The translations under genes and the position numbers were made by a program. A stretch of 64,000 nt of DNA from Daejeonella sp. H1SJ63. Lineage in GTDB: Bacteria > Bacteroidota > Bacteroidia > Sphingobacteriales > Sphingobacteriaceae. The number at the start of each line of letters is the position of its first letter. Position 1 is the stretch's first letter. The stretch is from NCBI RefSeq assembly GCF_029360775.1, contig NZ_JARKMZ010000005.1, positions 76,464-140,463 of the forward strand. Reading direction: 5' to 3'. The notes under the pieces were generated by a model. The model was not told where the DNA came from. It did no database searches and worked only from the letters and a program-made list of their open reading frames with translations. Positions 1-64,000 of this stretch are shown here, piece after piece.

Positions 1-371
1 CCCGATACCGGACTGGCAATTGATCCGCCCAAAGCTGCAATTGGAACCGGAATCTTTGTCCTGCCTTCAATTATCCAGGCCGTTTCCTTTACACCACGCT
101 CCCATACAGGCACCATCAGCTCCTGCAGATAAACCCTGTCAAAGCCATATTCTTCCATTAACTTCTTTGTCCATTCCACAGATTTTTGGGCATTAACAGA
201 ACCACTAAGCCTCGGTCCAATCTTTTTGCATAAATATTCCAGATTCTTATAGGTATGACCAGAGGCTAAGGCCTCATCATAGATCCTGCGAACCATAATT
301 GAATCCTTGTTTTGAGCTTGTAACGAACTCACCAGAAATAATGCAGAAAACAGAGTCTTTAAAAATTTCAT
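1..371 (-). CDS. M28-family zinc peptidase, N-terminal part (cut by window edge)
   Basis: The reading frame starts with ATG at 371 and stays open to base 1, so only about 123 N-terminal residues are visible. It opens with a signal peptide (MKFLKTLFSALFLVSSLQAQ), followed by a segment reading YDEALASGHTYKNLEYLCKK and then IGPRLSGS, which is characteristic of secreted M28 aminopeptidases of the carboxypeptidase Q type in Bacteroidota. The zinc ligands lie outside the window. The start is 20 nt downstream of the recG stop, so it is probably the last visible gene of the operon that begins near 3984. The family assignment is from recognition of the N-terminal motif only. Confidence 0.75.
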   Translation of the reverse strand, partial: MKFLKTLFSALFLVSSLQAQNKDSIMVRRIYDEALASGHTYKNLEYLCKKIGPRLSGSVNAQKSVEWTKKLMEEYGFDRVYLQELMVPVWERGVKETAWIIEGRTKIPVPIAALGGSIASPVS

Positions 372-391
372 TCGTATAATTTATTGTTGTT

Positions 392-2497
392 TCAGGATAT
401 TTTATCCCAGCTTATTCCGGGAGTTTTTTTATTAAAATATTGTCTGAGCAGCAAGTTAGACCCGCTTTTAAGTTCAGGATCTTCATCAAGCAACTGAATA
501 ACAGTTTGCCTGGCTTCAATAAGGATATTCTGATCAAGAGCAAGATCGGCTAGTTTCAGATCCAGCACTCCGCTCTGCTGTGTACCTTCAATATTCCCCG
601 GTCCGCGAAGCTGCAGATCGATCTCGGCAATCTCAAAACCATCATTTGTTCTGACCATGGTATCGAGCCTCTTTCTGGCATCAGTGCTGAGTTTGTTCCC
701 CGACATCAGTATACAAAAAGATTGTTCTGCCCCCCTTCCAACACGCCCCCTCAGCTGATGAAGCTGAGAAAGACCAAAACGCTCAGCATTCTCAATGATC
801 ATTACACTTGCATTGGGGACATTCACGCCAACCTCAATTACTGTAGTAGCTACCATGATCTGAGTTTCACCTCTCACAAAGCGCTGCATCTCAGAAGCTT
901 TATCTTTCGAATTAAGCTTGCCGTGTACAATACTGATCTGATACTGAGGCATTGGAAATACATCAGAAATAGCTTCAATACCTGCTTCGAGATAGAGCAA
1001 ATCAAGTTTTTCACTCTCCTTAATTAATGGGTAAACTATATAAATCTGCCTGCCTTTGGATATCTCATCACGCATAAAGCTGAACATCTGCTGACGCTGG
1101 CTGTGATACATGTGAACAGTCCGGATAGGCTTTCTGCCTGCAGGAAGTTCATTAATTGCAGAGATATCCAGATCACCGTAAAGGGTCATAGCCAAAGTTC
1201 GCGGAATCGGAGTTGCTGTCATCACCAGAACATGAGGAGGAATAATATTCTTACGCCAGAGTTTGGCACGCTGCTCAACACCAAAGCGGTGCTGCTCATC
1301 AATTACCACAAGGCCCAGATTTTTAAACTGCACCACATCTTCGATCAATGCATGTGTGCCAACAAGAATCTGCAGCTCACCATTCTCCAGACGTTCATGC
1401 AATGTCCTCCTTGCCTTTTTTTTAGTTGAGCCTGTCAATACCTCTATATTAACAAAATCGTCTCCCAGAAGGCTTTTAATTGACAAATAATGCTGTTGTG
1501 CAAGAATCTCAGTAGGAGCCATTAAACAGGCCTGAAATCCATTATCAATCGCAAGAAGCATGATCATCAAAGCTACAACGGTTTTTCCGCTTCCAACATC
1601 TCCCTGAACAAGTCTGTTCATTTGAATACCCCTTTGGGTATCCTGCCTGATCTCCTTAATTACCCTCTTTTGAGCATTGGTGAGTTCAAAAGGTAGTCTT
1701 TCATTATAAAAAGTATTGAAATAATGACCTACATTACCAAAAACAGATCCTTTGAACTTCTGTGTACGATACATTTTGCTCCTCAGAAGTTTCAGCTGTA
1801 TAAAAAACAGTTCTTCAAACTTCAGGCGCTGCCTGGCTGCTTTCAGAGCTTCATTATTATCCGGGAAGTGAATATTATACAAGGCTCTTGCCCTTCCAAT
1901 CAGCTTATTCTTCTCCAAAATATATTGAGGAATAGTCTCCTCCACCTCCCTGATTACCTGATCGATCAATGTTGCCTGTATACGCTGAATGCCCTTGGTA
2001 TCAAGACTAAATTGCTTTAATTTCTCGGTTGAGCTGTAAACCGGTTGCAAACTGATATTACCTTTATTAGTGTTCCCCGGTTTATAAAGTTCAATTTCAG
2101 GATGTGAAATAGAGAAATGCCCGTTAAACAGTACCGGCTTCCCAAAAACTATATATGCCGACCCTGCTTCCACCATCCTTTCCATCCATCTGATACTTTG
2201 AAACCAGACCAGTTCCATAATGCCTGTATCATCCTTAAAACGGGCTACAAGCCTTTTTGTATGTTTTTCGCCAATAATTTCTTTGGAAATTACGCGGCCG
2301 ATGATTTGAATAGCAGGAAGTTCAGGATCAAGTTCATTGATTTTATAGAAACGGGTCCTGTCGATATAGCGGAAAGGATAGTAACACAGCAGATCAGCGT
2401 AAGTGAATATTCCAAGATCCTTCCTAAGTATCTCAGCCCGCTGAGAACCTACACCTTTTAAATATTCAACAGGGGTTTTTAAGATCTGATCTGTCAA
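392..2497 (-). CDS. recG: ATP-dependent DNA helicase RecG
   Basis: RecG is a superfamily 2 helicase that remodels stalled replication forks and branch-migrates Holliday junctions. The 701-residue protein has the N-terminal wedge/OB region (about residues 1-230), a Walker A motif GDVGSGKT near residue 300, the DEQH box in DEQHRFG, the TATPIPRT motif and a C-terminal helicase domain with QLRGRVGRG. Length is normal for the family. The ATG overlaps the stop of the upstream EamA transporter gene by 4 nt, indicating translational coupling, and an M28 peptidase gene follows after 20 nt. Confidence 0.97.
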   Translation of the reverse strand: MTDQILKTPVEYLKGVGSQRAEILRKDLGIFTYADLLCYYPFRYIDRTRFYKINELDPELPAIQIIGRVISKEIIGEKHTKRLVARFKDDTGIMELVWFQSIRWMERMVEAGSAYIVFGKPVLFNGHFSISHPEIELYKPGNTNKGNISLQPVYSSTEKLKQFSLDTKGIQRIQATLIDQVIREVEETIPQYILEKNKLIGRARALYNIHFPDNNEALKAARQRLKFEELFFIQLKLLRSKMYRTQKFKGSVFGNVGHYFNTFYNERLPFELTNAQKRVIKEIRQDTQRGIQMNRLVQGDVGSGKTVVALMIMLLAIDNGFQACLMAPTEILAQQHYLSIKSLLGDDFVNIEVLTGSTKKKARRTLHERLENGELQILVGTHALIEDVVQFKNLGLVVIDEQHRFGVEQRAKLWRKNIIPPHVLVMTATPIPRTLAMTLYGDLDISAINELPAGRKPIRTVHMYHSQRQQMFSFMRDEISKGRQIYIVYPLIKESEKLDLLYLEAGIEAISDVFPMPQYQISIVHGKLNSKDKASEMQRFVRGETQIMVATTVIEVGVNVPNASVMIIENAERFGLSQLHQLRGRVGRGAEQSFCILMSGNKLSTDARKRLDTMVRTNDGFEIAEIDLQLRGPGNIEGTQQSGVLDLKLADLALDQNILIEARQTVIQLLDEDPELKSGSNLLLRQYFNKKTPGISWDKIS

Positions 2498-3432
2498 TCG
2501 GGTTCAGGGCTAATTCCGGAACTATTGTTAGCCGGCATTTTAAAAAATATCTCCTTGATCGTATCCACATTAAAGACTATAACTGCAGCAAACAGCAATA
2601 AATAGGCATATAACTGGTAAAGGCTTATTCCTTCGTGAAAATAGAAAAATGCGACTGCAAAAGCAACAATAGGATTTATGTAAATGATGATCCCAAGTGT
2701 TGAGGAAGGCATGCCGCTCAATGCAAAAAGGCTGAGATAAAGTGGAATAATTGTGAAAACTATAGAAATAACAATGATAATAAACCAAAAATATGGGTCG
2801 CTGGGAATAGAGGTAAAATCATTGATATAAAAAGGAAGAAGAATTAGTACGGCAATGATCAGTTGAAATCCCAGCATATTAAACTTATCAATACGTACAA
2901 TAACCTTTTGAACAATGAGGTAAAAACTATAAAAGGAAGCCACAATTACTGACCACATAACGTCTCTTGCTGATCCCTGTGCCAATATTACAATACTTAT
3001 ACTTGCAACACCCAGCGCAATCAGCTTAAACCCTGAAAGCTTCTCTCTAAGAATAAGAAATCCACTAAATGCTGTAATAAGCGGACAAACCATATAGGCA
3101 AATGCAGCTGATTTCAGATTCACATTATTCACAGCATATATATAAGTGAACCAATTACCAGTGATCAGAATACCTGCCAGAATACTTAAAAAGATTATTC
3201 GGTTCCTGCCTGATTTTTCTTCTGCCTTTAAAAAATCAAGATCGGCCTGAAGCTGTTTTCTTCGGAATAATCCAATATATGCCCAGGTAATCAGCAGTGA
3301 GGATAAAATTCTGTAATACAGAATTTGTTCAGAGGGATGATCCTGAATTGCCCTAAGGGGTATGGCAAAAAATCCCCACATTACAACCGAGAATAATGCG
3401 GCTAAAAAATATTTTATTCTTCCTGATTTCAA
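2494..3432 (-). CDS. EamA/DMT-family transporter
   Basis: This 312-residue protein is almost entirely hydrophobic, with about ten predicted membrane segments arranged as two EamA repeats (roughly residues 8-140 and 155-290). It belongs to the drug/metabolite transporter superfamily; the opening MWGFFAIPLRAIQ followed by an early arginine-rich loop resembles the RarD branch. The substrate cannot be inferred. It sits 2 nt after the ridA gene and overlaps recG by 4 nt, so the three are cotranscribed, although no functional link is evident. Confidence 0.88.
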   Translation of the reverse strand: MKSGRIKYFLAALFSVVMWGFFAIPLRAIQDHPSEQILYYRILSSLLITWAYIGLFRRKQLQADLDFLKAEEKSGRNRIIFLSILAGILITGNWFTYIYAVNNVNLKSAAFAYMVCPLITAFSGFLILREKLSGFKLIALGVASISIVILAQGSARDVMWSVIVASFYSFYLIVQKVIVRIDKFNMLGFQLIIAVLILLPFYINDFTSIPSDPYFWFIIIVISIVFTIIPLYLSLFALSGMPSSTLGIIIYINPIVAFAVAFFYFHEGISLYQLYAYLLLFAAVIVFNVDTIKEIFFKMPANNSSGISPEPD

Positions 3433-3434
3433 GA

Positions 3435-3815
3435 TCAGGCTTTAACAGCTATTAAAGAGATCTCGACATTGACATGTTTGGGCAATCCCAGAACAGCAAC
3501 TGTCTCTCTGGCCGGGAAATCTGATGTAAAAAAAGAACCATAAACTTCATTGACTTCAGCAAAATGCTTCATGTCGCTCAGAAATATTGTGGTTTTAACC
3601 ACATTCTGAAATCCAAGTCCTGCAGTTGAAAGTAAAGCTTTCAGGTTTTTCATTACCTGCATGGCTTCTTCAGAAACAGAACCTGAAACAAGTTCACCGC
3701 TTTCAGGATTGATAGGAATCTGCCCTGAAATAAACAACATATTGCCAGTCTGTACAGCCTGACTGTATGGTCCGATCGGTTCAGGAGCTTTGTCGGTATA
3801 GATAATTGATTTCAT
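3435..3815 (-). CDS. ridA: RidA-family reactive enamine/imine deaminase
   Basis: RidA hydrolyses reactive 2-aminoacrylate-type enamines released by PLP enzymes in the cytosol. The 126-residue length is typical. Visible hallmarks are the N-terminal APEPIGPYSQAV, the LFISGQIPINPE strand, the conserved arginine in the DFPARETVAV segment and the C-terminal VEISLIAV. It is the second gene of the operon that runs from a small membrane protein (31 nt upstream) to the EamA transporter and recG. Confidence 0.94.
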   Translation of the reverse strand: MKSIIYTDKAPEPIGPYSQAVQTGNMLFISGQIPINPESGELVSGSVSEEAMQVMKNLKALLSTAGLGFQNVVKTTIFLSDMKHFAEVNEVYGSFFTSDFPARETVAVLGLPKHVNVEISLIAVKA

Positions 3816-3846
3816 ATTGATAATGCTTTAGCCTGTATATCCTGAA

Positions 3847-3984
3847 TCAGAATACATACCATTGGAGCAACTTATAAATTACTCCTGCCAGAAACATAAT
3901 AATAGCGGTAGTGTTTATAATATGCATAACCTTGAGATTAAAACTCTTCGGCCTGTTGGGATCGTTCTTTCTAAAAAAATACAT
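3847..3984 (-). CDS. small single-pass membrane protein, 45 residues (DUF6728-like)
   Basis: An ATG at 3984 opens a 45-codon frame ending in TGA at 3847. The protein begins MYFFRKNDPNRPKSFNLKVM and continues with one hydrophobic helix (about residues 22-42, TTAIIMFLAGVIYKLLQW). The FRKxDPNRP motif plus one membrane helix matches, from memory, a small conserved Bacteroidota family now called DUF6728. It stands 31 nt upstream of ridA and just after the ompA terminator, so it heads the ridA-EamA-recG operon. Function is unknown; the family name needs a profile search. Confidence 0.65.
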   Translation of the reverse strand: MYFFRKNDPNRPKSFNLKVMHIINTTAIIMFLAGVIYKLLQWYVF

Positions 3985-4002
3985 TGAGATAAAATTATTA
4001 AA

Positions 4003-4040
4003 TAAAAAAAAGAGTCCCGAATATTCGGGACTCTTTTTTT
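4003..4040 (-). terminator. intrinsic terminator after ompA
   Basis: A perfect palindrome with arms AAGAGTCCCGAAT and ATTCGGGACTCTT is flanked by A-runs on one side and T-runs on the other, 29 nt past the ompA stop. It can act on the minus strand for ompA and has the symmetry of a bidirectional terminator. Confidence 0.92.
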
Positions 4041-4068
4041 ACAATATGCTTAAATACAGTATTGTTTA

Positions 4069-5439
4069 TTATTGTTGTTTGATCTCAACACGACGGTTCT
4101 GAGAACGTCCGGCTTCAGTAGCATTTGATGCTACTGGACGGCTTTCGCCATAAGCTGTAATTGAAACTCTGTTAGCAGCAACACCAGCGTTAACCAGGTA
4201 AGTTTTAACTGAATTAGCTCTGTCTCTTGATAAAGTCATGTTGTACTCTTCAGTACCTTCAGCAGAAGCGTGACCATCTAACTGAACAACCGCATTAGAG
4301 TTAGCTTTCAAGTTAGAAGCAACGCCATCAAGGATAGAGTAAGATGAAGTTCTCAATACAGATGAATTGAACTCAAACTGGATTGGAAGAGATGGACCAG
4401 CAGCAAACTCAGGGCATCCGTTTAATGCAGCAGTACCTTTAACAGTAGGGCAAGCATCTTTTGAATCCGGCACACCGTCAGCATCAACATCTAATGGACA
4501 ACCTGAACCGTCAACTTTGATACCGGCTTCAGTGTTAGGGCATTTGTCTAACTTATCAGCAACACCGTCACCGTCTGAATCTTTTAACAGATCAGCAGCT
4601 TCTAATGTATTTACACGACCTTTTAATGCCTCAACTTCATTACGTAATGTAGGATCTTTTAATTCATCATACATCATAGCGACTGGATTAACCCAATCTA
4701 AATTTGGTTTAGAAGTAGAACCTAAAGAGAATTCTAAACCAGCTGAAGTGTAAGACCACTTATCTTTTGAAGTCGGTTTAGCATAAACACCATCAAAGTT
4801 ATCATTATCTAAGAAATTCATAGTATATCCAAGATCAAAATTTACGCGCTCAGATACTTTGAATTTAACACCAGCACCAACCGGAACTACAACTTCTTTA
4901 ACATATTTATTGTCTCTGTTATCACCAGCTTTACCTTTCCAGTCAAATGGAACTCTTGGAGCATATGCTGCAAGACCCCAACCCGCTTTAACGATAAAAT
5001 TTACTGCATTCTCTCTTTGAAGGAAATCGATTGAACCAACATTCACAACACCACTTAATGTTGCAGTATAGCCTAAATCAGTTTCGAATGAAGAAAAACT
5101 TCCCGGGGCAACATATGATTTGGACGGATCATTCTCGCCAGAAACTTTTCCACTTACTAAGCCTAATTCTAAACCGAAAGTGTGATCTAACTGCTTACGT
5201 AATGATAGTCCGTAACCAAGATTAAGATTTGGTTTATTGAAATCATTGGTTCCGCCGATTAGAACTCCAGGAGCTAAAATACCGGCATTAACGCCTAAAC
5301 TCCATGTTCTGTACTGACCTCTGCCACCAAATACCTTGGCAGAAGAGCTAGTAGCGTTCTGAGCATTGGAAACCTCTACGAGTCCCAATACAGCTACTAA
5401 TGAAAACGCGAGGGCTTTCTTTAATGTAGAATAATTCAT
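4069..5439 (-). CDS. ompA: OmpA-family outer-membrane protein with TSP3 repeats
   Basis: This is a major outer-membrane porin-like protein that anchors the membrane to peptidoglycan. The ATG at 5439 (MNYSTLKKALAFSLVAVLGL) gives a clean signal peptide ending near SNAQ; an in-frame TTG at 5463 is less plausible. After a beta-barrel region (about residues 35-240) come calcium-binding thrombospondin type 3 repeats (DSDGDGVADKLDKCPN and DVDADGVPDSKDACP, about residues 285-335). The C-terminal OmpA domain carries the peptidoglycan-binding LSRDRANSVKTYLV and GESRPVASN motifs. It has its own strong promoter and terminator, consistent with a highly expressed monocistronic gene. Confidence 0.95.
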   Translation of the reverse strand: MNYSTLKKALAFSLVAVLGLVEVSNAQNATSSSAKVFGGRGQYRTWSLGVNAGILAPGVLIGGTNDFNKPNLNLGYGLSLRKQLDHTFGLELGLVSGKVSGENDPSKSYVAPGSFSSFETDLGYTATLSGVVNVGSIDFLQRENAVNFIVKAGWGLAAYAPRVPFDWKGKAGDNRDNKYVKEVVVPVGAGVKFKVSERVNFDLGYTMNFLDNDNFDGVYAKPTSKDKWSYTSAGLEFSLGSTSKPNLDWVNPVAMMYDELKDPTLRNEVEALKGRVNTLEAADLLKDSDGDGVADKLDKCPNTEAGIKVDGSGCPLDVDADGVPDSKDACPTVKGTAALNGCPEFAAGPSLPIQFEFNSSVLRTSSYSILDGVASNLKANSNAVVQLDGHASAEGTEEYNMTLSRDRANSVKTYLVNAGVAANRVSITAYGESRPVASNATEAGRSQNRRVEIKQQ

Positions 5440-5484
5440 AATTGTTTTTTTAAAGGTTAACAAATTTCATTAGTGTAATTTACA

Positions 5485-5515
5485 CAAAAATAGTCATAAG
5501 TTTGACTTGTGCAAA
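5485..5515 (-). promoter_or_regulatory. Bacteroidota-type promoter of ompA
   Basis: On the minus strand a -33 TTTG (5515-5512) is followed after 19 nt by TATTTTTG (5492-5485), an exact match to the Bacteroidota -7 consensus TAnnTTTG. Transcription would start about 40 nt upstream of the ompA ATG at 5439. Confidence 0.75.
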
Positions 5516-5600
5516 TAATCAAATACTATTCCAATCATTTTCATCAATAAAAATTAATGCACAATTTCTTTTACTCCTGAAATAAAATAATGTTACAGTC

Positions 5601-6890
5601 ATGAAATATTTTTGCATCGACAAGCAACTTTTCGAGTTAAATCGTCAGAATTTCACAAAAAAGCTTCAAAAGAACTCAATAGCAATATTTCAGTCGAACG
5701 ATGAATTCCCAAGAAGCGGTGATCAAAGTTTTATTTTCAAACAAAATCCTGATCTTTTTTATCTCAGCGGAATTGATCAGGAACAAAGTATCTTAATCTT
5801 ATTCCCCGACTGTCCCAATCCACTATACAGGGAAGTCCTGTTTTTAAGACAGACCAATGAACATATTGCAGTTTGGGAAGGTCATAAACTAAGCGTTCAG
5901 GAAGCCAGAAAGGTTTCGGGTATTCAAAATATTTACTGGCTCGATGAATTCTGGAATATTCTGCCTGCAGTTATTAATTATGCAGAATACATCTATCTGA
6001 ATACAAACGAAAACGACCGCTATGCTCATGAGGTTCCATACAGGGATATCAGGTTTATTGAAAAACTGAAAAGTCTTTATCCTTTACATCGCTATGAACG
6101 TGCGGCACCTATTTTAAGAGACCTGCGTCCGGTTAAATCCGACATTGAAATTGAGCTGACCAAAAAAGCTTGCGGCATAACCCGGGATGCATTTATCCGT
6201 GTTCTGAAATATGTAAAACCGGGAGTTGCCGAATACGAAATTGAAGCAGAGATTATTCATGAGTTTATCCGTCAGCGGGCAACCGGTCATGCTTATGCAC
6301 CAATCATCGCCTCCGGAAAAAATGCCAATATCCTTCACTACAATGATAATAATCAGATTTGTTTGGATGGCGATGTGATATTATTTGATTTCGGCGCCGA
6401 ATATGCCAATTATAATGCCGATCTGAGTCGTTCTGTACCTGTTAACGGACGTTTCAGCAAAAGACAAAAAGATGTCTATAATGCCGTACTCCGGATCATG
6501 AAAGAGGCTAAAAAAATGCTGTTGCCGGGAACTGTCTGGAATGAATATCATGAAGAAGTTGGCAAAGTAGTTGAATCTGAACTTATTGGATTAGGCCTGC
6601 TTGATAAACACGATGTAGCCAGACAGGATCCTAAAATGCCCCTTTATAAAAAATATTTTATGCATGGCACTTCACATCATCTGGGAGTTGATGTACATGA
6701 TTTTGCGAGCAGATACAAAGCCTTTGAAGCAGGCAACATCCTTACCTGTGAGCCCGGAATTTATATTCAGAAAGAAGGACTGGGGATCAGGCTTGAGAAT
6801 GATATCCTCCTGACTAAAAACGGCAACATCGACCTGATGGCAGATATTCCTCTGGAAGCAGAGGAAATTGAAGGGATTATGAATTCTTAA
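5601..6890 (+). CDS. pepP: Xaa-Pro aminopeptidase (M24B, aminopeptidase P)
   Basis: This cytosolic metallopeptidase removes an N-terminal residue preceding proline. The 429-residue protein has an N-terminal AMP_N domain (about 1-140, including FYLSGIDQEQSILILFPD) and a pita-bread catalytic domain. Metal ligands are visible in LFDFGAEYANYNADLSR (both Asp), MHGTSHHLGVDVHD (His), CEPGIYI (Glu) and RLENDILL (Glu). The ATG at 5601 follows a 162-nt divergent region shared with ompA. Its 3' end overlaps the convergent meaB gene by 14 nt. Confidence 0.94.
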   Translation: MKYFCIDKQLFELNRQNFTKKLQKNSIAIFQSNDEFPRSGDQSFIFKQNPDLFYLSGIDQEQSILILFPDCPNPLYREVLFLRQTNEHIAVWEGHKLSVQEARKVSGIQNIYWLDEFWNILPAVINYAEYIYLNTNENDRYAHEVPYRDIRFIEKLKSLYPLHRYERAAPILRDLRPVKSDIEIELTKKACGITRDAFIRVLKYVKPGVAEYEIEAEIIHEFIRQRATGHAYAPIIASGKNANILHYNDNNQICLDGDVILFDFGAEYANYNADLSRSVPVNGRFSKRQKDVYNAVLRIMKEAKKMLLPGTVWNEYHEEVGKVVESELIGLGLLDKHDVARQDPKMPLYKKYFMHGTSHHLGVDVHDFASRYKAFEAGNILTCEPGIYIQKEGLGIRLENDILLTKNGNIDLMADIPLEAEEIEGIMNS

Positions 6891-7785
6891 CCGAATCCAG
6901 AAAACTATCTACAAAATTATACAGATTAAAATCAGGCTTTGAGGAAGCATTAAGCAATGCTTCCTGAAGCTTTAACCTGTTGATATCACGCATTTTATGA
7001 TGCCTGATTAGTTTCCAGGCCTTTTCAGAAAGTAAAAACTGACGCCGTTGGTTTTGACTGAAAGAATGTTCTTTAATGGCAGTCATAAGCTCATCTATAC
7101 CCCTGGCCTGATCAGCCACAGTATTAATAACCGGAATATTCTCTTCCTTTTGATGGACCAGCTTTTTCAGATTATTAGCGAATGCCTCTGCACCCTCACG
7201 ATCAGATTTATTGACTACAAAAATATCTGCAATCTCCATCAGCCCCGACTTCATTCCCTGAATCTCATCACCCGATTCAGGAACAAGCACTACAATACTG
7301 ATATCTGCAAGTCCGGCTATCTCAACTTCCGACTGACCAACACCAACCGTCTCAACAAGAATATAGTCAAACCCCACTGATTTCAGAAGATCTGTCATCT
7401 CAATAGTTTTAGCCGACAAGCCTCCCAGTGAGCCACGGGTAGCAAGAGAACGAATAAAAACACCCGGCTTATTAAACTGTTCTGACATCCTGATCCGATC
7501 GCCAAGCAAAGAGCCAAGGTTGAAAGGAGAGCTGGGATCTATCGCTAAAACAGCAACCGATTTCCCTTCAGCACTCAGTTTATTAATTATGGTATTTACC
7601 AGGGTACTTTTACCGGCTCCCGGAGGACCGGTAATTCCAATTACCGGTGTGTTTTGTGGTTTTAACTCTCTGAGAAGTTCCTCTGATCCGGGCAGATCAT
7701 TCTCAAGCAGGGTCAATGCTCTGGCAAGACTCAGAAAATTACCGGCTTTTACCTGACTCTGTATATGAGAAACTGTTAGTACCAT
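6877..7785 (-). CDS. meaB: MeaB/ArgK-type G3E GTPase (methylmalonyl-CoA mutase chaperone)
   Basis: MeaB protects and reloads adenosylcobalamin-dependent methylmalonyl-CoA mutase using GTP. The 302-residue protein carries Walker A GPPGAGKST (about residues 53-61), the VLAIDPSSPF and GDRIRM motifs, SLATRGSLGGLS, ILVETVGVGQSEV and the NKSD guanine-specificity motif, all typical of the family. No mutase gene lies in the window. It converges on pepP with a 14-nt overlap and no terminator between them. Confidence 0.92.
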   Translation of the reverse strand: MVLTVSHIQSQVKAGNFLSLARALTLLENDLPGSEELLRELKPQNTPVIGITGPPGAGKSTLVNTIINKLSAEGKSVAVLAIDPSSPFNLGSLLGDRIRMSEQFNKPGVFIRSLATRGSLGGLSAKTIEMTDLLKSVGFDYILVETVGVGQSEVEIAGLADISIVVLVPESGDEIQGMKSGLMEIADIFVVNKSDREGAEAFANNLKKLVHQKEENIPVINTVADQARGIDELMTAIKEHSFSQNQRRQFLLSEKAWKLIRHHKMRDINRLKLQEALLNASSKPDFNLYNFVDSFLDSVKNS

Positions 7786-7917
7786 TAATTTACTTCATTA
7801 AGCTTAAGCCAATATGCAACAACAAACTGAATTCAGATTATATAATTTTCTAAATCTGCTTATCATCCAAATTATCTAAGTTTGTACAAATAAAAGCAAT
7901 TTATCATACCATAAGCT

Positions 7918-8913
7918 TTGAAAGATTTGAACATTTCAGTTGTTATTCCAAACTATAATGGTGTGCATCTTTTCCCCGAGACTCTTCCTGCACTTTATCA
8001 ATCACTGGAATATACCGGAAAGAAGTATGAAATCATAATTGCAGATGATTGCTCAACCGATAGTTCATTAGAGTTTATCAAACGCAATTTTCCGGAAATC
8101 ATCCTGCTCAGGAATGAAAAAAATTCCGGATTCTCTGCAACTATAAACAAAGGGATATTTGCTGCCAAAAACGAACTTGTTTTATTGCTGAACAGTGATG
8201 TGAAACTAACCGAATCTTATTTCACTGAACAGTTCAGGTATTTTGAACTGCCCGACACTTTTGGGGTAATGGGCAAAATCATTGGATGGAATGATGAATT
8301 GATACAGGACGGCGCCAAATATCCTGAAATGCAGGGGTTCAAATTGAAAACTTCCCTGAACTGCCTTGTTGAAGACCCAAAAGAAAACGAGTTTATTCCA
8401 AGTCTTTACCTTTCAGGAGCTAATGCATTGGTCAGAAGGGAAACTCTTCATTTGCTTGGTGGTTTTAATGAATTGTACAGTCCATTCTATATTGAAGATG
8501 TTGATCTTTCAGTAAGAGCATGGCGTTGTGGTTTCAGATGCTATTTTGAACCTCTTGCCGTTTGCAGGCATAAAACCTCCGAAAGCATCCGCACCAAAGA
8601 AAAGAAACTTTATATCCGCACCATATACAACAGGAATAAATTCTACTTTCATGCAATTCACCTCAGTGGCTTAAGTTTTGCGGGGTGGCTCATACAAACC
8701 TTGCCGGAACTGTTATTTCGTTTGCTAAGTTTCAGAACTGATTACCTTAAATCATTTTCTGAACTGATCAGAAACCGTGCTCAGATAAAACAATCAGTAA
8801 CAGATTTTGATCAAATATGTCAGAAGACCGGCATAAAATTAAGCCTGAAAGAAGTCAGAAAAATAATAGTTAAGTCGCTAAAAAACAGGAAAATATCATT
8901 TTTCAGAAACTAA
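7918..8913 (+). CDS. GT2-family glycosyltransferase
   Basis: The 331-residue GT-A glycosyltransferase probably transfers a sugar onto a cell-surface glycan or lipid carrier at the cytosolic face. It opens with ISVVIPNYNG, then has DDCSTDSS (nucleotide binding), LLLNSDVKL (DxD position) and an acceptor-side FYIEDVDLSVRAWR motif. The start must be the TTG at 7918, because no in-frame ATG precedes the conserved first strand. TAAGTTTG at 7877-7884 matches the -7 promoter consensus. It is the first gene of a set with the ABC exporter at 8983 and a second GT2 at 10818. Confidence 0.88.
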   Translation: MKDLNISVVIPNYNGVHLFPETLPALYQSLEYTGKKYEIIIADDCSTDSSLEFIKRNFPEIILLRNEKNSGFSATINKGIFAAKNELVLLLNSDVKLTESYFTEQFRYFELPDTFGVMGKIIGWNDELIQDGAKYPEMQGFKLKTSLNCLVEDPKENEFIPSLYLSGANALVRRETLHLLGGFNELYSPFYIEDVDLSVRAWRCGFRCYFEPLAVCRHKTSESIRTKEKKLYIRTIYNRNKFYFHAIHLSGLSFAGWLIQTLPELLFRLLSFRTDYLKSFSELIRNRAQIKQSVTDFDQICQKTGIKLSLKEVRKIIVKSLKNRKISFFRN

Positions 8914-8982
8914 AGCCCCAAAATACCCTCATTCAGGGAAGCTAATCTTCAAAATGATTAACTTTACAGCTTAATTCAACCA

Positions 8983-10818
8983 ATGAAGACATTTTTCCGA
9001 CTGTTCAGATTTGCCACACCTCTTCAGAATTTTGCTGTTCCCTTTTTTTTTACATCGATTTTAGGTGTCGTCTTCGGTCTGCTTAATTTCACACTGCTGA
9101 TTCCTGTTTTTGAACTGCTTTTTAATCAAACTGCTGATAGCGGAACGAGTGTGCTCAAAGCTACCCCTGCATTTGAACTAAGCATCAGCTATTTTAAAGA
9201 GATGTTTTATCATTACTTCAGGTCAGTGATTCAGGAATCAGGAAAAGTTGGCGCTTTAAAAATGGTAAGTATAGCCATTGTCGTTTCTGTCATTCTTAGT
9301 AATCTGTTTAAATATCTTTCTGCACGTGTGATTGAAAACTTCAGACTAATGATTGTTACCCGGATCCGCAGCAGCATATTTAAAAAGCTTACCGATATCG
9401 ATATACAATATTTCAGTTCACAGCGCAAAGGCGACCTGATTTCAAGATTTATGACTGATGTGGTAACGATTCAGGACTCTATCATTCGCTCTCTGCAAGT
9501 AATTTTGCGTGAGCCAATAGCCATCATATTGAATTTTGCCGTACTATTCAGTATTTCGGCTAAGCTGACCTTCTTTGCACTGATCCTCATCCCTGTTTCG
9601 GGATTACTGATTACCACAATTGTAAAACGTTTAAAGAAACATGCCAGAGCTGCTCAGGAATCACTGGGTGTACTCGTTTCAAGTATTGATGAAGGGTTGA
9701 ACGGAGTAAAGATCATCAAATCTTTCAATGCAGAACATTATATCCAGGAAAAATTCAATGCGGTGAATATGTGGACGAGCAAGATTCACAGGCGACTGGC
9801 AAGAAGAGTATTGCTGGCGGCACCGGTTTCTGAGATGATGGGGGTAATAACTGTAGCTGCTCTTTTATTTTATGGCGGTACATTAATTCTGGAGGAAGGG
9901 TCTGATCTTCAGGGAGCAGAGTTTATTGGCTATATTATCATTTTCTCACAGATCATTAATCCGGCAAAAGCAATCTCGGAAGCATTTGGAAATATATCAC
10001 AGGGTGTTTCTGCTGGTGAACGTGTATTCCAGCTACTTGATGCTCCGGAAAGCATCACTGATATAGTCAATCCGGTTTCAAAAACATCGTTTGAAAAAGA
10101 AATTGAAGTGAAAGATGTTTCATTTGCCTATGGCGAAAAACAGGTACTTAATTCTATCAGTTTTACAATTTCAAAAGGAAGTACTATTGCCCTTGTTGGC
10201 CCTTCAGGAGGCGGAAAAACAACTATGATGGATCTTCTGCCAAGATTTATGGATCCTGCCAACGGTAAAATCAGCATTGACGGCATCGATATTAAAGACA
10301 TCCGGATGAAAGAAGTAAGAGCCCTGATGGGAATTGTAAATCAGGAATCCATACTTTTCAACGATACTATATTCAACAATATCGCATTTGGCAGAGAGGC
10401 AAGTGAGGAGCAGGTTATTGAAGCAGCCAGAATCGCCAATGCTCACGAATTTATTAAACAAACCTCAGAGGGTTATCAAACCAATATCGGCGACCGCGGA
10501 ATGAAGCTTTCAGGTGGACAAAAACAACGTATTTGCATAGCCAGAGCCGTACTTGCAAATCCTCCGATCCTGTTGCTTGATGAGGCTACATCTGCTCTTG
10601 ATACAGAATCAGAAAAGATTGTTCAAAATGCACTGAAAAATCTGATGAAGAACCGTACATCGGTTGTAATTGCACACCGTTTGAGTACAATTCAGGAAGC
10701 CGATCAGATACTTGTTCTGGAGAACGGAAGAATTGCTGAGCAGGGTACACATAATGAATTAATAAATGCCGGGGGATTGTATAAAAAGCTCATTGAAATG
10801 CAAACATTCAATGCATAA
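8983..10818 (+). CDS. MsbA-like ABC exporter (fused permease and ATPase)
   Basis: This half-size exporter has an N-terminal six-helix permease (about residues 1-330) and a C-terminal ATPase. Visible ATPase motifs are Walker A GPSGGGKTT, signature LSGGQKQR, Walker B ILLLDEAT with DTESE, and H-loop AHRLSTI. With 611 residues it matches MsbA-type lipid or glycolipid flippases. Flanking glycosyltransferases suggest that it exports a glycolipid or an undecaprenyl- or lipid A-linked glycan. Its stop overlaps the next gene's ATG by one base (TAATG). Confidence 0.93.
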   Translation: MKTFFRLFRFATPLQNFAVPFFFTSILGVVFGLLNFTLLIPVFELLFNQTADSGTSVLKATPAFELSISYFKEMFYHYFRSVIQESGKVGALKMVSIAIVVSVILSNLFKYLSARVIENFRLMIVTRIRSSIFKKLTDIDIQYFSSQRKGDLISRFMTDVVTIQDSIIRSLQVILREPIAIILNFAVLFSISAKLTFFALILIPVSGLLITTIVKRLKKHARAAQESLGVLVSSIDEGLNGVKIIKSFNAEHYIQEKFNAVNMWTSKIHRRLARRVLLAAPVSEMMGVITVAALLFYGGTLILEEGSDLQGAEFIGYIIIFSQIINPAKAISEAFGNISQGVSAGERVFQLLDAPESITDIVNPVSKTSFEKEIEVKDVSFAYGEKQVLNSISFTISKGSTIALVGPSGGGKTTMMDLLPRFMDPANGKISIDGIDIKDIRMKEVRALMGIVNQESILFNDTIFNNIAFGREASEEQVIEAARIANAHEFIKQTSEGYQTNIGDRGMKLSGGQKQRICIARAVLANPPILLLDEATSALDTESEKIVQNALKNLMKNRTSVVIAHRLSTIQEADQILVLENGRIAEQGTHNELINAGGLYKKLIEMQTFNA

Positions 10819-11759
10819 TGAATCCAAAACCGCTTGTTTCCATTGCCTTATGCACCTATAATGGTGAACGTTTTCTGAGGGAGCAGCTCAACTCCATCAT
10901 CAATCAGACTTATCCTGCAATAGAACTCATTGCCGTTGATGACTGCTCAACTGACAGTACAGTAGCTATCCTGGAAGAATATGCTGAAAAACATCCTTTC
11001 ATTCATGTGTTTAAAAACGAAGCAAATCTGGGTTATATCAGAAACTTCGAAAAAGCAATGCGACTCTGCAATGGAAATCTGATTGCGCTTTCAGATCAGG
11101 ATGATATCTGGGACCTATGTAAAATCGAAAAGTTAACGAACGCAATCGGGAACAATTTGATGATCTACCATGATTCTGAATTTGTTGACCAAAACGGACA
11201 TACACTGAACAAAAGAATGTCGGATATCATGAATCTCTATCGTGGGGATGAACCTGAAGCATTTATATTTTTCAACTGCATTTCAGGCCATTCTGTACTT
11301 ATGAAAAAGGAATTGAGAGATGAAATACTTCCTTTTCCAAATGCCTATTTTCATGACTGGTGGATAGCTTATGTGGCAACCAACCTGGGAAGTATCGACT
11401 ACCTTGATGAGGTTCTTGTAAAATACAGGCAACATGAAAAAGCAGACACTAATATTTTAAAAAGAGAACGCAAAACAGCCTCTCCCGCAAAACTTAGCTC
11501 TGATCAGAAACAAAATAAAAAGATTCAATGGCTAAAATCCTGTGCTGAATACCCAAAAAATAAAAATCCCGAATTAATTAAATCTATATATCATGAGGTG
11601 CTGAAAAGCAATAATGGCTATATTTCTGTGAGGCTTGCCAGGCTAATCTATAAAAATCGGGGAAAACTGTTCAGAATTAATAAAAAGAATAGATTCAGCA
11701 AGCTGAATTTTCTTTTAAAGGAGATCTGGGGAGGAGAAATACGCCAGCTATTCTCCTGA
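10818..11759 (+). CDS. GT2-family glycosyltransferase
   Basis: This 313-residue GT-A enzyme has VSIALCTYNGERFLREQL, DDCSTDST and the SDQDDIW motif typical of rhamnosyl- or galactosyl-transferase-like GT2 proteins. It is translationally coupled to the ABC exporter through a TAATG overlap at 10816-10820. It ends one base before the convergent FkbM gene, with no recognisable terminator between. The sugar donor and acceptor cannot be told from the sequence. Confidence 0.88.
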   Translation: MNPKPLVSIALCTYNGERFLREQLNSIINQTYPAIELIAVDDCSTDSTVAILEEYAEKHPFIHVFKNEANLGYIRNFEKAMRLCNGNLIALSDQDDIWDLCKIEKLTNAIGNNLMIYHDSEFVDQNGHTLNKRMSDIMNLYRGDEPEAFIFFNCISGHSVLMKKELRDEILPFPNAYFHDWWIAYVATNLGSIDYLDEVLVKYRQHEKADTNILKRERKTASPAKLSSDQKQNKKIQWLKSCAEYPKNKNPELIKSIYHEVLKSNNGYISVRLARLIYKNRGKLFRINKKNRFSKLNFLLKEIWGGEIRQLFS

Positions 11760-11760
11760 A

Positions 11761-12567
11761 TTATTTTTTATAGCAGAAAACATTAATTGCCATATCAAAA
11801 TTTTCACAAATCAGTTTATCATCAACGAAGGGGCGCCTTCTGGTAGCCGACTCTTTGATATAATAGTGAAAACCAAGGCTTTCAACCAGGGCAAGTAACT
11901 CATGAAGAGTTTGTTTTGATTTCACATCATTATGGTACTCAAAGAATATGTGCTGAGCTTTTTTCAGATTTTCACCGCAGTATTTAAGCACCTTATCTTC
12001 AGCACCTTCAATATCAATTTTCAGGAAATCAACATCATTGGTAAGATAATCCAGCAGGGGCACTGCTTCAATCAGTTTAGGTTCCTGATTTGCATATTCA
12101 GCATTTACTCTGCCACCCATTCCGCCGTCAGTAAAAAACTTTAAAGTTTCTTTCTTTGTCCATACCGCTTTCTGATGAAGCGTCACATTCTTCAATCCGA
12201 AGGTCTTTACATTCTCTTCCAGAATTGCAAATATCTCTGCATCGGGCTCAAAAGCAATGATATGATGATCAGGATAGTTTAGTGAAAAATACAAAACACT
12301 AAGGCCCATATTTGCTCCGCAGTCAAGAATAGTTTTTGATCCGGGGCTAGGCTGAAAACGATAAATATCTGTCTCGAAAAGTTCGTGATATGATTCTGCA
12401 AAACTAGGCCCGTGATGAAATTTAAAAGGCTTATCAAATACATGAGCATATCCCACAGTGAAGTGTTTGAAGTCGGCAATACGACCCAATTCAAGCTTAA
12501 TGTCACCTGCATTAAGTTTCATTGCAATACTTCTTTTAAGTCTTCTGAATTCTTTTCTGAAACCCAA
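11761..12567 (-). CDS. FkbM-family SAM-dependent methyltransferase
   Basis: The 268-residue protein has the SAM-binding LDCGANMGLSVLYFS, the acidic FEPDAEIFAIL and the family-defining DFLKIDIEGAEDKVL. FkbM proteins typically O-methylate sugars or polyketides; next to two glycosyltransferases and an exporter it probably modifies a surface glycan. The gene lies downstream of the infB terminator on the same strand and must use its own promoter, which I could not identify in the short gap. Confidence 0.87.
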   Translation of the reverse strand: MGFRKEFRRLKRSIAMKLNAGDIKLELGRIADFKHFTVGYAHVFDKPFKFHHGPSFAESYHELFETDIYRFQPSPGSKTILDCGANMGLSVLYFSLNYPDHHIIAFEPDAEIFAILEENVKTFGLKNVTLHQKAVWTKKETLKFFTDGGMGGRVNAEYANQEPKLIEAVPLLDYLTNDVDFLKIDIEGAEDKVLKYCGENLKKAQHIFFEYHNDVKSKQTLHELLALVESLGFHYYIKESATRRRPFVDDKLICENFDMAINVFCYKK

Positions 12568-12595
12568 AACCGATAGAATTTAAATTCTGAAAAAT

Positions 12596-12622
12596 AAAAA
12601 AAGCGATCACAGAGATCGCTTT
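12596..12622 (-). terminator. intrinsic terminator after infB
   Basis: On the minus strand the stem AGCGATCTCTGTGATCGCT is followed by a run of seven T, 18 nt after the infB stop. It closes the rimP-nusA-infB operon. Confidence 0.88.
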
Positions 12623-12640
12623 CAATTATATCTGTTGAAA

Positions 12641-15613
12641 CTATAGTTTTCTTTTCACCTCAACCTGTTCGTACGATTCAACGATATCTCCAACCTCAAT
12701 ATTATTGAAATTCTGGATATTCAAACCACACTCATAACCGGTTGCAACTTCTTTCACATCATCTTTGAAACGTTTCAGTGAAGCAAGCTCACCTGTATAG
12801 ATAACAACTCCGTCGCGAATAATCCGCACTTTACTGTTTCTGGTGATTTTACCGTCAAGAACCATACATCCTGCAATGGTACCAACCTTGCTGATCTTGA
12901 ATACCTCACGGATCTCAACGTTTGAAGTGATTTTCTCTTCAAATTCAGGATCAAGCATTCCTTCCATCGCTGCTTTAACCTCATTGATGGCATCATAAAT
13001 GATTGAGTACAGGCGAATATCGATCTGTTCTGCTTCAGCCAGTTTACGCGCACTTGCTGAAGGACGTACCTGGAAACCAATGATAATTGCATCTGACGCT
13101 GATGCAAGCAATACATCAGATTCTGAAATCTGACCTACTGATTTATGAATGATATTAACCTGAATCTGCTCTGTAGAAAGTTTCAGCAATGAGTCAGAAA
13201 GTGCTTCAATTGAACCATCCACGTCACCTTTTACGATCACATTTAATTCCTTGAAGTTTCCGATCGCCAAACGACGTCCGATTTCATCCAGTGTAATATG
13301 TTTCTGGGTACGTAATCCCTGCTCACGCTGTAACTGTAATCTCTTGTTTGCAATCTGACGTGCTTCAACTTCACTTTCCATCACGTTAAACTTATCACCT
13401 GATGTTGGCGCACCCTGCATACCAAGTACCTGTACCGGAGTTGCAGGTCCGGCCTTGTCAACCTTAATTCCGCGTTCATTATGTAAAGCTTTCACTTTAC
13501 CGCTGTATCCGCCTGCAAGGATCGCATCGCCCACTTTAAGGGTACCGGCCTGAATAAGTACTGTAGTTACAATACCACGTCCTTTATCAAGTGCGGCTTC
13601 AATAACGGTACCAACTGCACGTTTATTCGGATTAGCTTTCAGTTCAAGTAAATCAGCTTCAAGCAATACTTTTTCAAGTAAAAGCTCAACACCCATACCG
13701 GTTTTACCCGATATTTCCTGACACTGATATTTACCACCCCAATCTTCAACCAGAATATTCATTGTTGCCAGCTGCTCGCGGATCTTATCAGCATTTGCAC
13801 CCGGCTTATCCACCTTACTGAAGGCAAATACAATCGGAACTCCGGCAGCCTGAGCATGATTAATTGCTTCACGTGTCTGAGGCATCACGCTGTCGTCTGC
13901 TGCAATTACAATAATTGCAATATCTGTAACCTGGGCACCCCTTGCACGCATTGCGGTAAAGGCTTCGTGTCCGGGAGTATCAAGGAATGTTATTTTTCTT
14001 TCGTTTTCAAGGGTAACCTCATAGGCACCAATGTGCTGGGTTATACCTCCCGCCTCGCCGGCGATAACGTTAGTTTTACGTACAAAGTCAAGAAGTGAGG
14101 TCTTACCATGATCTACGTGACCCATTACGGTTACGATCGGAGCTCTTGGTAATAAATCTTCCGGCTTATCTTCTTCCTCAAACAAGCCTGATTCCTCGTC
14201 TTCAGGTTTAACGAATTCAACTTCATAGCCAAACTCATCAGCAACAATGGTCAGGGTTTCAGCATCCAGTCTTTGATTGATAGACACAAACATTCCCAAA
14301 CTCATACATGTTGAAATGATCTGAGTTACAGGAACATCAAGCATTAGCGCAAGCTCATTTGCAGTAACAAACTCAGTTACCTTAATGGTCTTTGACTGCA
14401 TTTCTGCTTCCAATGCCGCATCTTCAGCATTTTGGGCAACATCATCACGCTTTTGACGGCGTAATTTGGCACGCTGGGCAAATTTACCCGACTTACCTGC
14501 GCCACTTAAACGGGCAAGAGTAGCCTTAATCTGATCCTGAATTTCTTTATCTGTAGGTTCAGCTTTAGGAACATCGGTACGCGGTTTGTTTCTGAAATCA
14601 GGACGTGCATTTCCCTGTCCGCCCTGAGCAGGTCTGCCTGCTCTGAAATCTGGACGATTACCCTGATATCCACCACCTGCAGGTGCCGGGCGATTACCCT
14701 GCTGCTGCTGTCCCTGAGGAGCTTGTCCGGGCTGGCCCGGCACATTATCTTTACGCTTGCGCTTACGCTTATGATCAGCACCTGCAGCACTTGACGATGA
14801 AGCTACCGGTTGTCCCCGACGTGCCGGGGAGACTGGTAATTCAATCTTTCCAATTACATTCGGTCCGCTTAAACGTTCAGCTTTAGCGCGAATTACCGTA
14901 GCATCAGGATTACTTTCCTGAGTGTTTGGCACATTTTCTTTCTTTTCTTTTTCAACAGCTTTTACTTCCGGCTTAGAAACAGGTTCAACCTTTTCAGGGG
15001 CTTTTGGAGTTTCAACTACTATTTCAGCAACAGGAGCCGGTTCAGCCTTAACCTCTTTTATTATTTCAGGTTCAGGCTCTTTAACTGGAGCAGGAGGTGC
15101 CGGAACCGGTTCAGGTTCAACAACTACAGGCTTTTCAGGTTCAGGAGCTTTCTTTTCAGGGCGGGTTTTGGAATTAAGATTATCTAAATCTATCTTTCCA
15201 ACTATCTTAACACCTGGTAAAGCTCCTTCCTCAGCTTTAGGTTCAATAACTGCAGGCTCCTGAGGAGCAGCCTTTGGCTTCTCTACCACCGGAGGGGTAA
15301 AAGGATTTACATTCTTGATCAGAATTTCTTCCGGCTCAAAATCTTTTGAACGCTGTGGCTCTGTTTTTTCTACAGGTGCAGGGATATCCTCGCGTCGGAT
15401 CTTGCCAATAACAATCTGTTTGGCTTCCTCTTTAACGATCTTATCGCCCTGAAACTCCTTAAGAAGAACATCATACATCTCATCGGTGAGTTTAGTATTT
15501 GGTCTGGCCTCAACAGGGAAACCTTTTTTTCCTAAGAACTCAACCGCAGTGTTTAAGCCGATATTCAGCTCCTTCGCAGCTTTAAGTAAATTTGTGCTTT
15601 TACCTTCTGACAT
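12641..15613 (-). CDS. infB: translation initiation factor IF-2
   Basis: IF-2 is the GTPase that positions initiator tRNA on the ribosome. The 990-residue protein has an IF2_N region, a long low-complexity Pro/Glu/Ala-rich linker (about residues 100-330), the G domain with G1 GHVDHGKTS (near residue 496) and G3 DTPGHEAF, and C-terminal beta-barrel domains. The G4 motif reads SKVD (residues 599-602) instead of the usual NKxD. It is the last gene of the rimP-nusA-infB unit, 105 nt after nusA, with a terminator behind it. Confidence 0.97.
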
Positions 15614-15718
15614 TTATTAATTAACCTCGCTATTTTTGTACAAAAGTACGTTTTTTATATGTTAAATGTTTTGAGGATCAGCCCTAATATTTTTCAGGGC
15701 TGAACCAGGTCAAATAAC

Positions 15719-16954
15719 TTATTCAAATTCAGACCTCAGGATCTCGATCACTTCTTTAACTGTGGTATCCTCAAGGTCTGTTCGTTTAACCAGCTCATCA
15801 ACTGAAAGAGCCAGAATAGATTTCGCTGTATCAAGACCAACACGCTTGAATTCATCAATAATCCAGCCTTCGATCTCATCAGAGAATTCCTCAATATCCA
15901 CATCCTCATCATCTTCCTGAGCCTCACGGTAAACATCTATCTCATAACCCGTCAGCTTGCCGGCAAGTTTGATATTATGCCCGCCACGACCGATAGCCAG
16001 AGAAACCTGATCCGGTTTCAAATATACAGCCGCTCTCTTTTCCTCATCATCAAGCTTGATGCTGGTGATCTTAGCCGGACTTAGCGCTCTTTGAATATAC
16101 AATGAAATATTGTTTGTAAAGTTAATAACATCAATATTTTCATTTTTCAACTCGCGAACGATACCATGAATACGTGATCCTTTCATACCCACACAAGCAC
16201 CCACAGGATCAATTCTGTCATCATAAGACTCAACAGCAACCTTTGCTCTTTCTCCTGGTTCGCGAACAATCTTTTTAATAGTAATCAGACCGTCAAAAAT
16301 TTCAGGAACTTCAAGTTCAAACAAACGCTGAAGGAACTCCGGAGCCGTGCGTGAGATAATGATCTTCGGGTTACCATTGATCATTTCTACTTTCTCGATA
16401 ATAGCACGAACAGAATCACCCTTTTTAAAGTAATCAGCCGGAATCTGCTCAGTTTTCGGCAATAAAAGTTCATTCCCTTCATCATCAAGTACCAGGGTTT
16501 CTTTTTTCCATACCTGATAAACCTCACCTGTAACAATCTCGCCCACACGATCTTTGTACTTTTTGAAGATTTCATCTTTCTCAAGCTCAAGAATTTTTGA
16601 AACCAGAGTCTGACGTGCAGCAAGAATTGCCCTGCGGCCAAAGCTCTCCAAAGTGATCTGCTCAATAAAGTCGTCACCAACCTCCAGATCAGGATCAATA
16701 GTCTTAGCTTCTGCCAGTTCTATTTCCAGATCATCGTCTTCCGAAAATCCATCTTCCATTACGGTTCTTGTACGCCAGATCTCGAGATCCCCGTTATCAG
16801 GGTTAACAATTACGTCACAATTCTCGTCAGTGCCATACCTTTTACGCAACATACTGCGGAAAACTTCTTCCAACACACTGATAACCGTAGGACGGTCAAT
16901 ATTCTTGAAGTCTTTGAACTCCTGAAATGAATCGATTAAATTAATATTGCTCAT
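15719..16954 (-). CDS. nusA: transcription termination/antitermination factor NusA
   Basis: NusA binds RNA polymerase and modulates pausing, termination and antitermination. The 411-residue protein contains the N-terminal polymerase-binding domain, an S1 domain (about 130-200), KH1 with VGACVGMKGSRI and KH2 with VSLAIGRGGHNIKLA. At 411 residues it lacks the long acidic repeats of gamma-proteobacterial NusA, as is usual in Bacteroidota. Gene order rimP-nusA-infB is conserved widely and supports the call. Confidence 0.97.
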   Translation of the reverse strand: MSNINLIDSFQEFKDFKNIDRPTVISVLEEVFRSMLRKRYGTDENCDVIVNPDNGDLEIWRTRTVMEDGFSEDDDLEIELAEAKTIDPDLEVGDDFIEQITLESFGRRAILAARQTLVSKILELEKDEIFKKYKDRVGEIVTGEVYQVWKKETLVLDDEGNELLLPKTEQIPADYFKKGDSVRAIIEKVEMINGNPKIIISRTAPEFLQRLFELEVPEIFDGLITIKKIVREPGERAKVAVESYDDRIDPVGACVGMKGSRIHGIVRELKNENIDVINFTNNISLYIQRALSPAKITSIKLDDEEKRAAVYLKPDQVSLAIGRGGHNIKLAGKLTGYEIDVYREAQEDDEDVDIEEFSDEIEGWIIDEFKRVGLDTAKSILALSVDELVKRTDLEDTTVKEVIEILRSEFE

Positions 16955-16984
16955 TTTTTATTGAATTTGTCAGCTAAACCGACG

Positions 16985-17449
16985 TTATTTAAAACTCACT
17001 AAAACTATCGTATCTGTTATATCATCGAAAGAAATAAAGCTCTCTACCAATACTGCTTTCTTTCCTTTTTCTTTCACACTTTCCTGAAGACTTATACCCG
17101 ACCCGTCTGCACTGATCAGCTTACCTTCAATTTTATTCCCATCCTTCAATTTTACTTTTACTGAACGGTTAATATTTTTCAGGTACTGACGCAATAACTT
17201 TAGAGGGGTATCTAATCCCGGAGAAGAAACTTCGAGTCTGTATGCCTGTTCAATCGCATTTTCCTCTTCAAGATGGAATCCTACATGACGGCTTATGGCC
17301 ACACAGTCGCTGATTGCCACACCATTATCGCCATCTACTAAAATAGATAAAATTCCGCTCCCATGCATCTGAACATCAACCAGAAACAAGTCAGGCCGGT
17401 CAGCAATCTTCTCTTCAACTAATTCAGTAACTCTTTTCTCTATATTCAT
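16985..17449 (-). CDS. rimP: ribosome maturation factor RimP
   Basis: RimP assists 30S subunit assembly. The 154-residue protein shows LFLVDVQMHGSG in the N-terminal domain and VSSPGLDTPL at the domain junction, both diagnostic. It is the first gene of the rimP-nusA-infB operon, 30 nt upstream of nusA. Confidence 0.95.
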   Translation of the reverse strand: MNIEKRVTELVEEKIADRPDLFLVDVQMHGSGILSILVDGDNGVAISDCVAISRHVGFHLEEENAIEQAYRLEVSSPGLDTPLKLLRQYLKNINRSVKVKLKDGNKIEGKLISADGSGISLQESVKEKGKKAVLVESFISFDDITDTIVLVSFK

Positions 17450-17488
17450 AATTGATCATTTTTTAGCCCGTTTAAAAAACAAAAAGGT

Positions 17489-17521
17489 AAAAAAAGAGCC
17501 CCGACACTATCGGGGCTCTTC
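17489..17521 (-). terminator. intrinsic terminator between lipoprotein gene and rimP
   Basis: On the minus strand the stem GAGCCCCGATAGTGTCGGGGCTC is followed by seven T. It lies 67 nt after the stop of the lipoprotein gene at 17588 and 40 nt before the rimP ATG. Confidence 0.9.
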
Positions 17522-17532
17522 TCAGATCGATG

Positions 17533-17564
17533 CAAATATAAATAAAACTATCCGGCTATGCAAA
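17533..17564 (-). promoter_or_regulatory. promoter-like element upstream of rimP
   Basis: On the minus strand TTTG (17564-17561) is separated by 20 nt from TATATTTG (17540-17533), an exact TAnnTTTG match. It points towards rimP, but the terminator at 17521-17489 would be the first thing transcribed, so it is either an attenuated leader or a chance match. Confidence 0.45.
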
Positions 17565-17587
17565 TAGCTGGTTTCAATACATTTATA

Positions 17588-18046
17588 TTATTTATCAGGC
17601 ACACTGAACCTCAATTCGATATAGCTGTTATTGACTGATAATTTGCCTGCACCAAGGATATCCGCGGGTTCGCGAAGCAGAAGTTTAGTATAACAACGTG
17701 AAAAATAGGATCGGCCTTTTCGGAATGCCGAATCCGGCTGGAAACGGACCATCCCCTCATCAATGATATAGGTGCCGGATAATGCAGGTTGAAAATCACG
17801 CATCTCAGGATCCCTGCTTTCCTCGTAAACTGCGAAAAAACCCGACCATTGCGAATAATCAAGCGAGTCTGCAAGGAACTCTTCAATGATATGAGCAGGC
17901 ACATCTCTGAGTTCAATAGCTGAACTATCAGAATTTAGTCTTATTTTCATGGTTTCTGCAAGTCTTTCATTCTGCCTTTTCTCAGTGCAGGAGCTAAGGA
18001 ATAAAAAAAATAGTGCAGCGATTTGAATCAGATTGGTAAATTTCAT
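17588..18046 (-). CDS. predicted lipoprotein of unknown function
   Basis: The 152-residue protein starts with a hydrophobic leader and a lipobox (LFLSSC, Cys about residue 20), so it should be a membrane-anchored lipoprotein. The mature part is mixed alpha/beta and contains a segment GTYIIDEGMVRFQPDSAFRKG that resembles a beta-sandwich domain assessing extremes of a structure, but I do not recognise a family. It is divergent from the gene at 18065 (18-nt gap) and followed by its own terminator. Confidence 0.75.
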   Translation of the reverse strand: MKFTNLIQIAALFFLFLSSCTEKRQNERLAETMKIRLNSDSSAIELRDVPAHIIEEFLADSLDYSQWSGFFAVYEESRDPEMRDFQPALSGTYIIDEGMVRFQPDSAFRKGRSYFSRCYTKLLLREPADILGAGKLSVNNSYIELRFSVPDK

Positions 18047-18064
18047 CGTTCTTAAACTAAAAAT

Positions 18065-18412
18065 ATGAAACTAATCATCGAAATACTACTAATGGGTGCC
18101 GCAGTAGCTATTGCTGCACACCTTTTGCCGGGAGTAGATGTAACAAATTTCTGGAGTGCCATCATTGCCGGAGTTTTGATTGCGCTGGCCAATGCCACTA
18201 TTGGAACAATACTTCGAATTCTGACTTTCCCGATCAATTTTCTGACCCTTGGCCTGGTTTCTTTCATTATAACCGTGCTTATGGTTCTATTGGTTGACAG
18301 CCTGATGGACACATTCAATACCGAAGGTTTCTTCTCAGCCATGCTGTTTGCCATTGTACTCGCTCTGATTAATATGATATTTTCGGTTTTCAGTTCAGAC
18401 AAATCAAACTAA
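18065..18412 (+). CDS. phage-holin-family (YvlD-like) small membrane protein
   Basis: This 115-residue protein has four hydrophobic segments and the internal LRILTFPINFLTLGLVSFII motif that defines the Phage_holin_4_2/YvlD group. Despite the family name these are chromosomal membrane proteins, and nothing phage-like surrounds it. It converges on the M1 peptidase gene with a 4-nt gap. Confidence 0.85.
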   Translation: MKLIIEILLMGAAVAIAAHLLPGVDVTNFWSAIIAGVLIALANATIGTILRILTFPINFLTLGLVSFIITVLMVLLVDSLMDTFNTEGFFSAMLFAIVLALINMIFSVFSSDKSN

Positions 18413-18416
18413 GTTA

Positions 18417-20534
18417 TTATTTCAGTGCGCTGTTGCTCGCTCTGATTACTGCAGGAGATTTATCTTTCACAGTCTGAATAAAAACATCCCTGTTATCAGC
18501 CGCTCTGTAGTATTTTGCGAGATTTGCTACCGCAGCGGCTCTGACCTGTGAAACTTTGTCGTGAAGTGTCATATCCTTGATCTGTTTTAATACTGCCAGG
18601 CGTTCATCTTCTGTGAGATGTTCAAGCACAGCCATGGCAGAGTAGCGTATAAACCAGCTTTGGTCTTTAAGGGCCATAATTACAATTGATTTGGCCAGAC
18701 TTTCATCCTTCATATCCAGGAGTTTCATTACCGCTTCCAGTCTGTCCATAAAAAGTGGTGCATTCTGATACTGAAAGGCATATTCCTTTAGCGTCTTATT
18801 CTCCTGTTTCTCGGCAAGGATATATTTTTCGGCATCAACATTTACCAGGTCGGGTGATACCGCAAGCGGAAATGTAAAGGTCTGATCTTTCTTCTCAAGC
18901 ACAATTTCCTTGCGCTCAGCCTTAGTCCCCTGATAAATATCCACAGAAAGGGGGATTTTGTAAAGCGGATTAACTGACAGATCCTGACTCTGTTTAATAT
19001 TTATCTTAACCTCTTTATTATCAGTATCATAAGCTGTACTAATATTCAGAACCGGATGACCGGATGAGAGGAACCACTGATTAAAAAACCAGTTCAGATC
19101 CATGCCGCTGACTTCCTCAAACACCAGACGCAGATCATGAATTTCAGCATTTTTATAGGCATGTCTGGTTAAATACAGATTGAGTGCTTTAAAAAACGCA
19201 TCATCGCCCACAGTCTTTCTGAGCATATGAAGAATTCTTCCGCCTTTCTGATAGCTGATCTCATCGAACATATGATCTCTGTCGGCATAGTCAAATCGAA
19301 TTACATCAACCTTGCGTTTATCCTTATTTGACAGATAGGCAGACAAGTCTTCCAGACCTTTTAAATCAGCCGCATCCCGTCCATATTTATATTCATCCCA
19401 AAGATATTCTCCATAAGTTGCAAAAGACTCATTCAGAGGCAGATTAGACCAGGATTCGGCAGTTACCAGATCGCCAAACCAATGATGGAAAAGTTCATGG
19501 GAAATGATATCCTCATAATTCTCGTCAAGGTATTGCCCCTCAGTCATATTTAAGCCTTCGAAAAAAACAGTTGCGGTGGTATTCTCCATGGCTCCGCTGA
19601 CAAAATCGCGAACAACAATCTGTGAATATTTCTCCCAGGGATAATCAACTCCAAGTTTTCCGGAAAAGAACTCCATCATTTCAGGAGTATTTCCAAAAAC
19701 CAGTTTCGCGGTAGAGGCATATGCAGGTTCAGTATAATAACTTACTTCCTTATCCCTCCATTTGTCTTTGGTAATGGTAAAATCGCCTACGGCGAGCATC
19801 GTCAGATAGGTAGAATGAGGTTGTTCCTGCCGCCAGCTGTCTGTACGGGTACCATCTCCATTCAAGCTCGAAAATTCAAGAGTGCCATTAGACAGGGTCA
19901 CGAATTCATTGGCAACGGTAATGTTAAGTTCCTGAGTCATCTTTTCCTGCGGGTCATTGATCGTAGGAAACCAGTTAGAGTTACACTCTGTTTCACCCTG
20001 TGTCCATATCTGCCGGGGCTTTGACCTTTCCCTGCCTTCACGATTAATAAAATAGATCCCGCGGTCGCCATCTGTAGTAATATCTTCGCCAACCCTCAAT
20101 TTGTAAGGCATAGCTATATAGTCAATAAAAACAGTATAGTTTTCGTTTCGGCTATACTGTTTATCGAGTTTTATAGAAAGTATTTTCCCGTTATAAGTAT
20201 ACTCCAGCGGCTTTTTATCATCATTGTGTACCAGCGAAACATTATTGATTCTGAAGCCGTTTGCGTTTAAGTTCAGTCTGTCTGTTGAGTAGAAATACGG
20301 TTTTGCCAAAATGCTTGCCCTCCCTTTTACATAAGCACTGTCCCAGTCAAAGCTGAGATCGAGCCTGGTATTTATAATATCCGAGGTTCTGGTATATGCA
20401 TTGCGATAGATTGGAACATCTGCTACATTTTCAGTAACCGTAACCGTATCCAGGTTCACCATTTTAGGTGTAGAACAGGCAGTAAGAAAAAATGCTGCCA
20501 GAATCTGACAGCATAGGGTCATTTTAATCTTCAT
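18417..20534 (-). CDS. M1-family zinc aminopeptidase, lipoprotein
   Basis: The 705-residue protein starts with a lipobox leader (FFLTACST) and is predicted to be anchored in the envelope. The N-terminal beta-saddle is followed by the exopeptidase motif GAMENT, the zinc site HELFHH (His346, Glu347, His350) and the third ligand Glu369 in NESFATYGEY. The C-terminal portion (about 590-705) has HEAT-like repeats (MALKDQSWFIRYSAMAVLEH). It presumably releases N-terminal residues from peptides. It lies 2 nt after the TlpA-like gene in an operon led by the acyl-CoA dehydrogenase gene. Confidence 0.92.
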   Translation of the reverse strand: MKIKMTLCCQILAAFFLTACSTPKMVNLDTVTVTENVADVPIYRNAYTRTSDIINTRLDLSFDWDSAYVKGRASILAKPYFYSTDRLNLNANGFRINNVSLVHNDDKKPLEYTYNGKILSIKLDKQYSRNENYTVFIDYIAMPYKLRVGEDITTDGDRGIYFINREGRERSKPRQIWTQGETECNSNWFPTINDPQEKMTQELNITVANEFVTLSNGTLEFSSLNGDGTRTDSWRQEQPHSTYLTMLAVGDFTITKDKWRDKEVSYYTEPAYASTAKLVFGNTPEMMEFFSGKLGVDYPWEKYSQIVVRDFVSGAMENTTATVFFEGLNMTEGQYLDENYEDIISHELFHHWFGDLVTAESWSNLPLNESFATYGEYLWDEYKYGRDAADLKGLEDLSAYLSNKDKRKVDVIRFDYADRDHMFDEISYQKGGRILHMLRKTVGDDAFFKALNLYLTRHAYKNAEIHDLRLVFEEVSGMDLNWFFNQWFLSSGHPVLNISTAYDTDNKEVKINIKQSQDLSVNPLYKIPLSVDIYQGTKAERKEIVLEKKDQTFTFPLAVSPDLVNVDAEKYILAEKQENKTLKEYAFQYQNAPLFMDRLEAVMKLLDMKDESLAKSIVIMALKDQSWFIRYSAMAVLEHLTEDERLAVLKQIKDMTLHDKVSQVRAAAVANLAKYYRAADNRDVFIQTVKDKSPAVIRASNSALK

Positions 20535-20536
20535 AA

Positions 20537-21787
20537 TTATTTTTCGGCAAGCAGATTATCAATTGTTTTCTCAAACTCTCCTACAAAATCTGTATAATGA
20601 CTTCCGGTACCCGGCCCGCTGAACCCGGTATGTATTTTCCGCACTTTCCCCTGCCTGTCAATGATCATCAATGTTGGGAAAGCAACAAAATTTTTAAGCA
20701 TCGGCAGGCTTTTGGCAACTTCTGCTTTATCATTTGAATAGCCGGTCACTAACATATCGTACGGAACATTAAATCTGTCGCGCAGTCGGGTCACATTTTT
20801 CACAGCCCGTACAGGATCTGTTGACCGCTCATATGCCAATGCGATTATCTCCACACCCTTTGCATTATATTTCTTGTAGAATGAAGTCAGAAATACAGTT
20901 TCATCCATACAATTGGGGCACCAGGAACCGAATAACTGGACTAAAACAACCTTATTTTTGAATTTCTCATCTGAAAGTGAAACCTTTTTGCCATCGAGTG
21001 CGGGGAATGAAAAGTCAATTTTATCATAAGCACTCTTCAGAGCTGTCATTGAATAAGCATCGGGCAGCATCGCATTTTCATCTTTTTTCGCTGTCCATGT
21101 TTCAAAAGCATTAAGGCCCGAATAAAATTTTCCATCACTTATGGCACCACCGTTCAACAGTTTGCCGGTAAACAAATAGGCATGACTTCCGTCAAAACAA
21201 GAGAGGTATAAATTATTGCCGGATACTGTTCCTTCAAGATAACGATAATCGCCGGTACTCGTCAGGAAAGTGCCCAGAACACGCCCATCCTGCTGTCTGA
21301 ACTCTCCGATTGCAGGGTAAGACTTAGTTCCATCGGCACTTTGAAAGTTTACCGACCATCTTCCTGAGACTTCTGATTTTGGTTCTTTTCCGGCTTTGAA
21401 AAATCTCCGCTTATCGTTAAAAGATGCATTAAACTGCATAGTTTGAATACTGTCACCAAAATACTTTACCCATTGCCCCCTGATTGAACCATTCTTCAGA
21501 ATCGTTTTAATTTCTGATTCAAATAATGGCATCCGAATCAATATCGAATCGCCTTTAAGGGATATTTCATTTACCCTGAACCTTTCTTCCCCATTAATGA
21601 TCTCCAGAAATTTCTGATCTGCAGAGTCTTTAACCTCAAAATTGAAAGGAATCTCTGCGCCTGACTGCGTTTTCAGGGTGGCACGCCATAAACCTTGTTT
21701 TAAACCCTGATTATCAGAACTCTGGCAGGAATAAAACAAAATGAGTACTACTGCCAGTTTTAAATTATTGATTATGCGATTTATCAT
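20537..21787 (-). CDS. TlpA-like thioredoxin-fold lipoprotein
   Basis: The 416-residue protein has a lipobox (VLILFYSCQS), an N-terminal beta-rich region of about 220 residues as in Bacteroidota TlpA/AhpC-TSA-like proteins, and a C-terminal thioredoxin fold with redox motif WCPNC in VQLFGSWCPNCMDE. It is expected to be a periplasm-facing thiol-disulfide oxidoreductase. It is cotranscribed with the M1 peptidase (2-nt gap) and the acyl-CoA dehydrogenase (11-nt gap). Confidence 0.88.
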   Translation of the reverse strand: MINRIINNLKLAVVLILFYSCQSSDNQGLKQGLWRATLKTQSGAEIPFNFEVKDSADQKFLEIINGEERFRVNEISLKGDSILIRMPLFESEIKTILKNGSIRGQWVKYFGDSIQTMQFNASFNDKRRFFKAGKEPKSEVSGRWSVNFQSADGTKSYPAIGEFRQQDGRVLGTFLTSTGDYRYLEGTVSGNNLYLSCFDGSHAYLFTGKLLNGGAISDGKFYSGLNAFETWTAKKDENAMLPDAYSMTALKSAYDKIDFSFPALDGKKVSLSDEKFKNKVVLVQLFGSWCPNCMDETVFLTSFYKKYNAKGVEIIALAYERSTDPVRAVKNVTRLRDRFNVPYDMLVTGYSNDKAEVAKSLPMLKNFVAFPTLMIIDRQGKVRKIHTGFSGPGTGSHYTDFVGEFEKTIDNLLAEK

Positions 21788-21798
21788 TTCGAATCGAT

Positions 21799-22938
21799 TT
21801 ATTTTAATATCTCTCTGGCAATAATCATTCTTTGTATCTCAGAAGTTCCCTCATAAATCTGGGTAATTTTGGCATCACGCATCAGGCGTTCAACATGAAA
21901 CTCTTTTACAAATCCGTATCCACCATGGATCTGAACTGCCTCGATGCTTGTTTTCATTGCCACCTGAGAAGCAAAGAGTTTTGCCATGGAGCTGGCCTGT
22001 GCATAGGGAAGGCCCTGATCTTTTAACCAGGCGGCTTTCAGGCACAACATTCTGGCAGCTTCAATTTCTGTAGCCATATCAGCCAGTTTAAACTGGATTG
22101 CCTGATGCCCTGAAATGGGCTTTCCAAATGCTTTACGTTCCTTTGAATACTGCAGCGCAAGCTCGTAGGCTCCTGAAGCTATTCCAAGAGCCTGGGACGC
22201 AATACCAATACGACCTCCGTCGAGGGTCTTCATAGCAAACGTAAACCCAAAGCCTTCTTCGCCAATTCGGTTCTCTTTAGGAATTTTCACATCCGTAAAC
22301 ATCAATGAATGTGTATCTGAACCACGTATTCCAAGTTTATTTTCTTTTGGGCCAACCGTAAATCCCTCCATTCCCTTTTCAACAATCAGCGCATTGATAC
22401 CTTTATGGCGCAAAGCAGGGTTGGTCTGAGCAATGACCAGATAAGTTGAAGCGTTTCCACCATTCGTGATCCAGTTCTTAGTTCCGTTCAACAGATAATG
22501 ATCTCCCATATCTACCGCAGTTGAATGCTGGGAAGTTGCATCAGATCCGGCTTCCGGCTCTGAAAGGCAAAATGCTCCAATTTTTTCACCTGCAGCCAGT
22601 GGTTTCAGATATTTTTCCTTCTGAAATTCTGTGCCATATTTCTCGAGTCCGTAGCAAACAAGTGAGTTATTGACAGAAACTACAACAGAAGCAGAAGCGT
22701 CAATTTTAGAAAGCTCCTCCATGGCCAGCACATAGGATATAGTATCCATTCCTGCACCATTGTATTTGGGATCAACCATCATTCCAAGAAAGCCAAGCTC
22801 CCCAAGTTTCTTAATCTGCTCGTGCGGAAATTTTTGATGCTCATCCCTCTCAATTACTCCCGGCTTTAACTCAGTATTTGCAAAATCTCGGGCAGCTTGC
22901 TGTATCATCAGCTGCTCTTCGGATAAATCAAAATGCAT
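21799..22938 (-). CDS. acyl-CoA dehydrogenase (short-chain type)
   Basis: This 379-residue flavoenzyme catalyses alpha,beta-desaturation of acyl-CoA. Visible hallmarks are FCLSEPEAGSDA (FAD binding), KNWITNGG, the RGSDTHSL region and the catalytic-base signature QIYEGTSEIQRMIIAREIL. Length and sequence fit butyryl-/short-chain acyl-CoA dehydrogenases. CAAAAATA at 22958-22965 gives a -7-like TATTTTTG on its strand but no good -33. Confidence 0.94.
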   Translation of the reverse strand: MHFDLSEEQLMIQQAARDFANTELKPGVIERDEHQKFPHEQIKKLGELGFLGMMVDPKYNGAGMDTISYVLAMEELSKIDASASVVVSVNNSLVCYGLEKYGTEFQKEKYLKPLAAGEKIGAFCLSEPEAGSDATSQHSTAVDMGDHYLLNGTKNWITNGGNASTYLVIAQTNPALRHKGINALIVEKGMEGFTVGPKENKLGIRGSDTHSLMFTDVKIPKENRIGEEGFGFTFAMKTLDGGRIGIASQALGIASGAYELALQYSKERKAFGKPISGHQAIQFKLADMATEIEAARMLCLKAAWLKDQGLPYAQASSMAKLFASQVAMKTSIEAVQIHGGYGFVKEFHVERLMRDAKITQIYEGTSEIQRMIIAREILK

Positions 22939-23088
22939 AAAAATTGGTTTAGTTGCTCAAAAATAATGTTTCAAGCGGGATATAGCTCTGACTTATACAA
23001 ATATTACGAAATATTTTATATGTATAAGAATTCAGGAAACGGAGAGGAACAGCTAAGGATTATTGCCTGTCAAAACTATGGAATCAGC

Positions 23089-23577
23089 TTATGAGCGAAT
23101 CTTTTTCTCAATTAATGAGGTTGAATAACCCGGAAGAAATTCAATTGTTTTTACCTCTCCGCCACTTTTCAGTACCAGATCTGCTCCAATAACCTGATCT
23201 ATAGTATAATCAGCACCTTTAACAAGCACATCCGGCCTGACCCATCTGATAAGTTCTATAGGTGTAGATTCGTCAAATAAAATGACTGCATCAACAAATG
23301 AAAGGGCAGCCAGCAATATTGAACGTGATTTCTCATCAGTAATTGGCCTTCCGGAACCCTTTAAAGCAGCTGTTGAAGCATCAGAATTCAGTCCGATAAC
23401 CAGTTTATCTCCCAGATCTGCAGCTTTGGAAAGATAATCAACATGCCCAAGATGCAGCAAATCAAAACATCCATTGGTAAAAACGATCTTTTTATCAAGT
23501 AATCTCCATACATTCAGGGCATTACGTAACTGATCTGCATTATACACTTTCCCTTTAATGATTTCCAGTTTATCCAT
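23089..23577 (-). CDS. hldE (C-terminal domain type, rfaE2): D-glycero-beta-D-manno-heptose 1-phosphate adenylyltransferase
   Basis: The 162-residue nucleotidyltransferase activates heptose-1-phosphate to ADP-heptose for lipopolysaccharide core. It shows [13 protein letters not shown] with the HxGH catalytic motif, KGSGRPI, VKGADYT and the terminal PGYSTSLI. It corresponds to the C-terminal half of E. coli HldE; the kinase half is not in the window. Its start overlaps the flippase-like gene by 8 nt. Confidence 0.93.
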
Positions 23578-24568
23578 TTTCTTTTGTTTTTGACGACCTA
23601 ATAAACAGCAGAATCAAACTGATTGAACCTGCAATGAGTATAATCAGGGTTTGTGCAGAATGAGTTAATAATGCATAAGCCAAACCATCACTCTTACTGA
23701 TACCATATATAGTTAACCCCTCAGAAACCATCCAGTGATAAGCTCCGATTCCACCCTGAACAGGTGCTATCATTGCAAAACTACTGAAAATCAATGTAGA
23801 AATTGCCCCGGCAAATCCAAGATTTGCTGTGGCTGTAAGCGCAGGAAAACACAGGTAAGCCGAAATTCCATAAAGTCCCCAGATCATTGCAGAATACAGT
23901 GCGAACAATAATTTATGATCCATTGCCCTGACAGAAAGTATACCGGTCTGAATGTCGGAAATCAGATTAGATACCCTTAAAAAAATACCCGGCTTCTTCT
24001 TTTTGATGATCATTATCACACCAATTACAACAAATAAAATCAGACAAATAACAAAGATCAGAATACCGGATCCTGACGATCTTTCACTGAACTTTATCAG
24101 GATATGTTTGTAAATGAAGTCGGATAAGAGCTCAAACTGAATCAGAATTCCGGCGGCAGTGATGAGCAGCAACATCAAAAAGTCTATGATACGCTCTGCG
24201 ACCACTGTACCAATCAGCTTAACCACAGGAATACCATCTGTTTTATGGAGTACTCCGCACCTGGAAACTTCACCCATCCTCGGAAATGCGAGATTGGCAA
24301 GATAGCCTGTAAATACTGCAAAAAGTGTGTTCATCATTGCCGGTTTACCATAGCCAAGTGCTGCAATCATCATCCTCCATCTGTATGCTCTCAGAACATG
24401 CGCGAGGGCAGCAAAAAAAATCGAAGCTAAAACCCATTTGTAATTTGCTTTCTGCAGATCCAGAACCAATTTATTAAAGTCTTGTCCCCTGAATGCAAGT
24501 ATCAGCAAGCCTATCCCTAAAATGAGAAGTATTATATACTTTAATCCTGAAGAAAAAAGTTTTTTCAA
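23570..24568 (-). CDS. flippase-like / LPG synthase TM-region family membrane protein (UPF0104)
   Basis: The 332-residue protein has about eight membrane segments and the family motifs [26 protein letters not shown] and GGIGAYHWM. These proteins resemble the membrane part of lysyl-phosphatidylglycerol synthase and are thought to flip or modify lipids, but the exact role is unknown. It is packed between panC (1-nt gap) and the hldE-type gene (8-nt overlap), an arrangement common in this order. Confidence 0.88.
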
Positions 24569-24569
24569 A

Positions 24570-25415
24570 TTATCCCTGTTTGAGTATCATATTATCAATG
24601 ATTCTGATCTTTCCAACTCTTGCAGCAACCAATGCAATAATGCTTCCGGCACTTTTATCAGTTATGGGTTTAAAGTTTCCGGCATCATATATTTCAAAAT
24701 ATTCAGGTTCAATTCCCGGAGCGGAATCAAGAAAAGCATTCACTTCATTCTTTATCTGATCGATACTTTTTGTTTTAAAGAGCTCAGCTGCCTTAGTCAA
24801 CCCCCTGTATAAAGCCAATGCATTTTCCCTTTCTTCGGATGAAAGACGAACATTCCGTGAACTCATTGCCAGTCCGTCATTTTCTCTGATTATCGGACAT
24901 ACAATAAGCTGAACAGGAATATGAAGCATTCTAACCATTTGTGAAATAATCATAAATTGCTGATAATCTTTCTGGCCAAAGAAGGCATAGTCAGGCTGAA
25001 CGATATCAAACAGCTTTTTAACAATCTGGGTTACTCCCTGGTAATGTCCGGGTCTGATCTTTCCCTCAAGAATATTATCCCAATCGCCAAGCTCAATATG
25101 CCATGATTCGGATTTACCGTACATCTCTTCAACTTCGGGCATAAAAATGATATCGCAATGAGCATCTTTCAGCTTTTTAATATCTTCTTCTACAGGCCGG
25201 GGATAATTCTCAAGATCACTTTTATCGTTAAACTGTGTGGGATTAACAAAAATACTGCAGACAACGATATCGGCCTGTCTGCGGGCTGTTTCGATGAGGG
25301 ATAAATGGCCGGCATGCAGCGCACCCATAGTAGGTACAAATCCTATAGTTTTACCGGCCGCCCTTAACTCAAGAAGGTATTTATGAACTGCATCTCTGCT
25401 GCTGAATATTTCCAA
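24570..25415 (-). CDS. panC: pantoate-beta-alanine ligase
   Basis: PanC condenses pantoate with beta-alanine to make pantothenate in the cytosol. The sequence has the HxGH-type GFVPTMGALHAGH, NPTQFN, FFGQKDYQQ and the KMSKS-equivalent MSSRNVRLS. I choose the TTG at 25415 (LEIFSSRDAV), giving 281 residues as in the family; the upstream ATG at 25475 would add 20 non-conserved residues. No panD gene adjoins it here. Confidence 0.9.
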   Translation of the reverse strand: MEIFSSRDAVHKYLLELRAAGKTIGFVPTMGALHAGHLSLIETARRQADIVVCSIFVNPTQFNDKSDLENYPRPVEEDIKKLKDAHCDIIFMPEVEEMYGKSESWHIELGDWDNILEGKIRPGHYQGVTQIVKKLFDIVQPDYAFFGQKDYQQFMIISQMVRMLHIPVQLIVCPIIRENDGLAMSSRNVRLSSEERENALALYRGLTKAAELFKTKSIDQIKNEVNAFLDSAPGIEPEYFEIYDAGNFKPITDKSAGSIIALVAARVGKIRIIDNMILKQG

Positions 25416-25562
25416 AATATATGATGATTTAACAGGGCTCAAAAATGGGTAAATACTTAAAGAGAACCAAAACAACTTGCGTAAATCGTTGATAATTCAT
25501 AAGATAATGCTTACCTTTGTGGTTCGAAAATTTTTTAAAACATTAAAAAAATCAAAACGGAG

Positions 25563-26387
25563 ATGGCAAAAACGAAGATTCTTTTTATTACGCATGAGAT
25601 GTCGCCTTTCCTCGAACTTACCAAAATTTCTGAGATTACCCGTCACCTACCCCAGGCAATGCAGGATAAAGGATTTGAAATTCGCATCCTTATGCCGCGT
25701 TTCGGGAATATAAACGAACGACGCAACAGGCTTCATGAAGTAATCAGATTATCAGGAATGAACATTATTATTAACGATAATGACAACCCTCTGATTATTA
25801 AAGTTGCTTCGATTCCTTCGGCACGCATGCAGGTATATTTCCTTGATAATGAAGAATATTTCCAGAGAAAACATGTTTTTGCAGACAATAACAATAAGTT
25901 CTATGAAGATAATGATGAACGTACAATATTCTTCTGTAAAGGTGCACTGGAAACGGTAAAAAAGCTGGGATGGTCTCCTGACGTAGTACATTGCCATGGA
26001 TGGATGAGTTCACTCGTTCCTGCTTACTTAAAAACTATTTACAAAGACGATCCAACTTTTAAGAACTCAAAGGTAGTTTACTCTATCTATGATGATAATT
26101 TCAGTACAGCCCTGCATCCGGAATTTGCTTCAAAAGCAGTGATGAACGGCATGAGCTCTGAACATACCGAAATCTATTCACAGGCTACTAATACTGCCCT
26201 GAACATTGGTGCTATTTCTTATTCAGACGCGGTTGTATGTGCCTGCGAAAATATCAATGAAGAAGTGTTAAAGTTTGTTAAAAAAGCTAATAAACCAGTT
26301 TTGGAATTCAATTCCACTTCAGATTTCGAAAATTATTACAACCTTTACGAAGAAATTGCTAACGAAGAACTTGTATCAATAGCATAA
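25563..26387 (+). CDS. truncated GT5-type glycogen/starch synthase-like protein
   Basis: The 274-residue protein aligns with only the N-terminal Rossmann domain of glycogen synthase (ILFITHEMSPFLELTKISE, VVHCHGWMSSLVPAYLK). The KxGGL substrate motif is replaced by TKISEITR and the C-terminal nucleotide-binding domain is absent, so it cannot be a normal ADP-glucose glucosyltransferase. Such half-length versions are recurrent in Sphingobacteriales next to panC and DUF4270, which argues for a maintained function rather than decay. Confidence 0.82.
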   Translation: MAKTKILFITHEMSPFLELTKISEITRHLPQAMQDKGFEIRILMPRFGNINERRNRLHEVIRLSGMNIIINDNDNPLIIKVASIPSARMQVYFLDNEEYFQRKHVFADNNNKFYEDNDERTIFFCKGALETVKKLGWSPDVVHCHGWMSSLVPAYLKTIYKDDPTFKNSKVVYSIYDDNFSTALHPEFASKAVMNGMSSEHTEIYSQATNTALNIGAISYSDAVVCACENINEEVLKFVKKANKPVLEFNSTSDFENYYNLYEEIANEELVSIA

Positions 26388-26429
26388 AGATAAAGGCAAT
26401 TAAGCAAAGAGTCAGGTTTTCGGATTTCG

Positions 26430-27839
26430 ATGCTTCTAAAAACAAATTTATTGCAGATGAGATTATACAAACTGGACTTATTAACGCTGTTGATAAGTCT
26501 TTTTATTTTAAGTGGCTGTCAGACTACAGATTCAATCGGGCTTGAGGTTGACCCGGCAACAGATTTAAATGGAAATTTTGTTGACACAATAACTGTAACT
26601 GCAAATACTGTAGCAGAAGATTCAATCATTACCAATACCCTGACACAATACCCACTGGGATATATTAATGATCCTGTTTTAGGTAAAACTACTGCAAATA
26701 TTGCCATGTCGCTCACTCTGGATCCTCCGGGATTAAATTTCGGCACAAGTCCGATTCTTGATTCGGCAGTACTGGTACTTCATTATGGTAAGGAGTTTCA
26801 CGGCGACAGTACATCACAGTTTCAGGTTGAAGTACATCAGCTGAACAGCAGTCTTAGCCAGTCTGTCGGATATTATAATACACAGAAACAAAGTTATAAC
26901 AGCACTGTGATTGGCAGTAAATCAGCAAGATTTAATATCAAAGACAGTGTTAAAGTAACAGAAATTGTTACCGGCAAACCGGATGTTAAGAAATCAAAAG
27001 CTCCGCAGTTAAGAATAACACTTGATCCGAATTTTGTAAGGAACAATATTGTTAATGCCACTACAACTACTTTGAGCAGTAATGAAGAGCTGAATAAGGC
27101 TATCAAAGGTTTATACCTTACTGTAAATAAGGCTCAGAGTAGTGGTCCGGGAGGAATTGTATTTTTTAATCTGAGCGATTCGAGCAGACTGGAAGTATAC
27201 TACAAAAGCCAGAGCGGAACGGCGATTGATACTACGATGCACAAATTCCCGGTACAGAATACCGCAATGCCTGTTGTTGCTGATTTTAAACACGATTATA
27301 CCGGAACTGAGATTCAGACCCAACTGAACAACCCTTCAACACAGTATAATTCAGTTTATGTACAGGGCCTTGCCGGACTTCGCACGAAAATCCGCTTCCC
27401 TCATCTGGAAAAGCTGAAGAACCTGGGTAATATTACAATCAATAAAGCTGAACTCGTAGTATATGTTATTGGAGGAACTGATACCTTTAAACCGGCTCAG
27501 CGCCTGTTTATGTACCGTACAGATATTGCTGATCAAAGGCAGTTCATTCCAGATTTCAGTACTGATCAATTATTTTCAATGACCGATGTAAACTTCGGCG
27601 GATATTATGACTCAGCAAAGAAGCGATATAAGTTTAATATCACTACCTATGTTCAGGATATCGTAAAAGGTAAACTGAGGCAATATGACAGCTTTATCGC
27701 ACCAATAAGTCTGGATTACAACCGCCAGTCGGGCCCGGTTGTTTCAGGTACTACAGCCGGTGGTGCTGCAATTGGCAGTGGTAAGGATGGAATAAGCTAT
27801 AAAATGAAGCTGAACATCATTTACAGCAAAATAAATTAA
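26430..27839 (+). CDS. DUF4270-family lipoprotein
   Basis: The 469-residue protein has a lipobox (SLFILSGC, Cys about residue 30) and a beta-rich mature region with TDSIGLEVDP near the start, as in the DUF4270 family of Bacteroidota surface or periplasmic lipoproteins. Function is unknown. ATG at 26430 or at 26457 (MRLYKLDLL) both leave a usable leader; the second gives a more usual signal length. It stands between the GT5-like gene and glmS, the common order in this group. Confidence 0.82.
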   Translation: MLLKTNLLQMRLYKLDLLTLLISLFILSGCQTTDSIGLEVDPATDLNGNFVDTITVTANTVAEDSIITNTLTQYPLGYINDPVLGKTTANIAMSLTLDPPGLNFGTSPILDSAVLVLHYGKEFHGDSTSQFQVEVHQLNSSLSQSVGYYNTQKQSYNSTVIGSKSARFNIKDSVKVTEIVTGKPDVKKSKAPQLRITLDPNFVRNNIVNATTTTLSSNEELNKAIKGLYLTVNKAQSSGPGGIVFFNLSDSSRLEVYYKSQSGTAIDTTMHKFPVQNTAMPVVADFKHDYTGTEIQTQLNNPSTQYNSVYVQGLAGLRTKIRFPHLEKLKNLGNITINKAELVVYVIGGTDTFKPAQRLFMYRTDIADQRQFIPDFSTDQLFSMTDVNFGGYYDSAKKRYKFNITTYVQDIVKGKLRQYDSFIAPISLDYNRQSGPVVSGTTAGGAAIGSGKDGISYKMKLNIIYSKIN

Positions 27840-27899
27840 GCCTGTAATCCTTTAATTTACGTCTTCAAATTAGTAGTTTAGGCACATAAAATTCTATTT

Positions 27900-29735
27900 A
27901 TGTGTGGAATAGTAGGTTACATCGGCTTCCGTGATGCATGGCCGATTGTTATTAAAGGTTTACATAGACTCGAATACCGGGGATATGACAGTGCCGGAGT
28001 TGCCCTGATAGACAGGGAGCTCAGATTTTTTAAAAAAGCAGGAAAAGTCAGTGATCTTGAAAAATCAGTTGAGGCTGAAAATCTCAACGGAAAAATTGGG
28101 ATGGGTCACACACGCTGGGCAACACACGGTGAGCCATCCGACCGAAATTCACACCCCCATACTTCAGGAAATGGCAAGCTGGCCATCATTCATAACGGGA
28201 TTATAGAAAACTACTCATCATTGAAGGAAACCCTTATTTCCAGAGGACATGTTTTCAAAAGCGATACCGATACTGAAGTCCTTATCCATCTTATTGAAGA
28301 TATTCAGCAGGAAACTGGTCTCGACCTGAGGGAGGCTGTCAGGGTAGCACTTACACGTGTAATAGGCGCCTATGCAATTGTGATCATGGACAATAGTGAT
28401 CCCGATGAACTGATCGCCGCCAGAAAAGGAAGTCCGATGGTACTTGGAGTCGGTGAAGGTGAATATTTCATCGCCTCTGATGCTTCACCGATTATAGAAT
28501 ATACCAAGAATGTAATTTACCTGAATGATAACGAGATCGCTTATATAAGAAGGGACGAATTGCTCATCAAAAGTATAGACAATGTTATCCAGATACCTTA
28601 TATTCAGGAGCTTGAGCTGAAGCTTGAAATGCTTGAAAAAGGTGGATTCGATCATTTCATGCTTAAAGAAATCTATGAGCAGCCCCGTTCTATCAAAGAT
28701 TGTATGCGCGGCCGTATCTATCCGGAAAACGGCCTGGTACAGCTGGGTGGTATTAAGGAATATGCAGAGAAACTAAAAAATGTTGACCGAATAATCATCG
28801 TGGCATGCGGAACTTCGTGGCATGCCGGACTTGTAGGCGAATATCTCATTGAAGAATGTGCACGTATTCCGGTAGAAGTTGAATATGCCTCCGAATTCAG
28901 ATACAGAAATCCAATTATCTCTGAAAAAGATATCGTCATTGCAATTTCACAATCTGGCGAAACAGCTGATACCATGGCAGCTATTGAACTTGCTAAAGAA
29001 AAAGGTGCAACTATTTTCGGGATATGCAATGTGGTTGGTGCATCAATACCAAGATTAACACATGCCGGTGTGTATACACATGCCGGTCCCGAAATCGGGG
29101 TTGCATCAACCAAAGCCTTTACAGCCCAGGTAACAGTGCTTACATTGATGGCACTTTACATGGCTCAGCAGAGAGGAACCATTACCCAAAGCAGATTAAT
29201 TGACCTACTTACCGAGCTCGATAATATCCCGCAGCTGATTGAAAAATGTCTTCAAACAAACGATGAGATCAAATTGATCTCAGAACAATTCAAAGATGCC
29301 AGAAACTTTATTTTCCTGGGCAGAGGAAGCGGGTTCCCGGTTGCCCTTGAAGGAGCCCTTAAGCTAAAAGAAATATCTTATATACATGCAGAAGGTTATC
29401 CTGCAGCAGAAATGAAACATGGTCCAATTGCACTGATCGATGAAGAAATGCCTGTAGTATTCATAGCTACCAAAAATTCATCATACGAAAAGGTAATCAG
29501 CAATATACAGGAAGTTAAAGCAAGAAAAGGGAAAGTGATAGCTATAGTTACCGAAGGTGATATGGTTGTCAGAAGCATGGCTGATTATGTGATCGGGATA
29601 CCGGAGGCTGATGAAATATTCCTGCCGCTATTAGCTACAATACCCCTTCAGTTACTTTCATATCATATAGCTGTGATGAGAGGGTGTAATGTAGATCAGC
29701 CACGAAATCTGGCAAAATCAGTAACGGTAGAGTAG
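27900..29735 (+). CDS. glmS: glutamine-fructose-6-phosphate aminotransferase
   Basis: GlmS makes glucosamine-6-phosphate for peptidoglycan and lipopolysaccharide. The 611-residue protein begins MCGIVGYIG with the glutaminase nucleophile Cys2, has the HTRWATHG and HNGIIEN motifs, and two SIS domains (ACGTSWHAG, SQSGETADT and AEGYPAAEMKHGPIAL). No glmS ribozyme is apparent in the 60-nt leader. Confidence 0.97.
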   Translation: MCGIVGYIGFRDAWPIVIKGLHRLEYRGYDSAGVALIDRELRFFKKAGKVSDLEKSVEAENLNGKIGMGHTRWATHGEPSDRNSHPHTSGNGKLAIIHNGIIENYSSLKETLISRGHVFKSDTDTEVLIHLIEDIQQETGLDLREAVRVALTRVIGAYAIVIMDNSDPDELIAARKGSPMVLGVGEGEYFIASDASPIIEYTKNVIYLNDNEIAYIRRDELLIKSIDNVIQIPYIQELELKLEMLEKGGFDHFMLKEIYEQPRSIKDCMRGRIYPENGLVQLGGIKEYAEKLKNVDRIIIVACGTSWHAGLVGEYLIEECARIPVEVEYASEFRYRNPIISEKDIVIAISQSGETADTMAAIELAKEKGATIFGICNVVGASIPRLTHAGVYTHAGPEIGVASTKAFTAQVTVLTLMALYMAQQRGTITQSRLIDLLTELDNIPQLIEKCLQTNDEIKLISEQFKDARNFIFLGRGSGFPVALEGALKLKEISYIHAEGYPAAEMKHGPIALIDEEMPVVFIATKNSSYEKVISNIQEVKARKGKVIAIVTEGDMVVRSMADYVIGIPEADEIFLPLLATIPLQLLSYHIAVMRGCNVDQPRNLAKSVTVE

Positions 29736-29790
29736 GGCTCCACCGCTACTTAAAAATCAGGCCCTTCTACTATAATTAATAATATCATTC

Positions 29791-29807
29791 AGGGGTTCTA
29801 CCCCTTT
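29791..29807 (+). terminator. weak hairpin downstream of glmS
   Basis: GGGGT-TCT-ACCCC followed by only three T lies 56 nt after the glmS stop. It may end the glmS transcript, but the T-run is poor. Confidence 0.3.
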
Positions 29808-29867
29808 CCGGACAATTAGTATAGACAAGTCCCCGGGTGAGCCAACATGTTCTGCGCCAAACCTGAA

Positions 29868-31163
29868 TTAGGTTAAGCTCTGAAACTGTACAGGCTTCAT
29901 TCGCGAAGTGAGGATATGTATAATAAACCAAGCTATTAAATAAGCAAAGCCACAAATGATAAATATGATGTTATAGCCTGCTGTAATATTTCCGGCCAGT
30001 TTATAATAATCAAGTATAAAGCCTACCAATAAGGGGAAAAAAGTAGACCCGATGGAACCCGTCATTCCCCCAATTCCTACCACTGAACTTACTGCCTTTT
30101 TGGGAACCATGTCTGAAACAATGGTAAAAATGTTGGAGCTCCATGCCTGATGGGCAGCAGCAGCAATGCTTATAATTCCTACCGCAACCCAGATATCCGT
30201 TGCATACCTGGCAAGAATGATCGGTAATACACTGATTGCAGCCACAAGTAATGCTGTTTTTCTGGCTTTTAATATTGGCCAGCCCTTCCTGATGAGATAA
30301 GATGATAAATATCCTCCGGCAATACTGCCAACTGTGGTTGCTGAATATACTATAACCAGATGCAGACTTGGCTTTTTCAGATCGAGATTAAAAGTGCTTG
30401 AGAAATAAGACGGCAGCCAGAACAGGAAAAACCACCACACGGGATCCGTTAAGAGTTTTCCGATAATAAAGACCCATGTTTGTTTTATGGAAAGCAGACG
30501 ACGCCATTTGATGGAACCTGTATGATCGGAATCGGGCTCAGTGTCGCTATGAATAAAGTTAAACTCCTCTTCACTCAATTTCTTATGCCGGGACGGAATC
30601 TCATAAAATAACCACCATAATATTAACCAAACGAAGCCGAGGACACCGGTAATAATAAATGCTTCCTGCCAGCCATAAAATCCCAATAACCATGGTACCA
30701 TGATCGGGGCTACAACGGCTCCGATACTGGTACCCGAATTAAAAATACCGGTTGCCAGGGCACGTTCCTTTTTAGGAAACCACTCTGCCACTGCTTTAAC
30801 AGCAGCCGGGAAATTTCCAGACTCACCCAGACCCAGTAAGCCCCTCACTATTCCAAAGCCCAGAGTACTTTTTACAAATGCATGCAGAATAGCTGCTACA
30901 CTCCAAACTATAATTGATATTGAGTAACCTATCTTGCTGCCTATCTTATCGATAATATTGCCGAAAATTATGAAGCCGAGGGCATAACAGGCAGCGAAAG
31001 CCATGACAATATTTGCATAATCAGATTCAGTCCAGCTAAATTCCATCTCTAAAGTTGGTTTAAGAAGACCAATAACCTGTCTGTCAATATAGTTTATAGT
31101 GGTAGCGAGAAAAAGTAAACCGCAAACTACCCACCGATGATTGCCAAATGAAGTCTTGTTCAT
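29868..31163 (-). CDS. MFS transporter of the hexuronate (ExuT-like) type
   Basis: The 431-residue, 12-helix carrier has ATTINYIDRQVIGLLKP in helix 1, RGLLGLGESGNFPAA and AEWFPKKERALATGIF, which are typical of the anion:cation symporter group including ExuT and GudP. Its place downstream of uxaB-uxaA and the uxaC scar supports uptake of a hexuronate such as glucuronate or galacturonate. It is a full-length paralogue of the carrier at 44997. Confidence 0.9.
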   Translation of the reverse strand: MNKTSFGNHRWVVCGLLFLATTINYIDRQVIGLLKPTLEMEFSWTESDYANIVMAFAACYALGFIIFGNIIDKIGSKIGYSISIIVWSVAAILHAFVKSTLGFGIVRGLLGLGESGNFPAAVKAVAEWFPKKERALATGIFNSGTSIGAVVAPIMVPWLLGFYGWQEAFIITGVLGFVWLILWWLFYEIPSRHKKLSEEEFNFIHSDTEPDSDHTGSIKWRRLLSIKQTWVFIIGKLLTDPVWWFFLFWLPSYFSSTFNLDLKKPSLHLVIVYSATTVGSIAGGYLSSYLIRKGWPILKARKTALLVAAISVLPIILARYATDIWVAVGIISIAAAAHQAWSSNIFTIVSDMVPKKAVSSVVGIGGMTGSIGSTFFPLLVGFILDYYKLAGNITAGYNIIFIICGFAYLIAWFIIHILTSRMKPVQFQSLT

Positions 31164-31189
31164 ATTAAAAGATTAGGCTGTTTATAAAG

Positions 31190-31430
31190 CTATATTTTGT
31201 TAGAATTTGAGTTTCCTGCATTATGATAACAAATATCCTGAATGATCTCCATTCAGTCGGGCCTTCGTAAGATTCCCAAAATTTAGATTTACAGCTATCT
31301 GATCAGGAGGGAGACAATTATGATATTGAATAATCGACACTATTTCCACAAAATCATGGTAAAGTGCATGCTCTGCTTCGGACTTCAACAGGAGGTTTTG
31401 GTCTAAGAATGATTTCATTTCCATATTCAA
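31190..31430 (-). pseudogene. uxaC: uxaC (glucuronate isomerase) remnant with internal deletion
   Basis: From 31418 the frame reads MKSFLDQNLLLKSEAEHALY and then YHNCLPPDQIA, NLTKARLNGDH, which follows the N-terminus of UxaC (glucuronate/galacturonate isomerase) for about 55 residues. It then runs into a stop at 31221. In another frame the same bases continue as EIIQDICYHNAGN and stop at 31190, matching the C-terminal end of UxaC, where DICYxNAxxYF is usual. So roughly 390 codons have been lost, joining the ends at about 31240-31250. The metal motif HxH has also changed to HNC. The remnant keeps the normal uxaC slot between uxaA and the transporter. Confidence 0.8.
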
Positions 31431-31491
31431 TTATACAATAAGATTCATAGAATTGGTGATTTCGCAAAATTAATTTTCAGCTTTTACCAGA

Positions 31492-33144
31492 TCAAAGCGA
31501 AATCCCCCTCTTCCATGGAATAAAGTCATCCTGTCTGTGACGCACAGCAGCTACCTCAGTCTCACCGCTGGCCACACTAATCACGTATTCCAGTATACGT
31601 TCTCCGGCTTCGGCTATTGTTTCCTCCCCCTCAATGATAGAGCCTGTATTAATATCGATAATGTCCCTCATACGATTAAATAAAGTTGTATTGGTTGCTA
31701 TTTTTACAACAGGCACAATAGGGTTACCGGTAGGAGTACCCAGTCCAGTAGTAAACAATACAATATTTGCTCCCGAAGCTACTTCCGCAGTAGTAGATTC
31801 TACGTCATTACCCGGTGTACATAAAAGATTCAGTCCGGGTTTAATTACTTTTTCCGGATAATCAAGTACGGCGACTATCGGAGATGTACCTCCTTTTTTT
31901 GCTGCACCTGCCGATTTGATCGCATCAGTGATCAGGCCATCCTTGATATTCCCCGGAGAAGGATTCATATCAAAACCGGATCCTGCTGCAATGGCCTGGC
32001 TGTTATAATTTTTCATCAGGTTAGAAAATCGTTCTGCCTGATCGATACTTACACAACGGTCACTGAGATCCTGTTCGACTCCACAAAGCTCGGGGAATTC
32101 AGAAAGTATGACTGATCCGCCCAGAGCAACAATCATATCCGATGTATAGCCTATTGCAGGATTTGCTGAAATTCCTGAAAATCCATCAGAACCACCGCAT
32201 TCCAGACCAATACAAAGCTTACTCAATGGTGCTGGTCGGCGCACAGACCTGTTCGCCTGAATCAACCCTGCAAGGGTTTGCCTGATAGATAAAGAAAATA
32301 AATCTGCTTCAGTACCAATATCCTGTTGTTCAAGAATATAAAGTGGTTTATCAAATTGCGGGCTTCGCTTCTCAATTTCGGCCTGCAGCATCGAAACCTG
32401 TGCATTTTGACAGCCCAGGCTGAGAATAGTGGCTCCTGCCACGTTTGAATGTGTAATATAACCGGCAAGAAGACCGCAAAGTGTTATCGCATCCTCTCTG
32501 GTACCGCCACATCCCCCATTGTGTACCAGAAACTTGATTCCATCAACATTTGGAAATACGCGTTCCTGACTTTCCTCTGAAGTTTCAAAATATGAGGAAG
32601 CATTCAGAAGCGCATCTTCATTCTTTCCATCCCTGATCATACCAATCAGCTTCAAAACATCCTCCTGATATTTTTTCTTTCGGCCATATCCCAGGGGTGT
32701 TATAAGTGCTTCCTGCAAAACCTCAATATTCCTGTTCTCACAAAAAACCATGGGTATAACAAGCCAGTAATTTGCGGTACCAACGCTGCCATCAGACCGG
32801 TGAAACCCATTAAATACCGATTTTTGAAATTTAGAAACATCAGGAGACTGCCAGGAAGTTTTACGCGAGCGTGTTTCAAATTGATTTGCTGCATGTTTAA
32901 TATTCGCAGTAGTAATTAAGCTCCCTTTATCAAGATCTGTTTGCGTAATGCCCACAAGTACCCCGTACATAATGATTTTACTTCCCTCAGGCAGCATTGC
33001 TACCGTAAACTTATGCTTCGCCTGAATATCATCCTGAAGTACTATTTCTTCACCCGCGTAAGTAATAATTTCGCCCTTGCGTAAATCTTTTAAAGCCACG
33101 ATTACATTGTCATCGGGATGAACTTTTAGAATATTCTGTTTCAT
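31492..33144 (-). CDS. uxaA: altronate dehydratase
   Basis: UxaA dehydrates D-altronate to 2-keto-3-deoxygluconate. The 550-residue protein has an N-terminal SAF-like domain (about 1-95) and a UxaA core with GFHRSDGSVGTANYW, HNGGCGG, GLECGGSDGFSGI and CTPGNDVEST. It follows uxaB by 14 nt and precedes the uxaC remnant, giving the classical hexuronate operon order. Confidence 0.94.
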   Translation of the reverse strand: MKQNILKVHPDDNVIVALKDLRKGEIITYAGEEIVLQDDIQAKHKFTVAMLPEGSKIIMYGVLVGITQTDLDKGSLITTANIKHAANQFETRSRKTSWQSPDVSKFQKSVFNGFHRSDGSVGTANYWLVIPMVFCENRNIEVLQEALITPLGYGRKKKYQEDVLKLIGMIRDGKNEDALLNASSYFETSEESQERVFPNVDGIKFLVHNGGCGGTREDAITLCGLLAGYITHSNVAGATILSLGCQNAQVSMLQAEIEKRSPQFDKPLYILEQQDIGTEADLFSLSIRQTLAGLIQANRSVRRPAPLSKLCIGLECGGSDGFSGISANPAIGYTSDMIVALGGSVILSEFPELCGVEQDLSDRCVSIDQAERFSNLMKNYNSQAIAAGSGFDMNPSPGNIKDGLITDAIKSAGAAKKGGTSPIVAVLDYPEKVIKPGLNLLCTPGNDVESTTAEVASGANIVLFTTGLGTPTGNPIVPVVKIATNTTLFNRMRDIIDINTGSIIEGEETIAEAGERILEYVISVASGETEVAAVRHRQDDFIPWKRGISL

Positions 33145-33158
33145 TCTTATAATAGTCC

Positions 33159-34688
33159 TTAATTTATTTTTTCAACTGCATTTTTTACACCGTCTTTTTC
33201 AATATTCCGGAGATAGCCTCTTACCGCTTCTACAAAACCGGGGAGTAGAGACAGGTCTGTGCCCCATATATCGTAATTTGCGAGAACATTGGACACTACT
33301 TCATCCGAATTGTGATTAGTCCACTGATCTGAATAATAAAGTGCCCAATCATCCTCTATTTTGTAGCTTCTATTATTGCATTGACCAAAAAATGTTCCGT
33401 CTGTTCCATCTGAACGCATGAACCGCAGATATGCTGCAAAGCCAAATGCAATATTCTCCGGAACCCTGTTAAAATTTTTATAATAGCAAAGAAGCACAGG
33501 TACTACCCGCATATTAAGCTTCATTGTATAATTTACGCTGATACTAAGCCACTGATGCCTGATCTGCGGGTTTCGGAACCTGTCGAGGACCTTATCCGAA
33601 AACTGCAATGCAATTCCGGGATCGACAGGGTATGGAATAGCAGGAGCAAGATTATCCCGCATGAGAGATGAAATGAATTCCTGCGTCAATGGATCCTCCA
33701 TTGCGTCACATACGGTTTCCATTCCGGAAAGGAATGCCACAGCACAGCTTAAGGTATGCGTTCCGTTGAGCAGTCGTAATTTCAGCTCCTTATAAAGAGT
33801 TATATCTTCGGCAATAACAACTCCAGAATCTACCTGTTCAAATGAAAGGATTTTCTTTAACTCTTCATTACCCTCGATGGCCCAGAGCCGGTAAACTTCA
33901 GCAAAAACAAGCAGCTCATCACGATACCCCAGCTCATCTTCCATTTTCTGCATTGTAATTTCATCTGGTTTTCCCGGAACAATACGATCTACAAGAGTAT
34001 TGCAGAACGTATTGCTCTCAAGCCATTTCATAAACTCCTTTTCCAGGTTGTTTTGTTCTGCCAGTTTAAAAACAATGTCTTTCAGCTTAGTTCCGTTATC
34101 TGAGATCAATTCAGTTGGGAGAATTACTAAGCCCTTACTTTCATCCCCATTAAATACTTTATACCGGTGATATAATACAGCAAGCAGTTTACCGGGAAAG
34201 GATACGGGAGGTACCGTACTGATATCATCCTGTATAAGCACGATGCCCGTTTCAGTTGTATTGGAGATAACAATCTCCAATTCCTTTGATGCTGCCACAT
34301 CAAGAATAGCCATCCATTCAGTTTGTGCGGTAAGCACTCTGCTCACTGCAGAACAAATCAGGTTCTCTTCTATTTTCCTCCCATCTTCAATACCCCGTAT
34401 TCCAATAGTGTAAAGCGAATCCTGGTTTTTAAAATCATCAGTACCCCCTTTCTGTGTTGATTTCACAATCACAACACGGCCGTTAAAGATCCCCTGCCTG
34501 TTTGCTTTATCAATAAAATAATCAGGCAATCCGCGCAAAAGTACGCCGGTGCCAAATTGAAGAACTTTTTCAGGCAGATCAAAGGCACCGGCCAGAGGCA
34601 CGATGAGTTTATCAGAAGGTTTAATATTATCTAAATTCTGTTTTCTCAAAATCATATCATCCTGTATTTCTGGTCCGGAACCGGGCAT
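33159..34688 (-). CDS. uxaB: tagaturonate reductase
   Basis: UxaB reduces D-tagaturonate to D-altronate with NADH. The 509-residue protein belongs to the mannitol dehydrogenase family: LQFGTGVLLRGLPDYF binds the cofactor, and ISNTTETGI, LLNGTHTLS (catalytic region) and NCNNRSYKIEDDW follow. An internal ATG at 34655 (MILRKQNLDN) is an equally reasonable start. It is the first gene of the uxa operon and is divergent from the LacI-type regulator at 35116. Confidence 0.93.
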   Translation of the reverse strand: MPGSGPEIQDDMILRKQNLDNIKPSDKLIVPLAGAFDLPEKVLQFGTGVLLRGLPDYFIDKANRQGIFNGRVVIVKSTQKGGTDDFKNQDSLYTIGIRGIEDGRKIEENLICSAVSRVLTAQTEWMAILDVAASKELEIVISNTTETGIVLIQDDISTVPPVSFPGKLLAVLYHRYKVFNGDESKGLVILPTELISDNGTKLKDIVFKLAEQNNLEKEFMKWLESNTFCNTLVDRIVPGKPDEITMQKMEDELGYRDELLVFAEVYRLWAIEGNEELKKILSFEQVDSGVVIAEDITLYKELKLRLLNGTHTLSCAVAFLSGMETVCDAMEDPLTQEFISSLMRDNLAPAIPYPVDPGIALQFSDKVLDRFRNPQIRHQWLSISVNYTMKLNMRVVPVLLCYYKNFNRVPENIAFGFAAYLRFMRSDGTDGTFFGQCNNRSYKIEDDWALYYSDQWTNHNSDEVVSNVLANYDIWGTDLSLLPGFVEAVRGYLRNIEKDGVKNAVEKIN

Positions 34689-35115
34689 TCAATTCCGGGT
34701 TCATCATATACATTTAATCTATAAACCGGATTAGTATTTGGCAATTGACCGGTTTGGGATAAATTTTATTCTGCTTATAATCACTGGCATTTCAGTACGA
34801 AAACAATTGTACATATTTTTAAACAAGCATTAAATAAAACAAGAAGATATATCTATGCAATCGTTGCCGAAACTGTAAAAAACAAGAAAAATAAATCCCG
34901 GGGTGAACATTAAGCTTTACCCGCAATATTGTTATTCAGATACCTTGAATTACATTCGGTTATGGAGGTTTTCGGTATAAACCAGAGCTACTTCAGTTAA
35001 AAGATCAGGAAGCAAAATCCGGAATTATCAGGTGATAAGTACCCAAACCTTCATGTCTTCTGCAGCGTAAAATTATTATATTAGGAAATAATTAAAATAA
35101 CATTAAATATACTTT
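34689..35115. promoter_or_regulatory. divergent uxaB/lacI intergenic region with two CCGG-centred operator-like sites
   Basis: The 427-nt gap holds no gene. TAAACCGGATTA at 34722-34733 (10 of 12 positions symmetric) and TTGACCGGTTTG at 34745-34756 (symmetric core ACCGGT) have centres 23 bp apart and lie 34-68 bp upstream of the uxaB ATG. CG-centred palindromes are typical of LacI-family operators, so these are candidate sites for the neighbouring regulator. No convincing -33/-7 pair was found. Confidence 0.4.
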
Positions 35116-36129
35116 ATGGGGCATGCCGTTACGATAAAAGACATTGCAAAAATTTTAAATGTTTCAGTATCAACTGTATCAAGAGCACTTAGGGATACTT
35201 ACGATGTTAACCAGGAAACTAAAAAAAGAATACTTTCCCTTGCTGCAGAGTTAAATTATAAACCCAATTTCAATGCTACCGGTCTGGCGCAGGGAAGCAC
35301 TCATAACATTGGGGTAGTACTCCCTTTCATTACAAACTATTATTTTTCAACAGTCATAACCGGAATTCAGGAAGTGGCATATGACAACAACTACAATATC
35401 ATTTTATTTATCACAAATGATTCTTCTGAAAGGGAGTTGTCAATTATCCAAAACCTATCCCTTTCCCGTTTAGATGGATTATTGGTATCAGTTTCTTCCA
35501 ATTCAGATTCCTGTAATCATTTCCAGGAAATAATTGATGAAGGTACTCCAATAGTATTTTTTGACCGTATAGCCAGCAATATTGACACATCGAAAGTGAT
35601 GCAGGGTGATTATAAGGGTGCATTCGAAGCTGTAGAACATCTGATTGAAAGTGGCTATACTAAAATTGCCCATATCGCAGGTCCAAAGGGATTAGACTTT
35701 ACTGAAAAAAGATTAAACGGATACCTTGATGCATTAAAAAAACATGGATTGGCAGCCAGAGAGGAATGGATTATCTTCTCCGGATTTTCCCAGGAATACG
35801 GCGAGACTGATACCTATCAGCTTTTACAATGTGAACAAAGACCTGATGCGATTTTTGCGGTAAATGACAGGAAGGCAATAGGGGCTATTGTAGCACTGAA
35901 AAATAATGGAGTAATTATTGGTAAAGAGATTGGTGTGATAGGTTTTACTGATGATCCGATATGCACTATAATTTCTCCTTCAATAACTACGATTGCCGAA
36001 CCGGCCTTTGAGATTGGAACAACAAGCTGCGATCTGCTTTTAAAACACATCAATAAGAAAAATTTCAATCCTCAGGAGATCATATTACCCGGCAAACTAA
36101 TGGTCAGGGATTCAACCAGAAGAAATTAA
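35116..36129 (+). CDS. LacI-family transcriptional regulator
   Basis: The 337-residue protein has an N-terminal helix-turn-helix (VTIKDIAKILNVSVSTVSRA) and hinge, followed by a periplasmic-binding-protein-like effector domain (NIGVVLPFITNYYFSTVI, GLLVSVSSN, FAVNDRKAIGAI). It is transcribed away from the uxaB-uxaA operon and probably represses it in response to a hexuronate metabolite. It might also act on the CGATAACGTTATCG sites further along the window. Confidence 0.92.
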   Translation: MGHAVTIKDIAKILNVSVSTVSRALRDTYDVNQETKKRILSLAAELNYKPNFNATGLAQGSTHNIGVVLPFITNYYFSTVITGIQEVAYDNNYNIILFITNDSSERELSIIQNLSLSRLDGLLVSVSSNSDSCNHFQEIIDEGTPIVFFDRIASNIDTSKVMQGDYKGAFEAVEHLIESGYTKIAHIAGPKGLDFTEKRLNGYLDALKKHGLAAREEWIIFSGFSQEYGETDTYQLLQCEQRPDAIFAVNDRKAIGAIVALKNNGVIIGKEIGVIGFTDDPICTIISPSITTIAEPAFEIGTTSCDLLLKHINKKNFNPQEIILPGKLMVRDSTRRN

Positions 36130-36134
36130 CAGGA

Positions 36135-36190
36135 GTGCCTGCGTAGGAGATCAAACCGAACTTCTCAATCTTATCAGCTAACGCAGGCAC
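36135..36190. repeat. inverted repeat between lacI and nagA
   Basis: GTGCCTGCGT (36135-36144) and ACGCAGGCAC (36180-36190) are inverted copies around a 35-nt loop in the convergent gap between the regulator and nagA. There is no T-run, so an intrinsic terminator is unlikely, but the structure could still mark the 3' ends. Confidence 0.4.
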
Positions 36191-36194
36191 CCTG

Positions 36195-37388
36195 CTATAG
36201 AGATCTGTTATAAACCACCTTTCCATTAATAATGGTAGTCTGAATATTAATATTCCCGTCAAAGAGAACGATGTCTGCTTCCTTTCCTTCAATCAGAGAC
36301 CCCTTCCTGTCGGCTACATTCATAATACGGGCAGGGGTGCTGGTCATCATCCTGACAGCCTCCAAAAGAGGAACATCAGCCATATTAACCATATTTCTCA
36401 CAAGCCGGTCTGCCGTGGCAACGCTTCCTGCAAAGGAAGTACGATCGGGCAGTTTAGCTACTCCGTCCTCTATTATCACCTTCAAACCTGTGTCCTTATT
36501 TCCTAAAATACTTTCACCTTCAGGCATACCTGCCCCGCGCATTGCATCAGTTATGAGGGCAATCTTATCCGGACCTTTAATTTTATAGATAAGCTTCAGC
36601 AGAGGTGCCGGAAGATGAATTCCATCCGCAATAATTTCCACATCCATTTCATCTATAATATATGCGCTTTCTATTACCCCTGCATACCGGAAAGCATTTC
36701 TACGGCTAACTCCTGACATGCCTGAATACAGGTGGGTAGCAAGCGTATAACCATTTTCAAAACCTTCGAGCACTTCCTCGTAAACAGCGTCTGTATGGGC
36801 TAATGCCGGCAAAATCCCCTTTGAGAGCAGATATCTGGCAAATGGTATTGCTCCTTTTAATTCCGGCGCCGCACTCCATCGTTTAATAAAATTGGATCTG
36901 GCAATAACATCCATGTATTCTTCAGGATCAGGATCGCGGATGTAACGCGGATCCTGTGCTCCGCGCTGATTCATTGCAAAATAGGGCCCTTCCAGGTGCA
37001 TACCCAGAAATTGTGCACCATTCTTATTGTTTTTATCCGCTCTTTCGTAAAGTTCCAGCGTCTTCAGCAGATCCTCTTTTTCACTGGTCAGGGTTGTTGG
37101 CGACATGGAAGTAGTTCCATATTGTGCATGGATTTCTGCTGCTTTCAAAAAAGCTGTTTCACTCCCATCCATGAAATCGTGACCGCCACCGCCATGTACA
37201 TGGATATCAATAAACCCGGGCGATATATAATTTCCCTTCGCATCAATTTCAATCGCATCGCTGACATCAATATTCCCTTCTTTCACTTCAGTAATTATAC
37301 CATCGCTTATCAGGACTGTTCCCTGAGGGATCATACGGTAAGGGGTAAGAATTTTACCGTTATATATTTTTAAACGTTGCTGGTTCAT
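36195..37388 (-). CDS. nagA: N-acetylglucosamine-6-phosphate deacetylase
   Basis: NagA removes the acetyl group from GlcNAc-6-phosphate in the cytosol. The 397-residue amidohydrolase has the metal site DIHVHGGGGHDFMDG, the LEGPYFAMNQRGAQD motif, HLYSGMSG and LITDAMRGAGMPEG with the catalytic Asp. An AGGAG sequence lies about 10 nt before its ATG. It is 20 nt downstream of the haem c/FG-GAP gene, with nagB two genes upstream. Confidence 0.95.
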   Translation of the reverse strand: MNQQRLKIYNGKILTPYRMIPQGTVLISDGIITEVKEGNIDVSDAIEIDAKGNYISPGFIDIHVHGGGGHDFMDGSETAFLKAAEIHAQYGTTSMSPTTLTSEKEDLLKTLELYERADKNNKNGAQFLGMHLEGPYFAMNQRGAQDPRYIRDPDPEEYMDVIARSNFIKRWSAAPELKGAIPFARYLLSKGILPALAHTDAVYEEVLEGFENGYTLATHLYSGMSGVSRRNAFRYAGVIESAYIIDEMDVEIIADGIHLPAPLLKLIYKIKGPDKIALITDAMRGAGMPEGESILGNKDTGLKVIIEDGVAKLPDRTSFAGSVATADRLVRNMVNMADVPLLEAVRMMTSTPARIMNVADRKGSLIEGKEADIVLFDGNINIQTTIINGKVVYNRSL

Positions 37389-37408
37389 ATTATTTATTCT
37401 CCTATTAA

Positions 37409-39004
37409 CTAAAACCTATTTTTTAACACTATGAAAAGCGGTTTTTTCTCATCCATAGCTTTATTTCCTATAAATCCATGACCAAGGATAATATCCGGCT
37501 TCCCATCGGCATCAAGATCGGCTACATCCATTGTTGTTGCCTTATTGAATTTTGTTTCTAAAGGCAAAGAATAAGGCTCAAAGTTTAAATTTCCTTCGTT
37601 CTTCAGAAATGTAAAGCCTTCTTCCGGATGCCGGTTATCAGTAAAGAAACCAATGGCTGCTATATCCAGATCTCCGTCTTTATCAAAATCACGGGCCATC
37701 GCTTTAATGCACCCGTTAACGGGAAAGAAATATTCTTCTGTAAATTCATTCTTCCCGTTATTTATAAAAACGTATACACCATGATATGGTTTTAATTGAT
37801 TAATTCCGTCTCCCCGGTCACCGCAGGTATACAGAATATCAGGGAATCCGTCACTATTGAAATCATTTAATTCAAATGAAGAAGAACCATAAGTTGGAGG
37901 CAATTGTATGACTTGTTTCCCGGCAAATAATCCATTGCCTTTATTGGTAAATAAGAAAACACCCTCCTCTCCCTGAGCGAACTGTGCCCATATATCAGGC
38001 CGTCCGTCATTGTTATAATCCTGCATAAAGGCCTTATTTGCACCAGCCACTGCCCGAATGTTATGACGTAAATATTTCCCCTTACCTTTATTTTCCATCC
38101 ACAATAAAGCACCACTTACATTTCCGAATTCGCAAATCAGGTAATCCTTCTTACGGTCTCCGTTAATATCAGCAGCAGTAATCTGTACCGGCCTTGCCAG
38201 ACCTTCAAATAATGGTTCAGGTTGAGTCCTGAAAATTCCCTGATCGCTTAATTTAATCCGTATTAAACTGCCATCCTTTGAATTATTGCCAAAAAGATTA
38301 TTGCCAATCTTACAAACTACTATTTCATGATCAAGAAAGTTTATATCAACAACCGGACCACCTGTGATTAAGGAATCTGTTACCTGTAACTTATCGTTAA
38401 GCAAAAAAAGAGTGTTTGAAGCAGCCCGGCTAACGAATATCCGGTGTGGCTTTACAGATGTATCAATTTTAATAAAAGACGCGGTATTCCCTTTTCTATG
38501 CAACAATTCCGGGGCTAATTCTATTGAAAAAAATGGAAGTCGGTTTGTAACCGGCTTTTTATTTGCCGGGGATAAAACTGCAGGTGCTGAAGTGGTGTAA
38601 TAATCAATAATCTGCTGCCATTCGGAAGAGCTCATCGCAGCCTCTGAAGGATAAAAGCTTTGATCAATATCAGTAAAAATAGGATATGGCTGCCCTTTGT
38701 GATCAAATATGCCTAAACGCGGCCCCATCATTACCAGGGCCGCCTGCCAGTTATCTTTATCCAGCAGAGAAGGATCGGGTAACATATGGCATGATTTGCA
38801 ATGTTTTACCGCCAATGCTTTTCCCTGCCCGATGCCCCCGGTATTATCATATGCGGCCCTGCCAGTGCTGTAATCTGCATTTTTTAAGTCCCTGATACTA
38901 TGTGCACTGTCCAGCATATAAATACCGGCGCAAAAAATCAATAAAATCATGATAAGAATGATTGATTTTTTACCCTTCAGGTATCGTTTATTTTTTAATG
39001 CCAT
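37409..39004 (-). CDS. membrane-anchored cytochrome c / FG-GAP (VCBS) repeat protein
   Basis: The 531-residue protein has an N-terminal membrane helix (about residues 13-32), then one haem c motif CKSCH (Cys69, Cys72, His73), followed by a beta-propeller made of FG-GAP/VCBS repeats. The repeats carry calcium-binding loops: DINGDRKKDY, DYNNDGRPDI, DFNSDGFPDI, DFDKDGDLDI and DLDADGKPDI. It should sit in the periplasm on the inner membrane and could take electrons from a periplasmic oxidation or bind a glycan. Its position between nagB and nagA is unusual. The precise role is unknown. Confidence 0.85.
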   Translation of the reverse strand: MALKNKRYLKGKKSIILIMILLIFCAGIYMLDSAHSIRDLKNADYSTGRAAYDNTGGIGQGKALAVKHCKSCHMLPDPSLLDKDNWQAALVMMGPRLGIFDHKGQPYPIFTDIDQSFYPSEAAMSSSEWQQIIDYYTTSAPAVLSPANKKPVTNRLPFFSIELAPELLHRKGNTASFIKIDTSVKPHRIFVSRAASNTLFLLNDKLQVTDSLITGGPVVDINFLDHEIVVCKIGNNLFGNNSKDGSLIRIKLSDQGIFRTQPEPLFEGLARPVQITAADINGDRKKDYLICEFGNVSGALLWMENKGKGKYLRHNIRAVAGANKAFMQDYNNDGRPDIWAQFAQGEEGVFLFTNKGNGLFAGKQVIQLPPTYGSSSFELNDFNSDGFPDILYTCGDRGDGINQLKPYHGVYVFINNGKNEFTEEYFFPVNGCIKAMARDFDKDGDLDIAAIGFFTDNRHPEEGFTFLKNEGNLNFEPYSLPLETKFNKATTMDVADLDADGKPDIILGHGFIGNKAMDEKKPLFIVLKNRF

Positions 39005-39012
39005 GGCCTATA

Positions 39013-39026
39013 GTATACAAGTATAC
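39013..39026. promoter_or_regulatory. GTATAC-AA-GTATAC palindromic site
   Basis: Two self-complementary GTATAC hexamers separated by AA stand 9 nt upstream of the haem c/FG-GAP gene start. The spacing and symmetry suggest a dimeric repressor operator, for example of a GntR-type regulator, but no such regulator is in the window. Confidence 0.35.
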
Positions 39027-39036
39027 ACTGATTTTC

Positions 39037-39070
39037 GGCCTGCTGGTAAAAATTAATTACCCGGCAGGCC
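39037..39070. repeat. imperfect hairpin in nagB 3' region
   Basis: GGCCTGCTGGTAA and TTACCCGGCAGGCC form a hairpin with a 7-nt loop, 45 nt past the nagB stop. It could reduce readthrough from nagB to the next gene. It shares the CCGGCAGG core with the palindromes at 39905 and 59795. Confidence 0.45.
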
Positions 39071-39114
39071 AGACCCCTCATTAGATTTCGAATTCCGTTT
39101 ATCCTGAATCTGAT

Positions 39115-39873
39115 CTAATTACTTTTCTGAGTTAAATCAGCAGAAAGAAATTCAGCAGAATATTTATCAAGGTAATAAGAACAATCCGGGTGAAGCTGAA
39201 GTATACTTGCCGGGAACAAGTTACTCACAGGTTGCTCCAGACAATCTTTAACGGCCTGAGCTTTTCTGATATCCGGAACCGAACAGATAATGTGCTTTGA
39301 CTTGCATATTTGTTTAATAGACATGCTGATTGCCCTTTTTGGCACATCTTCAACAGATTTAAACCAGCCCTCATTAAACTGCTGCTTACGACAGGCTTCA
39401 TCAAGATCAACAATGATATAAGGCTCTGTTGTATCAAAATCAGCTGGCGGATCATTAAAGGCCAGGTGACCATTTTCGCCAATACCAACGAGGGCGACAT
39501 CTATTGGATTTGCTTCAATGATCATGCCCAGGCGATTACATTCCTTAACCGGATCAGTTTCGCCATCTACCAGATAGACTGCTTTTAAAGGAGAAACCTT
39601 ACTTAAGAACCTTTCTTTCAGGTATTTCCTGAAGCTCGCTCCGGATGATTCAGGAAGTCCGATATACTCATCCAGATGAAACATAACTACTTTGCTCCAA
39701 TCTATATCTTTTTCTGTGATCAGTTGCTTTAAAGTTTCAAACTGGCTTGATCCGGTAGCCAGAATAATATTTGCCTGACCCTTATTTGCTATGGTTGTCT
39801 TTATTAATTCAGCAGCAGCTTTTCCTGCTGATATTCCTAATTCAATAGGATTGTTTGATATAATAACTTTCAT
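39115..39873 (-). CDS. nagB: glucosamine-6-phosphate deaminase
   Basis: NagB converts glucosamine-6-phosphate to fructose-6-phosphate and ammonia. The 252-residue protein shows LATGSSQFETLKQL, VMFHLDEYIGL with the catalytic Asp, LVGIGENGHLAFNDPP and the C-terminal KAQAVKDCLEQP. With nagA it forms a complete amino-sugar catabolic pair. Its 24-nt leader is almost identical to that of the Gfo/Idh gene at 51970. Confidence 0.94.
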   Translation of the reverse strand: MKVIISNNPIELGISAGKAAAELIKTTIANKGQANIILATGSSQFETLKQLITEKDIDWSKVVMFHLDEYIGLPESSGASFRKYLKERFLSKVSPLKAVYLVDGETDPVKECNRLGMIIEANPIDVALVGIGENGHLAFNDPPADFDTTEPYIIVDLDEACRKQQFNEGWFKSVEDVPKRAISMSIKQICKSKHIICSVPDIRKAQAVKDCLEQPVSNLFPASILQLHPDCSYYLDKYSAEFLSADLTQKSN

Positions 39874-39887
39874 CAGTATATAATTTG

Positions 39888-39980
39888 TTTTTTAAAGGTG
39901 ATGAACCTACCGGCAGGTAGGGCAATCATGATTTAATCATTATACCCCTGCGGGCTTTGGTAAAATCATGATGGTTTCAT
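39888..39980. repeat. intergenic repeat, copy 1
   Basis: This stretch between nagB and the GH109-like gene contains a CCTACCGGCAGGTAGG palindrome followed by ATCATGATTTAAT and CCCCTGCGGG. It matches 59775-59889 closely apart from an expanded palindrome in the second copy. Confidence 0.8.
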
Positions 39981-40052
39981 TTAAAATGATTGGTGCTTTA
40001 ATTAATATTCGGTTTTGGTGTAAAAAGCAGTAAAATAAGAGATTTGAGCCTA

Positions 40053-41480
40053 TTATATTTTAACCTGAGTGTTTCCTCCTTTTGCCATTGAAAGATCTAC
40101 CGGTTGATTATTTTTCCATGATCCTGCAGTAAAATCAGGCACATCAATTGAATTTGAACGGTTGTTTACAGACCACTCACTTAATGGGAATATTGAACTC
40201 CACAGCGCTGCATCATATACATTCTGGTCAAGAGGTAATCCGTTCCGAAGGCAGTCTATGGTACGCCAATCCATTAAGAAGTCCATACCACCATGGCCTC
40301 CAACCTGTTTTGCGAGTTCGCCTATTTTTTTAATAATAGGAGGTGTATATTTTTCCTCGAGTACTTTAAATTGCTCTTCTGAAAGCCAGCCTTCATGACT
40401 GGTAGAAATACGGGCCGGCAGAGGATATTTTTGGGCCGTACCTTTCGTTCCGCTTACAAGATGAATTCTGGAATACGGGCGGGGAGAGGTTACATCGTGC
40501 TGCACCATGATCGTCTTTCCCTTATTTGTCCGGATGGTAGTCGTATTCATGTTACCGTTGAAAGCCTTGTCTGCAAATTGCTTGTAGTGTTCATCTTTGG
40601 CGGCAAGCTTTTTAGCATTCTCTCCCATCATGAAATCATTGCTGGAAACAGAAACCAGATAGTCCATCTTATCACCCCGGTTGATATTCATTACCTGACA
40701 TACAGGTCCCAGACCATGGGTTGGATACAGGTTACCTTTTCTGTTCGCGTCCATTCTAAGACGCCATTGATCATAGTATTTTTCTTTAGAAAAATCGCCT
40801 TCAAGAAGATCATGTATATATGCCCCTTCAGCATGAATAATCTCTCCAAAAAACCCCTGACGGGCCATATTCAGAGTAAGCAACTCAAAAAAGTCATAGC
40901 AGCAGTTTTCCAGCATCATACAATGCTTACGGGTCCGTTCAGAAGTTTCTACCAGTTGCCAGCATTCTTCAACAGTTGTAGCAGCAGGCACTTCCACACA
41001 TACATGTTTCCCATGATTCATGGCATAAACAGCCATAGGAGTATGCAGTTCCCATGGAGTAGCAATGTATATCAGGTCAATATCCTGACGCTCACATACT
41101 TTTTTCCACTCTTCTTTGTTCCCGCTGTAAATCATGGGGTTCTGCCCGGAAGCTTCTATCTTCTTTTTGGCTGCATTGGCCTTTTCAGGTCGTAAATCAG
41201 CTATTGCTTTAATCTCTACGCTGCCTATTTTACTCATCCTGACAACGGCTCCGGTTCCACGGTTTCCAGTTCCGATAAAACCTATGCGCACTGTTTCCAG
41301 TTTCGGAGCGGCATAGCCTGACATGTTGAACTTCTGAACGTGGTTTTTTTCCAGATTATAGCCAGGAAAGAACTGGCCTTTATCCTCTGAACCAGCATAA
41401 GCTGGAATTATACCAGCTCCTGTCAAACCCAGGCCAGCCATACCGGCAAGTTTTATAAAGTCTCTGCGATTGTTCTTCAT
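40053..41480 (-). CDS. GH109-like NAD-dependent glycosidase, Tat-exported (copy 1)
   Basis: GH109 enzymes such as Elizabethkingia alpha-N-acetylgalactosaminidase hydrolyse glycosides by a redox-elimination route with tightly bound NAD and a 3-keto intermediate. The 475-residue protein begins with a Tat leader (NNRRDFIKLAG), then a Rossmann motif GFIGTGNRG (about residues 67-75). It has EVPAA where ordinary Gfo/Idh dehydrogenases have EKP, and YPTHGLGP, placing Tyr252 and His255 at the positions known to be catalytic in the family. It is 19 nt downstream of the esterase gene at 41500 and paralogous to 58311. Confidence 0.86.
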   Translation of the reverse strand: MKNNRRDFIKLAGMAGLGLTGAGIIPAYAGSEDKGQFFPGYNLEKNHVQKFNMSGYAAPKLETVRIGFIGTGNRGTGAVVRMSKIGSVEIKAIADLRPEKANAAKKKIEASGQNPMIYSGNKEEWKKVCERQDIDLIYIATPWELHTPMAVYAMNHGKHVCVEVPAATTVEECWQLVETSERTRKHCMMLENCCYDFFELLTLNMARQGFFGEIIHAEGAYIHDLLEGDFSKEKYYDQWRLRMDANRKGNLYPTHGLGPVCQVMNINRGDKMDYLVSVSSNDFMMGENAKKLAAKDEHYKQFADKAFNGNMNTTTIRTNKGKTIMVQHDVTSPRPYSRIHLVSGTKGTAQKYPLPARISTSHEGWLSEEQFKVLEEKYTPPIIKKIGELAKQVGGHGGMDFLMDWRTIDCLRNGLPLDQNVYDAALWSSIFPLSEWSVNNRSNSIDVPDFTAGSWKNNQPVDLSMAKGGNTQVKI

Positions 41481-43469
41481 ATTTTAACGCTTTATTAATT
41501 TAATTGAAAATGGTCTCTCCCCGCTGATTGGATATCGTTCGTAGCTTCTTAAACTCCTGCTGGTATGATCTTAACTCCTCTTCACTTATCTTACCGCCCG
41601 ACATCGTTAACGGATTTATCATCCTGACATTCTTACCGCTCAGCGCAGCTGCCAGCGATACATCTCCCCAGTTAAGAAATCCAGGAAGGTGGATACCCAT
41701 ACTGAAAAAATCTACCGAACCCTGACTATCAAACTGGTAACTCAGTGGAGCATCCCGAAGAATAATTTCATCCACATTCCCTCCCGTAGCTGCTAAAAAC
41801 AAACCTGCAAGACCTGACTCTTTGCTGCCGTCCATACTCACCTTCTGAGCATGATACTTTGTCCTGAGGAATTCACTAAGCACCCCAAGCTCCTTTACCC
41901 ATTCTCCTAAAATCGTTTTCCCAAGCCATAACTCAGACCGAGACTGCGTATGCAGCATCATGCTCCTGTTCCCTGTATTTTCTTTTGTGGATGATGCCTC
42001 CCCCGTGCCTGATAAATCTGCAATAACAATGCCCTGACCTTTTTTCTTCAATTCAGTAATCAGTTCCGCTGAAATCGCTTTCTTCCCCCCGGGATTGCTG
42101 ATGATGACATATCCCAAAGATTTGTTAGCCGGAGCCATGTGTAATACCGGAATCAGCTTATCATCAGAGCTTTCCAAAGCCAGGCGGTCCCAGCCTCCAT
42201 CACTGGTATACTGATGTACTTTCCTCAGTCCTGAACGCTCATTGATCCGTAAGATATTCCGTAATTCCATTTGCTTCTCAGATGCATCAACTGAGCCTGC
42301 ACTCAAAAAGGCTGATCTTAGTTCTTTTCCTCGCTTTTCACAGTAAGCTGCCGTAGTAATGACGGCAGGATCACGTTTGCCGATCGGGTAAACCATGAGT
42401 TGTTGATTTGGCAAAGTTTCAAATGGAATTTCTTTTTTAGGAGCTCCTGTTCCAATACCTTTCAGGTGAAGGTCAAACCATCCAAGCATCGCTTCCCGGT
42501 CCTCAGACCAATAACCATGGGTTTTGTCGAATACCTGGGAACTGATATTATTTTCTGCGCCAAGCATTTCAAAGACAGGCCTGGCATTATTAAATGTGCG
42601 CTGCATTTCAAAAGGGAAAAAAGAAGGAGCAGCATCCTGTTTATGATTACACATCTTGATTGCCCGCGGAGCAACCAGACCAAGAACGCCTGCTTCCTCA
42701 GTAAAGGTCAGTCCATCCGGCAACAGCTCGCAAATGCAATTGGAACGCATCACATACGACTCAAAAGTACCTACACTAACTACCGGCAGAGCAGCTTTAA
42801 TGCGCTCGTCTATCGCTGCCAGCCACATCGTTTGGTTACCCCCGCCACTGGCTCCGGTTGCGCCTATATTTTTAGGATCAACATAGGGAAGTGAGCTGAG
42901 TAAATCCACTCCACGCATATTATCAGAGATCTGAACACCTGTCAGAGACTCGCCGATATTCAGAAGGGAAGCTCCCAGGTTGGCCCCGTGATATTCAAAT
43001 ATACCATGGACTGAAGTTCTTTCCCCGGCTCCCCATGGGTCAATAGTCAGACATACATACCCATTAAGAGCCAAACTATGCCCAACAGGCTGCGGGCCGT
43101 CTATATCACTTTTGCCTTTTCTCCAATGGCCAAGCATATTGATTACAGCAGGAAATGGCCCTTTGCCTTCAGGAACATATAAATTTGCAGTGGCATAAAC
43201 TCCCGGACGTGTTTGAAAGGAAATGTTCTTAATTCTGTACCCTTTCATCTGAACTGAGCCCGTCTCCTTTATATCCAAAGGCAGATCATGGTTTACAATG
43301 AGGCCCGTCTTCTGTATAATGTTCTTTCTTAGCCCCGACCGGTATGTTTCCCACTCCTTTGCATTATCAGGCAATTGATGAGTCCCGAATTTCAGAATCG
43401 CCTGGCCTCTAAGCCTGCTCTCAAGCAGATCAGCATGATTTCTGGTCAAAACAGATGGAAGGCTGTCTG
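41395..43469. repeat. large direct repeat, copy 1 (paired with 61941-64000)
   Basis: About 2.07 kb here matches 61941-64000 in the same orientation. By eye the match is about 99% outside two divergent patches at roughly 42486-42665 and 42985-43150. The left edge lies inside the Tat leader of the GH109-like gene. The right edge may run past 43469, since the second copy is cut by the window. Confidence 0.9.
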
Positions 43470-43578
43470 TAATGAAAGCGGTTCCTTTAATATCAATTTG
43501 ATTTTTAAATCTGTAAACAGGTGAAGAATAAATATGTATAAGTGAGAACAGAGCACAAAATAATACAACTCGTTTCAT
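41500..43578 (-). CDS. secreted two-domain alpha/beta-hydrolase, acetylxylan-esterase-like (copy 1)
   Basis: The 692-residue protein has a Sec-type leader (MKRVVLFCALFSLIHIYSS) and an N-terminal alpha/beta-hydrolase with nucleophile Ser244 in GATGASGGG, an oxyanion-side segment MLGHWRKG and the catalytic His354 in DKTHGYW. The second half (about 450-692) looks like another alpha/beta-hydrolase fold in which the nucleophile elbow reads DGSKESG, without the usual GxSxG serine. It resembles acetylxylan esterase (CE7-like) and Abhydrolase_7 proteins, so removal of acetyl or other esters from a glycan is likely. It leads the unit with GH109 copy 1 and nagB. Confidence 0.82.
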   Translation of the reverse strand: MKRVVLFCALFSLIHIYSSPVYRFKNQIDIKGTAFITDSLPSVLTRNHADLLESRLRGQAILKFGTHQLPDNAKEWETYRSGLRKNIIQKTGLIVNHDLPLDIKETGSVQMKGYRIKNISFQTRPGVYATANLYVPEGKGPFPAVINMLGHWRKGKSDIDGPQPVGHSLALNGYVCLTIDPWGAGERTSVHGIFEYHGANLGASLLNIGESLTGVQISDNMRGVDLLSSLPYVDPKNIGATGASGGGNQTMWLAAIDERIKAALPVVSVGTFESYVMRSNCICELLPDGLTFTEEAGVLGLVAPRAIKMCNHKQDAAPSFFPFEMQRTFNNARPVFEMLGAENNISSQVFDKTHGYWSEDREAMLGWFDLHLKGIGTGAPKKEIPFETLPNQQLMVYPIGKRDPAVITTAAYCEKRGKELRSAFLSAGSVDASEKQMELRNILRINERSGLRKVHQYTSDGGWDRLALESSDDKLIPVLHMAPANKSLGYVIISNPGGKKAISAELITELKKKGQGIVIADLSGTGEASSTKENTGNRSMMLHTQSRSELWLGKTILGEWVKELGVLSEFLRTKYHAQKVSMDGSKESGLAGLFLAATGGNVDEIILRDAPLSYQFDSQGSVDFFSMGIHLPGFLNWGDVSLAAALSGKNVRMINPLTMSGGKISEEELRSYQQEFKKLRTISNQRGETIFN

Positions 43579-44043
43579 AACAAATATTTAGGTGAATTTT
43601 GACACATAGAGTTAGATTCTGTAGTATTTATACACAAACGATATTTAAGAAATTTAAACCCTCGTGCTGATATTAGATTCAGACATAGACTTCTGGAGAA
43701 ATTTACACAGAATTTCACCTGCTTTCCATAAAATCAGATGAATAAAAGAGCGATAACGGTACCGATAACGTTATCGCTCTTTTGTTCGATTTTTAAAAGA
43801 AACCTGGTATTATTATTACCTTTAAGTCTTATTTTGAATGATAATTGATTAACAGATGTATGATAATAAATTGAGATTGGATTACCTTGTACAATCAAAT
43901 TGCCTGATAAAAATGTCCGAGGTTTTATTAAAAAACAGAGACTAATTAAAAGGTATTGGAAACACTATCCCAACCTGTATAATCTTTAGATAAAAACAAA
44001 CGCCTGAAAAACAGAAGTAGATCATCATAATTATTAAAAAATC
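43579..44043. other. divergent intergenic region, esterase copy 1 / NIPSNAP
   Basis: The 465-nt gap between the two divergent genes contains no open frame of note. Its main feature is the long palindrome at 43744-43783, described separately. No clear -33/-7 pair was found for either gene. Confidence 0.6.
43744..43783. promoter_or_regulatory. tandem LacI-type operator / 15-bp inverted repeat
   Basis: AAAAGAGCGATAACG and its exact inverse CGTTATCGCTCTTTT enclose a 10-nt loop. Inside it is a perfect 14-bp palindrome CGATAACGTTATCG (43763-43776) and an overlapping degenerate copy CGATAACGGTACCG (43751-43764), 12 bp apart. CG-centred palindromes of this kind are LacI-family operators. Because both flanking genes point outward, regulation is more likely than termination. 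A near-identical site is at 50278-50291. Confidence 0.65.
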
Positions 44044-44817
44044 ATGTCAAAAAAATTATTATTTACAGTAACTCTGCTCTTTTGTATGTTCACATCATGG
44101 TCTGCTTTCAGCAAAGATCCTGAAGGATATTACTACCAGATTAAAATTTATCATTTTAAAGGTAAAGCTCAGGAAGAGCGGATCGATAGTTTTTTACAGC
44201 ACGCTTATTTACCTGCAATGCATCGGGCCGGGATTAAGGAATTGGGTGTGTTCAAACCAATAAATCAGGATATAAACGATCAGTTAATTTATGTTTTTAT
44301 TCCCTTCAGAAAGCTGCAACACTTTGAGAATACAAGAAAAGTGCTGGAAAATGATAAACAATATCAGCAGGATGGGAAAGATTATTTAAATGCCCAGTAT
44401 AATGATCCGCCTTATAGCCGTATTGAATCGATGCTGTTAAGTGCTTTTAGCGGCATGCCTAAACCTGCTGTTCCAAATCTGAATGCGCCGAAAAGTGAAC
44501 GCTTTTATGAGCTTCGCAGTTATGAGAGTGCAACTGAGAATTATTCATTAAACAAAATAAAGATGTTCAATGTAGCTGAGGTAAGCATTTTTCAGAAACT
44601 AAATTTCAATGCTGTTTTCTATGGCCAGGTAATTTCAGGCAGTAAGATGCCAAATCTTATGTATATGACTACATTTAATAATAAGGCTGACCGCGATAAG
44701 CATTGGGCCGCATTCACACCTGAATACAGTAAAATAAAGTCTTTGCCTGAATATCAGAATAATGTGTCTAAGAACGTACAGGTTTACTTATATCCAACAG
44801 ACTACTCTGATTATTGA
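44044..44817 (+). CDS. secreted NIPSNAP-family protein
   Basis: The 257-residue protein has a Sec leader (KLLFTVTLLFCMFTSWSAFS) and two tandem alpha/beta-barrel NIPSNAP domains (about residues 30-125 and 140-255), the second starting with RFYELRSYESAT. In environmental Bacteroidota such proteins often occur in sugar-catabolism loci, but their biochemical role is not known. It is the only plus-strand gene in the carbohydrate region after the LacI regulator. Confidence 0.85.
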   Translation: MSKKLLFTVTLLFCMFTSWSAFSKDPEGYYYQIKIYHFKGKAQEERIDSFLQHAYLPAMHRAGIKELGVFKPINQDINDQLIYVFIPFRKLQHFENTRKVLENDKQYQQDGKDYLNAQYNDPPYSRIESMLLSAFSGMPKPAVPNLNAPKSERFYELRSYESATENYSLNKIKMFNVAEVSIFQKLNFNAVFYGQVISGSKMPNLMYMTTFNNKADRDKHWAAFTPEYSKIKSLPEYQNNVSKNVQVYLYPTDYSDY

Positions 44818-44996
44818 TCTTTGTATTTAAGTATAGAGAAAGGCAATCTCAGTATTAAGAAAAGTGTTCGACCTCGTATACATATTTTAAGTGCAGCCGC
44901 GTACTTTAGTTATTCATGATCTCTGTTATTATTGGTGTTCATGGTCTCTCCGGTATTCGGCTGCATAGTTTCATGCCACAGGATCTTTATAAGTCA

Positions 44997-46319
44997 TCAC
45001 AATTTGGCCTTTTCCATCTTAGGCGTTAGAAAATGTATGATAATCCAGGCCAGAAGAAAAGAACTTCCGCAAATCAGAAAAATAATGTTATAGCCCGCTA
45101 TAATGTTGCCGGAATTTTTATAATGATCAAGAATAAAGCCAATAAACATAGGGAAAAGCACACTGCCTATTGCACCAACCATACCTCCCAATCCAACCAC
45201 AGAGCTGATTGCTTTCTTCGGGAACATGTCCGGAACTATAGCAAAGATATTAGCACTCCATGCCTGATTAGCTGCCACAGAAAGACTTATTAATGCTACA
45301 ACAAGCCACATATCGGTAGTGTATCTGGTTGCGACAATAGGAATTACACAAAATGCAGCAACCAGTAATGCTGTTTTTCTGGCTTTATATACCGGCCATC
45401 CTTTTTTGATCAACCAGGACGAAAGATAACCTCCGCCAATACTTCCAACCATAGTGCCGGCATAAACAAAAACAAGCGGTAAACTGGGTTCCTTCAAGTT
45501 AAGATTAAAATACGTGGTGAAATAAGAAGGGAGCCAGAACAAAAAGAAAAACCATATTGGGTCTGTAAAAAATTTACCGGCAATAAAGGCCCAGGTTTGT
45601 TTCAACCTCAGTAACTGAGCCCAGCTTACATTGCCTGTATATTCTTCTGTGGTTTCCTCTGCATCACTATGTATATAGTCAAGCTCACTCTTGCTTAAAC
45701 GTTTTTGATTTGCCGGGGTAAAATAAAAAATACGCCATGCAATTAACCAGGCGAAACCTAATGAGCCCGTAATCAGAAAAGCAGCCTGCCAGCCATAAAC
45801 AGCCAGCAACCATGGAACCAGGATAGGACCTACACAAGCCCCTATATTAGAGCCCGAATCTAATATCCCAATTGCCAGAGCCCGTTCTTTTTTAGGAAAC
45901 CATTCTGCAACAGTTTTCACTCCTGCCGGATAATTTCCAGATTCGCCTAAACCAAGCAAGGCCCTGACTGCTCCAAAACCAAAAGTGCTTCTGACAAAAG
46001 CATGAAGCATAGCAGAAATACTCCACACAGTTACTGAAATTGTATATCCAAGTTTTGTTCCTATTCTGTCAATTACTTTTCCGTACAATAATTGTCCCAG
46101 GGCATAACAGGCCGTAAATGCCATAACAATCCTGCTATAATCGGTCTCAGTCCAGTTAAAAACTACCTCCAGTTCAGGTTTCAGCAGGCCAAAAATTTGC
46201 CGGTCAATATAATTTATTGTGGTGGCAGCAAACAAAAGAAACGCAATGAACCAGCGGTAATTTCCAACTTTCATTCCGGACCTTTCATAGTGAGTCTTTA
46301 CAGGCATATCCTTATTCAT
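44997..46319 (-). CDS. MFS transporter of the hexuronate (ExuT-like) type, second copy
   Basis: The 440-residue, 12-helix protein shares the motifs FAATTINYIDRQIFGLLKP, RALLGLGESGNYPAG and AEWFPKKERALAIGI with the carrier at 29868 and is similar throughout. It ends the unit 48841-47578-46366-44997, so it likely imports a product released by those hydrolases, probably an acidic sugar or sugar derivative. The gap to the NIPSNAP gene contains TGCAGCCG/CGGCTGCA inverted copies (44892 and 44958). Confidence 0.9.
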   Translation of the reverse strand: MNKDMPVKTHYERSGMKVGNYRWFIAFLLFAATTINYIDRQIFGLLKPELEVVFNWTETDYSRIVMAFTACYALGQLLYGKVIDRIGTKLGYTISVTVWSISAMLHAFVRSTFGFGAVRALLGLGESGNYPAGVKTVAEWFPKKERALAIGILDSGSNIGACVGPILVPWLLAVYGWQAAFLITGSLGFAWLIAWRIFYFTPANQKRLSKSELDYIHSDAEETTEEYTGNVSWAQLLRLKQTWAFIAGKFFTDPIWFFFLFWLPSYFTTYFNLNLKEPSLPLVFVYAGTMVGSIGGGYLSSWLIKKGWPVYKARKTALLVAAFCVIPIVATRYTTDMWLVVALISLSVAANQAWSANIFAIVPDMFPKKAISSVVGLGGMVGAIGSVLFPMFIGFILDHYKNSGNIIAGYNIIFLICGSSFLLAWIIIHFLTPKMEKAKL

Positions 46320-46365
46320 TCCAATATTGTTTAAATATTACTTTCTGTTCTTACAGCAAGTTTTC

Positions 46366-47517
46366 CTATAATTTCTTAAGTCCGGGAAACCATTTTTCCG
46401 CATTCTTACGATATATTTTATCTACTACTTCCCGCGGCAATTTCAGGCCTCTAAACTCTCCCTCGACTTTCGGGACACGCATCTTTTCATCTGTAGTAAA
46501 AAACTTCCAGTGACGCATCCAAACTTCATGAGAATGTTTTTTGATCCCTTCCGCATCTGTAATTCCATTATTTACAATGTCCATAGCACCTCTTCTAAGA
46601 TCAGTTCCATAAATGAGCCTGTCCTGGTATTTTATAAAAAAGTCATGTACTTTTTGCCATTCTGTTAGTGTCTGATATTGAAGATGAGAAATACGTTCTG
46701 CCATATCTACTGCCATATTGGGATATTTATCAAGACGTTTTGCCAGTTCATCCACACTCCATTCCAGACTTCCAAGGTGAGCGCCAATAAATTTCAGATC
46801 CGGATGTTTAGCAAGCATATGATCCCTGGCATTGATATAATCTTCATATGACGGACGTTCAGGATGTAAGTACATGTGCTCATCAGGATGGGCGCGGGCA
46901 TAATCCCTGTTTCCATTTACAGTCATTTTTTCTAAAGGCAGCCAGGAATTTCTGTGCTCTCCCAGGTGGCCGATTAAAGGAATATGGTTTTTAGCCATGT
47001 AATCGAGTATAGGGTCAAAGCGCGGATTATCAATCATAACCAGTTTGCCGTTTTTATCCTTCAGGAAAAACCCGATATTCTTCCATACCTTAACGGCAAT
47101 AGCTCCATTGGATACTGAATTTTTTATGTATGAAACAGCCTCTTCCTGCCAATCATCGTTATTGAAGTTTTCAAGGGAAAAGGTGGTGCCCCAGGCAACG
47201 CGGTCAGGAAAAGCTTTTATCATCCTGATTGAAAATTCCTGCTGCTCTTCAATTGGTTTACCATTATCCTTATATACATTCAGATTCAGGACACGAAAAT
47301 TATCCTCTTCTGCCTGCTTTATAAAGATCGTATCCGCATCAGACTGGATATGAAAATGGGCATCGATTTTATCAAGAGATTTAAAATCCTCAAGAGTATA
47401 ATAAGATGAACCTGACTTTTCATTTCCTGATTTTAAATTACTGACTTGTGTACACTGCTGTAAAAAACCGGCAAGAAGAATCAGGAACAGGAGTTTATAT
47501 CTTCTAAAACATTTCAT
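46366..47517 (-). CDS. amidohydrolase-family (Amidohydro_2) lipoprotein
   Basis: The 383-residue protein has a lipobox leader (LAGFLQQC) and a TIM-barrel metal hydrolase with the first metal motif HFHIQ, a later HLGEHRN, GAHLGSLEWSV and YGTDLRRG with the catalytic Asp. It belongs to the PF04909 group, whose members hydrolyse or decarboxylate cyclic substrates, including lactones. An export signal on such an enzyme suggests action on a lactone or similar product in the periplasm. Confidence 0.82.
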   Translation of the reverse strand: MKCFRRYKLLFLILLAGFLQQCTQVSNLKSGNEKSGSSYYTLEDFKSLDKIDAHFHIQSDADTIFIKQAEEDNFRVLNLNVYKDNGKPIEEQQEFSIRMIKAFPDRVAWGTTFSLENFNNDDWQEEAVSYIKNSVSNGAIAVKVWKNIGFFLKDKNGKLVMIDNPRFDPILDYMAKNHIPLIGHLGEHRNSWLPLEKMTVNGNRDYARAHPDEHMYLHPERPSYEDYINARDHMLAKHPDLKFIGAHLGSLEWSVDELAKRLDKYPNMAVDMAERISHLQYQTLTEWQKVHDFFIKYQDRLIYGTDLRRGAMDIVNNGITDAEGIKKHSHEVWMRHWKFFTTDEKMRVPKVEGEFRGLKLPREVVDKIYRKNAEKWFPGLKKL

Positions 47518-47577
47518 TATGTTATATATTAAATTCAGGGTTGGTTTTTATTTTATGATTGAGATTGAATTAACCGC

Positions 47578-48774
47578 TTATTTCCAAACTACGTCATCAT
47601 TATTTCTGATGCCATTGACAGGAAAAGGATGCTTGTCATCAAAAGGATAAAGCGCTTTTTGATCCTCAATCACAATCATTTTTTCATTAAGGGTTCCATC
47701 CGCGTTCAGGGCTTTACTAAGATCGAGCCCCAGATGTTTAGCAAGGAATGGGTAAGCTGCAATGCGTTTGTTTTCATCATAGCCATGTTTATCATTAGGG
47801 AGATGGACATTCTCAACGTTATTGGGTTTACCAAGCAAATTGTAGATGTATTTCTCATGAGGATATTCAACTTCAGGATTGTATTTTGTCCAGTCGTCGC
47901 CATCCGAAACCAGCAGCATAGGCCGGGGTGCGGCAAGAGCGGCAATCTCAACATTGTTGGTTTGAAAATTGGGACCTTTATGAATGGGCATACCACTTTC
48001 GCAAATACATCCCCCGAAGAAATGAGCTGAGACCATTACTACCGGTACAGAAACCGCAATGCGGTCATCGACAGCAGTAAGCAAAAAAGTCTGAGTTCCT
48101 CCGCCTGATGCACCCGTAATTCCAATCCTTTTAGGATCGGCGCCCATCATAAGCAGGAAGTCGACCCCACGTATGCTATTCCAGAGCTGTAATTTTAATG
48201 CTTCCGGATGCTTGTGCACCCACCCAAGTTCCTCCATCTGACCATATCCAACCGCATCATAGGCCCAAACCATAGCTCCCATACGTGCCAGCGCTGCAAA
48301 TCTTTTCTGTGCATCCGGACGGTAACGGCCAACATCCCCAGGTTTTGTCCAATGTCCGTGGGTATTTAATATCCCCGGCAGCATACCCTTTGCATTTGTC
48401 GGGGTATATAAACTTCCCGTAACATATACTCCGGGAAGACTTTCAAAGGCTACATTTTGTACCTGGTAACCATCAAAAACACGTTTTTCTCCAAAAATAG
48501 GATTAAGTGGCCCTTTTTCAGGATATTTTTCTAAACCAGCGCCTTTCAATATATGTTCCCGAATCTGGTTTGCCCGATTTTTCCATGCTGCGGAAGTAGT
48601 GTATGATTGGCGCATCTGGTTTAAAAAAGATTTACCTTCTTCCGGAGTCCAATGGGCCCCTACGCATAACATTGACCCGGAAGTCTTTTGAGACGGTTTT
48701 TCCTGCGAAACAGAAGTTTCGAAAGAAAAAAGCAAACCGCATAAAATCAGCAAAGTGTTTGTTGTGATCTTCAT
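47578..48774 (-). CDS. secreted acetylxylan-esterase-like alpha/beta-hydrolase
   Basis: The 398-residue single-domain protein has a Sec leader ([18 protein letters not shown]) and the nucleophile elbow TGASGGGTQ with Ser223, a HGHW oxyanion segment and a C-terminal DKHGYDENK carrying the catalytic His. It corresponds to the first domain of the longer esterases at 41500, 59939 and 62037. It lies between the Tat hydrolase at 48841 and the amidohydrolase, in one transcription unit. Confidence 0.84.
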
Positions 48775-48840
48775 AAGTATTTGTGAATTTATAACCGCTT
48801 TGGTAAGCCGTTTAATTATTAAATTATTTCCAGATTACAA

Positions 48841-50133
48841 TTACCCTTTTAACCATTGATCAAACCAATCGAAAGCCTCCTTTTGCATATTCTTATCAAA
48901 CTTATGTGGTCCCGGATAGTATGAGCATTTAAATTTGTTTTCTGCATTTGCCTTTTTGTATACTTCTTTTAGGATCTTATCCGCACTCTGCATTTCAGAA
49001 AGCGTATATAGTTCATCCTCTGAATCATTAAGTACCAATGTTGGAAGCGGAACCCTGAGTCCAAGGATTTCAGGAAAGTCCATTTCCTTCGGAAGAACAG
49101 GAACATAGGTCATCCAGGTATGAGATACTGAATGATTGAGTATAAAATCCTTCCATGTTGTCATAAAACCTACGCAAACTGCACATTTAATCCTTGGATC
49201 CAGGCCTCCCATAAACACTGTACGCATACCACCTCCTGATAAACCACCACAACCTACCCTGTCTGTATCTACATCTTCACGGGCACATAATACATCCAGT
49301 GCCTTTTGGTCCTCAGCAAAAAAGACTCCCGGCCAGGTAGTTCCTGCACTAAACAAGGATTTAGCCATTGTATGCTCATGCTGAGCAGCCCAATCATTAT
49401 AAGTCTTAATGTTCTCAGGACTCTCCGGATTCTGATCATTTAACCCATTGCGAAGCTTAGCCGGAACGTCCTGTAGCATAACCCTGCGGCTTGCAAATGG
49501 AAATGCATCTGATACAAGAACCACATACCCGCGTTTAGCAATTTCATTTGCCCAGGCAAAACCACTGTAATACTCTTTCTGATGAGCTTCCATAACCGGA
49601 TGCTGCTTATCAGATGTCTTTGTAATTTTCCTTGTACCAAAATATTTGTTCGCACCATGATCGTGAAATGCAAGAATAGCAGGCAGCTTCCCTTTAGCAT
49701 TTGCAGGTTTAAGCAAGATTGCATCAGTTGGACGGCCATAAGGCAATTGCCAGCTAAGTTCTTCAATATGAAGACCATCGTATTCGTATTGCTTCTTTAC
49801 AGTCACTTTAGGAGTACCTCCAATATCAGGAATACCCAGACGGTCATGAATACGCTCATTTGCTGCTGTTTTCCATTTATCAAGATCATTCCATTTAGTA
49901 TTCCTGAAAGAATAAGGCGGAACCTTATTTTCAATTAATGAATTTGCCCATGGACCATAAAGCCCTATAACACTTTGACCCTTTAAATCCATTTTTTCAT
50001 CATCTGCAATCGGGGAGTTTGAACCTTGTTTCGAATCATTACAAGATGCCAAACCGGTCAACATACTACTGCCAACAGCCCCTATTCCTGCCATGCCGGC
50101 AACTTTGATAAAATTTCTGCGATCTTTTTTCAT
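48841..50133 (-). CDS. Tat-exported alpha/beta-hydrolase (dienelactone-hydrolase/CE7-like)
   Basis: The 430-residue protein begins MKKDRRNFIKVAGMAG, a Tat-like leader ending in LASC, so it may be a Tat-exported lipoprotein. The hydrolase core has HDHGANKYFG, the nucleophile elbow GGLSGGGMR with Ser299 and a C-terminal GPHKFD carrying the probable catalytic His. It is the first gene of the unit that ends with the MFS carrier at 44997, and a LacI-type operator lies 145 nt upstream. Confidence 0.82.
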   Translation of the reverse strand: MKKDRRNFIKVAGMAGIGAVGSSMLTGLASCNDSKQGSNSPIADDEKMDLKGQSVIGLYGPWANSLIENKVPPYSFRNTKWNDLDKWKTAANERIHDRLGIPDIGGTPKVTVKKQYEYDGLHIEELSWQLPYGRPTDAILLKPANAKGKLPAILAFHDHGANKYFGTRKITKTSDKQHPVMEAHQKEYYSGFAWANEIAKRGYVVLVSDAFPFASRRVMLQDVPAKLRNGLNDQNPESPENIKTYNDWAAQHEHTMAKSLFSAGTTWPGVFFAEDQKALDVLCAREDVDTDRVGCGGLSGGGMRTVFMGGLDPRIKCAVCVGFMTTWKDFILNHSVSHTWMTYVPVLPKEMDFPEILGLRVPLPTLVLNDSEDELYTLSEMQSADKILKEVYKKANAENKFKCSYYPGPHKFDKNMQKEAFDWFDQWLKG

Positions 50134-50265
50134 TATATACCTAACTAATTATATATCAGATTCCTGTTCCTGTATTTCTCTTTCAGACATCAATGTGCAG
50201 GCAACATTGCAGCCTGATCATAAAGCAATATACTTCCATTTCAACCTGATTAACAATGAATTATC

Positions 50266-50299
50266 CAAATAAAATAGCGAGAACGTTATCGGGGGCAAA
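50266..50299 (-). promoter_or_regulatory. LacI-type operator within a promoter-like element
   Basis: CGAGAACGTTATCG (50278-50291) differs by one base from the perfect palindrome at 43763-43776. On the minus strand it lies between a -33-like TTTG (50299-50296) and TTTATTTG (50273-50266), which matches TAnnTTTG at all but one fixed base with 22-nt spacing. A repressor bound here would block the promoter of the 48841-44997 unit. Confidence 0.5.
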
Positions 50300-50433
50300 G
50301 ATTAAGAACCAGCCCAATTACGACAGGATAACAATCAGAGATAGATGCTCAGACCTGCCTTCAACAAGCTATATACCAGTCAATTAAAAAAAAGCTTTTT
50401 AAGATGCTTAAAACTAGCGTTATATCACTCCTC

Positions 50434-50587
50434 AATTGACGGATAATTTTCAATAATTTCATCCTCTCATCGGCACAGGTAAACCGCCATTTTATTTAAG
50501 CCTCCTTAGTATTCCGATGTGTTCGTCAAAGTATTTATGACATGACACCAGTACGGTCGCTCAATAGGCTCCGGCTTTAGCCGGGGT
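50434..50587. repeat. RAYT-associated long repeat R, copy 1
   Basis: The unit starts ATTGACGGATAATTTTCAAT, continues through TTCCGATGTGTTCGTCAA and TATTTATGACATGACACCAG, and ends in the hairpin CCGGCTTTAGCCGG. Further copies are at 50754, 51727 and, partial, 51892. Confidence 0.85.
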
Positions 50588-50612
50588 TAGGGTCAATGGG
50601 AGTTATTCGTTT

Positions 50613-50755
50613 TCGGGCTGAAGCCCATCTGAAAACCGGATTTCCACCCGGAGCTAAAGCTCCGGGCTATTCAGCACTACGGCTATCCCAATAATCAATA
50701 TTTTTTATTCAATCATTTCAATTAACCGTAATCCGGTGTCATCTCACACATTCAT
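50613..50755. repeat. RAYT-associated repeat S, copy 1
   Basis: This unit contains GGGCTGAAGCCC (50615-50626) and a strong hairpin CCCGGAGCTAAAGCTCCGGG (50647-50666), followed by CTATTCAGC and a stretch ending GTGTCATCTCAC. The second copy is at 51586-51726, and in both cases repeat R follows directly. Confidence 0.85.
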
Positions 50756-50899
50756 TGACGGATAATTTTCAATAATTTTATCCCGGTATCAGCACAAGTG
50801 AAAGCCATTATTTAGCATCCTCAACATTCCGATGTATTCCTCAACGTATGTATGACATGATACCAGGACGGTCGCTCAATAGGCTCCAGCTTTAGCTAG
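50754..50899. repeat. RAYT-associated long repeat R, copy 2
   Basis: This is a diverged copy of the unit at 50434, with CGGTCGCTCAATAGGCTCCA conserved near its end. Just beyond it come GGGCTTCAGCCC (50929-50940) and GGGCTTTAGCCC (50973-50984). Confidence 0.85.
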
Positions 50900-51003
50900 G
50901 GTTGGGGTCAACGAGATTATTCGTTTTCGGGCTTCAGCCCAATATTCTACAACATGTGAGGAAAATTACATTGGGCTTTAGCCCGATAGATATGACATGA
51001 ATC

Positions 51004-51450
51004 TCATCTAATTTGATTGAACCCAAGTTTTTCAACAAAAGCCCTATATTCTTCTTCAAATGATTTTTTCTGATGATGCCTTTCCTGATTTTTAATGTAT
51101 TCTCTAACCATTGCTAAATTTGATTCAGAAACAGAAATTGCCAGGTATTCATCCTGCCATTCAAATTTTGAAGCAAACGAATTGGTAAATCCCCCCCTCA
51201 GGTTTATCCATCTCGAAGATTCTCCTTTGATTAGTTGTAGAACATCCTTAATACATTGATCGTTTTTTAAAGAAAGGAGACAATGGCAATGTTCATCATA
51301 TCCGTTTATGGTATCTATATAGATATTCTTCTTTTTCGAATTATGGCGAATGTGATCCCATAGTTCATTCCGGAATTCCGATGATTTTAGAAATGGGATT
51401 CGGTTTTTTGTGCTCCAAACACAGTGGACCATTATTTTGATAAATGACAT
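51004..51450 (-). CDS. HUH (Y1) transposase, REP-associated (RAYT/IS200-like)
   Basis: The 148-residue protein starts SFIKIMVHCVWSTKNRIPF and has the metal-binding HUH motif HCHCLLSL and a C-terminal catalytic tyrosine in VREYIKNQERHHQKK. This is the single-strand-specific Y1 nuclease fold of IS200 transposases and RAYTs. No TnpB gene adjoins. The palindromic repeats on both sides fit a RAYT that mobilises or processes REP-like elements better than an active IS200, whose ends would be compact. Confidence 0.88.
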   Translation of the reverse strand: MSFIKIMVHCVWSTKNRIPFLKSSEFRNELWDHIRHNSKKKNIYIDTINGYDEHCHCLLSLKNDQCIKDVLQLIKGESSRWINLRGGFTNSFASKFEWQDEYLAISVSESNLAMVREYIKNQERHHQKKSFEEEYRAFVEKLGFNQIR

Positions 51451-51585
51451 TGCAGGGATTTAGACTACAATATTTGAAAGTTTTAGGATATTAAAAATTC
51501 GGGTTAGCGAATGGTAGAAGTGGATTATTTATCGGTATTTCGGCGCTGAAGCACCGGTATTTGTTCCATTCTGGCCGCTTAGGTT

Positions 51586-51726
51586 TTGGGCTGAAGCCCA
51601 ATCTGGAAACCGGATCTTAACCCGGAGCTAAAGCACCGGGCTATTCAGCGATACGGCTATCCCAACGATCAGTATTTTTATTTAATCATTACAATTACCC
51701 CTAATCCAGTGTCATCTCACGCATTA
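51586..51726. repeat. RAYT-associated repeat S, copy 2
   Basis: It has GGGCTGAAGCCC (51588-51599) and CCCGGAGCTAAAGCACCGGG (51621-51640), the latter with one mismatch in the stem compared with copy 1. Confidence 0.85.
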
Positions 51727-51884
51727 ATTGACGGATAAGTTTCAATAATTTCATCCTCTCATCGGCAAAGGTAAACCGCCATTTTATTTAAACCTCCTTA
51801 GTGTTCCGATGTGTTCGTCAAAGTCAACGTATTTATGAAATAACTCCAGTACAGTCGCTCAATAGGCTCCAGCTTTAGCCGGGG
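51727..51884. repeat. RAYT-associated long repeat R, copy 3
   Basis: It begins ATTGACGGATAAGTTTCAAT and ends CTCCAGCTTTAGCCGGGG, closely following copy 1, with a few extra bases (AAAGTCAACG) in the middle. Confidence 0.85.
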
Positions 51885-51891
51885 GCAACTG

Positions 51892-51972
51892 GTATCGGCA
51901 CAGGTAAAAGCCATTATTTTAGCATCCTCAACATTCCGATGTGTTCGTCAACGTATTTATGACATGACACTA
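51892..51972. repeat. RAYT-associated repeat R, partial copy 4
   Basis: The middle part of repeat R (GTATCGGCACAGGTAAAAGCC to GACATGACAC) runs up to the stop codon of the Gfo/Idh gene at 51970, where the match ends. Confidence 0.75.
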
Positions 51973-53013
51973 GTCGTGTTTAAAATGAACTTGCTTTCCT
52001 TCTTTGGCAGATGTATAAATTGCTAAAACAACCTCAACGGCTTTCCGGGCTTCATTTCCGTCGATCTCAAAAGGGGTTCCCGAATCAATAGATTCTATAA
52101 ATGCTGAAATATTTTTTTGATGCGGTAAATACGAGATTGCTGAAGGATCAGAGACTCCGCCTCCTCCGCTTATTTCTTTAAACCTGCTCAAAATTTTCGA
52201 ATCAGCTTCAGTCTGATCTGCAAACTGCCAAACAGTAAAAGTATTTTCAACCATGATTACAGTTCCATGAGTCCCTGTAATTTCAATACGGCGAAACTGT
52301 CCCGGAAAAGATGCTGTGGAACCATAAATTCCGCCTAAAGCCTCGTTTCTGAATTTTACAATTGCTGTTGCAGTGTCCTCAACCTCTATATTGTGCCCTC
52401 TTGTTGCTATAAAGCCACTTAAAGAATCTATGGGACCCATCAGGTGTTGAAGGAGATCTATCATATGAACAGACTGGTTCATTAAAGCCCCTCCACCATC
52501 AAGTTTCCAGGTTCCACGCCAGTTATTACGGTAATATTCATCACTTCTCCACCAGGGTACATGTACAGATGCGTAACTGAGATCCCCAAAACGACCCTGA
52601 TCAATCGCATTCTTTAGAATTGCAACAGAATCATTAAAACGATAATTGAATATTCCTCCTAAAGAGGTCCCGGCTTTTTCATGGGCCTCAATCATTTTCT
52701 CAATACGTTCAAGGGAAATCTCAAGAGGCTTCTCACATAGCACATGTTTACCACAACGTGCAGCCTCTATTGCAGGCTCCATATGATTCCCGCTGGGGGT
52801 TGCAATTGTTACAATATCAATATCTCCTGAACGGAGCATTTCCTGATAATTAATAAATGCTTTTGTTTTATATTTCTCTGCAAATTTACCCGCCTTAATC
52901 GGATCAGAGCCACAAACACCTGCCAGTGTAGCATTCTCTATACCTTGAATTGCTTTTGCATGAAAATCAGCAATCATTCCGGTTCCAATTATTCCAAAAT
53001 TCCAGTTTTTCAT
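51970..53013 (-). CDS. cytosolic Gfo/Idh/MocA-family oxidoreductase
   Basis: The 347-residue protein has no export signal. It shows a Rossmann start NFGIIGTGMIADFHA, the EKP motif in HVLCEKPLEIS with the catalytic Lys, and a C-terminal alpha/beta dimerisation domain with GGGALMNQSVHMIDLL. It probably oxidises or reduces a sugar or inositol derivative with NAD(P). The stop codon abuts a palindromic repeat copy. Its leader resembles that of nagB. Confidence 0.88.
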   Translation of the reverse strand: MKNWNFGIIGTGMIADFHAKAIQGIENATLAGVCGSDPIKAGKFAEKYKTKAFINYQEMLRSGDIDIVTIATPSGNHMEPAIEAARCGKHVLCEKPLEISLERIEKMIEAHEKAGTSLGGIFNYRFNDSVAILKNAIDQGRFGDLSYASVHVPWWRSDEYYRNNWRGTWKLDGGGALMNQSVHMIDLLQHLMGPIDSLSGFIATRGHNIEVEDTATAIVKFRNEALGGIYGSTASFPGQFRRIEITGTHGTVIMVENTFTVWQFADQTEADSKILSRFKEISGGGGVSDPSAISYLPHQKNISAFIESIDSGTPFEIDGNEARKAVEVVLAIYTSAKEGKQVHFKHD

Positions 53014-53465
53014 CAGAATATAATTTGTTTTTTAATCCCGCAGATACGGGGGATGAAGCCTGTCTACCGCAGCTACCCTGTATACACATTTTTTTAATAT
53101 GAAGGTTCCGGCCTCCGCCGGAATGACAACGTTTTATTGTTAATGGGGAGATCTCGGCCTTCGCCGGGATCTGAGTGGAAACTACCGTACATTTAGATTC
53201 CGGCGAAGGCCGGAATCTCCTATAATATATCGCATCGCCTTGTCATTCCCGCGAAAGCGGGAACCTTCTATACATATCTTTTGCAATTCTTTAAATCCTC
53301 TATGATGTTATAGAACTCGATTTTAATCCATCTTTTGCTCGTTTAATCTCAATATTTGTGTATACAGGGTGCTACCGCAGGCAAGCTTGCATGAGCTTAT
53401 TCATTCCGGTTTGTGAGCGGTAAGCTCATGCAGGATTCATATATTCCCCTTACATTCTTAAATCC
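53014..53465. other. 452-nt intergenic region with REP-like hairpin block
   Basis: No gene is visible. It contains a cassette bounded by a 14-bp inverted repeat, four internal hairpins, and a further 11-bp inverted repeat GCATGAGCTTA/TAAGCTCATGC (53389-53399 and 53421-53431) just before the M19 gene stop. Confidence 0.75.
53075..53370. repeat. REP-like cassette: four GC-rich hairpins inside a 14-bp inverted repeat
   Basis: The outer repeats are ACCCTGTATACACA (53075-53088) and TGTGTATACAGGGT (53357-53370), perfectly complementary. Inside are hairpins with 4-nt loops: TTCCGGC/GCCGGAA at 53106-53123, an imperfect GATCTCGGC/GCCGGGATC at 53150-53171, GATTCCGGC/GCCGGAATC at 53196-53217 and TTCCCGC/GCGGGAA at 53246-53263. 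CTACCGCAG flanks the cassette on both sides as a direct repeat. Confidence 0.8.
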
Positions 53466-54830
53466 TCAGGAAAGTGCCGCCCTTGCTACCCTTATGCTAT
53501 TTCCACTCAGAATCTGCTGAATAACATCATCCGAATATCCCATTTGAACCATTCCTACTGTAAACAGAGGCCAGTTAGTCCAGGACATACTCCGAACCAT
53601 TTCCGGCGTTTCCCTGTAATCATCATCAGGCCAAAGAGCCTCCCATCGAGTCCTGCCCGGTCGGGGAGAAGAGATTTTTTTATTTTCCTCTGCAGCATAT
53701 TGAGAAGTATATGAAATATCTGTTCCAATAGCAACATGCTCACTGCCAAATTTTTTAACCACGTAATCGATATGTTTCATCATAGCAGAAATATCCCCTG
53801 TTCCTCCAAGGAATCTTGGAATACAGCAAATCCCAATATATCCGCCTGTATCTGCTATTGCACGAATAACGTTATCCGGTTTTGAACGAATATGTTTATT
53901 AACGGATGCAATAGTACTGTGACTTGCTACCATGGGCCGTTCTGAAAGCTGGGCAGCTTCCAAACTTGTCTGCCATCCTGAATGAGCAATATCCACTATC
54001 ACTCCAACACGGTTCATCTCCTTTACTACTGCCCTGCCAAAATCACTTAGTCCGCCATTTGCCTTTTCTGCACAACCGTCGCCAATCACATTCCTGCGGT
54101 TGTAGGTAAGATGCATCATTCTGATTCCCAGCTGGAAGAATATACTGATATATCTTAATTCATCTTCTACAGAAATCCAATCCTGAGGCAGAGGAACTCC
54201 ATTACCGGAGAAGTAAAGGGCATGACGATTTTCCTTTTTGGCCCGGATAATATCATCTGGAGTTACAGCCTTCCGTACAAAGTCGCTCATCATATCAGTG
54301 GTATAGGTAAAATGAGCCAAACGTTTGAGCAATCGTTTTACTTCATTGCCTTCTTCACCGGCATTCTGAATAACGCAAGTTACCCCCGAAGCTTCCCAGG
54401 CATTTTCAAATTCCTCCCTTTCTTTTTTATCAAGAACAAAACGGGTCATAGACATATCTTCCTGCATATCCTGAATTTCCAAAGAGGATGCCTTTGAGTT
54501 TATAGCAGAGTTAACCAAGGCACCATCATATGCAGCCCGGGGCATAAAGCCATAGGAGTCAATCACCAAAGAGTTTTTATGCAATTCCAAGCCATGTTCA
54601 AGCTGCTTTTGAGTAGGCTTCAGAATATTTTTTGCCATTTCGAAATTCGCTTTAATCTGATCATTTATTTGAAATTGCTTCCTCAAATCAGTCTGACTAA
54701 AAGACGGTTTTTGATTCAGTTTTTTATAAACATCAGATTCTGAGGCTAGTCCGCCGAGTACCCTGTCGCTGGCTAAAGTTAGTCCGGCAAGACCCGTAAA
54801 TTTTAAAAAATCCCTTCGTTTATTTTCCAT
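53466..54830 (-). CDS. Tat-exported membrane dipeptidase (peptidase M19)
   Basis: The 454-residue protein has a Tat leader (ENKRRDFLKFTGLAG) and the renal-dipeptidase fold: a HLTYNRRN motif, VDIAHSGWQTSLEAA, the metal ligand segment MVASHSTIASVNKHIR and AIGTDISYTSQYA. M19 enzymes cleave dipeptides, including D-amino-acid-containing and N-acyl substrates. Among glycan enzymes it could attack peptides on amino sugars, such as peptidoglycan fragments, but this is inference. It lies 15 nt after the DUF6807 gene. Confidence 0.9.
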   Translation of the reverse strand: MENKRRDFLKFTGLAGLTLASDRVLGGLASESDVYKKLNQKPSFSQTDLRKQFQINDQIKANFEMAKNILKPTQKQLEHGLELHKNSLVIDSYGFMPRAAYDGALVNSAINSKASSLEIQDMQEDMSMTRFVLDKKEREEFENAWEASGVTCVIQNAGEEGNEVKRLLKRLAHFTYTTDMMSDFVRKAVTPDDIIRAKKENRHALYFSGNGVPLPQDWISVEDELRYISIFFQLGIRMMHLTYNRRNVIGDGCAEKANGGLSDFGRAVVKEMNRVGVIVDIAHSGWQTSLEAAQLSERPMVASHSTIASVNKHIRSKPDNVIRAIADTGGYIGICCIPRFLGGTGDISAMMKHIDYVVKKFGSEHVAIGTDISYTSQYAAEENKKISSPRPGRTRWEALWPDDDYRETPEMVRSMSWTNWPLFTVGMVQMGYSDDVIQQILSGNSIRVARAALS

Positions 54831-54845
54831 TGAAGAAGTTCCGAT

Positions 54846-55904
54846 TTAATATTTAGAGGCAAAATTATCAGCGAAAGTATTAATCTCAGTATCGGTTAAA
54901 TGAGAGCCCGAGCTAATTACAATCCGGTACCTTAAGGTCAGCGATTTCCCCGCCGGAATGACATAATTCAACTCCTGTTTCCCTTCAGTAAAATCCTTCA
55001 CACCAAAAGGATTTGCTGCAAATAATCCATACCCCCGTGCATGCCAGTAGGTTGGATAGCTGAGGTTTTTAGGATGATCGCAAATAACCAGGGAAATTTT
55101 TTCATTGCCAATATTTCCATACAGATCCATCCATTTTGCACGTTTCCCCCAGATTGCCTCTCCGGTAATTCCTTCACTGCTTCTATAATTTCCGGTTACA
55201 CCTTCATTTGACATTTTTTTCACAGTGGTAGGGTGGCCCTTGGCATCAGTGAGGATAACATCCTGTTTTGAGGGCAGTTCAAGCTGGCGGGCTACACGAA
55301 TTCCAAAGCTCCCTTCTTTGGTATCTTTCATTGTTACAGCTTCGCTACCGGAAGTCAGGGTGGTGATCCGGTCAATAATACGGGTTGAACCTTTTGCTAT
55401 AAAATGAAATTCAGTCCTTTCTGCAATAAGTCTTTTACCATCAGGAGCTATCCAGTCTGCAGTTGTAATCATGGAGCCTTCCCCAATTCCACCCGATAAC
55501 TTTTCGATGCCGGTATGCTTTATTTGTCCGCCATTCACATTCCTTTTTCCTTCTGAACCATTACCCCAGAAATCAAGGCCATTTACGTTACCATAGTTTA
55601 ACCAGTTACCCACCTGATGAATATGGTCACGCCGTTCACCTTCACGTGGTTTTATAGGAAATCCGCGCGTAACAGGAGTTCCTGAAGCGGTAAGCAAAGG
55701 ATAAAGTATCGGCTTATAAACAGTATCCGGCCACCAGTAAGAAGTAAAGAACTTTCCGTCAATCATTACATCAACCTTTTTATCAGCTTCATGTTTAACA
55801 AATTTGATTGTTGATTTCTGACTGTTCGGAGCTTGCTTTTGAGCGATAGACTCACAGGTTGTTGCCAGAATGACAGATAATGCCAGTATCGAAGTTAATT
55901 TCAT
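54846..55904 (-). CDS. secreted DUF6807 (PmoA-like) protein
   Basis: The 352-residue protein has a Sec leader (MKLTSILALSVILATTCES) and the features of the DUF6807 group, formerly called PmoA: DGKFFTSYWWPDT, GERRDHIHQVGNW and the C-terminal TLRYRIVISSG. The family name derives from a mis-transferred annotation and no methane chemistry is implied. Members cluster with Gfo/Idh enzymes and sugar isomerases. Its role is unknown. Confidence 0.82.
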   Translation of the reverse strand: MKLTSILALSVILATTCESIAQKQAPNSQKSTIKFVKHEADKKVDVMIDGKFFTSYWWPDTVYKPILYPLLTASGTPVTRGFPIKPREGERRDHIHQVGNWLNYGNVNGLDFWGNGSEGKRNVNGGQIKHTGIEKLSGGIGEGSMITTADWIAPDGKRLIAERTEFHFIAKGSTRIIDRITTLTSGSEAVTMKDTKEGSFGIRVARQLELPSKQDVILTDAKGHPTTVKKMSNEGVTGNYRSSEGITGEAIWGKRAKWMDLYGNIGNEKISLVICDHPKNLSYPTYWHARGYGLFAANPFGVKDFTEGKQELNYVIPAGKSLTLRYRIVISSGSHLTDTEINTFADNFASKY

Positions 55905-55955
55905 CTTTTACATTTTTTTAAACAGGATAAATAATCTTTAGAATTCATTCATGAA

Positions 55956-57320
55956 TTAAACTTCTGATGGAACCACATACGGACTGCGGTATCTGCGGCT
56001 TAACATGATATCAGCCTCCGGGTCATTTGCAAATTTTTCATAATCGCCCATAAACTTCAATTCGCGTCCCAGGCGATATGAGATATTAGCTAAAAAGGGC
56101 ACTGCCGATGAATAATGGCCTTCACTGATATCGCAATGGAGTGTTTCATCTTTGCCGGATTTAATCGCATCAAGAAAATTAATAAAATGCTCTGTGTTGC
56201 TTGAGCCGGTAAGGGAAGCTGCCTCTGCTGTACCTACTGCTTTTGATCCTGCAAAAGGTTCTTTCTCCTGTTTGCGGTAAGCTTTCCAGGTATCTCCGTC
56301 AATCTCAAGATAGCCATCGCTGCCATAAAAAATATTCCCAATCTTAATACCAAGGCCTGATTCAGCATTAGAATATCTTCCCCTGGTTTCAAATTCAAGG
56401 ATTTTACCATCGTTATATTTAGCTATGGTGATTTGAGTATTTGGAGTTTCCTGCTCACATTGAGTCCGGTCAATACCATATATACCACCCGAAGAGAAGA
56501 CTGATACCGGATGTTCATTTTTATTGAGCCCCCAACGGGCCACATCAAACTGGTGAGGACCCTGATTTCCGGTATCACCATTACCGGTATCCCAGAACCA
56601 GTGCCAATTGTAATGACCACGTTTTTCGTTGTAGGCACGATACGGAGCCGGACCTAACCAACGATCATAATGAAGGCTGGCAGGGGGAGCACTGTCTTTA
56701 GCAATGCCAAATGAATCCCGCGGTTTGATGCACAGGCCGCGCGCCATATGGACATTGCCTATACCACCATCATGAAGAAATTTCATTGCCTCCATAACAT
56801 TTGGTATAGAACGGTTCTGAAAGCCAACCTGAATACGTCTATCATACTTACGCGAAGCTTCAATCATCTTTCTGCCTTCCCAGATATTATGGGATGCTGG
56901 TTTTTCAACATACACATGCTTTCCTGCCTGACAGGCCCAGATGGTTCCAAGCGCATGCCAATGATTCGGTGTGGCAAATGATACAGCATCAATTTCCTTA
57001 TCATCCAGAACTTTACGCATATCCCATTCTGTTAAAGGCTTGATACCGGTTTTATCAAAGACCGTTTTCGAACGTGGTTCAAAAAATTGTTCATCTGTAT
57101 CACAAAGGGTTTTTATGCGCACATTGTGGCTGGTTTTCATGTCACACCAGGCATTGATATGGGAAACCCCACGGCCGCGAATACCAATTATCGCCACATT
57201 AATCCGGTCATTCGCACCTATAATAGATCCATAGGATTTAGCGCTGAAACCCATGCCGCCTATTGCTATTCCGGCACTTCCTATCAGGCTTTTTTTAATA
57301 AAATCTCTTCTTTGAGTCAT
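55956..57320 (-). CDS. Tat-exported Gfo/Idh/MocA-family oxidoreductase
   Basis: The 454-residue protein begins with a Tat leader (TQRRDFIKKSLIGSAG), a Rossmann motif IIGIRGRGVSH and the EKP motif in HVYVEKPASHN with the catalytic Lys. It belongs to the periplasmic Gfo/Idh group that carries a tightly bound nicotinamide cofactor and oxidises glycosides at a ring carbon in related pathways. It follows the TIM-barrel isomerase gene by 32 nt, and both share almost the same leader. Confidence 0.88.
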   Translation of the reverse strand: MTQRRDFIKKSLIGSAGIAIGGMGFSAKSYGSIIGANDRINVAIIGIRGRGVSHINAWCDMKTSHNVRIKTLCDTDEQFFEPRSKTVFDKTGIKPLTEWDMRKVLDDKEIDAVSFATPNHWHALGTIWACQAGKHVYVEKPASHNIWEGRKMIEASRKYDRRIQVGFQNRSIPNVMEAMKFLHDGGIGNVHMARGLCIKPRDSFGIAKDSAPPASLHYDRWLGPAPYRAYNEKRGHYNWHWFWDTGNGDTGNQGPHQFDVARWGLNKNEHPVSVFSSGGIYGIDRTQCEQETPNTQITIAKYNDGKILEFETRGRYSNAESGLGIKIGNIFYGSDGYLEIDGDTWKAYRKQEKEPFAGSKAVGTAEAASLTGSSNTEHFINFLDAIKSGKDETLHCDISEGHYSSAVPFLANISYRLGRELKFMGDYEKFANDPEADIMLSRRYRSPYVVPSEV

Positions 57321-57352
57321 TTTAATAGCGTTTTAGATTGATGAAATATTGA

Positions 57353-58273
57353 TTAATTGATTAACTCCTTAAAAATTGCTAATTGCTCTTTCATGGCAGC
57401 TATCTTATCAGTTGGCATTGAACTGGCTTCGAGAAGTATCCACCCATTAAAATCTATCCCTGCAAGGAGTTTAAAGAGTTGCTGGTAAGAATAATCATTG
57501 AGATTCAGTTCGCGGACATGTACCGTATCGCCAATCCACCGTTTTACAAGATTGAAGTTGCCTTCAAGTCCCGGAGGATTCAGATCAACAGAGTTGCTGT
57601 TCCAGCAGATCTTAACATTTGGTTCAGTTACCTGGTCAAAAATTGCTTTCATATTAGGCAGTTCCTGAGTCCGGGGTCCATGTGCTTCAACTCTTACCAA
57701 AAGGCCGTAATCCCCGGCAAATTTACCCACATCGTTCAGTGAAGCAGCAATCTGTGCAATAGTCTTTTCCTCTGGCACTTCGGGAGGCAGATTATTAGGT
57801 TTCACTTTTATCCCGGTAGCTCCAATATCTTTACAGAGTTTGATATATTCTTTGGTCTGTTCAATATTCTCACGTAGTTTAGCCTGATCAGGGCTATGAT
57901 ACTCGAAGTTTGATCCATATCCTACACAGGTAACCGGACTGTTGGCAAATCTCTTTTTTACCTCGGCACGCTGTGCAGCACTCAGGCTGGTCTCAACCCC
58001 GTGTGCATGCTGAGTACGAAGCTCAACTGACTGAAAACCGGTTTTTTCACAATTTGAAATAAGAGTGGGTAAATCCCAGTCTTTCCCCCACTGATAGGTG
58101 ACCAGACCAAATTTCATTAGCGGTTTCTTCCGGTCTGAGGCGGCATGCAGATTGATGGGTTCATTAGCGTCTGTAATTAAGGCATAAGTTTCATGACTAA
58201 TCCCCATACCTCCAATCGCTATTCCGGCACTTCCTATTAAGCCTTTCTTAATGAAATCTCTCCTCTTTGTCAT
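57353..58273 (-). CDS. Tat-exported xylose-isomerase-like TIM barrel (sugar isomerase/epimerase)
   Basis: The 306-residue protein has a Tat leader (TKRRDFIKKGLIGSAG) nearly identical to that of the next gene, then an AP-endonuclease-2-type TIM barrel with GFQSVELRTQHAHGV, GATGIKVKPNN, LLVRVEAHGP and WNSNSVDL. Metal-dependent sugar isomerases or epimerases and 3-keto-sugar lyases share this fold. In the gene neighbourhood of a periplasmic oxidoreductase, action on an oxidised sugar is plausible. Confidence 0.84.
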   Translation of the reverse strand: MTKRRDFIKKGLIGSAGIAIGGMGISHETYALITDANEPINLHAASDRKKPLMKFGLVTYQWGKDWDLPTLISNCEKTGFQSVELRTQHAHGVETSLSAAQRAEVKKRFANSPVTCVGYGSNFEYHSPDQAKLRENIEQTKEYIKLCKDIGATGIKVKPNNLPPEVPEEKTIAQIAASLNDVGKFAGDYGLLVRVEAHGPRTQELPNMKAIFDQVTEPNVKICWNSNSVDLNPPGLEGNFNLVKRWIGDTVHVRELNLNDYSYQQLFKLLAGIDFNGWILLEASSMPTDKIAAMKEQLAIFKELIN

Positions 58274-58310
58274 TTTAAAGGGTTTAAGAATTTATTTCAC
58301 AGACTAAAAA

Positions 58311-59759
58311 TTATATTTTCACCTTCGTATTTCCACCCATTGCAATGGTTATATCAAGCGGTTTATTCGTTTTCCAGGATCCCACAGTAAAATCAGGGAT
58401 CTTTATTGTAGCCTGATTTGCAACAGACCATTCTGTTAATGGGCCAATGGAGCTCCATAAAGCGGCATCATATACATCCTGATCAAGCGGCAGACCATTA
58501 CGGAGACAATCAATTGTACGCCAGTCCATTAAAAAATCACCACCTCCATGAGCACCTACTTCTCTGGCAATTTCACCAAGTTTTTTAACAATATTCGGCT
58601 CATACTTTTTTTCTAATGCTTTATATTCATCATCTGTAATCCATGTTTGTGCATCAGATCCTCTCCATGTCTCCGGAGTAGCTTCACGGGCAATAGAAAT
58701 TTTCTCAACCGGAAACTGAATCGCAGTAGCTTTGGTTCCGCTGATTACATATCCATCAGATTTAGGCCGGGGTGCGGTAACATCATGCTGCAGCATAATG
58801 GTACGTCCCATACTGGTACGTATAGTACTGGTATTCATACTACCCCTGAAAGGCTTATCTACAAAATCTTTATAAAAATCATCTTTGGCTGCAAGCTTTT
58901 TAGCCAGATCATTCATCATGAAATCATTACCCGAAACCGAAACCAGAAAATCCAATTTATCTCCACGGTTAATATTCATCACCTGTGCAATTGGTCCCAG
59001 GCCATGCGTTGGATATAAATTACCATTTCTGCCTATATTTTCTTTTAAGCGCCATAAATTATAATATTTATCCTTAGAGAAATGACCATAAAGCAGGTGA
59101 TGAATATATGCCCCCTCGCCATGTATAATTTCACCAAAGAATCCCTCCCTCGCCAGATTCAACATCAAAAGTTCATAAAAACCATAGCAGGCATTTTCCA
59201 TCATCATACAATGCTTTCTGGTCCGTTCTGAAGTTTCCACCAATTGCCAGCATTCCTTGATGGTTTTTGCAGCGGGCACTTCTATACAAACATGTTTGCC
59301 CTGATTCATCGCATACAGTGCCATAGGGGTATGCAGTTCCCATGGAGTTGCTATATAGATCAGGTCAATATCTTTCCTCTCACATACTTTCTTCCAGTCA
59401 TCCTTGCCCGTATAAGTATCAGGTTTGAAACCGGATTTCTCAATTCGTTTTTTCGCTGAATCTAACCTTTCAGGTCGCAGATCACATAATGCCTTAATAT
59501 CAACACCCTCTAATATGCTTACCTGAGTAAGATGCGCCGGCCCCCTGTTTCCTAAACCAATAAAACCAATTCTAACTACATCTAACTTTGGTGCAGCATA
59601 GCCCGACATGTTAAAATGCTGAACATGTTTTTCCTGATCAAGAGCAGATTGAGTATTGTTTTCAGGTTCAGCAGCAAAGCCACTAAATGCACCGGCACCG
59701 GCAACAGTAAGTCCGGCCATGCCTGTAAGTTTTAAAAAATCTCTACGTTTATTTTTCAT
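58311..59759 (-). CDS. GH109-like NAD-dependent glycosidase, Tat-exported (copy 2)
   Basis: The 482-residue protein is a full-length paralogue of the one at 40053. It has a Tat leader (NKRRDFLKLTGMAG), GFIGLGNRG, EVPAAKT instead of the dehydrogenase EKP, and YPTHGLGP with Tyr249 and His252 in the catalytic positions of GH109. A short insertion around residues 365-380 (TPETWRGSDAQTW) is absent from copy 1 and could alter specificity. It is followed after 37 nt by the TIM-barrel gene. Confidence 0.86.
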   Translation of the reverse strand: MKNKRRDFLKLTGMAGLTVAGAGAFSGFAAEPENNTQSALDQEKHVQHFNMSGYAAPKLDVVRIGFIGLGNRGPAHLTQVSILEGVDIKALCDLRPERLDSAKKRIEKSGFKPDTYTGKDDWKKVCERKDIDLIYIATPWELHTPMALYAMNQGKHVCIEVPAAKTIKECWQLVETSERTRKHCMMMENACYGFYELLMLNLAREGFFGEIIHGEGAYIHHLLYGHFSKDKYYNLWRLKENIGRNGNLYPTHGLGPIAQVMNINRGDKLDFLVSVSGNDFMMNDLAKKLAAKDDFYKDFVDKPFRGSMNTSTIRTSMGRTIMLQHDVTAPRPKSDGYVISGTKATAIQFPVEKISIAREATPETWRGSDAQTWITDDEYKALEKKYEPNIVKKLGEIAREVGAHGGGDFLMDWRTIDCLRNGLPLDQDVYDAALWSSIGPLTEWSVANQATIKIPDFTVGSWKTNKPLDITIAMGGNTKVKI

Positions 59760-59774
59760 CCGTTTATTATTTGC

Positions 59775-59889
59775 TTTTTAAAGGTGATGAATCTACCTGC
59801 CGGTAGGCAGGCCTACCTACCTACGGTAGGGCGATCATGATTTAATAATCATACCCCTGCGGGTTTTGGTAAAATCATGATGGTTTCAT
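59775..59889. repeat. intergenic repeat, copy 2
   Basis: It matches 39888-39980 on both sides of an expanded palindromic part (CTACCTGCCGGTAGGCAGG followed by CCTACCTACGGTAGG). Each copy lies in a 179-nt gap just downstream of a Tat gene. Confidence 0.8.
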
Positions 59890-59938
59890 CTTGAGTATAT
59901 TTAAATAATTTCTAAACTAATTTTTGATCTTTAAATAA

Positions 59939-62017
59939 CTATCCGTTTCCGTTAGCTGTATGATTCCAGGGATCTATTTGCCGCAAATTTTTAGAGGCAA
60001 GTACGCGGTAACAGTCGGGCAGATCAAAATCTTTCAGTACTCCGGGAAGTAATGTTGAAAGAGGCCAGTTATATTCTTCATTTTCAGCAATATCTGCATA
60101 GCTTGTAAGCGCATTTTTTAAAGTTATTTGTGCCACAGAGTCCGATAATAGTCCGGCAAAAGTGGCCGGGACCGCTCCCCATCCTTTTGCTATCAGATGT
60201 ATTTCTGTATGTCCGTATGATCGTAGCCAATCAATAACCCGCAGAACATCATATGTCTTTTGTCCCACATAAGGATAGTTAAACATATTGCTCTGAGCGG
60301 CATAGAAATAATCATTCCCATATGGTTTCCCGAAGTTATCACCGCATGTATTAGGTTTGGATTCTCCGATACCTCTTACATCACAGGCAAAAACTGCAGA
60401 GTTGGGTTCGTTAAGGATCAGTTCTCTAACTGAAGCATCATTACGAAGCTCATCGTCGGCCGAATGGTGGGAAACATATAATATGGCCCGCTTTAAACCA
60501 ACGGGTGGGCGGGAAAGAAGCACTTTGTCGCTTAACCTGTAAACTACAGTCAGGATCCCCGGTTCTGTTTCTAATGCGTAGGTAGCGGAAAATTTTTGAG
60601 GATAAAGGCGGTCAGACACCGGGCGTAAAATACGAAAGTTCGGTGCCCCTATAGACTGCGGGAACTTTAATACTGCTGCAACCGCTTTTTTCAAAGATTC
60701 TGCATCCAGAGGGCGCCTGTTCTTTTTCAATGATTCAGATAACTCTTTTGTAAATGAAAAGACTGTCCGGGCTTCAGATGCGCCTGCCTGTCCTTGTGCA
60801 ATACACCAAAGTGACCCTTCTTCCTCCAGGGTTAAGGCCGGTTCTGCTTTTATGGCCGTACTTTTAGTTGCCTTGTTAAACCATTCGTACATTGCTTCAC
60901 GATTGTGCTGCGAGTATCCGTGGTATTCAGGACCAATAAAAAGATTGGCATTTTGTTCGGCCCCCAGCAATTTGTAGAGATGCTTCATCCTTTTCAGGGA
61001 TATTTCTGCACCTCTTACATCAAAGTAATCTTTCTCCTGATCTAAAATAATAACCGGCTTAGGAGCCATAGCGGCAATAAAATCCGAATGGTCCAATCCC
61101 ATGCTTATGGCTGCGGGCGGGCATTGTTCAATATCAGCAGGCAATTCATTTTGAAGATTCTGGCCGAAACCAACAATAAAACAGCTGGGTGCTGCCATAC
61201 TAAGCCGGGATTCAACACCACATAACCATGTTGCCTGGGTGCCTCCTCCTGAATTTCCGGTAACACCAATTTGCTTTGCATCTACCTCAGGCCTTGTAAG
61301 CAAATAGTCGACACATCTTATAGCATCCCAGGTAAACCATGAACTTAAAGATTCTCCGCAAAGGACCATCTGGCTGCCTGCATAATTATGCTCAGGAACA
61401 CCAATACCCCGGCGCGGCTTAAGATCAGAGGAAAGGTATTGAACCCGCTCTCCCTGCCCGATCGGGTCAAAAATTAAAACTACATAACCCTTTCTTGCCA
61501 GACCCTGAGCAAAAGATTGATAGATGGGAGTAGCCTTACCCGGATCTCCATGGCCACAGGTGCCAACAACGGCAGGTAGCGGAAACTTCCGGTCTTTAGG
61601 TATATAAAGGTTTGCTGTCACAGGAAATCCGGGACGGCTATCAAAAATTATTTTTTCAATTTTATACGCATCACGGTCTATTGTCCCTGTAATACGGGCA
61701 TTCAATGGCGTTTTTTCAGGCCATGGACCAAAACATTTCTGAATTTTAGACCGAACTTCACGGACATAAGCTTCTGCATCACTTTTGGTATGAAGGCTGG
61801 CACGCCGTTTCTCAGACACCTGCTCTATTTCCCGGAAACGTCCTACGAAATATTCCTGTACCATTCGGGGAAAACGGTTAAGCGGACTTAATGAAGAAAC
61901 ATTATCAGCAACGATAACACCCTGTACTTCAACTTGTTTTGCATAAGCTGGTATAATACTTGCTCCTGTCAGACCAATACCGGCAAGTTTTATAAAATCT
62001 CTGCGATTGTTCTTCAT
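59939..62017 (-). CDS. Tat-exported two-domain alpha/beta-hydrolase, acetylxylan-esterase-like
   Basis: The 692-residue protein has the Tat leader NNRRDFIKLAG, shared with GH109 copy 1, an N-terminal hydrolase with HGDPGKAT, the nucleophile elbow TGNSGGGTQ with Ser256 and a His in PEYHGYSQHNR. The C-terminal half again resembles a hydrolase fold but has AKGWGA in place of GxSxG, so it is probably inactive. Domain plan equals that of the esterases at 41500 and 62037, but the sequence is well diverged from them. Confidence 0.82.
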   Translation of the reverse strand: MKNNRRDFIKLAGIGLTGASIIPAYAKQVEVQGVIVADNVSSLSPLNRFPRMVQEYFVGRFREIEQVSEKRRASLHTKSDAEAYVREVRSKIQKCFGPWPEKTPLNARITGTIDRDAYKIEKIIFDSRPGFPVTANLYIPKDRKFPLPAVVGTCGHGDPGKATPIYQSFAQGLARKGYVVLIFDPIGQGERVQYLSSDLKPRRGIGVPEHNYAGSQMVLCGESLSSWFTWDAIRCVDYLLTRPEVDAKQIGVTGNSGGGTQATWLCGVESRLSMAAPSCFIVGFGQNLQNELPADIEQCPPAAISMGLDHSDFIAAMAPKPVIILDQEKDYFDVRGAEISLKRMKHLYKLLGAEQNANLFIGPEYHGYSQHNREAMYEWFNKATKSTAIKAEPALTLEEEGSLWCIAQGQAGASEARTVFSFTKELSESLKKNRRPLDAESLKKAVAAVLKFPQSIGAPNFRILRPVSDRLYPQKFSATYALETEPGILTVVYRLSDKVLLSRPPVGLKRAILYVSHHSADDELRNDASVRELILNEPNSAVFACDVRGIGESKPNTCGDNFGKPYGNDYFYAAQSNMFNYPYVGQKTYDVLRVIDWLRSYGHTEIHLIAKGWGAVPATFAGLLSDSVAQITLKNALTSYADIAENEEYNWPLSTLLPGVLKDFDLPDCYRVLASKNLRQIDPWNHTANGNG

Positions 62018-64000
62018 ATTTTAACGCTTTATTAATTTAATTGAAAATGGTCTCTCCCCGCTGATTGGATATCATTCGTAGCTTCTTAAACTCCTGCTGG
62101 TATGATCTTAACTCCTCTTCACTTATCTTACCGCCCGACATCGTTAACGGATTTATCATCCTGACATTCTTACCGCTCAGCGCAGCTGCCAGCGATACAT
62201 CTCCCCAGTTAAGAAATCCAGGAAGGTGGATACCCATACTGAAAAAATCTACCGAACCCTGACTATCAAACTGGTAACTCAGTGGAGCATCCCGAAGAAT
62301 AATTTCATCCACATTCCCTCCCGTAGCTGCTAAAAACAAACCTGCAAGACCTGACTCTTTGCTGCCGTCCATACTCACCTTCTGAGCATGATACTTTGCC
62401 CTGAGGAATTCACTAAGCACCCCAAGTTCCTTTACCCATTCTCCTAAAATCGTTTTCCCAAGCCATAACTCAGACCGAGACTGCGTATGCAGCATCATGC
62501 TCCTGTTCCCTGTATTTTCTTTTGTGGATGATGCCTCCCCCGTGCCTGATAAATCTGCAATAACAATGCCCTGACCTTTTTTCTTCAATTCAGCAATCAG
62601 TTCCGCTGAAATCGCTTTCTTCCCCCCGGGATTGCTGATGATGACATATCCCAAAGATTTGTTAGCCGGAGCCATGTGTAATACCGGAATCAGCTTATCA
62701 TCAGAGCTTTCCAAAGCCAGGCGGTCCCAGCCTCCATCACTGGTATACTGATGTACTTTCCTCAGTCCTGAACGCTCATTGATCCGTAAGATATTCCGTA
62801 ATTCCATTTGCTTCTCAGATGCATCAACTGAGCCTGCACTCAAGAAGGCTGATCTTAGTTCTTTTCCTCGCTTTTCACAGTAAGCTGCCGTAGTAATGAC
62901 GGCAGGATCACGTTTACCGATCGGGTAAACCATGAGTTGTTGATTTGGCAAAGTTTCAAATGGAATTTCTTTTTTAGGAGCTCCTGTTCCAATACCTTTC
63001 AGGTGAAGGTCAAACCATCCAAGCATCACTTCCCGGTTCTCGGGCCAATAGCCATGGGTTTTATCTAAAACAAGATTGCTTATATTATTTTCTGCACCAA
63101 GCATTTTAAAGACCGGTTTGGTATTGTTAAAGCTTCTGAGCATTTCAGAAGATAGAAAAGTGGGATTATCAACAATAATGTTAGACATCTTGATCGCCCG
63201 CGGAGCAACCAGACCAAGAACTCCTGCTTCCTCAGTAAAGGTCAGTCCATCCGGCAACAGCTCGCAAATGCAGTTGGAACGCATCACACACGACTCAAAA
63301 GTACCTACACTAACTACCGGCAGAGCAGCTTTAATGCGCTCGTCTATCGCTGCCAGCCACATCGTTTGGTTACCCCCGCCACTGGCTCCGGTTGCGCCTA
63401 TATTTTTAGGATCAACATAGGGAAGTGAGCTGAGTAAATCCACTCCACGCATATTATCAGAGATCTGAACACCTGCCAGAGACTCGCCGATATTCAGAAG
63501 GGAAGCTCCCAGGTTGGCTCCATGATATTCATCTTTTCCATGTATTGGGGTCCTCTCACCGGCTCCCCAGGCATCGATATTAAGACATACATAACCATTA
63601 AGAGCTAAACTTTGACCAATTGCCTGAAAAGACTGATATAAACGCCCCCCGGGCCAGTGGCCATGCATAACAATTACAGCAGGAAATGGCCCTTTGCCTT
63701 CAGGAACATATAAATTTGCAGTGGCATAAACTCCCGGACGTGTTTGAAAGGAAATGTTCTTAATTCTGTACCCTTTCATCTGAACTGAGCCCGTCTCCTT
63801 TATATCCAAAGGCAGATCATGGTTTATAATGAGGCCCGTCTTCTGTATAATGTTCTTTCTTAGCCCCAACCGGTATGTTTCCCACTCCTTTGCATTATCA
63901 GGCAATTGATGAGTCCCGAATTTCAGAATCGCCTGACTTCTAAGCCTGCTCTCAAGCAGATCAGCATGATTTCTGGTCAAAACAGATGGAAGACTGTCTG
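61941..64000. repeat. large direct repeat, copy 2 (paired with 41395-43469)
   Basis: The second copy of the 2-kb repeat lies 20.5 kb from the first, same strand. Its left edge is inside the Tat leader of the hydrolase gene at 59939; the right edge is beyond the window. It is 6 nt shorter than copy 1, both losses falling in the divergent patches. Confidence 0.9.
62037..64000 (-). CDS. two-domain acetylxylan-esterase-like alpha/beta-hydrolase (copy 2, 5' end beyond window)
   Basis: The frame is open to the window edge and aligns with the esterase at 41500 from its residue 37 on, so only the leader is missing; an apparent TTG start at 63980 is internal. It keeps GATGASGGG and DKTHGYW. Differences from copy 1 concentrate in two patches, including VMHGHWPGG in place of NMLGHWRKG and SNIIVDNPTFLSS in place of CNHKQDAAPSFFP. 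The spacing of 19 nt to the following Tat gene equals that of copy 1. Confidence 0.85.
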   Translation of the reverse strand, partial: DSLPSVLTRNHADLLESRLRSQAILKFGTHQLPDNAKEWETYRLGLRKNIIQKTGLIINHDLPLDIKETGSVQMKGYRIKNISFQTRPGVYATANLYVPEGKGPFPAVIVMHGHWPGGRLYQSFQAIGQSLALNGYVCLNIDAWGAGERTPIHGKDEYHGANLGASLLNIGESLAGVQISDNMRGVDLLSSLPYVDPKNIGATGASGGGNQTMWLAAIDERIKAALPVVSVGTFESCVMRSNCICELLPDGLTFTEEAGVLGLVAPRAIKMSNIIVDNPTFLSSEMLRSFNNTKPVFKMLGAENNISNLVLDKTHGYWPENREVMLGWFDLHLKGIGTGAPKKEIPFETLPNQQLMVYPIGKRDPAVITTAAYCEKRGKELRSAFLSAGSVDASEKQMELRNILRINERSGLRKVHQYTSDGGWDRLALESSDDKLIPVLHMAPANKSLGYVIISNPGGKKAISAELIAELKKKGQGIVIADLSGTGEASSTKENTGNRSMMLHTQSRSELWLGKTILGEWVKELGVLSEFLRAKYHAQKVSMDGSKESGLAGLFLAATGGNVDEIILRDAPLSYQFDSQGSVDFFSMGIHLPGFLNWGDVSLAAALSGKNVRMINPLTMSGGKISEEELRSYQQEFKKLRMISNQRGETIFN

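Follow-up and report, generated by a model that had tools for sequence, protein, structure and literature searches.

The uxaC gene of the hexuronate operon in the window, by which we mean the whole 64-kb stretch of DNA analysed here, is an old internal-deletion pseudogene, while an intact uxaC homologue is present elsewhere in the same genome, on contig 12, where it adjoins the decayed remains of an exuT gene. The losses at the two loci are complementary, as the window operon has kept its carrier and lost uxaC, whereas contig 12 has kept uxaC and lost the carrier. We consider an ordinary reciprocal loss of redundant genes between two hexuronate loci to be the best and simplest explanation of this pattern, at a probability of roughly 0.88. 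The host genome is a 3.65-Mb draft in 56 contigs, assigned by its relatives to Daejeonella (Sphingobacteriaceae, Bacteroidota), and the window lies on contig 45 in our numbering.

On the minus strand of the window, the gene order is uxaB, uxaA, the uxaC relic and an ExuT-like carrier. The tagaturonate reductase UxaB (33159..34688, 509 aa; NF002969, 585 bits, above the cut-off) and the altronate dehydratase UxaA (31492..33144, 550 aa; PF20629, PF04295 and PF08666; 81% against its counterpart in the operon of Daejeonella sp. JGW-45) are intact, and so is the ExuT-like MFS transporter (29868..31163, minus strand, 431 aa), which matches PF07690 and scores 253 bits against TIGR00893, below the cut-off of that model. 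A LacI-family regulator (35116..36129, plus strand; PF00356 and PF13377) diverges from the operon and is a possible local repressor. At 44997-46319 lies another ExuT-like MFS carrier, which shares 65% identity with that of the operon, and three more full-length paralogues are located elsewhere in the genome (two on contig 21 and one on contig 12). The window also holds large open frames without a Pfam match at E <= 1e-10 (41500-43578, 47578-50133 and 59939-63980), which sit among Gfo/Idh/MocA oxidoreductases and GH109-type proteins.

According to the earlier note, the place between uxaA and the ExuT-like carrier holds a deletion scar of uxaC, and both ends of the gene were indeed found there, joined in order and with the frame lost; relatives carry an intact uxaC immediately 3' of uxaA. 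The N-terminal part (31242..31418, minus strand) matches PF02614 positions 1-59 with 48.6 bits and covers codons 1-59, through the residues GDH, rather than the 55 codons originally counted. Its homologous ATG lies at 31418, the frame is open from 31424 or 31418, and past the junction the ORF continues in a wrong frame until it stops at 31221. Beyond GATCAT, which encodes the last two residues of GDH, the codons CAG GAT ATT TGT TAT CAT AAT GCA spell QDICYHNA, a conserved C-terminal motif of UxaC, in a changed frame. This C-terminal part (31200..31241, minus strand) bears out the similarity to UxaC proteins that the note had asked to be checked, both in a DNA comparison and with a matrix built from 64 intact UxaC proteins, for which QDICYHNAGN at 31240-31211 scored highest among the window's roughly 128,000 six-frame positions (29.1 bits against 11.3 for the runner-up over 10 columns, and 22.4 against 3.6 over 16 columns). 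The relic tail aligns with the normal gene end, from which about 4 nt appear lost in an alignment read by eye, and the original-type TAA is kept at 31202-31200. In intact relatives the ends joined at 31241..31242 are 393 codons apart, close to the loss of about 390 codons first proposed, and with one base left here the deletion amounts to about 1,178 bp; with these codons absent and the frame broken, the window copy falls short of the full UxaC length of about 465 residues. A short shared sequence at the junction had also been suggested. At most 2 bp (TT) are shared in comparison with the nearest relative and none in comparison with the others, and microhomology cannot be established because the relatives differ at those bases.

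The relic has decayed beyond the deletion itself. Among the 21 N-terminal positions on which at least 95% of intact UxaC proteins agree, seven are changed (F9L, A16E, A24V, P28S, D31Q, H35C and W54R), and none of the 64 intact proteins breaks more than two. The DYHxH motif of the first strand, whose two histidines we take to bind the catalytic metal as in the amidohydrolase superfamily, reads QYHNC in the relic; the Asp and the second His are gone, although all 64 intact copies have D31 and H35. This loss of invariant residues implies an old pseudogene that has been unconstrained for some time, and not an assembly slip. Assigning the relic to one uxaC lineage by identity was uninformative, as 30-34 of its 59 residues are identical to many UxaC copies, and no reliable tree placement was obtained.

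Searched with PF02614, this genome yields exactly two matches, namely the window relic and an intact UxaC of 467 aa on contig 12 (48725-50116) with 684 bits and no stops. The latter scores above the NCBIfam cut-off for glucuronate isomerase (647.5 versus 387) and matches, over its length, two uronate isomerases of solved structure, 3iac and 1j5s. All four components sought for the isomerase pathway, UxaC, UxaB, UxaA and KDPG aldolase, were found; the genome further contains a second UxaA-type protein (contig 21, 89217-90857, 64%), a UxuA homologue and three KDPG-aldolase-family genes. On paper, the hexuronate isomerase pathway thus appears complete, and the window uxaC would be dispensable given the contig-12 copy.

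These findings bear on the most far-reaching claim of the earlier note, that in a strain without uronate isomerase glucuronate and galacturonate would be shut out and the operon retargeted to tagaturonate, fructuronate or altronate. In keeping with this proposal, the operon combines a defunct uxaC with apparently intact genes for uxaA, uxaB and the carrier, but the intact contig-12 uxaC sits in a vertically kept locus of the genus, and we regard retargeting as very improbable. With an intact UxaC and homologues of UxaA, UxaB, UxuA and KDPG aldolase in the genome, no substrate that bypasses the isomerase is required. Detours related to UxaC have been reported for the epimerase UxaE (PMC6353982) and for KduI in E. 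coli (PMC3578941), and these are likewise unneeded given the intact UxaC.

The contig-12 UxaC clusters with ten other Daejeonella copies (support 100/99). Its gene is preceded directly by a Crp/Fnr-like regulator and followed by Gfo/Idh-type oxidoreductases, as named from sequence reading, and the block is collinear in four other Daejeonella genomes (G001, G006, G009 and G019) with 71-92% for most genes. At the syntenic site, an intact exuT directly follows uxaC in all four, whereas the 594 bases after uxaC on contig 12 contain no more than dispersed fragments of exuT, which lie in several frames and are broken by stops. This internally deleted relic (contig 12, 50129-50571) retains residues 72-95, 309-385 and 389-428, and its best match is the uxaC-adjacent exuT of other Daejeonella (57-67%), compared with 43% for the window carrier.

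Under reciprocal loss, an ancestor would have possessed two overlapping loci, uxaB-uxaA-uxaC-exuT in the window and the genus-wide uxaC-exuT among Gfo/Idh oxidoreductases on contig 12, so that isomerase and carrier were duplicated and selection on one copy of each was relaxed. The window operon would then have lost uxaC when one internal deletion removed about 1.18 kb, point decay having preceded or followed this event, and the contig-12 locus would have lost exuT through internal deletions and stops. Against this reading, no species with both loci fully intact was found, so that the ancestor is itself a reconstruction, and its exact gene order is uncertain because the JGW-45 operon has no adjacent exuT; redundancy as the cause of the losses and the order of events are likewise part of this reconstruction. 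The function would now be split, with carrier, reductase and dehydratase encoded in the window and the isomerase on contig 12, whose UxaC presumably serves the window operon, the proteins working together, and galacturonate should still enter via the standard isomerase pathway. It is conceivable, albeit doubtful, that the paired loss was not neutral and that placing isomerase and carrier at separate loci under different regulation, one with a LacI-type regulator and the other beside a Crp/Fnr-like regulator, changes the timing of hexuronate use; if true, paired gene loss would have produced regulatory rewiring.

The operon might instead have been transferred in with uxaC already deleted, in which case the gene was lost in another lineage and not in response to redundancy here. 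Its patchy occurrence in the genus and its location at a different place from that of the JGW-45 operon would fit such a transfer, but in Daejeonella G006 a uxaB has been kept next to the same nagA (88% identical), a hint that the site predates this species, and the same scar was seen in no other genome examined. We therefore judge transfer unlikely, while according it some weight. A sequencing or assembly artefact in which two uxaC copies collapsed can be given almost no credence: although the assembly is a draft, the relic differs throughout from the only other uxaC copy, and collapse would not create substitutions at invariant sites and a short indel in the tail.

What is left of the open frame, about 67 aa, could also have been kept for a new role, as a small protein or as a leader, since no stop interrupts its N-terminal part ahead of the junction, which a perfect 7-bp hairpin (CTGAATG-GAGAT-CATTCAG, 31256-31238, minus strand) straddles. 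The loss of motif residues and other invariant positions argues against a retained protein, however, as does the fact that no homologous short form was found, and such a role seems highly improbable to us. Perfect stems of 7 bp turn up in the window at a rate of about one per kb, so that the hairpin is probably due to chance and was discarded as a terminator or attenuator; no excess of terminator-like sites was found either.

Taken together, the two loci are a compact case of complementary decay, each lacking the gene that the other has kept. The uxaC relic leaves knowledge of hexuronate metabolism unchanged, and it cautions that one broken gene in an operon does not prove a missing pathway step. 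Titles and abstracts of the literature yielded nothing directly relevant on uxaC pseudogenes, and a DNA search with the operon detected the same scar in none of the other Daejeonella examined. G006 (contig 71, 6067-8910) has only uxaB beside nagA, with neither uxaA nor uxaC, and the hexuronate operon may have eroded in more than one species.

The order uxaB-uxaA-uxaC, often with exuT downstream, is common in Sphingobacteriaceae and Chitinophagaceae. Operons of the type found in JGW-45, where uxaB-uxaA-uxaC is intact, and in Pedobacter gandavensis share this order with the window, and many have an ExuT-like carrier downstream; in the window, by contrast, uxaC is a deletion relic, and the kdgK-like and kdgA-like genes read between uxaC and exuT in the two relatives inspected are absent. 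Many Mucilaginibacter likewise carry uxaB-uxaA without an adjacent uxaC, so that it is normal for such an operon to lack a uxaC of its own, but unlike in the window no relic was detected after uxaA in these operons. The search for the same scar covered 17 other loci lacking uxaC after uxaA and revealed no relic. The enzymes and the route from galacturonate to 2-keto-3-deoxygluconate are those of the isomerase pathway of Escherichia coli (uxaCA-exuT; PMC6353982), whereas the E. coli genes are arranged differently and retain an intact uxaC within the operon.
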